A stretch of DNA of 49,790 nucleotides. It comes from Spirulina sp. SIO3F2 (lineage in GTDB: Bacteria > Cyanobacteriota > Cyanobacteriia > Cyanobacteriales > Spirulinaceae). The notes beneath the pieces are model-generated. The model was given only the letters and a program-made list of their open reading frames with translations. It made no database searches and had not been told where the DNA came from. Numbering within the stretch: position 1 is the stretch's first letter; every line of letters starts with the position of its first letter. Made by a program: the position numbers and the translations under genes. Positions 1-49,790 of the stretch are shown piece by piece. The stretch lies in assembly GCA_010672165.1 (NCBI GenBank), contig JAAHHN010000021.1, positions 1-49,790 of the forward strand, written 5' to 3'.

Positions 1-42
1 AGCTCCGCGGGACTGGAGGGCAGACGTGTGCTCTGCCGATCT
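1..42. other. Probable Illumina adapter remnant at contig edge
   Basis: Bases 11-42 read like the TruSeq index-read adapter. GACTGGAG is followed by two mismatched bases, then CAGACGTGTGCTCT, one mismatched base, and CCGATCT, giving 29 of 32 matching by eye. Such a run is very unlikely to be native. I take the first ~42 bases as library sequence that survived trimming, with genomic sequence starting at about 43. Confidence 0.9.
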
Positions 43-74
43 GAATGATTCACCGGGTCGGTAAAACACAGATA

Positions 75-117
75 TCTCTTCGAGAGGCTACGCCAACGAC
101 TCCACTCACTGACCGCC
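75..117. repeat. Cyanobacterial GGCTACGCC-type interspersed repeat, copy 1
   Basis: This 43-base stretch, with core AGGCTACGCCAACG, recurs at 48766-48808 with 36 of 43 bases identical. Both copies are intergenic and contain short self-complementary blocks. It belongs to the short dispersed repeats common in cyanobacterial intergenic DNA. Because it lies next to the adapter remnant, the repeat may be where assembly stopped. Confidence 0.75.
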
Positions 118-434
118 TACGCTTTGTACCGAGTTCCAGTTCGTCGCGTGGCATCAGTTCGGTAAGCTCACCGCATCGCCTGTCCACCACGTGGTTAAAA
201 CTGATGTTCAGGACTATATTAGCCAAAATTATTAATGCATAATTCAATGTAGGCAAGGGTTTCAGCGATTTTCTCCCATCTCTAATGCCTGGATTCTTGC
301 CATGTTCTCCACTGCCTACCACAAATACTTGACTGATCGTTCCAAAATGCGTTACTTTGAAAACCAAGGCGAAACATCGCCACTTCTCAGCGCCTATTCT
401 GGAACACTCATTCAAAAAAAAGGAGCCTCTACCC
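118..434. other. Region upstream of the peroxiredoxin gene, no convincing gene
   Basis: About 315 bases with open frames on both strands but no recognisable protein, no codon bias like the neighbours and no ribosome site at any candidate start. It presumably holds the promoter of the peroxiredoxin gene. An A-run and AGGAG at 421-425 lead into that gene. Confidence 0.5.
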
Positions 435-1079
435 ATGACCCTCACCGAAACTTTGGCTAAATTTCAAACCGATTTTCGGAAAACTGCCCCAGATGAAGTC
501 AAAACCACAATGGGTACAGCGACCCAAGACCTTATTGACTCTGGCATCATCGATCGCACCCTCAAAGTCGGCGACACCATCCCAGCCGTGAGCCTACCCA
601 ACGCCACAGGTCAGACTGTCAATATCCAAGAACTGCTTAAATCCGGCCCCGTCGTCATCTCGTTCTACCGCGGTGGTTGGTGCCCCTACTGCAACCTCGA
701 ACTCAAGGCACTGCAAGCCAAACTGCCGGAAATCAAAGCCTTGGGTGCAAACCTGATAACGATTTCCCCCCAGACGCCAGATGCGTCCTTGTCCACGGCT
801 GAGAAAAATGCCCTGGAATTCGAGGTACTCAGTGATGTGGGCAACAAAGTTGCCCGAGCTTTTGGCTTGGTGTTCACGTTGCCGGAAACCCTGCGGCCAC
901 TTTATGCCCAATTCGGTTTGGATATTCCTGCTCACAACGGCGATGAGACCTTTGAGCTACCCATCCCCGCTACATACATCGTTAAGACCGACGGTACGAT
1001 CGCCCTTGCTTTTGCCGAAGCCGACTACACCCAGCGCCTCGAACCCGCTGAAATTGTGGCAGCACTTCAAGCGCTCTGA
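435..1079 (+). CDS. Peroxiredoxin-like AhpC/TSA family protein
   Basis: A 214-residue thioredoxin-fold protein of the AhpC/TSA redoxin group, expected to reduce hydroperoxides in the cytoplasm. The motif YRGGWCPYCNLEL lies about 90 residues in. Its CPYC pair sits where these proteins carry the peroxidatic cysteine; family members with CxxC there act as atypical peroxiredoxins or thiol oxidoreductases. I chose ATG 435 because AGGAG lies 9 bases upstream and the extra N-terminus of the longer frame is not family-like. A thioredoxin gene follows 131 bases downstream on the same strand and could serve as reductant. The exact substrate is not visible. Confidence 0.9.
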   Translation: MTLTETLAKFQTDFRKTAPDEVKTTMGTATQDLIDSGIIDRTLKVGDTIPAVSLPNATGQTVNIQELLKSGPVVISFYRGGWCPYCNLELKALQAKLPEIKALGANLITISPQTPDASLSTAEKNALEFEVLSDVGNKVARAFGLVFTLPETLRPLYAQFGLDIPAHNGDETFELPIPATYIVKTDGTIALAFAEADYTQRLEPAEIVAALQAL

Positions 1080-1158
1080 ATATTTCGCAGTCTTTCCTCT
1101 AGAAATGCTGCGATGCCAACTCAATTCATGCCTTTTGGTTAGGACGCTCTGTTTCTAG

Positions 1159-1238
1159 CAACAACACTCACCCCAAACACCTCAGCCCATTTTTTGGAGT
1201 CGTAAAAACCATGACAACAACACTCACCCCAAACACCT
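1159..1238 (+). repeat. 24-bp direct repeat duplicating the start of the thioredoxin gene
   Basis: Bases 1215-1238, which encode the first codons of the thioredoxin, occur exactly at 1159-1182, 56 bases upstream in the leader. The upstream copy has TAG where the gene has ATG, so it cannot start translation there. It looks like a short tandem duplication that gave the gene a new leader containing its ribosome site (GGAG at about 1196-1199). Confidence 0.85.
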
Positions 1239-1549
1239 TTGCCACCGAAGTTCTCAACAGCACAACCCCTGTCCTCGTGGATTTCTGGGCGCCCTGGTGT
1301 GGCCCCTGCCGTGTGATGAATCCGATTATTGAAGCGATCGCCCACGATTATGACGGCACAATCAAGGTTGCCAAGCTTAATGTGGATGATGCACCCGAAA
1401 TCGCGTCTCAGTATCAAATCACGGCGATTCCTACCTTATTGCTGTTCCACAACGGTGAAGTAATTGAACATTTCCAAGGTTTGGTAAGCCAAGATAGCCT
1501 GGTGGCTCGCCTTGCGGCTCACGGTTTCCAGGCTGCGATCGCCGCGTGA
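1211..1549 (+). CDS. trxA: Thioredoxin
   Basis: A 112-residue single-domain thioredoxin. The active-site motif WCGPC follows VLVDFWAP near residue 30, and the cis-proline motif AIPT lies near residue 75, both as in canonical bacterial thioredoxins. It reduces disulfides of target proteins, including peroxiredoxins, using electrons from thioredoxin reductase or ferredoxin-thioredoxin reductase. The start is ATG 1211 with GGAG 11-15 bases upstream. Which cyanobacterial paralogue (m, x or y type) it is cannot be settled by eye, so the symbol is generic. It sits between a peroxiredoxin gene and a glutathione transferase gene. Confidence 0.93.
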   Translation: MTTTLTPNTFATEVLNSTTPVLVDFWAPWCGPCRVMNPIIEAIAHDYDGTIKVAKLNVDDAPEIASQYQITAIPTLLLFHNGEVIEHFQGLVSQDSLVARLAAHGFQAAIAA

Positions 1550-1588
1550 TTATTCGACTCAAAAGGCATTAGCGAAGGCTTTAAAAAA

Positions 1589-1697
1589 CTAGTGCAGCGT
1601 CAACTCTAAGATGTGGGGTAGGTGTTTTCTGAAGCTCTTGAATAACAAGTCTTTCCAAGGTCAGCAACCCCTCTTTTTAATTGAGACGCTGCACTAG
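1589..1697. mobile_element. MITE-like element with CTAG flanks and 9-13 bp terminal inverted repeats
   Basis: CTAGTGCAGCGTC at 1589-1601 is the exact reverse complement of 1685-1697. If the outer palindromic CTAG is the target duplication, the element is 1593-1693 (101 bp) with 9-bp inverted ends TGCAGCGTC. CTAG fits the YTAR targets of IS5-group transposases, so I infer a non-autonomous IS5-type derivative. It has no coding capacity. It separates the thioredoxin gene from the glutathione transferase gene. Confidence 0.75.
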
Positions 1698-1720
1698 CAG
1701 TTTTAGCTTTGAACCCGGTT

Positions 1721-1774
1721 GTCAGGGGGCCAGCCCCCCGACACCTCCTGCTGAAGGGGAAATTGCCCCCTCAG
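1721..1774 (+). promoter_or_regulatory. Two G/C-run hairpins in the glutathione transferase leader
   Basis: Bases 1721-1742 form a 10-bp stem with one mismatch (GTCAGGGGGC, CA, GCCCCCCGAC). Bases 1751-1774 form a second stem (CTGAAGGGG with CCCCCTCAG, one mismatch). Neither is followed by a T-run, so they are not clear intrinsic terminators. They could be dispersed repeat palindromes or leader structures. Confidence 0.5.
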
Positions 1775-1846
1775 ACTCCTGCAATATCGGAGCCAGCATT
1801 CTTGACCCCACAATATCCATCAGATTTTGGAAAAAACGCTTCACTC

Positions 1847-2458
1847 ATGATCGACCTCTACACCTACACCACCCCCAACGGTCGCAAGCCCGCGATCGCC
1901 CTTGAAGAAATGGGTCTACCGTACACCGTTCATAAAATCGACATCTCCAAGGGTGAACAGTTTAGCCCCGAATTTATTGCCCTCAATCCCAACAGTAAAA
2001 TTCCTGCGATCACCGATCAAGAAACAGGTTTAAGCATTTTTGAATCGGGGGCAATCCTGATCTATCTGGCGGAGAAAACGGGCCAACTGTTACCCACAGA
2101 TCCGAAATCACGCTTTGAAGTACTGCAATGGCTGATGTTTCAGATGGGCAGCGTGGGGCCGATGTTTGGGCAGTTGGGTCATTTTCGTAACGCCGCACCC
2201 GAACCTGTACCCTACGCGATCGCCCGCTACGAAAAAGAAACCCTCCGCCTCTTTGGCGTGCTCGATCGCCAACTGGCTGAACGGGACTATGTGGCGGGTG
2301 ACTATTCCATTGCAGACATCGCTATCTACCCTTGGATTATGGCCCATGACTACATGCAAGTCTCCCTAGAAGGGCATCCTCATTTGCTACGCTGGACGAA
2401 GACACTCGCTGCCCGCCCTGCTGTGCAAGCGGGAATGGCAGTTTTAAGTGAAGGTTAA
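1847..2458 (+). CDS. Glutathione S-transferase
   Basis: A 203-residue cytosolic GST. The N-terminal thioredoxin-like domain starts MIDLYTYTTPNGRKPAIALEE. The NPNSKIPAI segment supplies the cis-proline and ESGAILIYLAEKTG the glutathione-binding E-S pair. The helical C-terminal domain contains the N-capping ADIAIYPW motif. The sequence resembles the bacterial YghU/YfcG (Nu-class-like) group, which have GSH-dependent disulfide or peroxide reductase activity; that class assignment is inference. ATG 1847 is chosen because the frame's longer upstream extension is translated repeat sequence. A TetR gene follows on the same strand, a common arrangement for detoxification genes. Confidence 0.9.
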   Translation: MIDLYTYTTPNGRKPAIALEEMGLPYTVHKIDISKGEQFSPEFIALNPNSKIPAITDQETGLSIFESGAILIYLAEKTGQLLPTDPKSRFEVLQWLMFQMGSVGPMFGQLGHFRNAAPEPVPYAIARYEKETLRLFGVLDRQLAERDYVAGDYSIADIAIYPWIMAHDYMQVSLEGHPHLLRWTKTLAARPAVQAGMAVLSEG

Positions 2459-2505
2459 TCTGTAGTTTTGAGGTTGAGCCATTTGACGAATGGCGTCAGC
2501 ATACT

Positions 2506-2530
2506 CCCCCTTTCCAAGGGGGCGAGGGGA
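2506..2530 (+). promoter_or_regulatory. Palindrome abutting the TetR ribosome site
   Basis: CCCCCTT (2506-2512), a 3-base loop and AAGGGGG (2516-2522) form a perfect 7-bp stem. The likely Shine-Dalgarno GAGGGGA (2524-2530) directly follows, 3 bases before ATG 2534. The stem belongs to the same CCCCCTTnnnAAGGGGG family as the larger repeats at 24.0 and 28.1 kb. It may be a solo remnant that has donated the ribosome site. Confidence 0.55.
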
Positions 2531-2533
2531 ATC

Positions 2534-3115
2534 ATGGCACGACAGAAAGAGTTTGATCGACAGGTCGTTTTAGAAAAAGCGATGGAGACCTTTTGGCAGC
2601 AGGGGTATGAAGGCACCTCGGTGCAGGATCTGCTCAAGGCAATGGGTCTGAATCGCGGCAGCCTCTACGATACGTTTGGCGACAAGCGCTCGCTCTTTCT
2701 TGAAGCCATTGCCCATTACGAGAACAAAGTGGTACAGAAGGCGATCGCCAAGCTCGAAGCGCCGAATGCGGGTAAGGCGGTGATCATTGCCCATTTTCAG
2801 GGATTAGTGGAGCGTCTGGCGGGGAGCGATCGCGCCCAGTGGGGGTGCTTTATGACCAATGTGGCGGTGGAGTTATGCAACCATGATTCTGAAGCGGCAA
2901 AACGGATTAAGGAAAGCATGCAACGGTTTGAGCAAGCGTTTATTCATGCGCTGACTAATGCCCAAGGCCAGGGAGACCTTAGCCCCGAAGCAGATGTTGA
3001 GGCGTTAGCTTGCTTCTTGACTTGTCTGATGCAGGGGCTGCGGGTGGTGACAAAGTTGGAGCGCGATCGCACCACCTTAGAGAAGATTGTAAATACGGCG
3101 TTGGCTGTTCTATGA
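2534..3115 (+). CDS. TetR/AcrR family transcriptional regulator
   Basis: A 193-residue repressor. The N-terminal helix-turn-helix domain (about residues 5-50) has the hallmark order of the family: a helix with METFWQQGYEGTS, then VQDLLKAMGLNRGSLYDTFGDKRSLF. The rest is the variable ligand-binding and dimerisation domain, with two cysteine-containing helices (GCFMTNVAVELCNHD and ALACFLTCLMQ). It lies 75 bases downstream of the glutathione transferase gene on the same strand, so it probably controls that gene or its own operon in response to an electrophile. The ligand is unknown. ATG 2534 is chosen for the purine-rich GAGGGGA just upstream. A bidirectional terminator follows. Confidence 0.92.
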   Translation: MARQKEFDRQVVLEKAMETFWQQGYEGTSVQDLLKAMGLNRGSLYDTFGDKRSLFLEAIAHYENKVVQKAIAKLEAPNAGKAVIIAHFQGLVERLAGSDRAQWGCFMTNVAVELCNHDSEAAKRIKESMQRFEQAFIHALTNAQGQGDLSPEADVEALACFLTCLMQGLRVVTKLERDRTTLEKIVNTALAVL

Positions 3116-3150
3116 GCAACGAGGTGGCCTATTCTGAAACAGAATTAATT

Positions 3151-3186
3151 AAAAAACCCACTCTATAATGTGCGAGTGGGTTTTTT
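3151..3186. terminator. Bidirectional intrinsic terminator
   Basis: AAAAAACCCACTC (3151-3163), a 10-base loop, and the perfect complement GAGTGGGTTTTTT (3174-3186). The A-run and T-run make it work in both directions. It serves both the TetR gene on + and rplY on -, which converge here. Confidence 0.9.
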
Positions 3187-3212
3187 CGGGCTGAGGTAAC
3201 GCAACAATTTAT

Positions 3213-3515
3213 TTATTCTGCTGCCGAAGTCGCAAAGAAACTGAGGTGATAGATATCACCTTTCCAAGGATGAGTTTGGGCTTCGTGGATCACGGTTGTT
3301 CCCTTCCAAGATAGGTCTGGGATACTCACTTCAATGGGAGTTTTGTTCACAAAGGCCTTCCGCATTAAAGTATCAGCAGCTTTTTGCTCCACGACGAGGT
3401 GAATCGATGCAGCACCATCATGACCGTAAAGGTTGGCAGGAATCCAGCCTTCACGGCGAAGAGCACGAGCTTTGCTCCCTTCGGGGCGCTGTTTACATTC
3501 AATAGAAAGGGACAT
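3213..3515 (-). CDS. rplY: 50S ribosomal protein L25 (short form)
   Basis: A 100-residue protein of the bL25 family, which binds 5S rRNA in the large ribosomal subunit. The N-terminal segment CKQRPEGSKARALRREGWIPANLYGH matches the family signature ([KR]xxGxxxxLRxxGxIPAVxYG). It is the short single-domain form without the CTC C-terminal domain. The start is ATG on -, 46 bases after the purA stop, so the two probably share a transcript. The bidirectional terminator at 3151-3186 ends it. Confidence 0.9.
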   Translation of the reverse strand: MSLSIECKQRPEGSKARALRREGWIPANLYGHDGAASIHLVVEQKAADTLMRKAFVNKTPIEVSIPDLSWKGTTVIHEAQTHPWKGDIYHLSFFATSAAE

Positions 3516-3561
3516 GGTAATCAGAAATCAATAGATAGGGTGGACAACGGAAAAACTTAGC

Positions 3562-4896
<1,335 letters not shown>

Positions 4897-4964
4897 TTAA
4901 TAAATGAAAGTTTTCACAAACGCTCATTTTATGGCGTAGTCTCAAGCGCTGTCAAACCTCTTGA

Positions 4965-6146
4965 TTAATCGATGTGTTGCCAATAGCGCCACGCACTGTA
5001 GGCCAGCGTCACGACCCCGGTGTGAATTGCAGATTCATCCGCCATAAAGCTGGGGTGGTGCAAGGGCGGGTTAGCACGATCGGGATTGCCCACACCAAGG
5101 CGGAACATACTGCCGGGGGCGTTGGCGAGATACATGGCAAAATCTTCTGCGCCTAAGGAGGGTTCGGGGAGCACCTGAACACGATCGCGCCCCCAGGCTT
5201 CCACCGCGCTCTCTTCAATGAGTTGGGTCAGGGTTGGGTCATTTTGCACTGAGGGAATTCCACGAGCGTAGGTGATCTGCGCAGTTGCCCCATAGCTGGC
5301 ACAAATATTGTTGACAATCGTTTCAATCCAGTTGGGGAGTGCCTGATGCGTCTCAGGATGGAGCGATCGCACGGTTCCGGCGAGTCGGACTTGGTCAGCG
5401 ATCACATTGGGGGCTCGACCACCAGTAATTTCGCCAATCGTTAAAACCACTGGACGTAGAGGGTTTTGAGTACGACTAATGGCCTGTTGCAGGGCGGTGA
5501 TCACTTGAGCGGCAATCCAAATCGCATCCTTGGCTTCGTGGGGACGGGCTCCGTGACCCGACTCCCCTTGAATAATAATTTCGAGATCATCAGCCGCCGC
5601 CGTTAAGGCGCCGTAACGAACCCCCAGAGATTGGGCAGGAATCGATGGAAAAACATGCACCCCCAAGATATGATCCACCCCCTCCATTGCACCATCAGCT
5701 ACCATCCAACCTGCACCTTGAGCAATTTCTTCTGCGGATTGGAACAAAAACCGGAGATTGCCGGGGAGGCGATCGCGCAATTGACTCAAAACCATCGCAA
5801 TCCCTAAGCCTACAGTGGTGTGGATATCATGACCGCAGGCGTGCATTACACCTGGATTGTTTGAGGCAAAGGTGAGATTTGTCCGCTCAGTAATCGGCAG
5901 GGCATCCATATCGGTACGGATCGCCAGCCGTCGGGAATCAGCGCCCGTTCCTTCGAGTTCCCCCACTACGCCGATTTTGCCCACTTCTTCAGTGACCTGT
6001 AAACCGCAGGAAGAGAGCACTCCTGCCACGTAAGCTGCGGTCTGATGTTCTTGGCCACTCAGTTCAGGATGGGCATGGAAATGGCGACGCATTTCTACCA
6101 AGCGGGGTTGAAGTTCGGTGGCAAGGGCTTTGATTTCGGTGAGCAT
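4965..6146 (-). CDS. M20 family amidohydrolase (N-acyl-amino-acid hydrolase type)
   Basis: A 393-residue metallopeptidase-fold amidohydrolase of the M20D group. Metal ligands are visible in MHACGHDIHTTVGLG and FQSAEEIAQGA. The lid and dimerisation domain carries SGHGARPHEAKDAIW, and the last ligand region is HHPSFMADE. Family members hydrolyse N-acyl amino acids, hippurate or auxin-type conjugates; the natural substrate here cannot be read from sequence. No signal peptide is seen, so it is cytoplasmic. It precedes purA by 74 bases on the same strand. A strong nested inverted repeat lies upstream of its start. Confidence 0.93.
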   Translation of the reverse strand: MLTEIKALATELQPRLVEMRRHFHAHPELSGQEHQTAAYVAGVLSSCGLQVTEEVGKIGVVGELEGTGADSRRLAIRTDMDALPITERTNLTFASNNPGVMHACGHDIHTTVGLGIAMVLSQLRDRLPGNLRFLFQSAEEIAQGAGWMVADGAMEGVDHILGVHVFPSIPAQSLGVRYGALTAAADDLEIIIQGESGHGARPHEAKDAIWIAAQVITALQQAISRTQNPLRPVVLTIGEITGGRAPNVIADQVRLAGTVRSLHPETHQALPNWIETIVNNICASYGATAQITYARGIPSVQNDPTLTQLIEESAVEAWGRDRVQVLPEPSLGAEDFAMYLANAPGSMFRLGVGNPDRANPPLHHPSFMADESAIHTGVVTLAYSAWRYWQHID

Positions 6147-6195
6147 GGGCAGAGGGGGCGGTTGTTGGAATAGATCTTAATTGTTTAAGGTTCTG

Positions 6196-6253
6196 ATTCG
6201 CAGTTTTTCAAGAACATTTGAACATTTGTGTTCAGATGTTCAACGTTGCGAAT
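6196..6253. promoter_or_regulatory. Nested inverted repeat between divergent genes
   Basis: GAACATTTGAACA (6212-6224), a 4-base loop, and TGTTCAGATGTTC (6229-6241) pair over 13 bp with one mismatch. An outer pair ATTCGCA (6196-6202) and TGCGAAT (6247-6253) encloses them. The site lies in the 248-bp spacer between the M20 hydrolase gene (-) and the DUF4160 gene (+). No T-run follows, so it looks more like an operator or structured leader than a terminator. Confidence 0.6.
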
Positions 6254-6394
6254 GTTATTGAGCACAAAGTCCAGACAGAACCCAATCGCTTGGGTTATTA
6301 TTTGAAGTACGGGCTAGCCAATATGCAGCACGATACCGACTAACTGTGCGGACATATACAGGAATCATGCTGCTCAAAACCAAGAAACCCCAAA

Positions 6395-6667
6395 GTGCCC
6401 AAAATCTTTGTAGATTCCCAAAACAATTTCTCTGTCTACATCTACACTAACGACCATGAACCGCCTCATGTCCATGTCTTCATTGGCAGCAAAAAATCTC
6501 GGAACCAGGCTGATATCAAAATTGCACTCGGCTCTGAAACAGAAGCTCCGCGCTTGGTAGCGATCGACCCCAGCATTAGCAATAAAAATGCTCGTAAGGC
6601 ACTCATTCTTGTCGCCGAGCACCAAGAAGAATTCTTAGCTCAATGGCACAAAATCCATGACCCATAA
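6395..6667 (+). CDS. DUF4160 domain protein
   Basis: A 90-residue protein matching the DUF4160 pattern: MPKIF start, a strand with IYTNDHEPPHVHVFIG (the conserved HxPPHxH-like core), then short helices. The start is GTG 6395; no in-frame ATG lies upstream and no strong ribosome site is visible. It overlaps the next gene by 11 bases, so the two are translationally coupled. DUF4160/DUF2442 pairs are widespread small two-gene modules in bacteria and are often suspected of being toxin-antitoxin systems. The biochemical role is not established by anything seen here. Confidence 0.85.
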   Translation: MPKIFVDSQNNFSVYIYTNDHEPPHVHVFIGSKKSRNQADIKIALGSETEAPRLVAIDPSISNKNARKALILVAEHQEEFLAQWHKIHDP

Positions 6668-7112
6668 TGTAAACCGCAAGTGGCAACTCGACCTTTCTGA
6701 AGACGCCCTCACTAACCAAATTGCTCAGGCCCGTGCAATGGCTCAAAAGCTAGCAGAAGAGGGGCCTTGTGCAACATCGGTTCGCTATGACGAGAGTCGA
6801 GGCTTAATTGAGATTCAACTCAAAAGTGGAGCGATGCTGTCGTTTCCTCCCCATTTAGCCCAGGAATTGACTGATGCCACACCAGCGCAACTCAATGATG
6901 TCTGGCTGGATGCAGCAGGCTTGAGTGTCCATTGGGAGAGTTTGGATGTGGATTTCAGCATTGCAGGTCTGATGCAGGGGCTCTTCGGCACAAAAGCTTG
7001 GATGGCTGAACTGGGGCGCAAGGGTGGCCAGAGCATGTCAGACGCAAAGCGTAAAGCGGCTCGTGAGAATGGCAAAAAAGGGGGACGTCCTAAAAAACTG
7101 GATCGCGTTTGA
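6657..7112 (+). CDS. DUF2442 domain protein with basic C-terminal tail
   Basis: A 151-residue protein. The central part (about residues 35-90) matches DUF2442, including LIEIQLKSGAMLSFPP and LSVHWESLDVDFSIAGL. The last ~35 residues are strongly basic (ARENGKKGGRPKK), a tail often seen on DNA-binding or antitoxin-like members. ATG 6657 lies inside the end of the DUF4160 gene. By analogy with type II pairs the downstream DNA-binding partner would be the antitoxin, but that is inference. Confidence 0.87.
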   Translation: MTHNVNRKWQLDLSEDALTNQIAQARAMAQKLAEEGPCATSVRYDESRGLIEIQLKSGAMLSFPPHLAQELTDATPAQLNDVWLDAAGLSVHWESLDVDFSIAGLMQGLFGTKAWMAELGRKGGQSMSDAKRKAARENGKKGGRPKKLDRV

Positions 7113-7162
7113 TTCAGCCCATACTCTCTATAGCGATAGCATTGAACAGAAACTCTGACCGT

Positions 7163-8527
7163 TCAAGCGGTTCTTGCGGTCGTTGGTAAAACAGATTCAG
7201 TATGAGCCACATAGTTATATTGCTGAAGTGCTGTCACTGCTGCTTGGGAATCTTGTACCCAAAACTCTGAATTGAGGCGCACAAATTGGCGTTCAATTCC
7301 TTGACCGATCGCAGCTACCACTGGCACTTTTGGCTTATTTTTCTCACCTTTATAACGCTCCAAAACGCTCTTGAGCTGATTACGCTGGCCCTTAGTACTG
7401 GCTTGCTCAGGGGTTAACTCCACCATCACCATCTGCACCTGCTCCACCGGCTCAGCATCTTCGACAATCAGTTGAACTTTATCATCACGGCTATCCGCTT
7501 TACCCCAGAGGATCATGCTCTGATCTTGCACCAGCAGCGGTGCGAGCCGCTCAAAGGCACTCGGGAAGACGACCCCTTCCACTTCACCTGTGCGATCCTC
7601 AAGGGTTAGGAACGCCATGCGATCGCCCTTCTTGGTGGTAATTTCCCGCACGAGCGAGAGCATCACCACACAGCTAATCAATGTCCGTTTTTTCTGCTCT
7701 CCCAACTGGGACAAACTAATCGGCGCCATCACCTGCATCGCTGACTGGAGGCGATCGAGGGGATGCTCAGACACATAAAACCCAAGAAGCTCCTTTTCGG
7801 CTTTGAGCTTCTCAGCAGCAGGGAGATCAGGGATTTGGGGTAGGGGCGGGGCGGTGTCAAACTCTGGAGGGGCATCTTTGTCCTTGCTATCTGAGGTAAC
7901 CCCAAAACTGAAAAGATTCATCTGCCCACTTGCCTTTTCTTTGGCTCGTTGTTGAGCCCAGGTGGTCGCGGGTTCAATATATTCCAGAAGCTGTTGACGA
8001 TTGTCATTGAGCTGGCCAAAAGCACCGCATTTAATCAACGTCTCCATTGCACGGCGGTTAACAGTGCGGAGATCCACATGGGCACAAAAGTCTGAGAAGG
8101 ATTTGAAGCTGCCCCCTGCCTCATCACGAGCCGTGAGGATCGAGTCGATCGCGCCCTCTCCCAAATTGGGCACAGCGGACAGACCAAAGAGAATTGTATT
8201 GTCCCGAGGGGTGAAGTCCACATGGGACTGGTTGATATCGGGGGGATTGACCTTAATCCCCATCTTTTGACAGGTGTTGATGTAGCTATTGACTTTGTCT
8301 TTATTGCCGCTGTTGCTGGTTAAGAGCGCCGCCATGTACTCAACCGGGTAATTTGCCTTGAGATAAGCCGTCTGGTAGGTCACATAAGCATAGGCAGTGG
8401 AATGGGACTTGTTAAAGCAGTTGGATGCAACCCAGCCCTGCGCCAGCAGAAAATTGTGGTCTTGTGCTAGACCAATGTCGTAGACTGATTGAGTTCCCAG
8501 AGCACGGCGGGACGAAATCTTAACCAT
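7163..8527 (-). CDS. dnaE: DNA polymerase III alpha subunit, C-terminal half, with split intein IntC
   Basis: A 454-residue protein whose first 36 residues are the C-terminal part of the cyanobacterial split DnaE intein. The remaining 418 are the C-terminal extein of the replicative polymerase. The junction is GWVASN followed by [12 protein letters not shown]: Asn36 is the cyclising residue and Cys37 the +1 nucleophile. The extein includes the end of the polymerase region and an OB-fold segment ([24 protein letters not shown] onwards). The N-terminal half, with IntN, is not in this window and must be encoded elsewhere. Protein trans-splicing joins the halves, as known from Synechocystis 6803. 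A small unrelated gene lies upstream on -. Confidence 0.96.
8420..8527 (-). other. Split-intein IntC coding segment (36 codons)
   Basis: Residues 1-36 include the intein block-F-like [14 protein letters not shown] and block-G-like WVASN. As in other DnaE inteins, Ser rather than His precedes the terminal Asn. The AAC/TGC splice junction lies between 8420 and 8419. Length and position match the Npu and Ssp DnaE IntC fragments. Confidence 0.95.
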
Positions 8528-8662
8528 AGTGATTTTGCGTCAAAACTAAAGACGCCACAGGTTGAAGTCTAAATTAACGTTGAACCGGTGGCGGCAATTT
8601 CAATAGTTTATTTGTTTTTGAACAGGCTGAGTCAATTCTGAAACAATACGCCTGTCATTGGC

Positions 8663-8893
8663 TTAATAGGCTAGGGTTGCTAAGGTTTCCCGCAGATAAC
8701 GACGGACTTGCTCCTCCACTTCAGCCTCAGTGGACTGGACACGCTCGACATCAGGTAAGGTTTGCTGCCAACGTTGGAACCCGGAGCTTTCTGCAATCGC
8801 TTGCTTGAGACTTTGCCAAACGGCCTGTTCCCTCATCGTCATAGCAGCGGTAGATAGCGTAGAACTGGGCATTTTGACCTCCAGTGTTAACAA
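8663..8893 (-). CDS. Small conserved-looking hypothetical protein
   Basis: A 76-residue, mostly helical, charged protein I do not recognise as a named family. The segment from MTMREQAVWQSLKQAIAESSGF to the C-terminal YLRETLATLAY has balanced, gene-like composition, and HIP1-type codon use fits the neighbours. An internal start at the second or third Met is possible. It lies 135 bases upstream of the split dnaE gene on the same strand. No signal peptide or membrane segment is visible. Confidence 0.6.
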   Translation of the reverse strand: MLTLEVKMPSSTLSTAAMTMREQAVWQSLKQAIAESSGFQRWQQTLPDVERVQSTEAEVEEQVRRYLRETLATLAY

Positions 8894-9109
8894 GTGTGTG
8901 AAGATTTATGTGATGTTACGAACCATAACGCGATCCCTGATCAGATTATGAAGCATAGAACACCAAACCTGCCATTTTCCTCAGACTGAGTTAAGGAAAT
9001 ATTCTGCATCTCCCCAATCCTTATGATTTGAGTCTTCCCCCCTGAGTTGAGGTCTCTCCAAACATTCGCTACAGTTAGGTTTGGCGCACCTCAAATCTTG
9101 ATTGGAGTC

Positions 9110-9637
9110 ATGGCAACATCTTCTCCCCCCATTGGCATTATCATGGGCAGCGATTCTGATCTACCGACGATGCAGAGGGCGATCGCAATTTGCGAAACCT
9201 TTCAGGTGGCCCATGAAGTGGCGATCGTCTCTGCCCATCGCACCCCCGAACGGATGGTCGAATACGCCAAAACCGCGCATACTCGAGGACGGAAAGTGAT
9301 TATTGCGGGGGCAGGTGGAGCGGCTCATTTGCCAGGTATGGTGGCAGCACTAACCCCCTTACCTGTAATCGGTGTGCCTGTCGCTACACGGCACCTTCAG
9401 GGTCTTGACTCCCTCTATTCTATTGTGCAAATGCCCCGAGGGATTCCAGTGGCAACCGTGGCGATTGGCAATGCTCAAAATGCGGGCTTGCTGGCGATAC
9501 AAATGCTAGCGTCTTATGATCAGGTACTACAGGAACGGATACAGGCTTATCGTCAATCCTTGACCCAGACTGTTCTTGACAAACAGCATCGACTTGAAAC
9601 TATCGGCTACCAGTCCTATCTAGAAACCCAAAATTAG
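9110..9637 (+). CDS. purE: N5-carboxyaminoimidazole ribonucleotide mutase
   Basis: A 175-residue class I PurE, which converts N5-CAIR to CAIR in purine synthesis. The phosphate-binding [14 protein letters not shown], the SAHRTPERM motif with its catalytic His, and [14 protein letters not shown] are intact. ATG 9110 is preceded by GGAG at 9104-9107, rather close. The next gene starts 27 bases after the stop, so the pair may be co-transcribed. Confidence 0.97.
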
Positions 9638-9664
9638 GGAGCTGATTGTTGCTTTAGGGAGCCT

Positions 9665-11293
9665 ATGTCGTACTTTTTGGTTTGTTATCCCGATAGTGAT
9701 CACGAAAAAATTTACCCTCTCCAATGGGGGAGTAATTTGATTGGGCGATCGCCGAGTAATCACATCACAATCAAACACAGTAGCTTGTCACGGCGTCATG
9801 CGGAAATCCAGCTCCAAAATGAGTCTTGGTTCATCCGAGATTTACACAGTCTTAATGGAACCTTTGTTAATCAGGTCAAAGTTGAGCATCAGTTTTTGCA
9901 AAATGGTGACATTATTGTCTGCGGTATGGTGCAATTTCGATTTATCGGTATCGTGGCGGAACGGGATGAAGATACCTTTACAGGAAATCTCCCGATTGTG
10001 CGTCAATATTCCCCCCGTCAGTCTCGGGTGGCGATTGAAGACATTATTGATAAGGGCAACAAGAGTAAAAACTCAGGTTCAGCATTGCGTCTGAGCCAAC
10101 AAGATGTTAACCAGCGTACTGTTGATAAACTGAATTTGCTCCTTGAGGTCGGTAAACAACTTTCTGCACCTGAAGAGCCACAAAAATTGCTCGATCGCAT
10201 TCTGGAATTATTACTAGAAATCATGGAAGTGGATCGGGCAGCAATTTTACTGGTCAATGAACAGACTCAGAAATTAGAGCAAAAGGCTGTGCGCACACGC
10301 TCAGGAATTTCTGTCCGCTACCAGTTTTATAGCACCAAAATTACCAACTATGTCTATCGTCATGGGGATGCAGTACTCACCGATGATGCGGGAGAAGATC
10401 AACGCTTTGAAGGCTCAGATTCAATCTTGATCCAGGCGATTCGTGCCTCAATTTGTGCGCCTCTGCAACCCGGCGACAATGTCATTGGCGTATTGTATGT
10501 GGACAATTTGACCTGCTCCAACGCTTACTCAACTGAGGACTTAGAGTTTGTCTCTGCCCTTGCCAATCAAGCGGCGATCGCCATTGCCAATGCTCGCTTG
10601 ACGGAGAAGATGCGCACCGAAGCGGTTTGGCGTGATAAGTTAGAGCGATTTTTCCCCGCTTCCATTAGCCGCAAGCTGAAGGAAGGGGGAGAATTGGGCA
10701 TTATTGACACCGAGATCACCGCACTGTTTGCTGATATCTCCAGCTTCACAGAAATGTCTTCAACCATGGAACCCCGCGAAATCATTGAAATGCTCAATGA
10801 CTATTTCAATGTCATGGTGGAGGAAATTGTCTTTGCCTATGAAGGCACCTTAGAAAAATATATTGGGGATGCGCTCCTCGCCATTTGGGGAGCCCCTTAT
10901 GCCCGAGAGGATGACACCGATCGCGCTGTCCAGGCTGCGATTGATATGCAATACGCCGTCAAACGGCTCAATCAAGATTGGCAAGCCCAAAACCGTCGCC
11001 CGATTGCCATCCATATCGGCCTCAACAGCGGTAAGGTAGCCGCCGGGAATATTGGCTCTTCCAAACTCATCCAATATGCCGCGATCGGCGATACAACAAA
11101 CGTTACCAGCCGTATTTGTGGTGTGGCACAAGCCGGTGAGATTTTACTCTCAGAAGAAACACTCCTGCGTTTAGCGCATCCAGATATCCCCCTAACCGCC
11201 CTTCCCCCCGTACAAGTCAAGGGGAAACGTGAACCCTTGGTGCTCTACCGACTGGATTGGCAACAGATTCAGCGTCCGGCACTGGTTACTTGA
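9665..11293 (+). CDS. FHA-GAF-class III nucleotide cyclase
   Basis: A 542-residue signalling protein. The FHA phosphothreonine-binding domain (about 20-95) has NLIGRSP, SRRHAEI and LNGTFVN. A GAF sensor (about 160-320) precedes a class III cyclase domain (about 345-535). Metal-binding aspartates are D357 (FADIS) and D402 (YIGDA); the purine-contact lysine is K398; transition-state residues N479 and R483 are present. The second specificity position, normally Asp or Thr, appears to be Ala472 (QYAAIGD), so adenylate cyclase activity is likely but less certain than usual. The FHA domain implies docking to a Ser/Thr-phosphorylated partner. Its start overlaps a TAGGGAG ribosome site 27 bases after purE. 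Confidence 0.92.
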   Translation: MSYFLVCYPDSDHEKIYPLQWGSNLIGRSPSNHITIKHSSLSRRHAEIQLQNESWFIRDLHSLNGTFVNQVKVEHQFLQNGDIIVCGMVQFRFIGIVAERDEDTFTGNLPIVRQYSPRQSRVAIEDIIDKGNKSKNSGSALRLSQQDVNQRTVDKLNLLLEVGKQLSAPEEPQKLLDRILELLLEIMEVDRAAILLVNEQTQKLEQKAVRTRSGISVRYQFYSTKITNYVYRHGDAVLTDDAGEDQRFEGSDSILIQAIRASICAPLQPGDNVIGVLYVDNLTCSNAYSTEDLEFVSALANQAAIAIANARLTEKMRTEAVWRDKLERFFPASISRKLKEGGELGIIDTEITALFADISSFTEMSSTMEPREIIEMLNDYFNVMVEEIVFAYEGTLEKYIGDALLAIWGAPYAREDDTDRAVQAAIDMQYAVKRLNQDWQAQNRRPIAIHIGLNSGKVAAGNIGSSKLIQYAAIGDTTNVTSRICGVAQAGEILLSEETLLRLAHPDIPLTALPPVQVKGKREPLVLYRLDWQQIQRPALVT

Positions 11294-11670
11294 GTTTTGT
11301 AAACTGAATCTCATCATTTTTTACATTTGTTAACCAAACTTCGGCTTTGGATCGGGTTAGGTGAGGCATCAGACTGCCACAGCGCGGCGTTTGACTATAC
11401 ACTTCTTAACAAAGAGACTCAGGAAACCGGAAACGGTTTACTCTAAAGTCTGACTCAAACTATAGATATAGATTCGTTTAATGCCCGAGCGGAGGGGATG
11501 TGCCACTTAAGCAATACGCTGGCCAGACAATATTCGCTCAACCTTATACAAAAATACCAACCACGAGATCTTGTCTCGTTGGCGAGTTGGGCGTTAAGCG
11601 ATAGATATGGGTGAGATTTAATAAATAAGTAACTGTAACAACTGTGGATTAGGAGAGAGTTGAGCAGACC
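11294..11670 (+). promoter_or_regulatory. Long leader of apcE
   Basis: A 377-base gene-free stretch upstream of apcE, expected to hold its light-regulated promoter. ACGAGA (11563-11568) and TCTCGT (11574-11579) form a short hairpin. A purine-rich GGAGAGAG at about 11649-11656 is the best ribosome site but sits ~14 bases from the ATG. A TTTACATTTGTTAAC stretch at about 11320 resembles, but does not match, the tandem HLR1 element bound by RpaB. I see no small gene here. Confidence 0.45.
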
Positions 11671-14382
11671 ATGAGTATTACGGCAAGTGGCGGCAGTTCC
11701 CTAGCGAAACCCCAGCTTTACCAAACCGTTCCGACCGCTGCGATCGCTCAAGCGGAACAGCAAGATCGGTTCCCCGATCAGCGGGAGCTTGGTACGCTCA
11801 AGGGTTTTTTTGAGTCGGGTGCACAGCGATTGGCGATTGCCCAAACGATCGCGCAGAATTCCCAATTGATTGTTTCCCAGGCTGCTAACCGGATTTTTAC
11901 CGGCGGTTCGCCGATTTCCTTCTTAGACCAACCCGAGGTGGACACCGCAGCGCAGACTGTTGCGGCTGCAACTGCGATCGGCGCGGGTCAAGATACCCAA
12001 GAAGGGATGGAACTCGGCACTGCCACCTATGTTGAGAGTAGTGGCGGTGGCGGTGGATTATTCTCTGGCCTCCGCAATCTGTTCTTAACCACAGGCGGCC
12101 GGGTTGAAATTCCTGCTGGATTTCGTCCCATTAGCATCTCCCGTTACGGTCCTCGTAACATGCAAAAGTCTCTGCGGGACTTGGCTTGGATGCTGCGTTA
12201 TGTCTCCTACGCCATCGTGGCTGGCGATCCCAATATCCTCGTCGTCAATGTGCGGGGTCTACGTCAGGTCATTGAGAATGCTTGCTCAGCCGCCGCAACC
12301 TTGGTGGCAATCCAGGAGATGCGGAATGCGGCTCGCAAGTATTTTGCTGGGGATGCAGCAGCTCTGGCGATCGTGGATGAGTATTTTGGTATTCTCATCA
12401 CCGAATTCAAAGCAGCAACCCCATCGGATAAGGTTCGCCAGCGCCCCTCCACGGATCTGCAAGGTTTACAACTGCCCCAGAGCTACTTTAATGCTGCCGA
12501 AACCCGTCAGCGGTTTGTGATGAAGCCGGGTCTTTCCACCCTAGAAAAGAACGCAGTTGTTAAAGCAGCTTACCGTCAAGTGTTTGAGCGGGATGTAACC
12601 CGAGCTTACAGCCAATCAATTTCTTTCTTGGAATCTAAAGTTAAGAATGGTGATATTTCCACCAAGGAATTTATCCGTCGCTTGGTGAAGTCCCCCCTCT
12701 ATCGGAAACAGTTTGTTGAACCCTTCATCAATAGTCGCGCTTTAGAATTGGCGTTCCGTCATATTTTGGGTCGAGGTCCCTCATCTCGGGAGGAAGTGCA
12801 GAACTATTTCTTGATCATCTCCGATCGCGGTTGGGCAGCTTTAGTGGATGCCCTGATCGATTCCCAAGAATATGCAGATTATTTTGGGGAAGAAACTGTG
12901 CCCTATCTGCGTGGTTTGGGTGAAGAAGCCCAAGAATGCCGTAATTGGGGGATGCAGCAGGATCTGTTTAACTACAGTGCCCCATTCCGCAAAGTTCCGC
13001 AATTTGTGACGACCTTTGCACAATATGACAATCCCTTGCCGGATCAGCATGTTTATGGGTCTGGCAATGATCCATTGGAAATCCAATTTGGTGCGATTTT
13101 CCCGAAAGAAACCCGCGATCCAAATACCCGTCCAGCTCCCTTTGGCAAGGATACCCGCCGTCTGTTGATTCATCGCGGTCCGGCAACCAATAGTCAGATT
13201 TCCAATCCCAAGGCTCGGGGTCAAGCACCCGGTTCTCTGGGGGCGAAGGTGTTTAAGATGGATCAGTTGCCCGCTGAAAATTGCAACAACATCAGCATCA
13301 AGTACACCGAGAACATGGCTCAAACTGTGATTGCTGCAGCGTACCGCCAAGTTTTCGGCCGAGATGTTTATGCCATTCAGCGCCAAAGCTCTGCTGAAAA
13401 CCGTTTGGAAAATGGCGATATCACCCTACGTGAGTTCATCAAGGTTCTGGCGAAGTCGAATGCGTTCCGAGACTTGTACTGGTCATCAACCTATATCTGT
13501 AAGGCAGTTGAATACATCCACCGCCGTCTCCTCGGACGTCCAACTTATGGGCGCAAGGAAATCAACAGTTATTTTGATGTCTGTGCAAAGCAGGGCTTCT
13601 ATGGGTTGGTTGATGCAATTGTTGATTCTCAAGAATATGCTGAAGCTTTCGGTGAGGATACCGTTCCCTATGAGCGATATCTGACCCCTGCAGGTATGCA
13701 GATGCGGATGGCACGGCCAGGCGCATTGGTTCCGGATTATGCAACTAAGGTTGAAGCTTCTGTTACCCCCCGCTTTGTGGAGTTGGGTCATGTGGGCGAT
13801 CGCAATACTGGTGAAATCGCCACCCGAATCCAGCAAGGGGTGACTGTGCAACGTCAACAGTCCAAGGCCTTCAAGCTCACCAACACTACTGATGAGGTGA
13901 ACTTCAAAACTGTTACTGCGGCGGCTTATCGCCATATCTTTGAACGGGATATCGAGCCCTATATTGTTCAAGTGCAATTCTCTTCCTTGGAAAGTAAGCT
14001 CCGTAACGAAGAAATAACCGTTAAAGAGTTTATTGAAGGGGTTGGGTGCTCAGATCTCTATATTAAGGAGTTCTATACCCCCTATCCCAACACTAAGGTA
14101 ATTGAAATGGGCACTAAGCATTTCTTGGGTCGCGCTCCCTTGAACCAGCAAGAAATTCAGACCTACAATCAAGTGCTGGCAACTGAAGGGGTTCGTGCCT
14201 TTGTTAGTGCTCTGGTCAACAGCATGGAATACCTCCAGTTGTTTGGGGAAGATACGGTTCCCTATCGTCGTTTCCCCACACTTCCGGCTGCGAACTTCCC
14301 CAATACGGAAAAACTCTACAACAAGCTGACTCGCCAAAATGATGATGTTGTTGTTCCTAGTTTTGAGCCTGCTGTTAAGTAA
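11671..14382 (+). CDS. apcE: Phycobilisome core-membrane linker (anchor) protein LCM
   Basis: A 903-residue ApcE. It anchors the phycobilisome core on the thylakoid and acts as terminal energy emitter. The N-terminal allophycocyanin-like domain (about 1-240) is interrupted by a Gly-rich loop ([11 protein letters not shown]). The bilin-binding cysteine is C205 in ENACS, the only Cys in that domain. Three linker (REP) repeats follow at about 288-416, 545-668 and 740-866, each with the AAYRxxFxRD and EYxxxFGExTVPY motifs. Three repeats predict a tricylindrical core. The gene stands apart from apcABC; a terminator follows immediately. Confidence 0.98.
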
Positions 14383-14430
14383 TCGCCTGGACTCAGCCAG
14401 TTAGTTGGTTTAGCTAGCAATTTTCCCTGT

Positions 14431-14456
14431 GCCTCCCCAATTTTTTTTGGGGGGGC
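14431..14456 (+). terminator. apcE terminator hairpin
   Basis: GCCTCCCCAA (14431-14440), a 6-T loop and TTGGGGGGGC (14447-14456) pair over 10 bp, including one G-T pair, 48 bases after the apcE stop. No T-run follows the stem, so termination strength is uncertain. Confidence 0.7.
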
Positions 14457-14490
14457 TATTCCTTAAAAAGCTATGCTATAACGGAGACCA

Positions 14491-14508
14491 TGCATCCTTA
14501 GTGATGCA
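14491..14508. promoter_or_regulatory. Short inverted repeat upstream of the GHKL gene
   Basis: TGCATC (14491-14496), 6 bases, GATGCA (14503-14508): a perfect 6-bp dyad in the 230-base spacer between apcE and the anti-sigma-like gene. It could be an operator or just chance. Confidence 0.3.
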
Positions 14509-14544
14509 CCGTAGTAGAACTAGGAATGATGTCAAAGACAAACA

Positions 14545-14616
14545 ATGAACGAGCACAATTTCGGTGGGGTCAATCCGGATCTCAATCGTCTGAGTAGTGG
14601 AGGCGATCCAATATGA
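14545..14616 (+). CDS. Possible 23-codon leader ORF coupled to the GHKL gene
   Basis: ATG 14545 opens a 23-codon frame starting MNEHNFGGVNPD and ending in GGDPI. Its stop overlaps the next start in an ATGA tetranucleotide. No clear ribosome site precedes it. The overlap geometry suggests translational coupling, but the frame may be chance, because the downstream gene has its own GGAGG at 14599-14603. No homologue comes to mind. Confidence 0.3.
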   Translation: MNEHNFGGVNPDLNRLSSGGDPI

Positions 14617-15203
14617 GTCAGTTATATGGCGAGTTTATTGAAAAATTCCCCCCAGAAAATGATTCACTAGAAATCACTTTCACTCCAAGTTCTCGACCAA
14701 TCAAGCAGCGATGGCGCAATAATCGCCTCTCTGCTTACTTTGTAGCTGACTATTTCATCACATTCTTGCCATTTGAAGAAGAGATACCTGGCCAGGAAAA
14801 ACGTATTCGAGATAGTAAGGGAGCGGTAAGCTACGTTGCCAATGAATTACTCGAAAACGCCATGAAATTCAACAACAACGAGTTCAACCAAAAGATTAAG
14901 TTCGGAATCCAGTTTTTAGACAAACCAGCGGTTACTGCGGCAATTTACACAACGAATACAGTTGACCCTAAGATTGTTGGTTCCTTTAAAGCCTACGTTC
15001 AGCACCTATTGGATTCTGATCCCAGTGAGTTGTACCTACAACAAGTTGAGAAGAGCTTAACTGACCCTGGCGAGGGTTCGTCTGGTCTGGGGCTAATCAC
15101 TATGCTCAATGACTATTCGGCAAAACTCGGTTGGAAATTCGATCACCCTATTGCTCAGAGTGACATCATCACAGTAACAACAATGGCCCAGATTGCCGTC
15201 TAA
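14613..15203 (+). CDS. GHKL ATPase-fold protein, anti-sigma-factor-like (Slr1658-type)
   Basis: A 196-residue protein with a histidine-kinase-like ATPase fold but no kinase phosphoacceptor domain. The N-box is VANELLENAMKFNN and the G2-type box is GEGSSGLGLITMLNDY. This arrangement resembles SpoIIAB/RsbW-type anti-sigma or switch proteins. It is followed 71 bases later by a STAS protein, the usual partner in a partner-switch. The pair resembles Synechocystis slr1658/slr1659 as I remember them. ATG 14613 has GGAGG 9 bases upstream. Whether it binds ATP or a sigma factor is not shown by sequence. Confidence 0.82.
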   Translation: MSQLYGEFIEKFPPENDSLEITFTPSSRPIKQRWRNNRLSAYFVADYFITFLPFEEEIPGQEKRIRDSKGAVSYVANELLENAMKFNNNEFNQKIKFGIQFLDKPAVTAAIYTTNTVDPKIVGSFKAYVQHLLDSDPSELYLQQVEKSLTDPGEGSSGLGLITMLNDYSAKLGWKFDHPIAQSDIITVTTMAQIAV

Positions 15204-15274
15204 TGATTTGATTAACGTCAGTAAAGCAAAACTCCACTTGGTTATTTGAGGAACGGTTAGGAACTTAAAGAAGA

Positions 15275-15646
15275 ATGGAAATTCAAGAAATTAGCGGTGA
15301 TGACTATTCGGTCAGCTATGATGTTGACTCTGCAACAGTAATTTTTTCCGGTGAGTTGAGCTTGGCTAATCCTTCGGAATATCAACCGATCGCGGATTTG
15401 CTGGTTCAGGCTGTCTCGGTTTCAGGTGGCTCGTCTCCAGTAACACTCAACCTGGAGTCTCTCATGTTTTTAAACAGCTCTGGGATTAGTATGCTCTCTA
15501 AGTTCATTTTGAGTCTGCGTCGTCAACCGACGGTTCAACTCATCGTACTGGGTTCAGAAGACGTGCCTTGGCAGACAAAATCATTGAAAAATCTCCAAAA
15601 ACTGTTGCCTAGCTTGGAGCTGAAGATGCTGAAGCCGGAAGCATAA
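15275..15646 (+). CDS. STAS-domain protein, anti-anti-sigma-like (Slr1659-type)
   Basis: A 123-residue single-domain protein with the STAS pattern. A beta strand with ATVIFSGELSL is followed by PVTLNLESLMFLNSSGISMLSKFIL, where the NSSG serine corresponds to the phosphorylated or switch serine of SpoIIAA-like proteins. It likely binds the upstream GHKL protein in a partner-switch. Both lie downstream of apcE, separated from it by a terminator hairpin. It converges on alaS. Confidence 0.85.
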   Translation: MEIQEISGDDYSVSYDVDSATVIFSGELSLANPSEYQPIADLLVQAVSVSGGSSPVTLNLESLMFLNSSGISMLSKFILSLRRQPTVQLIVLGSEDVPWQTKSLKNLQKLLPSLELKMLKPEA

Positions 15647-15759
15647 GCAGGAAACAGGATGACTGTAATATCCACAAACCATAAGGTTTTATTGGGTTCA
15701 CCCTAACTGATGGAACTCGAAGATTTTAGCCAAGCTTGACTTCTTGTTCTATACCTAAC

Positions 15760-18700
15760 TTATTGAGAGGCTTGTAAAGCCTCCGTGAGAGCTTCCCGGG
15801 CTGCCGAAAGGGCCTCAGGTAGTTGGCTGGCATCCCGGCCACCGGCTTGGGCAAGGTTCGGTCGCCCGCCACCGCCACCGCCACAACGTTTGGCAATCGC
15901 ACCAATAAACTGACCAGCCTTGAGACCTTTTGCTTTGATCACTTGGGGACTAAAGGCCGCCACCAGCGACACTTTACCTTCTGCTGGGGTAGAAGCCAGC
16001 ACCACCGCACTCTCCCCTAGCTTTTGTCCCAACCGTTCAGCAGCGGTTTGTAGCACTTTCGGGTCGAGATCGCCTAAGTTCGCCACCAGAACCTTAAAGT
16101 CACCCACGGTTTCTGCTTCGGCCAAAAGCTGATCGGATTTGGCTAATGCCAACTCATTTTTCGCAGCGTCTAGTGCTTTCTGGGTGGCTTTGAGTTCGGC
16201 TTGGAGCTTGGTGACCCGTTCGAGAATCTCTTCTGGTTGGGCTTTGAAGCGATCGCTTAAGTCCTTAACAATCCCATCGCGTACCTGGAGATAATCTAAA
16301 ATTGCCGGGCCAGCCACTGCTTCAATCCGGCGTACCCCCGAAGAAATCCCAGCCTCGGAGATAATTTTCACAGCTCCAATTTCCGCCGTATTGTGGACAT
16401 GGGTTCCTCCACACAGTTCCATCGAGACACCGGGGAAATCGATCACTCGCACCTCGTCACCGTATTTCTCGCCAAACATGGCGGTTGCCCCCTTTGCTTT
16501 AGCTTGGTCGATGGGCATCACTGCGATCTCAGCAAGGTGAGACTCGGCAACCCAAGTATTGATCTGGGCTTCCACCTGGGCGAGTTCTTCTGATGTCACC
16601 GCTCGGTTCAAGTTAAAGTCAAATCGGAAGCGATCAAACGCCACCAGCGAACCTGCTTGAGAGATACTTTCATCCACAATCAATTTCAAGGCAGCTTGCA
16701 ATAGGTGAGTAGCACTGTGGTTGGCTTGCACTCGACGGCGACAGGCGCGATCGATCGTGGCATTAACCATGCTTTCGGTCTGTAATGTGCCACGCTCCAC
16801 CTGGCCAGTATGGATAAAGACATTTCCTTCTTTTTGCACATCATCAATCTGCACAAGTAAGTCCTTACCCGAGAGATAACCGCGATCGCCAATTTGCCCA
16901 CCTGACTCGGCATAAAACGGCGTCTGCTCCAAAATAATTTGCACTGCTGAGCCAACTTCGGCTCGCTCCACAGGGGTACTTTCTACCAAAAGTGCTTTGA
17001 TCAAAGCGCGGGATTGAAGATCGGTGTAGCCTAGAAATTCTGTTGCTTCAAGGCTCTGGGCCAATTGCTCAATACTCTCTTGGGCCAGGAGGTCGATGCT
17101 TTTATGGGCTTTGCGAGCGCGATCACGCTGCTTTTCCATTTCAACTTCAAAACCTTCAACATCAACACTGATACCTTGTTCCGCAGCGATTTCCTGGGTG
17201 AGTTCTAGTGGAAAGCCATAAGTGTCATAGAGTGTAAAAGCATACGTGCCAAAAAGTGATGGTAAGTTTCCAGGAACAGTTTCAAATGGCTTTCGAGCAT
17301 CAACTGCTGCAAAAAACTCTGTATTTTTGACTAGGAAATCTTGTACAAATTGACTAGGTAACCACTTAGGGGCCTGTTTCAGCTCCTGAAGCATCGGCTT
17401 GAGAGATTCAGCTATCTTCAGTAACAGATCAGTTTTGCTGAGCAGATCACTAAGCTTTTTAACAGCATCTTGTAGGTCTTGACTAGCATTGACTACAGAT
17501 TCTTGTTTTTCTGCTACAACTCCTAACTTTTCCGAAAACAGAGCAGACTTCGATATTGCTTTGAATGCAGAGGGACTAGATCTTGCGCATAAATCTCCTA
17601 TCGCAGACGATAATTCTGAATTCTTTTCAAGCTCTTTTTGTAGGAGTGATGCACTTTGCTTGATGACTTGAAGCGCTATTCCTATACGTTCTTCACCTTT
17701 CACTAACGTCTTGAGGAACTGAGTCTCCTCCCGCTGCAATTCCGCCATAATCGCAGCTTCACGCTCACGCACAGTCGGAAAAGCCTGCTCAGAAAGTTGA
17801 ATGGCAGTTTCAGCCACTTGATTAATAAACTCGCCGTCAATCCCCAGCAGACGGCCATGACGCACCACGCGACGGATCAGACGACGGAGTACATAACCGC
17901 GATCGGTGTTAGAAGCAGTGATGCCATCAGCAATCATATGCACAACAGCCCGCACGTGATCCCCAATCACTTTCAATGAGACTTTTTGGGTCTGATCTGC
18001 TTTAGCGTAATCTACTGCTGCGAGCTTAGCCGCCGTTTCAATGATCGGCAGAATCAGATCAGTCTCATAGTTGTTAGGCACTTGCTGCAAAATTTGTGCC
18101 ATCCGCTCTAGACCTAAGCCTGTATCAATATTCTGCTTTTCGAGCGGCGTGAGATTCCCTTCAGCATCCCGGTTGTATTGCATAAACACCAGGTTGTAAT
18201 ACTCAATAAACCGAGAGTCATCTTCAAGGTCAATGGCTTTATCCCCCAGCTCTGGTTTGAAGTCATAGTAAATTTCTGAACAGGGACCACACGGGCCAGT
18301 AGGGCCAGACTTCCAAAAATTATCCGCTTCACCCATGCGCTGAATTCGATGCTCAGGAATGCCAATCACATCTCGCCAGATCGCAAAGGCCTCATCGTCA
18401 TCCCGGAAGACACTGGGAACCAAACGTTCAGGGGGTAAGCAAAAGACTTCTGTGGAGAGTTCCCAAGCCCATTGAATGGCTTGTTGCTTAAAATAGTCGC
18501 CAAAACTAAAATTCCCCAGCATCTCAAAGAAGGTGTGGTGCCGAGCCGTGCGACCCACATTTTCAATATCGTTAGTGCGGATACATTTTTGGGAGGTGGT
18601 GGCGCGATCGCAGGGGGCAGGCTGTTGACCCAAAAAAATCGGCTTAAAGGGTAGCATTCCCGCGATCGTCAGGAGCACTGTGGGATCTTCTGGCACTAGC

Positions 18701-18798
18701 GAGGCACTCGGTAAAATTTTATGCTGCTTGCTAGCGTAGAACTGGAGAAACTTCTCGCGGATTTCGCTACCCGTTAGTGATTGGGGGGTCTTGGCCAT
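15760..18798 (-). CDS. alaS: Alanyl-tRNA synthetase with a large internal insertion
   Basis: From ATG 18798 this is 1012 residues, versus about 875-880 in other cyanobacteria. The class II catalytic core is intact: [21 protein letters not shown], then DTGLGLERM near residue 230. The editing domain has the zinc residues H694 and H698 (NHSATHLLQ), and C796 and H800 (CGGTH). The C-Ala domain ends with the [15 protein letters not shown] motif. The excess length is one block at about residues 376-515, just before the conserved [20 protein letters not shown] start 12 codons upstream (18834) is possible; I prefer [18 protein letters not shown] because family alignment begins there. Confidence 0.96.
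17256..17675 (-). other. In-frame ~135-residue insertion inside alaS
   Basis: Residues ~376-515 of AlaRS have no counterpart in the usual enzyme, where about 20 residues join GEE to the YDTYGFP motif. The insert is rich in Lys, Glu, Ser and Leu, with heptad-like stretches such as [21 protein letters not shown], suggesting a helical or coiled-coil module. Hand-counted GC over 17281-17640 is ~40%, against ~53-55% in sample flanks, and the block lacks HIP1 sites. It has no intein or transposon hallmarks. Confidence 0.85.
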
Positions 18799-19117
18799 CG
18801 GTAATTCTTTAGGTGTGCCTTCACATAAGGTCATTTTTCACACCCGACTATTGTGACATTAAACCCGCAGGCATTGCGCTCAGTTCCACATCTGCCTTAT
18901 CTGAGGTCACCGCAAACCCACGGTAAGACACTTGGAAAAGTGATAGCAGCATCGTTGTTACGAGCCAAAATCTGAGAACCCAGACCATTGAGACGATCGC
19001 GGCAGCATGCGTCAGTCAAAAACCCCAGACAACCTCGCCCGCAACATTCGCCATCACATTATTAGATAAAAACAAAGTGACCTACTACTACAAAGATTCT
19101 GAGTTCAAAAAGTGGGT
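18799..19117. other. Spacer upstream of alaS
   Basis: About 320 bases between the alaS start and the end of the receiver-cyclase gene. It must hold the alaS promoter. I see no gene, strong hairpin or repeat in it. Confidence 0.5.
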
Positions 19118-20665
19118 TCACCCTTCTAACCAATAGGTAGACATTTTTCCCTTCCCTTTCACATTGATTTCCCCCCGTTCCACCAACTCAAATTTATCTT
19201 TCAGGAGTTCGTATGTCGCTTGGGTAACTTGGATTTTGCCTGGCTTGCCTTGAGATTCCATCCGGGATGCTACATTAACCGTATCACCCCAAAGATCGTA
19301 GCCAAACTTCGTTACACCAATCACGCCAGCTACCACTGGTCCTGTGTTAACACCAATGCGAAGGGCAAAGTTTTGCCCCGTTTCCGCATTGAATTGTGTG
19401 ACATAATCGAGCAAGTCAAGCGCCATATTCGCTACCCGAATCGCATGGTTATCACAAGGTTCTGGTAAACCCGCAACGGCCATATAGGCATCGCCGATGG
19501 TTTTGATTTTTTCGAGGCCGTGACAAGAGGTAAAATAATCAAATTCAGAGAAGATTGTATTGAGGATTTCCACTAATTCTGTCGAAGACATTTGCAACGA
19601 AAGTTGGGTAAAGTTCACCAAGTCTGCAAAGAGTACTGTGACACTCTCAAAGGAATCTGCGATGGTATTTTCTTCTTGCTTGAGGCGTTGGGCGATCGGC
19701 TCCGGCAGAATATTCAGGAGCAGCTCTTCGGAGCGTTGCTGTTGCTCCCGGAGCGCTTCATTGGCTTGTCGGGTGGTGGTGATGTCACGAGCAACCCAGA
19801 GTACTGCTTCTTCTGAGAGAGGTGAAACATTAGCAGAAAACCACCGTTTGCTAAATTGGAGCGGTAGATAATATTCGATGGTTTGTGGGATTTGCTGACT
19901 GAGCACTTCTTGAATGGTTTGGGCATGATATTCAACCTGCTCGGCAGGGAAGAAATCTTGCAGATGACGATCCACCACCATCGTTCCGGAAAGACTTTCA
20001 TGATTGAAGCGGGTGGGCGCAACTTTACGGCACACCCCCTGACGATCGAAAACCAAAATCATGTCATTCATCGCAGCAAACAAGGTCATTAATTCTGTTT
20101 CTGACGCTTGCAATGCTTCTTCAATTAAGATTCGAGTTTGAATCTCTTGTTCAAGCCGTTGATTCCGCTCCTTGAGCATACGCTGCAAATGCAAAAGCTG
20201 GAGTTGGTGCTCCACACGCACCAAGACTTCTGCAAATTGAAACGGTTTTGTGATGTAGTCTGCCCCCCCGACCCCAAATGCTTTTACTTTATCCACTACG
20301 TCTTGCAGGGCACTGACAAAAATAACAGGGATTGGGGCTGTTTTGGGATTTGCCTTGAGTCGGGTGCAGACTTCATAACCATCCATACGAGGCATATTGA
20401 TATCCAACAGTACCAGATCGGGTGGCGAGATTTGCGCCGCCTTGAGTGCCATCTCACCACTCAAAACGCTCCGAACTCGATGACCCTTTTGGCTTAGCAA
20501 AGACGTCAGGAGACGGAGATTCTGGGGAACATCATCAACAACGAGGATGTCTCCGGTGGGTGAATCCAGATCTGAAGTGGGAGAAGGATGGCTCACTGGC
20601 ACACAATAAAGCGTAAGGTTGGGAGCAGATGGGTCATCTTGTCGATTGCCGCCTGCGACGTTCAT
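19118..20665 (-). CDS. Receiver-PAS-class III adenylate cyclase
   Basis: A 515-residue protein. The receiver domain (about 37-155) has DILVVDD, phospho-acceptor LLDINMPRMDG and KPF lysine motifs. A PAS-like domain and a signalling helix (LLLNILPEPIAQRLKQEE) follow, then a class IIIa cyclase domain. Metal aspartates lie in VLFADLVNFT and KTIGDAYM. The specificity residues look like Lys in the EKIK segment and Asp in FGYDLWGDTVNVASRM, the adenylate type. It probably turns a phosphorelay signal into cAMP. ATG 20665 is preferred over the TTG at 20704. It lies 152 bases downstream of the GGDEF gene on the same strand (113 if the TTG is used). Confidence 0.92.
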   Translation of the reverse strand: MNVAGGNRQDDPSAPNLTLYCVPVSHPSPTSDLDSPTGDILVVDDVPQNLRLLTSLLSQKGHRVRSVLSGEMALKAAQISPPDLVLLDINMPRMDGYEVCTRLKANPKTAPIPVIFVSALQDVVDKVKAFGVGGADYITKPFQFAEVLVRVEHQLQLLHLQRMLKERNQRLEQEIQTRILIEEALQASETELMTLFAAMNDMILVFDRQGVCRKVAPTRFNHESLSGTMVVDRHLQDFFPAEQVEYHAQTIQEVLSQQIPQTIEYYLPLQFSKRWFSANVSPLSEEAVLWVARDITTTRQANEALREQQQRSEELLLNILPEPIAQRLKQEENTIADSFESVTVLFADLVNFTQLSLQMSSTELVEILNTIFSEFDYFTSCHGLEKIKTIGDAYMAVAGLPEPCDNHAIRVANMALDLLDYVTQFNAETGQNFALRIGVNTGPVVAGVIGVTKFGYDLWGDTVNVASRMESQGKPGKIQVTQATYELLKDKFELVERGEINVKGKGKMSTYWLEG

Positions 20666-20817
20666 CCGCAGGCTCGAATTTGCATCACCTGAGCGCGATC
20701 GCAAGACTGATGTAAGTCATTGGTTATAAGTGATCAAGATCACTGAGATTAGGCAAATGCTTTGGCCTCCATTGTAGGGGTTTAAAGTGAGGTTTGACTG
20801 GGGGAACTTGTAAACCG

Positions 20818-21840
20818 TTAGGCAGTTGGATGATAGACAACGACACGATCGCGCCCGGTGGCTTTGGCTTGGTAGAGGGACTGATCTGCACAATCAATAA
20901 GCTGGGTGGCCGGTTGTTGAGGATTTGGTTTGAGGGTGGCTACCCCAAAACTCATACTGAGGTAAGTATTCGCGGGTGAGCCCTGATGAGTGATTTTTCG
21001 TTCACGAATGCGACGATGGCAGGTATGGGCAAACTCAGCCACCTGTACCGCAGGCGTTTGAATGATAACAATGCCAAACTCTTCTCCACCGTAACGTGCA
21101 AGCAGTGCTTTCTCGTTGGGCAACATATCGGTTAATGCCCCTTGCAACAGATGTGCCACTTGCTGAAGACAGCGATCGCCTTCTAAATGCCCATAGGTAT
21201 CATTGTAATTTTTGAAGTAATCCACATCCGTCAATACCAGGGAAATAGAATGGGGTGGCTCATCCGCTTGCCAATATTGATTGAGAAATTCATCAAAGCG
21301 ACGACGATTGGCAATATGGGTGAGACCATCTAAATTCGCCAGGGTTTTGAGCCGTTCGAGGGCTCCCCGTAAGGCAGACTCAGCATGAACCCGTTCGTGA
21401 ATTTCTTGTTCAAGCTGGGCGTTTTTCCGTTGCAGTTGTTGACTTAAGCGTAGAATCTTAATTTGATTCTCGACCCTGGCGATCACCTCGGCCCAATGAA
21501 ATGGTTTAGTAATATAGTCAACGCCCCCAATCTTAAACCCTCTCACCTTATCCATCACCTCATCATAGGCACTAATAAAAATAATCGGAATTTGGCATGT
21601 TATTTTATTAGCTTGTAAACGCCGACACACTTCATAGCCATCCATCTCTGGCATGCCGATATCCAAGAGGATAAGATCAGGGATGTGGGTTTGAGCAGCC
21701 TGGAGTGCTAATTCACCACTCAAGGCTTGGCGTACCGTATATTCACTCCGCTCTAAAATTGTACTGAGCAACCGTAGGTTGGCAGGGGTGTCATCAACAA
21801 CTAGAATATTCCCTTTTGCAATGTCTGACACAGGGGTCAT
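20818..21840 (-). CDS. Receiver-GGDEF diguanylate cyclase
   Basis: A 340-residue response regulator. The receiver domain (about 10-130) has NILVVDDTPANLRLL, LLDIGMPEMDG and TKPFHW. A coiled-coil linker (LRLSQQLQRKNAQLEQEIHERVHAE) leads to a GGDEF domain with DGLTHIANRRRFD, LTDVDYFKNYND and RYGGEEFGIVI. The intact GGEEF motif predicts c-di-GMP synthesis. The RxxD inhibitory site, expected just before LLARYGGEEF, reads NEKA, so product inhibition through it should be absent. It precedes the receiver-cyclase gene on -, and the two receivers are similar, consistent with a paralogous signalling pair under one sensor. Confidence 0.94.
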   Translation of the reverse strand: MTPVSDIAKGNILVVDDTPANLRLLSTILERSEYTVRQALSGELALQAAQTHIPDLILLDIGMPEMDGYEVCRRLQANKITCQIPIIFISAYDEVMDKVRGFKIGGVDYITKPFHWAEVIARVENQIKILRLSQQLQRKNAQLEQEIHERVHAESALRGALERLKTLANLDGLTHIANRRRFDEFLNQYWQADEPPHSISLVLTDVDYFKNYNDTYGHLEGDRCLQQVAHLLQGALTDMLPNEKALLARYGGEEFGIVIIQTPAVQVAEFAHTCHRRIRERKITHQGSPANTYLSMSFGVATLKPNPQQPATQLIDCADQSLYQAKATGRDRVVVYHPTA

Positions 21841-22114
21841 GCTCCAACTCGATCAATAGTCGACAAGACGCTGGAGACGGGCCAGCCTCTTGATCAATTT
21901 TAAGTGGGCTGCTGGTTGTTCTCTGTTTAAACTCAAGAGAAAAGCAAGATTCGCCTTAATACTACTGATCCAAAGATAAACGCAAGAAAACGTTAGTGCT
22001 TGGTTTTGCAGATGAGGGCAGGAACGGATAACGCAAGACCCAAGGTGAGAAGCACGGCTGAGTACGATATGATTGTGATCGTTTTTGAGCTTGGATTTCT
22101 GTAACACAACACAC

Positions 22115-22924
22115 ATGCGGTCTTACATTGCTGCGGCGCTTCAAATGACCAGCAAGCCTAGCCTGACAGACAACCTCCTCCATGCAGAGGAGCTGATTGA
22201 TCTGGCAGTTCGGCAAGGTGCTGAATTGGTTTGTCTCCCTGAAAACTTTGCCTTTATGGGCTTAGAGGAGGAGAAACTCGCTCAGGCCTCAACCATTGCT
22301 CAATCCACTGAACAATTCCTTAAAACCATGGCCCAACGCTATCAGGTCATGGTTTTGGGAGGCGGTTTTCCGGTTCCGGTGGCGGGGGATAAGGTTCATA
22401 ACACTGCGATGTTAGTGGCATCGAATGGCGAGGTGGTCAATCAATACAACAAAGTACACTTGTTCGATGTCGATTTGCCAGATGAAAATACCTACTGTGA
22501 GTCTCGCACTGTACAGGCAGGCCAAGACTTACCCACAATTTATGCTTCAGACCTCTTAGGCAATCTGGGTGTATCTGTTTGTTATGATGTGCGGTTTCCG
22601 GAGTTATATCGCCACTTAGCGAAACTGGGGGCGGATGTGTTGTGTGTGCCCGCTGCCTTTACGGCCTTCACAGGTAAAGACCATTGGCAAGTGCTCTTGC
22701 AAGCCCGGGCTATTGAAAATACCTGCTATGTGATTGCACCCGCTCAAACCGGGAATCATTACGGTCGCCGCTTTACCCATGGCCATGCGATGATTATTGA
22801 TCCCTGGGGCACAATTGTGGCGGATGCGGGTGTGGAGCCGGGGGTGGCGATCGCTGAGATTAGCCCCACCACCCTAGAGCAGGTGCGTCGCCAAATGCCC
22901 TGTTTGCAGCATCGGGTCTTTTAA
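22115..22924 (+). CDS. Nitrilase superfamily amidohydrolase (Nit1-like)
   Basis: A 269-residue carbon-nitrogen hydrolase. The Glu-Lys-Cys triad is visible as E in LPENFAFMG, K in YNKVHLFDVDL and C in VSVCYDVRFPEL. HLFDV and CYDxRFPEL are typical of the Nit1/YbeM group, which hydrolyses deaminated glutathione; that substrate is inferred from the family. ATG 22115 gives the normal length. The next gene begins 11 bases after the stop, so they likely form an operon. Confidence 0.93.
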   Translation: MRSYIAAALQMTSKPSLTDNLLHAEELIDLAVRQGAELVCLPENFAFMGLEEEKLAQASTIAQSTEQFLKTMAQRYQVMVLGGGFPVPVAGDKVHNTAMLVASNGEVVNQYNKVHLFDVDLPDENTYCESRTVQAGQDLPTIYASDLLGNLGVSVCYDVRFPELYRHLAKLGADVLCVPAAFTAFTGKDHWQVLLQARAIENTCYVIAPAQTGNHYGRRFTHGHAMIIDPWGTIVADAGVEPGVAIAEISPTTLEQVRRQMPCLQHRVF

Positions 22925-22935
22925 CCAGAGGCGTT

Positions 22936-23874
22936 GTGACCCAGCCATCCTTAAATGACCGTCTTGCCGGGGGCTTAGTGGGTCTATTGGTCGGAGATGC
23001 CTTGGGGGTTCCCTATGAGTTCCATCCACCGGAAACCATCCCAACATCGGAGTTGATTGAGTATAAGCCCCCGCCTGGCTTTGCACGATCGCATCGCGGT
23101 GTCCCTCCGGGTACATGGTCAGATGATGGGGCGCAGGCTTTATGTTTACTGGCTTCGTTGCTCGATTGCGAGCGTCTTGATTTGGCGGACTTTGCAACGC
23201 GGCTGTTGCGTTGGTGTGACGAGGGTTACCTGGCCGTGGATGGGGTGGTGTTTGATATTGGTGTTACCACAGGGGCGGCCTTGTCTGCGGTGCGGCAGGG
23301 GGTAGCGCCTGGGGAAGCGGGCCGAGATGGGGTCTATGCCAATGGCAATGGTTCTCTGATGCGGGTGTTGCCCTTGGCGCTTTGGCATCAGGGGACAGAT
23401 GCGCAGTTGGTTCAGGCTGCGCAGTTGCAGTCTTGTGTAACCCATCGGCATTTGCGATCGCAGGTGTGTTGTGCGCTCTATTGTTTATGGGCGCGGCGGA
23501 TTCTGGAAGCACACCCGGAACCTTGGCAGGCGGCGGTGCAAACACTTCGGCATATTTATGCAGAGGATGAGGCGGCGACAGAGGAGTTGGAATGGTCAAT
23601 CCGGCCGGATGATCCCCCGGAAGGCAAGGGCTCAGGCTATGTGGTGGATTGTTTGCGATCGGCTCGCTGGGCTTGTCAGCACAAGACCTATGCTGAGGTG
23701 GTGCGATCGGCGATTCGGTTGGGGAATGATACGGATACCACGGCTTGTGTGGCGGGGGGCATTGCGGGTTTACGGGGTGGGATTGAGGCGATTCCGCTGC
23801 AATGGCGGGAGGCGTTGCGGGGGCAGGATTTGTTAGCGCCGTTGTTGGAGCGGTTGTTGATGGTGAGGGGATAA
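22936..23874 (+). CDS. ADP-ribosylglycohydrolase family protein (DraG-like)
   Basis: A 312-residue all-helical hydrolase. LAGGLVGLLVGDALGVPYEF opens the fold. Metal-binding residues lie in GTWSDDGAQALC and GNDTDTTACVAGGIAGL, matching the dinuclear Mg site of DraG and ARH enzymes. The first motif reads SDDG rather than the common TDDT, so activity may differ. The family removes ADP-ribose from proteins, nucleic acids or small molecules; the target is unknown. It starts at GTG 22936, 11 bases after the nitrilase gene. The 3' third is strongly G-rich in codon choice. Confidence 0.92.
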   Translation: MTQPSLNDRLAGGLVGLLVGDALGVPYEFHPPETIPTSELIEYKPPPGFARSHRGVPPGTWSDDGAQALCLLASLLDCERLDLADFATRLLRWCDEGYLAVDGVVFDIGVTTGAALSAVRQGVAPGEAGRDGVYANGNGSLMRVLPLALWHQGTDAQLVQAAQLQSCVTHRHLRSQVCCALYCLWARRILEAHPEPWQAAVQTLRHIYAEDEAATEELEWSIRPDDPPEGKGSGYVVDCLRSARWACQHKTYAEVVRSAIRLGNDTDTTACVAGGIAGLRGGIEAIPLQWREALRGQDLLAPLLERLLMVRG

Positions 23875-24042
23875 GGGTGGGGGTTGAAATAGGGTGTTTG
23901 CGGGATGGATGGGGTTAATATTCATCCTTTAGCGATCGATCAGGATATCAGTGCTGGGAATAGTTTTCAGAGGGTAGGCTGCATCATCTGCGAAGGGATT
24001 GGTTAGAATTGGGCAAGGCTGATGTGCTTTATTTCTAGACCT

Positions 24043-24299
24043 GAGATCCCCCCTTCCCCCCTTGATAAGCTAACCTTGTAGGGGTTTTGTAGACCCCCCT
24101 CACAGCAAGGATCTTGCGAACGCACTTTTGAGGGCTGAACCGCTGAACCCTAGCAAAATCAAGGGAGCGATTTGAAACCCCTACAGGATTAGCTTGATAA
24201 GGGGGGTGACGCCGCAAGCGGCTGGGATGGTTTTGGCTTTAACATTTGGGTCAATAAAAACCCCCTTAGTAAGGGGGGCGGCGCAGCCGGGGGGATCTC
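24043..24299. repeat. G-run palindromic repeat, copy A, interrupted by a MITE
   Basis: The outer ends GAGATCCCCCC (24043-24053) and GGGGGGATCTC (24289-24299) are exact inverted repeats. Without the MITE the element reads CCCCCTTGATAAGGGGG, TGACGCCGCAAGCGGCTGGGATGG, an AT-rich spacer, then CCCCCTTAGTAAGGGGG and GGCGCAGCC. A copy in the same orientation lies at 28141-28411. The two bracket the TPR and ATPase genes. Confidence 0.85.
24070..24192 (+). mobile_element. 123-bp MITE, copy A, with 9-bp target duplication
   Basis: CTAACCTTGTAGGGGTTTT at the left and AAACCCCTACAGGATTAG at the right are near-perfect inverted ends. The element is flanked by CTTGATAAG on both sides (24061-24069 and 24193-24201). 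It has one mismatch in 123 positions to the reverse complement of 28173-28295. It has no meaningful open frame, so it must be mobilised in trans. Confidence 0.88.
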
Positions 24300-24395
24300 G
24301 TAAGCTTTGCGAGTGAGTGTAGTCATTAAAATTCTGTTGGATTTTATTGTTTGTGGTGTGGTTGTTTGTAATGTTGCGGCTTTGAGGGGGTGAGT

Positions 24396-26630
24396 ATGGT
24401 GAAGAAGAAAAAAAATCAAAGCAAAAGTCTGAATCGAAATAAGGGGTTTGGGACACCGCGAGAGATTCCAACACGGGAGGCAAAGGATTTTATTTTTGCT
24501 TTTGGGCAGAAGATTGAGAAGTATGGTGAAGACTCTGTAAAAGTTGAGCAGTTCGTTGCGGTTAATCTAGAGAAGCTTGATGAATCACTACTTGAGTCAT
24601 TACCCAAAGCTTTCCAAAAAGAGATCGTTAATCAATCATTTGAAAAGCGAGAATTTATTGCAGGCATTCTTACTGTTTTAGGTGGTCTGATCTATGAATT
24701 ACCTAAGGGTAAACGTTGGTTGAATCTAGAGTTGAGTATTTTGGCTTATGAATTAGCACTTTCTGTTTTTCGGCGAGAAGAATATCCTGAGCAATGGGCA
24801 ATTATTCAAGGCGCTTTAGCTAATGCCTATTCAGATCGTATTAGAGGCGATCGAGCTGAGAATATTGAAACTGCGATCGCCACCTATGAACTTGCTTTAG
24901 GAATTCGAACCCGTGAGGACTTCCCTGAAGATTGGGCATTGACTCAAATGAATTTGGCAAGTGCTTATAAAAATCGCATTAAAGGCGACCGAGCTGAAAA
25001 CATTGAAATTGCAATCGCTACTCACAAACTAGCTTTGGAGATTTATACCCGTGAGAACTTTCCTGAAGATTGGGCAAATACTCAAACAAATTTGGCGAAT
25101 GCTTATTTAGGGAGGATTAGAGGAAATCGGGCTAAGAATCTTGAAACGGCAATTGCTACCTACAAACTAGCTTTGAAGATTTACACCCGTGAGGACTTCT
25201 CTAAAAATTGGGCATTGACTCAAATGAATTTGGCAAGTGCTTATATAGATCGCATTAAAGGCGACCGAGCTGAAAACATTGAAATTGCGATTGCCACCTA
25301 TGAACTTGCTTTAGGGATTCGCACTCGTGAAGACTTTCCTGAAGATTGGGCAGTGACCCAAATAAATTTAGCTAATTCTTATTTAGTCCGCATAAAAGGT
25401 GATCGATCTGAGAATCTTGAAACCGCGATCGCTACCTACAAACTAGCGTTAGAGATTCACACTCATAATGACTTTCCTGAACAGTGGGCAAGAACTCAAA
25501 TGAGTTTGGCAACTGCTTATTTTCAGCGTATTCGCGGTGAACACGTCAATAACATTGAAATAGCTATTCATTTTTTCGATCTCTCCGCTGAAGTTTATAC
25601 TCGTGAAGACTTTCCAACAGATTGGGCACATCTCCAGAATAACCTTGCTTTTGCTTACCGAGATCGGATTCAAGGCAACCGATCAGAAAATATCGAAAAG
25701 TCGATCAGTTTATTTGAGCTTGCAATGCAGGTTTATACCTATGAAGACTTTCCAGAAAATTGGGCAATTGCTCAACAGAATTTAATCAGTGCTTATCGGG
25801 ACAGAATCCAAGGTGAGCCGCTAGAGAATTTAGCAATTGTATTCGAACATTATCAAAACTCTTCAAAGGTCTTTACCCGTGAAGATTATCCCCAAAAATG
25901 GGCGTTGAATCAGAGTGTTTGGGCAGAGGCTTTGATGAAACGAGCGGAATTGACCGAAAATTCCGAAGATCTTGAACAAGCGATTACTATCCTCCAAGAA
26001 GTTACTGAAGTCCTCACCCCAGGCAGCCCTGACTTCATCGATGCCCAATATCGCCTCGGTAACGCTCTCTCCCGCCGCTACGAAACCAGCCAAGATCCCC
26101 AAGATATTGAACAAGCCTTTAAAGCCTATAAAACTGCCCTGGATGCGATTAGTCCTGAGCATTACGATCGCCAACAAATCCAACAAGCCCTACCCACCAC
26201 CCAATCCATCCTTGGTAGTCGCCTGGTTCGCCAAGGGGAATGGCAACAGGGTCTAGAACTGCTGCTCAATAGCGTCCGAGAACTCGGCAAAAGCGATAAC
26301 AAACTGGCCTATGCCAACGCCCTCTACCAAACTGCCCGCGCCCACGAAACCATGACCGACTGGCACAACGCCCGCCGCTACTACCGCGACGCCTTGCGCG
26401 TATTTGACCACCTCCAACACCCACCGGGCATTGCGAAGAGTCGGGTCGGCTTGGGCAGCGTCCTCGCTTCACTAGGCTACTTCGAGAAAGGCATGGCCGA
26501 ACTCCAGCAAGCCATCGACCTCTATGATCAGCTAGAGCAGCCCAAAAGACTTGCAGAAGCCAAGTCCCTTTACCAAACGACCCAACGGGCCCATCAGTCC
26601 CATCAACAAATGCTAGCCGAGGTGTCCTGA
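24396..26630 (+). CDS. Tetratricopeptide-like repeat protein with nine 46-residue repeats
   Basis: A 744-residue protein. After a Lys-rich N-terminus and a ~100-residue helical domain come nine tandem 46-residue repeats (about residues 108-523) with consensus ETAIATYELALxIxTREDFPEDWAxTQxNLAxAY and RIKGDRAEN. A more divergent TPR-like tail follows. This is the cyanobacterial Tpr repeat found in CHAT- and NTPase-linked scaffold or sensor proteins. The repeat part is AT-rich while the tail is GC-rich. I prefer ATG 24396, 6 bases after GAGGGGG, over GTG 24390. The stop overlaps the next gene's ATG (TGATG). No catalytic domain is present. Confidence 0.88.
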   Translation: MVKKKKNQSKSLNRNKGFGTPREIPTREAKDFIFAFGQKIEKYGEDSVKVEQFVAVNLEKLDESLLESLPKAFQKEIVNQSFEKREFIAGILTVLGGLIYELPKGKRWLNLELSILAYELALSVFRREEYPEQWAIIQGALANAYSDRIRGDRAENIETAIATYELALGIRTREDFPEDWALTQMNLASAYKNRIKGDRAENIEIAIATHKLALEIYTRENFPEDWANTQTNLANAYLGRIRGNRAKNLETAIATYKLALKIYTREDFSKNWALTQMNLASAYIDRIKGDRAENIEIAIATYELALGIRTREDFPEDWAVTQINLANSYLVRIKGDRSENLETAIATYKLALEIHTHNDFPEQWARTQMSLATAYFQRIRGEHVNNIEIAIHFFDLSAEVYTREDFPTDWAHLQNNLAFAYRDRIQGNRSENIEKSISLFELAMQVYTYEDFPENWAIAQQNLISAYRDRIQGEPLENLAIVFEHYQNSSKVFTREDYPQKWALNQSVWAEALMKRAELTENSEDLEQAITILQEVTEVLTPGSPDFIDAQYRLGNALSRRYETSQDPQDIEQAFKAYKTALDAISPEHYDRQQIQQALPTTQSILGSRLVRQGEWQQGLELLLNSVRELGKSDNKLAYANALYQTARAHETMTDWHNARRYYRDALRVFDHLQHPPGIAKSRVGLGSVLASLGYFEKGMAELQQAIDLYDQLEQPKRLAEAKSLYQTTQRAHQSHQQMLAEVS
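24900..25490 (+). repeat. 138-bp units and 276-bp higher-order repeats inside the TPR gene
   Basis: The 46-codon repeats are visible at DNA level. A block beginning GCATTGACTCAAATGAATTT occurs at 24936 and again at 25212, exactly two units (276 bp) apart. Near-identical sequence continues past it through the RIKGDRAENIEIAIAT codons. This points to recent duplication of a two-repeat block by recombination. Confidence 0.8.
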
Positions 26631-27880
26631 TGACCACAGCAGATGATCTTTTCGACCAGTCCACAGGTGATGTTCAACGGTTGGGACTAAACGAAATCCC
26701 ATTTACTGAAAGCTCGGCTGACCTAGAAAGCGAAACCCTGCGTCGAGTGTTCACAGGTCGAGAAAACGAGCTGCGCCAAGTGTTTAGACTGTTCCAGGGT
26801 CGGGAGCGTCGCCGAATCCTGGTCTCGGGTCGTCTTGGCATTGGAAAAAGCGCCTTTTTGCTGGAGGTGCTTTCAGTGCTGCGGCGCAAACGCCCCAAGA
26901 TGCTGACCACCTACATCTCGCTCCCAGCTAATCTGGATATCGCCACCACAGCCCTGATCGCCATTGCCCGAGAAATGCCCGATAACCCCTGGGCCCAGCG
27001 ACAGCTCCACCAAATGGGCATTCCTACTGATAAACCTGTTCAGAACCGCACCACTGAGGGGGGAGTCAAAACCCTGATTACTGCAAGTGTTAAACAAGAA
27101 AACGCCCCCACAACCGAACTGCAATACCCCACTGTCGCCCTGGATACCCTGCTGGAACAAGCCCAAAAGGAATACCCCGATGGGGTGGTGATTGCCATTG
27201 ATGACTTGGATAAACAAAACCCCAGTCGGGTTCGGCAACTGATGCATGATGCCCAAGGTGTCCTCAAGGGGCGGGCGTGGTTTATGCTCACGGGTCATCC
27301 CTTCAGCATGACCAGCGATTTGCTGACCAGTGAACGGGGTCTGTTTGACCTCCAGTTGCCCCTAACCGAGTTGGATGAAGAGACCACCTACCGGATGCTG
27401 ATCAACTATCTCAACAGCGCCCGGATTAATGAAGGTTGCACCGATCCGGCTGATCCCGCTTGCGTTTTGCCCTTCACCCCCGACGCCGCCTACAAGTTCT
27501 GTAAAGTTTCCCTCGGTCGGCCTCGCCTGTTTAATCGTCTGGGCAATACCGTGCTCTCGACCGCTGCAGATCTCCAAGCCGAGACCATTGATCTGGATGT
27601 GCTCAACCAGGGATTGAGAGCCGCAGAGCCAACGTTAATCCAACGGGCGCAGCTCACAATTCAGGAAGAACGGGTACGTACCTTGCTGTTGAATCAGGGT
27701 GAACTCTCCGATGCAGACATCACCTATGAAGAATTGGATCAGCTTGGGGTCAATAGCTTTAGCGATTTATTGCCGATTTTGGAACGTTTAGAAGCAGCGG
27801 ATCTGGCCTACCGATCGCCCCAAGATGATGCTGATGTGTTTCGGCCAACCCTGTTGCCGCCTGCGGATACGGAAGAATAG
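26630..27880 (+). CDS. AAA ATPase, Orc1/Cdc6-like, coupled to the TPR gene
   Basis: A 416-residue P-loop ATPase. FTGRENELRQVFRLFQ opens the domain, Walker A is SGRLGIGKSAF (about 66-76), Walker B is VVIAIDDLD (about 186-194), sensor 1 is FMLTGHPF, and a sensor-2-like arginine lies in GRPRLFNRL (about 296-304). A winged-helix-like tail follows (about 345-405). This layout matches the Orc1/Cdc6 and STAND-like branch that uses ATP as a switch. Its ATG overlaps the TPR stop by one base, so the proteins are made together and probably form a complex. No nuclease, protease or other effector domain is visible. Function is not known. Confidence 0.88.
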   Translation: MTTADDLFDQSTGDVQRLGLNEIPFTESSADLESETLRRVFTGRENELRQVFRLFQGRERRRILVSGRLGIGKSAFLLEVLSVLRRKRPKMLTTYISLPANLDIATTALIAIAREMPDNPWAQRQLHQMGIPTDKPVQNRTTEGGVKTLITASVKQENAPTTELQYPTVALDTLLEQAQKEYPDGVVIAIDDLDKQNPSRVRQLMHDAQGVLKGRAWFMLTGHPFSMTSDLLTSERGLFDLQLPLTELDEETTYRMLINYLNSARINEGCTDPADPACVLPFTPDAAYKFCKVSLGRPRLFNRLGNTVLSTAADLQAETIDLDVLNQGLRAAEPTLIQRAQLTIQEERVRTLLLNQGELSDADITYEELDQLGVNSFSDLLPILERLEAADLAYRSPQDDADVFRPTLLPPADTEE

Positions 27881-27904
27881 ACGGGGTTTTAGGGATGAGA
27901 TTGC

Positions 27905-28117
27905 TCAAAACCGCCGCATAATCCACTGCTTCGCCAATCGCACCGCCGCTTGCCTTGTCCAAGCCCTCGGCACTGCGATCGCCCAACCCCCCTCATGCTT
28001 CACCCAAGCCGTATAACACGCCACGCCCCCACTCTCATCCCGCGCCAACTCAATCTGACACCCCCGATAGGGCAACGAAATAAACACATCGGGGTAATCC
28101 GGATCAGGAATCATCAT
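27905..28117 (-). CDS. Small conserved-looking cyanobacterial protein
   Basis: A 70-residue protein. YRGCQIELARDESGGVACYTAWVKHEGGWAIAVPRAWTR forms an apparent beta-rich core, followed by an Arg/Lys-rich helix ending QWIMRRF. I recall similar short cyanobacterial hypotheticals (core YTAWVNY, AVPxAxTR, AKxWV) but no function. It converges with the ATPase gene and lies just outside the right-hand repeat. The codon use fits the neighbours. Confidence 0.6.
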   Translation of the reverse strand: MMIPDPDYPDVFISLPYRGCQIELARDESGGVACYTAWVKHEGGWAIAVPRAWTRQAAVRLAKQWIMRRF

Positions 28118-28140
28118 GAAGATTTGTCACTTTCTAACTG

Positions 28141-28411
28141 TACGGAATCCCCCCTTCCCCCCTTGGTAAGGGCTAATCCTGTAGGGGTTTCAAATCGCTC
28201 CCTTGATTTTGCTAGGGTTCAGCGGTTCAGCCCTCAAAAGTGCGTTCGCAAGATCCTTGCTGTGAGGGGGGTCTGCAAAACCCCTACAAGGTTAGGGTAA
28301 GGGAGGTGATGCCGCGAGCGGCTGGGATGATTGATGAATAAACTGAATAAACATTGAAATAACCTAAAACCCCCTTACCAAGGGGGTCGGCGTAGCCGGG
28401 GGGATTCCGTA
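28141..28411. repeat. G-run palindromic repeat, copy B, interrupted by a MITE
   Basis: TACGGAATCCCCCC (28141-28154) and GGGGGGATTCCGTA (28398-28411) are exact 14-bp inverted ends. The interior matches copy A: TGATGCCGCGAGCGGCTGGGATGA, a spacer, CCCCCTTACCAAGGGGG, GGCGTAGCC. It ends 3 bases from the stop of the downstream fusion gene. Confidence 0.85.
28173..28295 (-). mobile_element. 123-bp MITE, copy B, with 8-bp target duplication
   Basis: It is the reverse complement of 24070-24192 with a single difference. It is flanked by GGTAAGGG on both sides (28165-28172 and 28296-28303). It sits in the same palindrome of the outer repeat as copy A but in the opposite orientation and with a different duplication, so it is an independent insertion. 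Confidence 0.88.
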
Positions 28412-28414
28412 ACC

Positions 28415-31336
28415 TCACTCCGCCAACACCTCCACCACACCGCGATCGCCATCCAAACGCACCCGCTGCCCCGCCCGCAAATAGCCCAACGCCCCCGCCA
28501 CATCAAACACCGCCGGAATTCCATATTCCCGCGCTACGATCGCCCCGTGAGAAAGCCGCCCACCGGCCTCCGCAATAATGCCCCCCACCTGCACCAACAA
28601 CGGCGACCAACCTGCATCTGTGTAAGGCACAACCAGAATTGTGTCAGCCGTTAACGGCGGAATCGTCTGCAACGACTGAAGCGGTTGAATCACCCCCTCA
28701 ATCACCCCCGGACTCACCGCAATCCCCCGCAACGTTTGAGCCTTCTCCAAGGTTGGCAAAATCGGCGCATCCCCTTGGGGCTGGCCGTAGACCACTGGCG
28801 GCACACTGACCAAGTCAACATCTTTGGCATAGCGCTGACGACGCTGATCAATCTGGGCTTGGATAGAGGCGATCGCCTCGACAGGCCAGGGTTGGGGCAA
28901 ATCCGGATCATGGGCTGCAAGGCGATCGCTAATTTCCGGCCAGGTCAAGAAAAAGATATCCCCCGACGTTGGCAAATATCCCGCCTCCTGCCAGCGGCTC
29001 TCCAGATGCCGAAACGTCCAGCGCAAATGAGCCAAAAAGCGATTATAAATCTCTGCTATACGTCCCTTCAGCACCAAGCGGGGCTGTAACCAACGGGCAG
29101 CCCAAGAAGTGGGAATTTCATGGTGCTCCACCGTTTGCCACAACTGTGCCCGTTGTCCATCACTAAAGATGCATTGACTAAACAGCTCTCGCATTGGTCG
29201 GGGATCATCCAACCAGCGCGGCACAGCAATATCGGTGGCTACTTCACTCAAGTAGCCATAGGTTCCGAGCCATTGGTTAAATCGATCCAAAATACAGCCG
29301 CCATCCGGGGTCTCTGCTAGATAAGCAAACAGAGACGGACAACTGTCAAACTCCAGTTCGGGCAAAGGCAATAAGTTACGGCTTTTCTCAGCGAGTTCCA
29401 GGAGCGATCGCAGAGCCGCCACCTCCGGCAAAACGTGAGTATCCAACTCAGCATCAGTGACTTTTAAAATGGCTTGACGCAGCGCCACACTCAGGGGTGC
29501 CAGAATTTGGTACGCTGTCACCCGCCGCAAGTTTAGTAAAATCCGCTCAATCCGCATCGCTAATTCTGGCTCAGAAAGCGAATCGATAGGAGCTGCCAAC
29601 TCATTGAGCAACGGCTCAAACCAGCGGCGCTCATCCTGGGCAAACTGCTGTGGTAACCGCCACTCCTGCTTCAGCAACGCCAACAGCCCTGGCAAGTTGC
29701 GCAAAGTTGAGCCAACCGACGGACGGGATAACTTCGCCCCCCGCGTTAGCCATTCCAGGCTCTCGGGCGGCAGCCCCATCTGCTGGAAAATCTGGCTAAT
29801 CAGGCTGGCATTGAAATAGGCATGGGAAAAATGCAGAGTGGCAGTAGCTGCAAAGTCCAACCCCTGCGATCGCCGCTCTCCCAACACCATGGTGAACAAT
29901 TCCCCCCAAACCCCGCAGGTCAGAGGCTGATTAATTGACCAAGTCAAGGGACGAATCACCCCTGGAATCACCTCAGCTGCAATCTTCCGACTCCAGATCG
30001 GTGTTAGGGTCGTGATCGGTCGCGCCTGAAGCAACCAAAGTGTTTCACCATCATGACACCATTCAATATCTTGGGGAATGCCATGATAGCGCCCTTCTAA
30101 CTCTCGTGCTAAACGGGCAACGGCGTAGAGAATATCTGGGGGGACGACACCCTCTCCCTCCAGGGTAGATGTTTCAGCGTCTGGATTATAGACAGCGTAG
30201 CGCTCGGGGGTGATTTGACCGCCAACGACCTGTCCAGGAGTGCCTGCGATCGCCTCGATTGTCACACCCTGACGATATTGTTCCAACGGGTCACGGCTAA
30301 AGGCAACCCCCGCATATTGGCTGGCTACCTGGGTTTGGATAATGACCGCGAGGGGGCGATCGGGCTGGCCATAACGCTCACGATATTGTGCTGCTTGGGG
30401 ACGATGGTAGGCTTGCTGGCAGCGCACGATCGCCGCTTCTAGTTCAGCTGTTGAAGTAACATCCCCTACCGATAAATATTGCCCTGCCGCTGATGCGGTC
30501 AGACCATCTTCCCCAATGGCTGAAGAGCGTACGATTAGGGGACGCTCTGGTGTCGGTGTTACCGAGCGCAGCGCTGCACTCAGATCATCCCCTGCCAGAA
30601 GCACCCAACCATCCGGAACGCTGTAGCCCCACTGTTTGAGTTGGGAGAGCGTGGCGGCTTTATTGCCGACTTTCTGCGCATCCAAGGGTTCGCCCAAGCT
30701 CAGCAGTCCTTGATCACTACGGAAGAACCGAAACATGGCCCGCGATCGCAGACCACTGGTTGTTGTGGGCGTCGGCAAGTCCAAATCATCGGGGATAGTT
30801 TGTAAGATCCACGCCAGGACGCTCCCCAAAATCAACGCCATCACCCCATAGTTAGCGTCTTCGAAGCGATGCAGTGCCAGCAGCACTACCATCACGCCTA
30901 AGCCCACCAGCCGACCCGTCCGTCGCTCCCGAAACAGGGTCAGGCTTACACCCCCCATCACCAGGATCGCTACGGCGACCATAAAGTCATGCCACACCAA
31001 CCCCCAAAACACATTGGTGATACCGGCCCCTTTGCCCAGCCAATAGCGCCCCATTACCAGCGTGATCAGCGCGACCAATTCCCACACGGGTTCACTGGGG
31101 AAAAAATATCGTGCTATGCCCACAGCGGCTAGACCCTTAGCTGCCTCCGAGAGTACCGCTAAAATCCCAATCACGGTGCCAGCATGGTAGAAGGCCGCCG
31201 AAACCGAGATATTTCCCGTGCCCAAGTTGCGCAGAGATTGGCCCGTTCCCAATCGCACTAACCCATCCACTAAGGGCAGACCACCGAGAATTGGCAACAG
31301 ACAAAAGACGGCAAGGCAGCCCCAGATTGTGTTCAT
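28415..31336 (-). CDS. PlsY-like membrane domain fused to an Rph/PEP-synthase-like phosphotransferase
   Basis: A 973-residue fusion. Residues 1-180 are a polytopic membrane domain resembling PlsY acyltransferase. It has LRNLGTGNISVSAAFYHAG where PlsY has its GSGNxGATN motif, but the GHxxPxF part of the third motif is not recognisable (MGRYWLGKGAG). Residues ~205-450 are a PPDK-type ATP-grasp domain (VGNKAATLSQL, LIVRSSAIGEDG, WLLQARPI). A ~400-residue middle region follows, then a phosphohistidine swivel domain with GGRLSHGAIVARE (His930). There is no PEP/pyruvate barrel. The order ATP-grasp, middle, His domain is that of rifampin phosphotransferase, so a membrane-linked phosphotransferase is inferred; the substrate is unknown. 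Confidence 0.88.
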   Translation of the reverse strand: MNTIWGCLAVFCLLPILGGLPLVDGLVRLGTGQSLRNLGTGNISVSAAFYHAGTVIGILAVLSEAAKGLAAVGIARYFFPSEPVWELVALITLVMGRYWLGKGAGITNVFWGLVWHDFMVAVAILVMGGVSLTLFRERRTGRLVGLGVMVVLLALHRFEDANYGVMALILGSVLAWILQTIPDDLDLPTPTTTSGLRSRAMFRFFRSDQGLLSLGEPLDAQKVGNKAATLSQLKQWGYSVPDGWVLLAGDDLSAALRSVTPTPERPLIVRSSAIGEDGLTASAAGQYLSVGDVTSTAELEAAIVRCQQAYHRPQAAQYRERYGQPDRPLAVIIQTQVASQYAGVAFSRDPLEQYRQGVTIEAIAGTPGQVVGGQITPERYAVYNPDAETSTLEGEGVVPPDILYAVARLARELEGRYHGIPQDIEWCHDGETLWLLQARPITTLTPIWSRKIAAEVIPGVIRPLTWSINQPLTCGVWGELFTMVLGERRSQGLDFAATATLHFSHAYFNASLISQIFQQMGLPPESLEWLTRGAKLSRPSVGSTLRNLPGLLALLKQEWRLPQQFAQDERRWFEPLLNELAAPIDSLSEPELAMRIERILLNLRRVTAYQILAPLSVALRQAILKVTDAELDTHVLPEVAALRSLLELAEKSRNLLPLPELEFDSCPSLFAYLAETPDGGCILDRFNQWLGTYGYLSEVATDIAVPRWLDDPRPMRELFSQCIFSDGQRAQLWQTVEHHEIPTSWAARWLQPRLVLKGRIAEIYNRFLAHLRWTFRHLESRWQEAGYLPTSGDIFFLTWPEISDRLAAHDPDLPQPWPVEAIASIQAQIDQRRQRYAKDVDLVSVPPVVYGQPQGDAPILPTLEKAQTLRGIAVSPGVIEGVIQPLQSLQTIPPLTADTILVVPYTDAGWSPLLVQVGGIIAEAGGRLSHGAIVAREYGIPAVFDVAGALGYLRAGQRVRLDGDRGVVEVLAE

Positions 31337-31700
31337 AAAGTACTGTTCAGCAAAACCTCATCTCTTGGTTATACCGAGTGATGCGTAATTTAGGGCGGCT
31401 TTTTAGGGAAATATTATTGATTGATCCCAATGGCAGAACCACTGTTGGTCGTATATTGAGCGGTTTAGCCTGGATTATTCATCAGGCTGGTTGCTCGTTA
31501 CCGGGCTCTGCCTGGTAATGCGAATTGGGAGGCTCTGCCTCTTATTACTCCGAGGTTGGCTGTGATCTGGAGGCGGCGGAGTCATGACACGAGGCAATAT
31601 TCACAAATAATGCAGGTTAGGCTGCATCGGCTACACAATAATATTGCTCAGCAATATCCACAATCGACAACTTGTGAGTTTCGCCCCTAAATTCTGCTCC
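31337..31700. repeat. Gene-free spacer with paired GGCTCTGCCT repeats
   Basis: GGCTCTGCCT occurs at 31503-31512 and 31531-31540, 28 bases apart. The first is framed by the complementary GTTACC and GGTAA, and GAGGCGGCGGAG follows downstream. These are common cyanobacterial intergenic repeat words. A ~47-codon + frame starting near 31378 runs through the repeat and is not convincing as a gene. Confidence 0.5.
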
Positions 31701-32489
31701 TTACTCTGCCAAGCCCCAAAGCAAGTATTGCGCATTCAACCAACCCGACTCCTTCAGCGCTTGCAGCGTTGCATTGACTGCCAAGAAAAGTTCACTATGT
31801 TGCTGGCCTTTAGGCATTGCCACTGCCAATGGTGCTCCCCCTAAACTGATCTCGGCATCCGCTAAGAAATAATCAGGCTCATCCTGCACCCACCCTGTCA
31901 ATATTGCCCGATCGCCCGCAAAGACATCTACCACTCCCGCCTCAAGCTTTGCCGCCGCTGCTTGGTAAGACTCAACCCCCACAAGTGTCGCCTTAGGAAA
32001 AGTCCGACGCACAGACGCGATCGCACTTGACCCTTGCAGCATAGCAATCCGCAGTGGAGCCAGATCGCTATAGGTTTGAATCTGAGGATTGCGAGTAATA
32101 AAACCTGTGCGCTCAAAATAGTAAGGGCGACTGAATTGCACCAGACGCGATCGCATCTTGGTCGCGCTCATCTGAGCAATCACTAAGTCCACCTCTTCCG
32201 TCAGCAGCCGCTCCAGCCGCTCATCATTGCGCACAGGCACAAACGTAATTGCGGTGCGATCGCCGAGCAGCGCTTCCGCCAGTTGATAAGCGAGCTGAAT
32301 TTCGAGGCCTTGAAGTTCACCCGTGTCATCTCGAAAGCCCAAGGGACGAACATTGTCTTTGACCCCAACGATTAATGTTCCTCGCTTTTGGATCTCGGCC
32401 AATTCCACAGCAACGGTAATCGGAGCAGTTAGATTGACTACTACCAGCGTGAGCAACGCTAGCCCTAACTGTTTGAGCCTTGTTTTCAT
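31701..32489 (-). CDS. Solute-binding protein family 3 (amino-acid-type periplasmic binding protein)
   Basis: A 262-residue protein with a signal peptide (basic MKTRLKQ, then hydrophobic LGLALLTLVVVNLTA, cleavage near VAVE) and the family-3 fold. Features are LIVGVKDNVRPLGFRDDTGELQGLEIQLA, the ERLLTEEVDLVIAQMSATKMRS segment, and GGAPLAVAMPKGQ near the end. It should bind a polar amino acid or similar solute in the periplasm. No permease or ATPase gene is adjacent, so it is an orphan or works with a distant transporter. It lies 50 bases downstream of the Gln-rich gene on -. Confidence 0.9.
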   Translation of the reverse strand: MKTRLKQLGLALLTLVVVNLTAPITVAVELAEIQKRGTLIVGVKDNVRPLGFRDDTGELQGLEIQLAYQLAEALLGDRTAITFVPVRNDERLERLLTEEVDLVIAQMSATKMRSRLVQFSRPYYFERTGFITRNPQIQTYSDLAPLRIAMLQGSSAIASVRRTFPKATLVGVESYQAAAAKLEAGVVDVFAGDRAILTGWVQDEPDYFLADAEISLGGAPLAVAMPKGQQHSELFLAVNATLQALKESGWLNAQYLLWGLAE

Positions 32490-32539
32490 GATGGTGTATC
32501 TCTTCTGTCGAATATTGAGGGGAAGATTACTATTACTGT

Positions 32540-33397
32540 TTAATTAGCAGGGCGATCGCTCCCCAAAATTAATCGCATCAACGTAAAGCTGCCCCCCAAA
32601 GTGATGAGTAATAATACCCCGACTAAGATCCACATCAGGATGCCATTCAACTCACCTTTCCGCAGCCGTTCGAGTAGAGCTTGTTGTCCTGGAGCTTCCA
32701 CAGACATCACCCAATCCTCGGGTTCGGCTTGTAACGGTGGGGCAGGGAACTCTGGCTCAGAAGACTCTAAAAAATCATGTTCTACTTCTGGTTCTGCATA
32801 AGCAGATACATCTGGCTCAGGAGATAATCCAACGCCTGTAGTTTGGAGCGCTGCCGCAATGCTAGCCAAGGTACGATGCATTTGCTCGTTTTCTGCAACT
32901 AAGGCTGCATTCGTGTTGCGCAGCTCCTCCATCTCAGTGCGTAAGGTCTGGGTCTCTTGTGCCAGATCTCGATAGACTGTCATCGGCACTGAAGCTTGGT
33001 AGCCCTTTTTTTTCTTCGCAGGAGCGGACTGTTTTCGCTGTTGGGGAACGGATTGGGGTCGAGCGACGGGGGCAGGCTGCTGAGTTTGCTGCCGCTGTAA
33101 GGCTTGGGCTTGACGTTGCTGCTGGATTAGGCGTTGCTGTTTTTCAAGCTGTTGTTGGGCGAGTCGCTGCTGCTCTAATTTCTGTTGTTGAGCGAGACGC
33201 TGTTGTTCAAGTTGCTGCTGCTCTAAACGTTGCTGCGCCTGTCGCTGCTGCTCTAATTGCTGTTGTTCTTGGCGCTGTTGCTCCAACTGTTGTTGTTGCT
33301 CCAGTTGGTATTTGAACCTCACTTTGGTGCTTGGACTCGACTGCCCGTTTTGAGGCGAGGAACCATTTTGTTCTTGTTCGCTTTGGTACTTAAACAT
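32540..33397 (-). CDS. Gln-rich coiled-coil protein with C-terminal membrane anchor
   Basis: A 285-residue protein of no named family. Residues ~30-105 are Gln/Leu/Arg-rich short repeats of the type QQLEQQRLAQ; the N-terminus repeats the motif FKYQ. A basic KKKKGY follows, then a leucine-zipper-like coil (LAQETQTLRTEMEELRNTNAALVAENEQM), an acidic Pro/Glu linker, and one transmembrane segment near the C-terminus (GILMWILVGVLLLITLGGSF). This predicts a tail-anchored protein with a long cytoplasmic coil. It follows thiD by 48 bases in a - strand run headed by ftsZ, so it may be co-expressed with division genes. Confidence 0.82.
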   Translation of the reverse strand: MFKYQSEQEQNGSSPQNGQSSPSTKVRFKYQLEQQQQLEQQRQEQQQLEQQRQAQQRLEQQQLEQQRLAQQQKLEQQRLAQQQLEKQQRLIQQQRQAQALQRQQTQQPAPVARPQSVPQQRKQSAPAKKKKGYQASVPMTVYRDLAQETQTLRTEMEELRNTNAALVAENEQMHRTLASIAAALQTTGVGLSPEPDVSAYAEPEVEHDFLESSEPEFPAPPLQAEPEDWVMSVEAPGQQALLERLRKGELNGILMWILVGVLLLITLGGSFTLMRLILGSDRPAN

Positions 33398-33445
33398 GGT
33401 GCGCCACTGAATCTAACGTCTAGGTGAGGGTTGAATCTCCCTATG

Positions 33446-34243
33446 CTAAACCAACAGCGGGAAAAAATGCCCCACTGGCCCTGTGCCTTGGCCGATCGCC
33501 AGGGCATGATGTAAGGCTTGGGTGACATAATGCTTGGCGCGTTGTACGGCTTCGAGCGGAGCATAACCTTGGGCAAGGTTGGCAGTCATCGCAGCCGCTA
33601 GAGTACAGCCTGTGCCGTGGGTATGGGGGGTATCAACCCGTTCATGAACCAAAACCTGCATTGCGGTGCCATCAAACCACACGTCTGTGCCTTGCAAACC
33701 CCTAGCTAAGCCACCCCCTTTGACCAACACATTTTTGGGGCCAAAACGCTGGATAATGCGAGCGGCTTCCTGCATCTCGGTAACGGTTTCAATCGTCATT
33801 TCCGCAAGGATTTGTGCTTCGTAACGATTAGGCGTCGTAATCAGCGCTTTGGGCAGCAAGCGATCGCGCAACACCGCAATGGATGTCTGGTCAATCAGCA
33901 CCGCACCAGTCCGCGCAACCATCACCGGATCAACTACGATGGCGGCGATCGGGTTCAGCTCTAGCGTATCCGCTACCGCATGCATAATCTCGGTATTGAG
34001 CAGCATCCCCGTCTTCGCCGCATCCACACCAATATCCGTTAGCACCGATTGGATTTGGGCTTTAACCAATTCAGGCGAGACTCCCTCAACCCGCTGCACC
34101 CCAACCGTATTCTGCGCTGTCACACAGGTAAGAGCGGTCATGCCGTGGACGCAATGCATGGCAAAGGTGCGGAGATCTGCTTGAATCCCCGCACCTCCAC
34201 CACTATCAGAGCCTGCGATCGTCAATGCCCGTGCTAACGACAT
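33446..34243 (-). CDS. thiD: Hydroxymethylpyrimidine/phosphomethylpyrimidine kinase
   Basis: A 265-residue ribokinase-fold enzyme that phosphorylates HMP and HMP-P in thiamine synthesis. Signature segments are LTIAGSDSGGGAGIQADL at the N-terminus, DVDAAKTGML-like IGVDAAKTGMLLN, VVDPVMVARTGAVL, and the GTG anion-hole HTHGTGCTLAAAMTANLA. The length is normal. It starts 18 bases after the ftsZ stop, so it shares that transcript. Confidence 0.96.
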   Translation of the reverse strand: MSLARALTIAGSDSGGGAGIQADLRTFAMHCVHGMTALTCVTAQNTVGVQRVEGVSPELVKAQIQSVLTDIGVDAAKTGMLLNTEIMHAVADTLELNPIAAIVVDPVMVARTGAVLIDQTSIAVLRDRLLPKALITTPNRYEAQILAEMTIETVTEMQEAARIIQRFGPKNVLVKGGGLARGLQGTDVWFDGTAMQVLVHERVDTPHTHGTGCTLAAAMTANLAQGYAPLEAVQRAKHYVTQALHHALAIGQGTGPVGHFFPLLV

Positions 34244-34261
34244 TGCAATAGTCCCAGCAGG

Positions 34262-35593
34262 CTAACGGCGGGGAAAACGACGCCGTTGCAAAAACTCAGG
34301 GATATCCAAACCATTGGCTGCCGGGGTTTGACCTGTCAGAGGTGCAGCCGCTGGGCTAACTGTTTGGGGCTGAGGCATCGGAATTGCCGAGGTCTGGGTT
34401 ACAGATTGGGGTTGCTCTGGGGGAACGGCTGATTCGGGAGGCTGGGGTTTGGGCAGCGCATCGGCAGGATTGATTACGGGTTGACGAACCCCCTGACCTC
34501 GGCTTTTGCTTTGCTTACTGCGACTATTACTGGTTCCCTTGGTCATTTCGCCGCTAAATCCGGTGGCAATCACCGTGATTTTGAGTTCACCCTGCATCTC
34601 TTCATCAACCACGGAACCGAAGATGATATTGGCATTCGGGTCAACCACCTCATAGATGGTCTCAGCAGCAGTGTTAACCTCATGCAGGGTCAAATCGCTG
34701 CTCCCGGTAATGTTAAAGACAACGCCCTTCGCGCCTTCGATGGAGGACTCAAGCAGCGGTGAAGAGATGGCCATCTGCGCCGCTTCCCGAGCGCGAGACT
34801 TGCCAGAACCAATGCCAATGCCCATGAGTGCTGAGCCTGCATCAGCCATCACCGCCCGCACATCCGCAAAGTCCACATTAACTAAGCCAGGGATCAAGAT
34901 AATGTCAGAAACACCTTGAACCCCTTGCCGCAGGATATCATCAGCAACCATAAAAGCTTGCTGTACAGGCGTTTCCGGTGCAATTACAGACAGCAGCTTA
35001 TTGTTAGGGATCACAATCAAAGTATCGACCCGACTTTGCAATGCAGCAATACCTTCTTCCGATTGGGTCATGCGCCGCCGACCTTCAAATGTAAAAGGAC
35101 GGGTCACAATCCCCACCGTAAGACAGCCCATTTCCTTAGCGACCTCAGCAACGATGGGGGAAGCGCCGGTTCCCGTGCCGCCGCCCATGCCTGAGGTGAT
35201 AAAAACTAAGTCTGTGCCTTCAAGTGCCTGAGCGATTTCATCACGAGACTCCTCGGCTGCTTTTTGGCCGATCGCAGGGTTGCCACCTGCCCCCAGTCCC
35301 CGAGTTAACTTTTGGCCAATCTGAAGGCGGTGAGGCGCAGCCGCCATCTCAAGGGCTTGAGAATCTGTATTGATCGCCCAAAATTCTACGCCGGTGACGC
35401 TACTGGCAATCATCCGATTAACGGCGTTACAGCCGCCACCACCAACACCAATCACTTTAATTTTGGCAACGTTACTGGGCATGATATCTGTCATTTCTAA
35501 TTCTCCCTCGGGTAAGGAGCGCATCTCAATAGTTGGGGCAACATTGGGGGGAAGCGCAGTCCCCGGATTGTTAAACGGGGTGTAGTTGGACAC
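34262..35593 (-). CDS. ftsZ: Cell division GTPase FtsZ
   Basis: A 443-residue tubulin homologue that forms the division ring. The GTP-binding loop [13 protein letters not shown], the [18 protein letters not shown] start and the T7 loop [11 protein letters not shown] are intact. A variable Gln/Pro-rich linker leads to the conserved C-terminal peptide [11 protein letters not shown], which binds membrane tethers. The start taken is GTG 35593; the ~45-residue N-terminal extension before the core is usual in cyanobacteria, but the exact start is unsure. thiD follows 18 bases later. Confidence 0.97.
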
Positions 35594-35965
35594 AGTTATA
35601 AGCGATTGGTCGGGTTATCCGCAGGCCACGGGCTGGGATTAGATTAGCCCTTAGTTTACTATCCCCAAGCATTTTTTTCATCATGGACTGCTCACATTTG
35701 ATAAGTGGTTTGCCAGGCCTGGGGTTGGGCGATCGCAGTTCACCTTGAAAAACCAGATCAAGCTTGAATTCGGCTTCTACACATGAGTCAAACCCAAGCA
35801 GTTACAACAACATCCAATAATTGAGAAAAATATCTACACTAACGAGTCGAGTTGGCGGCTTGAGTGCAAACACAAAACTGCAACAGGCGCACGAGAAATG
35901 TTACATATAGTGAATATTTCGCAATAACGATTGACGCGCCCTCCCAGTAAACGCTGATTAAGCCT
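35594..35965. other. Divergent promoter region of ftsZ and the sulfatase-like gene
   Basis: A 372-base spacer between divergently transcribed genes. It presumably contains both promoters. It has one HIP1-related GGGCGATCGCAG site near 35728. I see no hairpin, repeat or small gene worth calling. Confidence 0.5.
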
Positions 35966-37513
35966 ATGAGTAGCACCCGCCCCGATATTCTCTTCCTGGT
36001 TCTCGATACCCAACGGGCAGATCGGCTCTCCTGCTACGGCTACAATCAACCCACCTCACCTCATATTGACGCTCTCGCCGCCCAGGCTACCCGCTTCCAA
36101 ACTGCGGTGGCGGCAGCCCAATGGACAGTGCCTTCTCATGCTTCTATGTTCACCGGGCTATATCCTTCCCAACACCAAGTCTTGCAGTCCTATTCTGTTG
36201 TGCCAGATGAACTCTCAACCCTGGCCGAGCGGCTCCACGGTGGGGGCTATTTTACTGCGGGTTTCTGCAACAATCCCCTTGTGGGCGTGATCAACAACGG
36301 TTTGCGGCGGGGTTTCCAAAGCTTCTTGAACTATAGCGGACTGCTGACCTCCCATCCCAACCAAGCCGGTCAGCGCTCCGGGCTGCTCGATCGCTACCGT
36401 CAGTTTTTTAAGCGCACTCTGGCACGACTACTCAACCAAGTCCAAGACGCTTTTGCCCGTTCTGAATGGCTTTTAGCTCTCTCCCTTAATCCAGTGATGG
36501 TTCCTTTGTGGCAGACAGCACTGAGCTTCAAGGGCAACACGCAAAAATCTTTGGCGGACACAGCTCGATTATTTATCGAACGCCAAGGTGTTGGGGCTGA
36601 GCAGCCGATTTTTGCCTTCGTCAACTTGATGGGAACTCATATGCCCTATCACCCCCCCCTCAAATATATTGAGCAGTTTGCACCCCATGTGTTGCGCGAT
36701 CCGGAAGCTCGTAAGTATCTGCGTCACTTTAATGGCGATGTGTACGGTTGGTTAGCACCGTTGGCGGGGCCGTTGCCGGAGCACCAGAAACAAACTTTAG
36801 ATGGAATGTATGACGCGGAAGTAGCCCATCAGGACGCCCAGTTGGGGGCCTTTTTTGAGCAGCTTAAAGCCAAGGGGCGCTTAGATGAAACCCTGATTAT
36901 CGTCTGCTCCGATCATGGGGAACATTTGGGTGAGAAAGATTTTATTGGCCACAGCCTTTCGCTCTACAACGAACTGGTGCGCGTGCCGTTGATTATCCGC
37001 GATCCCCAAGGTCGCTTTCCGGCCGGTGCAACCCCTGACCATGTCGTGTCTACTCGTCGTCTGTTTCACACAGTATTGACGGCGGCGCAACTGGCGACGC
37101 CTGAGGAGCAGGCTTTGAGCTTGACGGCTGATGTGGCGGATGATCCAGAACAAAACCGTGTTTTTGCTGAGGGGGTTCCGCCCCAGAATGTGGTGAACCT
37201 GCTTCATAAGCGTCAGCCAGAACTCCTCTCAGAGCGGGCTTGTGATCAACCCCGCCGAGCGGTGTGGATGGGCAACCATAAGCTGATTGAAACGGGGCGC
37301 GATCGCCTCGAACTCTACGATATTTGTGAAGATCCAGATGAGAGTCTCAACCTCAGCGATATCCTGCCGGAAAATGTGGAGTTACTTCAAGATTGTTTGG
37401 CGCTGTTTGCGGGCGATGAGGAGGATTATGCTCAGACGGCTAGTCGTGCGCCGGGGTTTGATGATCCAGAAGTGCAGCGCCGTTTGCGGGATTTGGGATA
37501 TTTGGAAGACTAG
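35966..37513 (+). CDS. Sulfatase/alkaline-phosphatase superfamily hydrolase with Thr nucleophile
   Basis: A 515-residue protein. The N-terminal metal site is in PDILFLVLDTQRADRLSCYGY, the nucleophile region reads WTVPSHASMFTGLYPSQH, and the second metal cluster is CSDHGEHLGE. In true sulfatases the nucleophile is the Cys or Ser of CxPSR; here a Thr occupies it (TVPSH), as in phosphoglycerol and lipoteichoic-type transferases. A phosphodiesterase or phosphotransferase is therefore more likely than a formylglycine sulfatase. No signal peptide or membrane anchor is seen. It is divergent from ftsZ. Confidence 0.9.
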   Translation: MSSTRPDILFLVLDTQRADRLSCYGYNQPTSPHIDALAAQATRFQTAVAAAQWTVPSHASMFTGLYPSQHQVLQSYSVVPDELSTLAERLHGGGYFTAGFCNNPLVGVINNGLRRGFQSFLNYSGLLTSHPNQAGQRSGLLDRYRQFFKRTLARLLNQVQDAFARSEWLLALSLNPVMVPLWQTALSFKGNTQKSLADTARLFIERQGVGAEQPIFAFVNLMGTHMPYHPPLKYIEQFAPHVLRDPEARKYLRHFNGDVYGWLAPLAGPLPEHQKQTLDGMYDAEVAHQDAQLGAFFEQLKAKGRLDETLIIVCSDHGEHLGEKDFIGHSLSLYNELVRVPLIIRDPQGRFPAGATPDHVVSTRRLFHTVLTAAQLATPEEQALSLTADVADDPEQNRVFAEGVPPQNVVNLLHKRQPELLSERACDQPRRAVWMGNHKLIETGRDRLELYDICEDPDESLNLSDILPENVELLQDCLALFAGDEEDYAQTASRAPGFDDPEVQRRLRDLGYLED

Positions 37514-37775
37514 CGATTGTGCTTTTCATTGGTTTAGCACTTTAGAGAGAAATCCGAGTGTCCAAATTTGTTGATGAATTGTTTAGGCAGCTTTGTAGAA
37601 TTTTAGTTTGGAGAACATAAGCCAAAATATGGTGTGATTAAGGCAAGCACCCTTACACATCCAAAATATTAGCGCTTGTTTAGCTGTCAGGAGCATCTGA
37701 ATAATATGGACTATCTCAAGGAGAAAATCTGTGAGAGGCGCTAAAAGCTGATCTTTACCGTGACTAAATTAAGAG

Positions 37776-38216
37776 ATGGAAATAGTAGTTGGCTCTGGGG
37801 TGGATAGCATTATGTTTGGACTCACAGAAGAACAAGTTATTAAGGAACTCGGAGATCCAGACAAAATCTGGATCACTGACTATGAAGATCGTGAGTTGAT
37901 GTACTATGAACTTCAACTAGTACTAAAAATTGAGTCATACAATGATAATAGACTCGGTTGGATTGAGGTTCATAATCGGAGTGCAATATTGTGGGGTGGT
38001 AACCCCTGGGAAACCCCGAGAGAGAAATTATTGGAGTTATTGTTTGTAAGACTCAATGAAACGTACGAGACTGAGGACTATGGTTCCATGCAATCCTACA
38101 GCTTCTATGAAAATTGGGTAGAGCTTCAGTACGTCTTAGATCGACTAAATGTCGTTAATTTGGGTGTACTGTATAGCAAAGATGATCAGCCACTATGGCC
38201 AGGCGTAAATACCTAA
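37776..38216 (+). CDS. Orphan hypothetical protein, immunity-protein-like in character
   Basis: A 146-residue acidic, aromatic-rich protein with no named family that I recognise. It starts MEIVVGSGVDSIMFGLTEEQVIKELG and has a WGGNPWETPREKLLELL segment. The composition (many Tyr, Trp, Asp, Glu) and AT-rich codons differ from the neighbours, like orphan immunity or DUF proteins on islands; that likeness is impression only. Long AT-rich spacers lie on both sides. Confidence 0.65.
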   Translation: MEIVVGSGVDSIMFGLTEEQVIKELGDPDKIWITDYEDRELMYYELQLVLKIESYNDNRLGWIEVHNRSAILWGGNPWETPREKLLELLFVRLNETYETEDYGSMQSYSFYENWVELQYVLDRLNVVNLGVLYSKDDQPLWPGVNT

Positions 38217-38327
38217 CAAATCACCCTGACCCAGATTTAAAAATGGATATAGTTTATCCTCATCACATCAACAGACAAACGGGGCTCAAAAAGAACCTCG
38301 TTTATTTATGCTATTCAATAGAGGATT

Positions 38328-38459
38328 TTAGCTAGGCGCTGGCTCAAGTAACTTCGACATATCCCCTGCATTGATTGTGTTGCTGCCCTCACGGATCGCA
38401 AAGTGCAACTTCGGTTCGATGATGTTACTTGAACGAATCGCTCCAGTCACATCTGTCAT
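38328..38459 (-). pseudogene. 43-codon fragment resembling the end of an M23-type peptidase
   Basis: The - frame from ATG 38459 to TAA 38328 ends with EPKLHFAIREGSNTINAG followed by DMSKLLEPAPS. The PKLHFAIREG segment resembles the LHFEIR motif near the C-terminus of M23 (LytM-like) endopeptidases. An in-frame stop directly precedes the ATG, and no upstream domain exists. It is best read as a gene remnant, although a chance likeness is possible. Confidence 0.4.
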
Positions 38460-38559
38460 TTACACAAAGAATTAAGGAGACATAGCTGGGGAAAAAGAGT
38501 TTATGCCCCCCTGCCATGACACACCTTAATTCAATTTCTATTCAAATCTTGAGATTAAA

Positions 38560-39156
38560 TTATTCTTCGGAATCATCGCTGATCGGATGGAGTTGCTGTT
38601 GCTGCCATTCGCTCGCATTCAAAATAAGCTTGCCATTGCCTGTACATTGGCTTTGAAATTCTTCTTGAGAAGCGATCGCCTTCCCGAACTTTTCAATGGT
38701 TTTGCCGTAGCTCTTGTCTTTAGCCAGGGTTATCTCCTCCTCATTGAGAGGACGGGAACGATCAAGAACAGCCTTGATAATTGGGATATACGGATTCATT
38801 TCTTGAGCAGCTTCTTGGGCGGCAATTTGCAACTTCGTTAACTGAATAATTTCTTGGGCACCCTGCACAATAGGTGGAATTTCGGGAGCGGTCGTTTCGG
38901 AAGAGTCTGACATGGGATTTTTGTTCTCAAAAGGAGGGACAAACTGTAAATTGGCTTGGGAAATGCCATCCGGAAACAAATGCTCCGGAATGGCAGCGTT
39001 TTCCCACATTTGGGTGATGATGTCTAGCGCCTCGGCTCGATTACGAGCCGTATTACCACCACGTCCTGCCACCGTGATTAAAATCCCTTCCTGGGATTCC
39101 GGCGCTTGGTCGAGGTCACTCACCGCCACAAAATGGGCTGCTTTTGGGCTAGCCAT
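38560..39156 (-). CDS. Hypothetical protein
   Basis: A 198-residue soluble protein from ATG 39156 (MASPKAAHFVAVSDLDQ). The N-terminal part has beta-like SQEGILITVAGRGGNTARNRAEALDII. The C-terminal half is helical and Gln/Glu-rich, ending HPISDDSEE. I recognise no family. A TTG start at 39219 would overlap the DUF4350 gene by 8 bases; I prefer the ATG, though neither has a good ribosome site. It lies downstream of the DUF4129/DUF4350 pair on the same strand. Confidence 0.7.
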   Translation of the reverse strand: MASPKAAHFVAVSDLDQAPESQEGILITVAGRGGNTARNRAEALDIITQMWENAAIPEHLFPDGISQANLQFVPPFENKNPMSDSSETTAPEIPPIVQGAQEIIQLTKLQIAAQEAAQEMNPYIPIIKAVLDRSRPLNEEEITLAKDKSYGKTIEKFGKAIASQEEFQSQCTGNGKLILNASEWQQQQLHPISDDSEE

Positions 39157-39211
39157 GATGGATGATCGCTGGAATAAATCTGCTGCTGTTATTGTAGACA
39201 ATACAGAAGCA

Positions 39212-40366
39212 CTAGCCAAGGGGTGTTTGGTGTAACTGATGCCATTGCTGCAACCATTGCACTAGTTGAGCCTGGCTCCAGCGGCGATCGCGCTGGGCTT
39301 GGCGCAAGAGTTTTTGTAGTAATTCTGGAGGCTGTCCTGTTTGCGCCACCCAGGCCGCCACAAGCTCTGATTCCTTGAGCAAGCCAGAGCCCAGGCCAAG
39401 CTGGACTTGCAGTTGACGCTGCTGTTCCGGCGCCAACAGTTCCACCACAAAATTTTGTTGCTCTGCCTTACTCAACACGGCAGCGAGGGCCTCAATATAG
39501 GCTTGGCTATTGTTCGGGCGGGGTTCGCTGAGGGGTTGGGGCAAACCAAACCGCTGATTGAGCGCTAGTAAGGCAATAATGAGGGCGATCGCCCCCTGAA
39601 GCATCACAATTGCTAATGGCGTCCCGAGCAAATATTGCCAGATATTGGGGTCAGTTTCAGCGGCATCGGGTGATGGCGCATCCACATGACCATGTAGATA
39701 TTCATCGACCCAGACCTGTTGTGGCTGGGTCTGGCTGACATCAAAACGAACTTCCTTGGTGGGAGGATTTGTTTTACCTGTCACTAGGGCGGTCAAAAAG
39801 GCAAAATTCCCCGGTGCGTTTTGGTAAGCATTGGCCGCAAAATAGGGAGGAGCAATGCGGACGATCTGGCCCAGACCTCGGGGCGTTGACCAAGCGATCG
39901 CGCCATAATCATCCACCAGGAGAAGCTCTGATGCATCGTCGGGCATGGCCCGTCGCCGGGTCTCAAGCACCACTGTGCCTTGGGGGCTAGAAATTTCACT
40001 TCGGAAGGGGGCGTCAGACACAGGGGGTTGGGGTTGTCCACCGATCTGAATCAGGATGTTGCCAGACTCGATCCAATCTGATAATGACTCACTCAACCCG
40101 ATGTAGTCCTGAGTCACCTGTACAAATACCTGACCTGTCTCAGGATGACGCTCCACCAGTTCAGCGCTCGGCCGTTGCCACCGTTCAACTTGAACTCCTG
40201 ACTGGGTTTGGAGTTGAGCATACCAAGCACCGTATCCTGCCGGTGTTTGGCCATAGGTCGAGCCGACTTGACGTGGATTTGCCGGGTTCCACAGCATGGC
40301 GAACAGTCCTAACGCCACAAAAACGACAATGATCGCAACTTTTACGCCAGGAGAAAGGGGTTTCAT
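39212..40366 (-). CDS. DUF4350 domain membrane protein
   Basis: A 384-residue protein. An N-terminal membrane segment (VAIIVVFVALGLFAMLW) is followed by an external DUF4350-like domain with YGAWYAQLQTQSGV and the short FLTALV stretch. A second membrane segment (PLAIVMLQGAIALIIALLAL) and a cytoplasmic helical tail (ALAAVLSKAEQQNFVV) complete it. DUF4350 proteins are commonly encoded with DUF4129 and MoxR/DUF58 genes; only the DUF4129 partner is visible, 36 bases upstream. Role unknown. Confidence 0.85.
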   Translation of the reverse strand: MKPLSPGVKVAIIVVFVALGLFAMLWNPANPRQVGSTYGQTPAGYGAWYAQLQTQSGVQVERWQRPSAELVERHPETGQVFVQVTQDYIGLSESLSDWIESGNILIQIGGQPQPPVSDAPFRSEISSPQGTVVLETRRRAMPDDASELLLVDDYGAIAWSTPRGLGQIVRIAPPYFAANAYQNAPGNFAFLTALVTGKTNPPTKEVRFDVSQTQPQQVWVDEYLHGHVDAPSPDAAETDPNIWQYLLGTPLAIVMLQGAIALIIALLALNQRFGLPQPLSEPRPNNSQAYIEALAAVLSKAEQQNFVVELLAPEQQRQLQVQLGLGSGLLKESELVAAWVAQTGQPPELLQKLLRQAQRDRRWSQAQLVQWLQQWHQLHQTPLG

Positions 40367-40402
40367 GCGGATCGCTTGCGCTGAATATCATCCCTATCCA
40401 GG

Positions 40403-40993
40403 TTAAGACAACTGAGCATAAGCTGCCAGACAGCGATCGAGCAAGTCTTGGGTTGCATCGGCGTTGCCAAATTTCAGGCGTTGATGCATTGCCAAAATTG
40501 TGTAGTAGGGCGTGGGGTATGGCAAGGGGGCGATCGCTTGGTGATATTCCCCATCAGTACGACTCTCCAAGTGAGGGGCAATTCCCCGCTCATGAAGATG
40601 CTGCAACATCCCGAAATACAGACAGAGACAGGCTTGAGCATAATTACCTTGACTCTGATATTGTCGTGCTTGCTGCCGCCATTGGCTCACTGAAAACGCC
40701 TGGGGCGGTGGTGATGCCATTGGGATGCGATCGCGCCCTTGCCACAACAGCCAGTAAGGTCGAAGGATACGCCACACTGTCCAAACTGCCCAAATGCTTA
40801 AGCCCGCGATCAGGAGGAACAAAATAGCGTCCCCAAGGGCCTGCCAGAACTCAGCCCAATTTCCCCAATCTGCATTCGCTTGCGGGTCTCTTTGGGTTTG
40901 CCACAGCCCTTGCCACCATTCCGCAAGATAGCGTCGGCCCAAACCGATGCGCCACCCTATACTATCCTCTGCAAATGTTTGCGCTATTGTCAT
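40403..40993 (-). CDS. DUF4129 domain membrane protein
   Basis: A 196-residue protein with one central membrane segment (AILFLLIAGLSIWAVWTVW). A C-terminal DUF4129 domain has WRQQARQYQSQGNYAQACLCLYFGMLQHLHERG and RTDGEYHQ. It lies directly upstream of the DUF4350 gene on -. Such pairs occur in transglutaminase/MoxR-linked operons, and the function is not established. Confidence 0.85.
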   Translation of the reverse strand: MTIAQTFAEDSIGWRIGLGRRYLAEWWQGLWQTQRDPQANADWGNWAEFWQALGDAILFLLIAGLSIWAVWTVWRILRPYWLLWQGRDRIPMASPPPQAFSVSQWRQQARQYQSQGNYAQACLCLYFGMLQHLHERGIAPHLESRTDGEYHQAIAPLPYPTPYYTILAMHQRLKFGNADATQDLLDRCLAAYAQLS

Positions 40994-41010
40994 AAACCTA
41001 ATATCAAGAA

Positions 41011-41029
41011 GGGCGCGAAAACCGCGCCC
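41011..41029 (-). terminator. GC hairpin after chlP
   Basis: GGGCGCG (41011-41017), loop AAAAC, CGCGCCC (41023-41029), 30 bases past the chlP stop. The trailing sequence on - is not a clear T-run, so it may be a repeat palindrome or a weak terminator. Confidence 0.5.
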
Positions 41030-41058
41030 CTAACCAAGAAATCATCTTAGCGGTTAAC

Positions 41059-42282
41059 TTAAGGTGCTAAAGCATTTCCTCGGAGCAGACTACCAATCGT
41101 CTTAGCGGTAATCTTCATCTGGATCAGAGGATTAGAGGGCACAACGGTCTTGTACAGATAACTATCAAAAGTGAGACGCTGCACATCAATGTCAGAGCAC
41201 ATCTCTACAAAAGCTTCACGGGTCGCATCGGAGCGATAGAACACCCGCTGGAGCAGATCCAACACCAAATAGGTCATGCCGTATTCTTTATCCCAACGCT
41301 TGAGGTAGAGCTTCAGATCTTTCTCAGTTGGAATACGCTGACCGTTATTGCTGGTTTCCACAATCGTCTCAGCACACATCCGGGCAGATTTGGCAGCAAA
41401 GTAGATGCCTTCACCCGAAGATTTTGTCACGGTTCCGGCAGCATCCCCTACTAAGGCAACACGGCCGACAACTCGACGAGGCCGAGGATGTTCTGGAATC
41501 GGGTGGGCTTCCACCTTGATGATCTCACCCCCTTCGAGGCGATGAGCTGCGCGAGCCCGGATGCCAGCTTGTAACTGCTTGATTTTGGCTTTGTTGATTT
41601 TCATCGTGCCGGTTCCCACCGCCACATGGTCATACTTGGGGAATACCCAAGCGTAGAAGTCAGGCGAGACATCGTCACCCACATACATCTCAGCCAACTC
41701 TTCGTAATAGTCCATCTTGTCTTGGGGCAGACGAATGCGCTCTTGGAAGGCGATCGCATAGTTATAGTCTCCGGCATCAATGGCTTTAGCCACCCGGGAG
41801 TTAGCACCATCAGCACCAATCACCAAGTCAACCTGGAGCGTCTTGTGCTCACCCACTCCTTGACCGTCAACATGCTCAGCGTAATGGAGAGTGTAGGGCT
41901 CGCTATCGCTAGTCGGAATTTCCAGCTTGTATACGGTGGCGTTGATCAAATTAGCTCCGAGACTAGCTGCACGATCGCGCATAAAGCCATCTAGCACCTC
42001 ACGGCGGCACATACCAATATACTCATCATCCTTGAGCGTTTGGCCAATGTTGACCTCTACATTGGAGGGTGAGATCATTTTCATCTTCCGAACCCGGCGA
42101 TCGATAATCTCTGGCGGCAGCTCAAACTCGCTGACCATGCACAACGGAATTGCACCACCACAGGGCTTGGCATTATCCAACTTGCGCTCAAATAAATAGG
42201 TCTCAATCCCCGCTTTGGCTAAGGTTTCAGCGGCGGAAGAACCGGCCGGGCCTGAACCCACTACAGCAACCCGCAATCCCAA
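41059..42282 (-). CDS. chlP: Geranylgeranyl reductase
   Basis: A 407-residue flavoprotein that reduces the geranylgeranyl chain to phytyl for chlorophyll a, tocopherol and phylloquinone. The FAD-binding start VAVVGSGPAGSSAAETLAKAG, the CGGAIP motif, GADGANSRVAKAI and GDAAGTVTKSSGEGIYFAAK are intact. The length is normal. It acts at the thylakoid membrane. The CPP1-like gene upstream on - also serves chlorophyll synthesis, though a 370-base spacer with a MITE-like element separates them. Confidence 0.97.
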   Translation of the reverse strand: MGLRVAVVGSGPAGSSAAETLAKAGIETYLFERKLDNAKPCGGAIPLCMVSEFELPPEIIDRRVRKMKMISPSNVEVNIGQTLKDDEYIGMCRREVLDGFMRDRAASLGANLINATVYKLEIPTSDSEPYTLHYAEHVDGQGVGEHKTLQVDLVIGADGANSRVAKAIDAGDYNYAIAFQERIRLPQDKMDYYEELAEMYVGDDVSPDFYAWVFPKYDHVAVGTGTMKINKAKIKQLQAGIRARAAHRLEGGEIIKVEAHPIPEHPRPRRVVGRVALVGDAAGTVTKSSGEGIYFAAKSARMCAETIVETSNNGQRIPTEKDLKLYLKRWDKEYGMTYLVLDLLQRVFYRSDATREAFVEMCSDIDVQRLTFDSYLYKTVVPSNPLIQMKITAKTIGSLLRGNALAP

Positions 42283-42472
42283 GGTTATTCTCCTCTAAAT
42301 CTTTAGCTAAATTTACTGATTTAGCTGTGCATCGTAGCATGCGCTGGCTTGCAGCATTAGGGCAAGGGGGCTTATCTTCGCTAAGTTGAAAAAGAGCTTA
42401 ACAACTCACTTAATACTTGTTTACAAAGTATGAGCCAATGCCCTCTAGATGAACTGCATCATCTCACTTAGA

Positions 42473-42599
42473 GCGTGTCGTCAGTTAAAACCAGAAGTTT
42501 GATGGAACAAAGGACAGAGCGCCTGACTCCAAAAAGTAGGAAAAGGAGCGGTAAGTCAGTCATAGCAAGAGTTAAAAAGCTAACTAACGACAGCCCCTA
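42473..42599. mobile_element. MITE-like element between chlP and the CPP1 gene
   Basis: TGTCGTCAGTTA (42476-42487) and TAACTAACGACA (42581-42592) are inverted repeats with one mismatch. The outer bases (GAGCG against CCCCTA) match loosely, extending the ends to the CPP1 stop codon. Flanking TTAG and CTAG fit a degenerate YTAR target. At ~125 bp with no gene it is probably a decayed IS-derived MITE. Confidence 0.55.
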
Positions 42600-43226
42600 G
42601 CGCAAAAATGTACTGATTACCCAAAACACCAATAGGCTGATGACTGTGGTGAGCTGAGTACTTGACAACCCACCATTAGCTACTGGAACAACACCTAGGC
42701 CTAAGATCGATATAGTCAGCACAACGCCCACCATTAAGCCACCACTGGTTAGTAGAATAGCTCGACCTAGGCGATTTTCCTTACGAGTGAGCCAATAGAG
42801 CGTGAGCAAAAAACTGAGAGACAATATCGTTGGAAAAATACGGCTTTGGGCATCTGTCGTTAACAATGTGATTACCCCTAACACGCCCAACAAGAGTGTC
42901 GGGACAAGGACTTCAGTCCGATCGGGAGTATCGACAAACTGCTGGAGCCATTGCTGAGTCTCTCTATTCATGGCAGTCGTATTCGCCGCAGTGCTTGGGG
43001 TTGTCTCTCGCTCAGGAAAGCGAATCCCCTCGGGAACCTCTAGCTTGCCCTCCTGGCGCATCCGCAGGCGCTCCATAATAATGGCATCATAAGCAGCTTC
43101 GATGGACTGAACTTTCTGGCGATCGTCGCCGATTTTTGCACTGAGACGGACTTTGGCGTTTTGAATATCCTCAAAAGAGGCTTCCTTGGTAACACCAAGC
43201 GTTTCATAAGGATTTTGTTCACTCAT
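42597..43226 (-). CDS. CPP1-like (DUF3353) J-like membrane protein
   Basis: A 209-residue protein. The N-terminal J-like domain starts SEQNPYETLGVTKEASFEDIQNAKVRL; its helix pair includes IEAAYDAIIMERLRMRQEGK. It lacks the HPD motif of true DnaJ. Four membrane segments follow. This is the chloroplast/cyanobacterial CPP1 architecture, known in plants to stabilise protochlorophyllide oxidoreductase. I start at ATG 43226 since the longer frame's extra residues are not family-like. chlP lies downstream on the same strand. Its stop coincides with the end of a MITE-like inverted repeat. Confidence 0.88.
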   Translation of the reverse strand: MSEQNPYETLGVTKEASFEDIQNAKVRLSAKIGDDRQKVQSIEAAYDAIIMERLRMRQEGKLEVPEGIRFPERETTPSTAANTTAMNRETQQWLQQFVDTPDRTEVLVPTLLLGVLGVITLLTTDAQSRIFPTILSLSFLLTLYWLTRKENRLGRAILLTSGGLMVGVVLTISILGLGVVPVANGGLSSTQLTTVISLLVFWVISTFLR

Positions 43227-43799
43227 GATGGGGATAACCTCAAGTTCGATCGCATTCACGCCGATCGCATAACATTTAAAAACCAATGGATTAGCAACCT
43301 TCTGGATTAAAGACTAACCCAACGGGTGGCTAAGCTTATAACGCAGACAACATCTGTTGTTATAACAAATCCTAAAGGTCAAGCTTTACAAATAAATTTA
43401 GAGACCTTTCTCTTCAATTCTATGGACACAAGCTGAATCGAGCAATCAACCGGGTTTTAAATAGCCAAGCTAGCATGACTATCTAAGGAACTCCTGTTCG
43501 ACTCTGACCAGAGATTTGGCTTGTCGTGTCGAATCCGGACATAATGAGTGAGGGATGCTCTCTAGAGGAGTCAACACCTAGTAAACTCATACCCACCCAC
43601 CATTTAGGGTTAGTTACCCAGGTTTAACAGTCCAGACAGCTTACGGTTAAGAGCATTGCCATTTGTTAATCTCTCATTCCATCTGGCAACAAACACCCGA
43701 ATTTTTATCTAGGATTTTCGTACACGCAGTCCTTTAACCCATGCTCTACCCTATTTTCATCCTTGCCCACCCTGCTGCGCTATTTGCCCCCAACTAGTC
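43227..43799. other. Divergent spacer between the CPP1 and response regulator genes
   Basis: About 570 bases without a convincing gene. It must contain promoters for both flanking genes. I see only short, weak dyads such as AACCCAACGGGT and no repeat or RNA gene. Confidence 0.45.
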
Positions 43800-44507
43800 A
43801 TGTCGAGCGACCCTACCAAAATTCTTGTTGTGGATGACAATCCAGCAATTCGAAATCTCGTCCATCGTTTCCTGAGCCAAAAACAGTACCAGGTGGAATC
43901 AGCTAGCGATGGTCAATCGGCGTTGGAAGTTTTTGAGCGATTTAATCCCACACTTGTGATCTTGGATGTGAATTTGCCCGATGCGCTGGGCTATAACCTC
44001 TGTGAGGAAATGCAAAAGAGAACTGATGTATTTGTTCTGATGTTGACCAGCCGAACTGACCCAGAAGATAAAGCGATCGGCTTTCGGAAAGGGGCAGATG
44101 ACTATTTAACCAAACCGTTTGACCTCCAAGAGTTAGAGTTTCGAGTTGGTGCTTTGCTTAAACGCCAGCGTATGGTGATGACCAATGCAGAGCCCCGTAA
44201 ATTGGTTGCGGGCCAAATTACAATTGATCCCCAACAACGTCAGGTTTGGGTAGACGAAGAACTCGTCCCGTTTACAACGTTGGAATTTGATCTGCTTAAT
44301 TTCTTGGTAGCCCATCCCAATGAGGCGATGAGTCGGGCCAAACTAATTAGTGCAGTCTGGGCGTATGATGAATCGTCTGTGGGGGATCAGCGGGTTGTAG
44401 ATGTGCATATTGGCCAGATTCGCAAAAAAATTGAGTCGGCGGTGCAGAATATTGCCAAAATCAAAACTATTCGGGGCTTTGGCTATCGTCTTGATGTGCC
44501 ATCGTAA
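43800..44507 (+). CDS. OmpR/PhoB-family response regulator
   Basis: A 235-residue two-domain regulator. The receiver domain (about 8-120) has KILVVDDNPAIR, phospho-acceptor VILDVNLPDALG, the LTSRTDPEDKAIGF switch region and the KPFDLQEL lysine. The winged-helix domain (about 140-233) has LTTLEFDLLNFL-like FTTLEFDLLNFLVAHP, SRAKLISAVW, VDVHIGQIRKKI and IKTIRGFGYRLD. No kinase gene is adjacent. It could be an RpaA/RpaB-like or other cyanobacterial OmpR regulator; I cannot assign it, and no symbol is given. A strong hairpin follows 31 bases after the stop. Confidence 0.93.
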   Translation: MSSDPTKILVVDDNPAIRNLVHRFLSQKQYQVESASDGQSALEVFERFNPTLVILDVNLPDALGYNLCEEMQKRTDVFVLMLTSRTDPEDKAIGFRKGADDYLTKPFDLQELEFRVGALLKRQRMVMTNAEPRKLVAGQITIDPQQRQVWVDEELVPFTTLEFDLLNFLVAHPNEAMSRAKLISAVWAYDESSVGDQRVVDVHIGQIRKKIESAVQNIAKIKTIRGFGYRLDVPS

Positions 44508-44538
44508 ATCGTCTATCTCTTTGAGAAGAACCTAAATG

Positions 44539-44567
44539 GGAGGGGAGGGTTTCAAACCCTCCCCTCC
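44539..44567 (+). terminator. Terminator of the response regulator gene
   Basis: GGAGGGGAGGGTTT (44539-44552), one base, AAACCCTCCCCTCC (44554-44567): a perfect 14-bp inverted repeat with a very short loop. It is followed by ATCGTTTT, a weak T-run. Confidence 0.75.
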
Positions 44568-44604
44568 ATCGTTTTCCTATTTCTTCAAAGCACCATGACA
44601 CAAA

Positions 44605-44822
44605 AAAAGCCCTGAAGCCGAAGCTCCGGGGCTTAACTCATCAGGGTGCATCTACCACTTCTGGTATTCCCGCCGTTTTGGGACAGTCCGGATTGTTTGG
44701 CAATATCGCAATCTCAAATCAATAAAAACCCCGAAGCCAAGGCTCCGGGGTATAACTCATCAGGGTGCATCTACCACTTCTGTTATTCCCGCCGTTTTGG
44801 GACAGTCCGGATTGTTTTGAAA
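44605..44822 (+). repeat. 119-bp tandem repeat with GC hairpins upstream of cobM
   Basis: Two units spaced exactly 119 bases apart share ~90 nearly identical bases. Each opens with a hairpin (CCTGAAGCC...GCTCCGGGG in unit 1; CCCCGAAGCC, AA, GGCTCCGGGG in unit 2). Then comes a block beginning TAACTCATCAGGGTGCATCT (44634 and 44753). The region is non-coding and fills most of the 396-base spacer before cobM. It does not resemble a cobalamin riboswitch. Confidence 0.8.
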
Positions 44823-44903
44823 AATGGCTCTCCCTATTGCAGCGATCGCATTGACGAAACCCAATTCCCTTGTAATCATGAAATCTTGCTCGGCCCAATT
44901 GCA

Positions 44904-45680
44904 ATGACCAACTCCACCACCCTAACCCCTGCTGTTTATATCCTTGGCGCTGGCCCTGGTGATCCGGAGCTACTCACCCTCAAAGCTGACCGTATTCTCC
45001 GCCAAGCCAATGTCGTTCTCTATGCGGACTCTTTGGTGCCCCGTCAGATGCTGCAAGCAGTGCGTGCTGATGCAGAATGCATCCCCACAGGCAACAAAAC
45101 CCTCGAAGAAATTGTGCCCCTGATGTGCGATCGCGTTCGGGCAGGTCAGTCAGTTGTGCGTCTCCATTCAGGAGACCTGACGCTCTACAGCGCCATCCAT
45201 GAACAAATGCGCTGCTTGGCAGCGGCGGAGATCCCTTTTGAATTGGTGCCAGGCATTAGTGCCTTCCAAGCGGCTGCCGCTAAGCTCAATAGTGAATTGA
45301 CGATTCCGGAGCTAGTGCAAACGATTATTCTGACCCGCGTTAGTGGCCAGGCGTCTCAAGTTCCTGCCGCTGAGGAATTGGCAACCTTAGCTGCCCATCG
45401 AGCTAGCCTCTGTCTTTACCTTGCGGCTCGTCATGTGGAAAAAGCCCAGGCAGATTTGCTTATGCATTACCCCGCCGAGACACCCGTGGCGATTTGCTTT
45501 CGGATTGGCTGGCCCGATGAAAAGATTTGGGTTGTGCCGTTGAACCAAATGGCGGCGGTGACCCAGCGGGAGCAGCTTATCCGCACCACCATGTATCTCA
45601 TCAGTCCAGCTCTCGCTGCGGGTGAGGCGCGATCGCAGCTTTACCACCCTCAGCACACCCACCTCTTCCGTCCCCATTGA
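44904..45680 (+). CDS. cobM: Precorrin-4 C11-methyltransferase
   Basis: A 258-residue SAM-dependent methyltransferase of corrin (vitamin B12) synthesis. Family motifs are AVYILGAGPGDPELLTLKADRIL, VVLYADSLVP, VRLHSGDLTLYSAIHEQM and VPGISAFQAAAAKLN. ATG 44904 gives the normal length; an in-frame extension reaching 44646 runs through the tandem repeats and is not coding. CbiF is the name used for the anaerobic pathway. It converges with the glycosyltransferase gene, leaving a 16-base gap. Confidence 0.95.
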   Translation: MTNSTTLTPAVYILGAGPGDPELLTLKADRILRQANVVLYADSLVPRQMLQAVRADAECIPTGNKTLEEIVPLMCDRVRAGQSVVRLHSGDLTLYSAIHEQMRCLAAAEIPFELVPGISAFQAAAAKLNSELTIPELVQTIILTRVSGQASQVPAAEELATLAAHRASLCLYLAARHVEKAQADLLMHYPAETPVAICFRIGWPDEKIWVVPLNQMAAVTQREQLIRTTMYLISPALAAGEARSQLYHPQHTHLFRPH

Positions 45681-45696
45681 ACCCACTCTGTAACCG

Positions 45697-47991
45697 CTAA
45701 ACTTGAGAGACTTGAAGGGGGGCAGGCTCTATTGGACGGCGTAGGAGTAGCCGTTGGACAAAAAGAACGTTCAATGCCAGCCATAGCGATCGCAATTCAC
45801 CCGGAACTGATTGCCCATGCCATCGCCCCGGACGGCAGAACAGGAAAGTAACCAATTGCCGTTGTTGGGACAGGTTCAGATTACGGAAGCGAATGCCAAG
45901 CTCACAAATGCCATCAAGCGTTTTAACTTGAGTGATTGTGCCCTCCAAATCAAGGGACTCTTCGGGGAGGGAAAGTCTTACAGACATGCCGAATGGATAC
46001 GAATAGACGTCCCAAGTAGATGCCTGAGAGAATTGAACCTGCATCCCCATTTCGGAAATCTGAGTTGTGGTTCCCCAGACAACTTGCTCACCCATCTGAA
46101 GTGCAGCAACCCGTTCTATGGCTAACCACTCATAGGGATCAGGGTGGGGCAAGTCGATGAGCGTCATCAGCGCAACCACAATAATCAGGGCATTATAAGC
46201 GACGCCAATCCACACGAAACGGAGGCCAAGAATCAAATTGGGGTCATGGACTATGGCTAGTAGTTCAGCATCGTCCATCAGCGCGAGTCTTACGCCATGC
46301 CACAAACCAATCATGGAGAGCCCCAGCGTAACGATTAGGGGCATGGCTAGCCTCCAGTTGAATTGAAGGCGATCGCGAGTCTGGCCCTTGGGTGTAACAC
46401 GAAATCCAATTGAAAAGGGGTTGAGGAGTGTTTGAACAATCGTAATGGCGATCGGGAAGCATTGGGCCACGGAGTAAATATCCGATAACAGCACAGAACG
46501 ACTGCGCTCAGTCAGCCAACTAAAACTAACAAGCTGGATTACATAGAAGGGTACGATAAAGTACAGCCATTCCTGATGCACCATCCGCAGTGGCACAATG
46601 CCAAACCACGCACAAATAAGCGGTAGAAAAAGCAGAAATATTCGGAAGAGACTACTAAACCACTGAAAGAGACCTTCGGCATAAGCAAGCCTTTGTAAAA
46701 TACTAAATCCTCGAATTGTAATGGGGTTAGCGTCAATGAAAAATGCCTGGAGTGTTCCCCTTGCCCAACGTAGTCGTTGAGCAATATGGTCAACCATTGT
46801 TTCAGCACTCAACCCTGCACTGAGGCGTTCATTGAGGTAGACCACGCGATATCCCTGGGCCGAAAGAGCAATGGCAGTAAAGTAATCCTCGCTGAGGCTG
46901 TCTGTAACAAAGCCACCTAATGCCTCTAATGGTTGCCGCCGCACCACAAAGGAGCTACCAGAACAGATCGCAGTACCTGCACTATCCCGTAGCACTTGAC
47001 CATGTCGTGAAAAAATTTCGACTTCCTGGGTCAAAACCTTTTCTAGCCCCAGGTTACGGGCAATTGGATCATGGTTATAGAAGCTTTGATATGTCTGTAA
47101 CAGACCGATGCTACTGTCCTGAAAGAAACCCACAGTACGGGTCAAAAAGTTACTGGTGGGAACAAAGTCTGCATCAAACACAACGACTAATTCACCGTTC
47201 GTTGTCAGCAGAGCATGGTTCAGGTTACCTGCTTTTGCATGACGGTTGTCGGGTCGCCTCATATAATGACAGCCCAACTCGGCGGCTAGCGCTTGGATCT
47301 CTGAACGACGTTTGTCATCGAGTAGATAAATCGCTTTCTTGGCTTCAGGATAGTCCATCGCTTGACAACCGATAATGGTTCGTCGGAGAACCTCTGGTGG
47401 TTCATTGTAAGTCGGAATCAGAACATCCACTGTGGGTTGATATTGACCATCAAGCACAGTTATTTGCAATCGATCAGCCTCTGCGTTATGGTGCCGAACA
47501 CCCAAAAGTAAGTAGAGCTGGACGATGTTACTGCACAGAAAGAGCATTTCCATCCCATACAACACTAAACTCACCACACCATCCCCTGGCGTGGCAAGAT
47601 TGAGGGTAGAGAGCGATCGCCAGATCATATAGCGAATAATGAGGGCTAAGAGTATCGCCACTACAATCAGACGTGACCACGTTTTGGGTCGTGGTGACGT
47701 TTTCATCACAAGCAAAACAACACTAGTTAGAATTAGAGTCGGAATCAATAACCACTGGCTTTTCTCATGGGGAAGCTCTAGCCAAACATGAGGATGTTGT
47801 AACCAAATATCTAACTTGCTAAAGAATTGCTCTACGGGTTCAACACCAGCATGCCAAGCAATGGCAAGCACGATAAAAATACTCAGCGCTATCCCGATCA
47901 CCCAAGTGGTTCGATGAATGGTAATCGACTTGGATGGCGTCCGAACCCTAGATAAAGATGGCAATTGACGAGTGTGCTCAGAGAGTGACAT
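45697..47991 (-). CDS. Cellulose-synthase-like family 2 glycosyltransferase with degenerate PilZ domain
   Basis: A 764-residue inner-membrane enzyme resembling BcsA. N-terminal membrane segments lie at about residues 30-160. The GT2 domain has LIPTYNEPPE (192-201), DDK (225-227), DAD (273-275), SEDY (367-370) and the processive QRLRW (405-409). More membrane segments and a PilZ-like domain (about 620-720) follow. The PilZ RxxxR motif is not visible (ERVAALQM), and the second motif reads QISEMG rather than D/NxSxxG, so c-di-GMP control is doubtful. No bcsB, cellulase or export gene is adjacent, so the polymer is unproven. Confidence 0.92.
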   Translation of the reverse strand: MSLSEHTRQLPSLSRVRTPSKSITIHRTTWVIGIALSIFIVLAIAWHAGVEPVEQFFSKLDIWLQHPHVWLELPHEKSQWLLIPTLILTSVVLLVMKTSPRPKTWSRLIVVAILLALIIRYMIWRSLSTLNLATPGDGVVSLVLYGMEMLFLCSNIVQLYLLLGVRHHNAEADRLQITVLDGQYQPTVDVLIPTYNEPPEVLRRTIIGCQAMDYPEAKKAIYLLDDKRRSEIQALAAELGCHYMRRPDNRHAKAGNLNHALLTTNGELVVVFDADFVPTSNFLTRTVGFFQDSSIGLLQTYQSFYNHDPIARNLGLEKVLTQEVEIFSRHGQVLRDSAGTAICSGSSFVVRRQPLEALGGFVTDSLSEDYFTAIALSAQGYRVVYLNERLSAGLSAETMVDHIAQRLRWARGTLQAFFIDANPITIRGFSILQRLAYAEGLFQWFSSLFRIFLLFLPLICAWFGIVPLRMVHQEWLYFIVPFYVIQLVSFSWLTERSRSVLLSDIYSVAQCFPIAITIVQTLLNPFSIGFRVTPKGQTRDRLQFNWRLAMPLIVTLGLSMIGLWHGVRLALMDDAELLAIVHDPNLILGLRFVWIGVAYNALIIVVALMTLIDLPHPDPYEWLAIERVAALQMGEQVVWGTTTQISEMGMQVQFSQASTWDVYSYPFGMSVRLSLPEESLDLEGTITQVKTLDGICELGIRFRNLNLSQQRQLVTFLFCRPGRWHGQSVPGELRSLWLALNVLFVQRLLLRRPIEPAPLQVSQV

Positions 47992-48765
47992 ATGTATTGA
48001 GACGAATGGAATCTAGTGATGTAAGGTGCGGTATAAGCTACATCCTGAAACTAAATATGGCAGTCCCTCCCCTAGTGCAATCGGTAGCCAGAATTCAGGC
48101 TTCCGACCTATATTACAAAACTTCACCTTGGAATTTCCAGATAAAAAACTGAATACCAGCTTAATTTTTAGCTTGATATTTCAGATGGTGAAATAAACGG
48201 ACTGTAGAATGTGCAACTCTTCTTTATAAGATTATAAGGAATGTAGTGATTTTTGCAGGATGGATATTTATAATCCAGGGCATCGATAGGAATAGTTTTA
48301 GACTCATGGACACAATATGTATCGAGTTAGTGAGGAATATTGATTTGAAGAACTTTGCTTTTTTAAGAGCTTCTGTGTCTGTATTCTCTACACAGAGAAT
48401 AGTAGAAGCTGATACCACTGAAATACTATGCTTATTGATTCCTCTAATGCTATTTATGGCAAAGAAAAAGCTTTCATCGAGCTAATATTGTTTCAAGAAA
48501 AATACCCTAAGATTTTTTTGAGGAGAGAGAAATATACTCATACTATGGAATACTTATGAGATAGAAGTCAGTAATTATTTGGTCTTTCTATAGGGTTCGA
48601 GTCTCCCAAACCTTCAATCATTATGGATTGCAGGTGTTGATAGGATATAGGAGTGAGTTTGGGTGAGAAAACAGATGCCCCTACCCAAAATCTAAGAATT
48701 TCCTCTATTTAATAAATAGTCCCTACCTAAACTGAACTATTCGTCAGGCAGGCGGGGACGCACTA

Positions 48766-48808
48766 TCCCTTCGGGAGGCTACGCCAACGGCTTCGCTCAG
48801 CGACCGCC
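48766..48808. repeat. Cyanobacterial GGCTACGCC-type interspersed repeat, copy 2
   Basis: It matches 75-117 at 36 of 43 positions, including AGGCTACGCCAACG. It also carries CCCTTCGGGAGG-type palindromic ends. Confidence 0.75.
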
Positions 48809-48840
48809 ATTACGGTTTTCTCGCTCTAAAGTCTGTAGCA

Positions 48841-48855
48841 CGGGCATCTTGCCCG
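48841..48855. repeat. CGGGCATCTTGCCCG hairpin repeat
   Basis: A perfect 6-bp stem with a 3-base loop, 32 bases after the preceding repeat. The word GGGCATCTTGCCC recurs in many cyanobacterial genomes as a dispersed palindrome, as I recall. Confidence 0.6.
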
Positions 48856-49046
48856 CCACATGATTAAATCTAGCATCCAGCGACTTGGGATAAGGTGCAT
48901 GAAAATACAGGCTAAACGAGGGAATGAATAATGCTGAGAACTGCTTGTCTTGTGTTGATTATTCTTGATATCAAGATTTTGTTAGAAAAGAGAATCCAAT
49001 AGGTACTTACTGCCCCAGCATATAAATGCCAGATCGTTAGCTTAAA

Positions 49047-49715
49047 CTACCAACGTCCCGTTAATACCCAGCGCCGTACCCAAACTCCAAGACCAATCCC
49101 TCCCAGCACCATAAGCCAAAAAGGCGCGATTGCTTGGCCTTCAAGTCCACTAACCAAATTCATGCCAAACACACAGGAAACTGCGGTCAAGGGAAAAAAG
49201 ATCGCAGCGAGGATATTCAGCCGATTCCCCAGTTCCACGGCTTTCATACTCAGTTGAGTTTGTTCTTCAGCCCGTTGAGCAAGACGAAAATCAAGGGCGT
49301 TTTTGGCGTTGGCGTGGAGCACATCAAGCGATCGCTCTAGTTCATAAGCCCAGTCTCGCAAATCAATAATGTCAATGTCGTTGGGGATGCCTTCACGCGC
49401 TGACTGCAACGTACTGTGAAGGTTTTGGCTCGCTAACCGCAGGGGCGTCATCGCCTCCAAAAGGGCGAAATAGTCCTCGGCTTGGCTGGCCTGTTCATAT
49501 TGTTCAGTCAGCTCAGACTCGGCTTTACTATAGGCTTGCAAGTGTTTGTGGAGCGGTTGCAAACCATATTTGCTACCTTCACTGTGCCAAATCCCATTTG
49601 GTTCTCGCCAAAAGAAGACAGGTATGCGATCGCGCTGACCAGGTACAGGTGCTTTATGTAAAATCATACCAAATCCGCAAAGTAAAGGGAGAACAGGAAT
49701 CAAGCAGGCCACCAA
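49047..49715 (-). CDS. CorA-like divalent cation transporter, N-terminus uncertain
   Basis: A 222-residue reading frame with the CorA layout: a long helical cytoplasmic part and two C-terminal membrane segments. The first ends in the diagnostic GMN motif (LTAVSCVFGMNLVSG), and the second is FWLMVLGGIGLGVWV. It should carry Mg2+ or another divalent ion. The frame's start is only a TTG at 49715 with no ribosome site. The sequence directly upstream is open in another frame, so the 5' part may be shifted or the real start may be an inner ATG. Family members run somewhat longer. Confidence 0.8.
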   Translation of the reverse strand: MVACLIPVLPLLCGFGMILHKAPVPGQRDRIPVFFWREPNGIWHSEGSKYGLQPLHKHLQAYSKAESELTEQYEQASQAEDYFALLEAMTPLRLASQNLHSTLQSAREGIPNDIDIIDLRDWAYELERSLDVLHANAKNALDFRLAQRAEEQTQLSMKAVELGNRLNILAAIFFPLTAVSCVFGMNLVSGLEGQAIAPFWLMVLGGIGLGVWVRRWVLTGRW

Positions 49716-49790
49716 TAAAAATGGGTCAGATCACGAATCTGCTCCTGCATAGAATGGGCTAAAGTCAAGCAGCGTTGACAGAGGATATCT
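49700..49790 (-). pseudogene. Partial open frame running off the window, possibly the shifted 5' part of the CorA-like gene
   Basis: On -, the frame from the window edge to TGA at 49700-49702 reads DILCQRC, LTLAHSMQEQIRDLTHFYWWPA. It overlaps the start of the CorA-like frame by 16 bases. A single-base change in length near 49702 would join it to LIPVLPLLCGFGM. It could instead be the end of a separate upstream gene. Confidence 0.35.

Follow-up and report, generated by a model that had tools for sequence, protein, structure and literature searches.

A 135-residue insert with a helical pattern at a length-variable loop of the alanyl-tRNA synthetase of Spirulina sp. SIO3F2

The alaS locus and its product

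The window analysed here, that is, the whole stretch of 49,790 nucleotides from contig JAAHHN010000021.1 of the cyanobacterium Spirulina sp. SIO3F2 (assembly GCA_010672165.1), carries a gene for alanyl-tRNA synthetase (AlaRS) interrupted in frame by an unusual block (Table 1). The open reading frame encodes 1024 amino acids from the first ATG; with MAKTPQ (residue 13) as the start, for which position 18798 is the likely start codon, the product has 1012 residues, the length given in the original prediction. The protein scores 1033.9 bits against TIGR00344 (alaS), well above the curated cut-off of 457.05, and matches the Pfam family ‘tRNA synthetases class II (A)’, which identifies the host as a class II enzyme; in the Pfam search, the best PF01411 stretch covers residues 24–400. 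The tRNA_SAD and DHHA1 scores place the product among proteins with an editing and a DHHA1 domain, and H694, H698, C796 and H800 (numbered from MAKTPQ), which we take to be the metal ligands of the editing site, do not vary among 41 aligned AlaRS sequences. The sequence can be aligned to bacterial AlaRS (TIGR00344; solved N-terminal parts 1riq and 3hxu) on both flanks of the insert: residues 19–389 and 526–581 correspond to residues 2–369 and 378–432 of the Aquifex chain (1riq), with 136 residues between the two aligned pieces here versus 8 in Aquifex. Thus, the domains on either side of the insert are intact, with profile scores far above their cut-offs, as had been predicted for the catalytic and editing centres, and the host protein is an otherwise ordinary bacterial AlaRS. 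Among 40 aligned loci, its closest counterparts are those of two Spirulina MAGs (77% identity).

The same genome also encodes a second, AlaRS-like protein of 489 amino acids (contig C85, L197 969–2438), for which PF01411 is the sole Pfam match at E up to 1e-5; a 492-amino-acid frame with a similar match is found in one of the other genomes (G021).

Table 1. Features of the alaS gene, in window coordinates
Feature	Position	Strand	Basis
alaS, alanyl-tRNA synthetase	15760..18834	-	TIGR00344; Pfam tRNA-synt_2c, tRNA_SAD, DHHA1; ORF
Catalytic and tRNA-recognition part, residues 24–391, N-terminal to the insert	17662..18765	-	PF01411; 1riq alignment
Insert, residues 392–526, 135 aa, amphipathic-helical by pattern, low GC	17257..17661	-	
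Tyr-Asp-Thr-Tyr-Gly motif, residues 536–540	17215..17229	-	Sequence; role from the excerpted text of PMC6451123
Part of the editing domain (tRNA_SAD), residues 795–838	16321..16452	-	PF07973, 61.3 bits
C-terminal DHHA1 domain, residues 914–1017	15784..16095	-	PF02272, 71.4 bits

Extent, composition and integrity of the insert

The block without a counterpart in the relatives stands in for a short loop of the enzyme. The original prediction had located it at 17256–17675; the block is real, and its boundaries are displaced by a few codons (Table 1). The YDTYG motif is present and begins ten residues past the last insert residue. In an archaeal AlaRS–tRNA structure, the equivalent peptide touches the G3-U70 base pair via its Tyr and Asp, according to the excerpted text of PMC6451123. 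The insertion site would be flanked by the TLxRGEKLL segment, the probable end of the tRNA-recognition helices, and by the strand that carries YDTYG.

The low GC content noticed at the outset holds for the insert itself (40.0%), whereas the value of about 54% quoted for the rest of the gene was too high, the measured figure being 50.8%; at third codon positions, the difference is 28.9% versus 49.4%. Among 699 coding blocks of the same length drawn from the 21 other open reading frames of the window, every one has a higher codon-usage score than the insert, 2.7% have a GC content as low and 1.6% a GC3 as low, figures that represent ranks rather than probabilities because the blocks overlap and were all taken from automatically listed reading frames of a single window. 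The plain GC content of the insert is only mildly unusual. Furthermore, four of five other inserts found at the same loop (those of G647, G035, G152 and Anabaena azotica) are also GC-poor relative to their own frames, the repeat-type insert of L084 being richer, so that low GC is no proof of a foreign or recent origin.

The insert DNA is single-copy in its own assembly, apart from one extra match of 22 bases (E 0.45), and the insert protein yields one match in its own genome at E up to 1; an interspersed repeat lodged in a coding gene was therefore rejected, further copies being absent from this genome. The open frame spans all 135 codons, whereas the other five frames carry 3 to 12 stops. The net charge is +1 and the highest 19-residue Kyte-Doolittle mean is 0.81. 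The assembly is a draft of 453 contigs with an estimated contamination of 2.84%, which, together with the low GC and unusual codons of the insert, could be taken to mean that foreign DNA was erroneously joined into alaS. However, such an artefact would require two in-frame joins within one gene with almost no loss of AlaRS sequence, and the single-copy state, the open frame and the restriction of the helical pattern to that frame (see below) all argue against it. We regard an assembly error as highly improbable, and the insert is confirmed as real.

Homologues and distribution of the insert

Searches with the insert gave no convincing homologue in the relatives set (39 genomes), in the order set (388 genomes; at most nine candidates scored per genome, such that a relative could be missed) or in the class set (388 genomes, partly overlapping with the order set; again at most nine candidates per genome). 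Six short exact peptide patterns, which can reach close relatives only, gave no convincing relative in genome_contigs and viral_contigs, and plasmids and phages gave no tblastn match at E 0.01. The best matches among PDB sequences (E 0.21), Pfam (SctB2, E 0.013, under its cut-off), NCBIfam (E 0.013, under cut-off) and PHROGs (E 0.0044) were equally unconvincing, in agreement with the original prediction that no described domain matches this block, and no insert at this AlaRS loop is described in the titles and abstract openings of the open-access papers listed.

Weak matches at E ≤ 0.01 outside the genome itself were present in 10 of the 388 order genomes and 5 of the 388 class genomes (13 distinct genomes), the best being those of G028 (E 4.7e-4) and G195 (E 5.1e-4). 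Nine of them (G028, G031, G090, G127, G195, G245, G318, G454 and G709) are located away from the AlaRS of the respective genome; judging by its sequence, that of G454 probably belongs to a separate coiled-coil/TPR-like protein, that of G709 has a stop inside the matching frame, and the stretch around the G028 match contains no complete reading frame of at least 600 amino acids. The remaining weak matches were judged on score alone. Hence, the database search called for in the original prediction produced no convincing homologue, the same insert was not found in other AlaRS, and, as far as the sensitivity of these searches goes, the insert stands without relatives in the collections covered.

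Each of the 39 genomes in the relatives set has AlaRS itself. In 36 of the 38 relatives, hand-read coordinates place the two aligned AlaRS pieces at most 33 nt apart or in slight overlap, and the other two (G016 and G035) have other inserts. The insert is absent from all 12 other family genomes examined (G001–G012) and, as its predicted restriction would have it, was seen in this genome only, among the collections searched. The genus is represented by this genome alone, so that lineage-specific cannot be separated from strain-specific and constraint on the insert is not measurable.

A loop of variable length in cyanobacterial AlaRS

The linker between E[ED]xxFxxTL and YDTYGFP comprises 158 residues in the AlaRS described here. 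Among the 28 measurable loci from this genome and 29 relatives (L029 and L042 having been dropped from the 30 before counting), it is 26 or 30 residues long in 25; the remaining three have 64, 110 and 158 residues, the last being our own. A similar picture emerges from 80 named loci, some of whose genomes may overlap with the order survey: with L120, L144 and L147 dropped as not measurable, 68 of 77 have linkers of 26–32 residues and nine have 45–120. In the order survey, a loop-spanning probe taken from the best-scoring relative (G002) matched 370 of 388 genomes, 28 of them in more than one piece. Linkers of 45–158 residues account for 22 of these, including our own, two are normal (G253 and G333) and four were dropped because the linker was not measurable (G191, G192, G236 and G368). 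In the 21 other genomes, the linker thus measures 45 to 120 residues instead of the usual 26–30; this count of genomes is a lower bound, since G310 and G345 have the longer linker type yet matched in one piece.

In the class survey (388 genomes, some of them also in the order survey), 13 genomes matched in several pieces. Nine of these were new, and among the nine a single large loop insert was found, the 120-residue linker of G647, a member of another order. G647 and G607 were opened, whereas G400, G419, G455, G520, G567, G656 and G713 were judged from coordinates only; their multiple pieces were put down to broken frames, contig breaks or genes lying apart. Grouped by kinship label, the genomes with linkers of at least 45 residues fall into nine families (f1, f2, f5, f14, f15, f20, f24, f33 and f48), and none of the other inserts measured at this loop is as long as the one described here. 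The proposed survey of AlaRS length across cyanobacteria has thereby revealed a loop of about 26 to 158 residues in the genomes examined and, with it, a recurrent site of gain that the original prediction had missed. Given that the loop repeatedly gains length in cyanobacterial AlaRS, an insert at this position need not be functional.

The sequences that fill the loop are diverse. Tandem repeats are found in G151 (four TDGFA-type units), in G362 (PKVSGLPEQ-type units) and, as GGQDAHPTVEISES-type units, in an Oscillatoriales MAG (L084, six) and in Tychonema bourrellyi (L143, four); the insert DNA of G132 has partial copies elsewhere, four in G132 and seven in G192 (E ≤ 0.001). The blocks of G035, G152 and G647 are helix-like by composition, not by predicted structure. 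These three, the Tychonema/Oscillatoriales type and the g59 type share with the present insert the position, the preserved frame and the patchy occurrence. The present insert differs in being single-copy and not low-complexity, whereas many of the others are tandem repeats or have partial copies elsewhere. When it was aligned to four of them, 352 (G647), 442 (G035), 39 (G152) and 141 (G264) of 500 shuffles scored as high, which indicates that the compared inserts are unrelated to it. On this sequence evidence, the loop appears to be insertion-permissive, several cyanobacterial lineages having probably filled it with unrelated sequence. This permissive loop is the broader finding, and the uniqueness of the insert is partly deflated by it.

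As to origin, a scenario compatible with this picture is that the loop expanded by internal tandem duplication and then diverged, rather than capturing sequence from elsewhere. Tandem expansion is visible at the loop in G035, G151, G362 and the GGQDAHPT-type inserts, and the insert retains a weak self-similarity that is reached by 10 of 200 shuffles; however, this similarity is marginal and displays no clear period, and we hold the scenario to be a tentative possibility.

Several other peculiarities were encountered around this gene. In G647 (L199 805–3822), a second YDTYGFP-like stretch (FDTHGFP) follows the first after 40 residues within one open frame of 1005 amino acids. The alaS loop of G192 (L060) holds a long repeat array in which the reading frame is broken; the interruption may be genuine or may reflect a sequencing error. 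Three loci of family f46 (L190, L192 and L193, from G455, G419 and G400) contain, a few kb from alaS on the same contig, a 459-residue frame with weak similarity to the terminal part of the AlaRS probe, and G333 (L081/L083) has an AlaRS insertion of about 70 residues elsewhere, downstream of YDTYGFP.

Helical pattern and structure prediction

Residues 392–526 have a mean helical hydrophobic moment above that of all 500 composition shuffles (z 4.1), whereas for translations of this DNA in the five other frames, with stops removed, the observed value is reached by 36 to 419 of 500 shuffles. For comparison, the moments of two AlaRS stretches used as helical references are reached by 32 and 21 of 500 shuffles. 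The signal is unevenly spread, with 14, 0 and 171 of 500 shuffles reaching the moments of residues 392–450, 430–490 and 480–526, respectively, so that the last part of the insert is without it. The predicted helical character is thus borne out as an amphipathic-helix pattern in the coding frame and in none of the other five. Among the helix-like inserts of other genomes, the moment is reached by none of 500 shuffles for G152, 7 for G035 and 49 for G647, for which amphipathicity is consequently not clear; the values for three repeat-type inserts are 101, 256 and 486.

Structure modelling, suggested as a check in the original prediction, agrees in part: AlphaFold draws mostly helices for the insert alone, but with low confidence (mean pLDDT 50.5). 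In the model of the full protein, the block means over the insert are about 25–47, the overall mean is 65.0, the pTM is 0.33 and the catalytic core falls partly below 50. Given this low confidence in both settings, the fold is not established and helicity rests on the pattern. The insert looks protein-like, and the strength of its amphipathicity suggests present or past selection at the protein level, which is less easily reconciled with pure tolerance.

A tolerated appendage or a docking module

Few enzymes are as conserved as the aminoacyl-tRNA synthetases, and a single base pair is the main feature by which AlaRS recognizes its tRNA. We consider it most probable (roughly 0.66) that a normal AlaRS here tolerates the insert as a helical appendage, at a loop that is permissive to insertions. 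Under this interpretation, an ordinary AlaRS would have gained in frame a 135-residue amphipathic α-helical segment, presumably from a coding source and after the split from the sister genera. The segment would most likely form a helical bundle or a long coil projecting from the recognition domain, and in the simplest mechanism it leaves and re-enters at the loop without altering the core enzyme, such that catalysis, G3-U70 reading and editing would proceed as usual and the insert would be dispensable for charging. That unrelated inserts are tolerated just upstream of YDTYG suggests that the loop faces away from the tRNA.

If the insert is functional, protein–protein docking or oligomerization is possibly its likeliest role. 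A module of this kind could have been selected for joining AlaRS, within a complex, to the ribosome, to a second synthetase or to a protein of tRNA processing, and the amphipathic helicity confined to the coding frame, as well as a composition that, unlike many inserts at the loop, is not low-complexity, would be in line with such a role. Its plausibility is also raised by CAAD (PF14159), which, according to the excerpted text of PMC4893482, is a patchily distributed module inside cyanobacterial synthetases, much as the insert is. The genome of strain SIO3F2 has three CAAD matches, in a 142-residue frame, an 1181-residue protein (L200 535–4080) and a 799-residue protein (L201 382–2781), the latter two of which we read as ValRS and ArgRS, respectively; the presence of CAAD inside these putative synthetases implies that the lineage does append modules to such enzymes. 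However, no homologue that would point to a shared partner was found in the collections searched, and the finding that several families carry unrelated inserts at this position favours a permissive site. On balance, a functional docking or oligomerization module, the main alternative to tolerance, appears unlikely. More improbable still is the specific version in which the insert is a docking domain new to science and particular to synthetases, recruiting AlaRS to a complex in a lineage whose ValRS and ArgRS already have CAAD anchors. If docking were nevertheless its role, the loop preceding the G3-U70 reader would be a port into which cyanobacteria plug modules.

Membrane localization, raised in the original prediction alongside tRNA binding and oligomerization, was not supported. 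CAAD itself would be the obvious candidate for such an anchor, as a known appended domain of cyanobacterial synthetases (excerpted text of PMC4893482) that is present in this very genome. Yet PF14159 is absent among the Pfam matches of both the whole protein and the insert at E up to 1, alignments of the insert to the three CAADs of its own genome are no better than those of shuffled sequences (241, 176 and 439 of 500), and the highest 19-residue hydropathy of 0.81 leaves the insert without a hydrophobic span, as opposed to the two transmembrane helices of a CAAD. In addition, the synthetases that carry CAAD are class I and monomeric, a common feature reported in the excerpted text of PMC4893482 rather than a definition, whereas the host here is class II. 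Profile, alignment and hydropathy all contradict a membrane anchor of the CAAD type, which we rejected as extremely unlikely.

A loop varying from about 26 to 158 residues in the cyanobacteria examined, directly before the G3-U70 reader, shows where an essential enzyme can accept new sequence, and it makes the origin of appended synthetase domains testable by deletion and swap.

Elsewhere in the window, a 973-amino-acid open reading frame (28415–31336) contains PPDK_N and PEP-utilizers domains together with PF02660, a glycerol-3-phosphate acyltransferase domain, which is an unusual combination.
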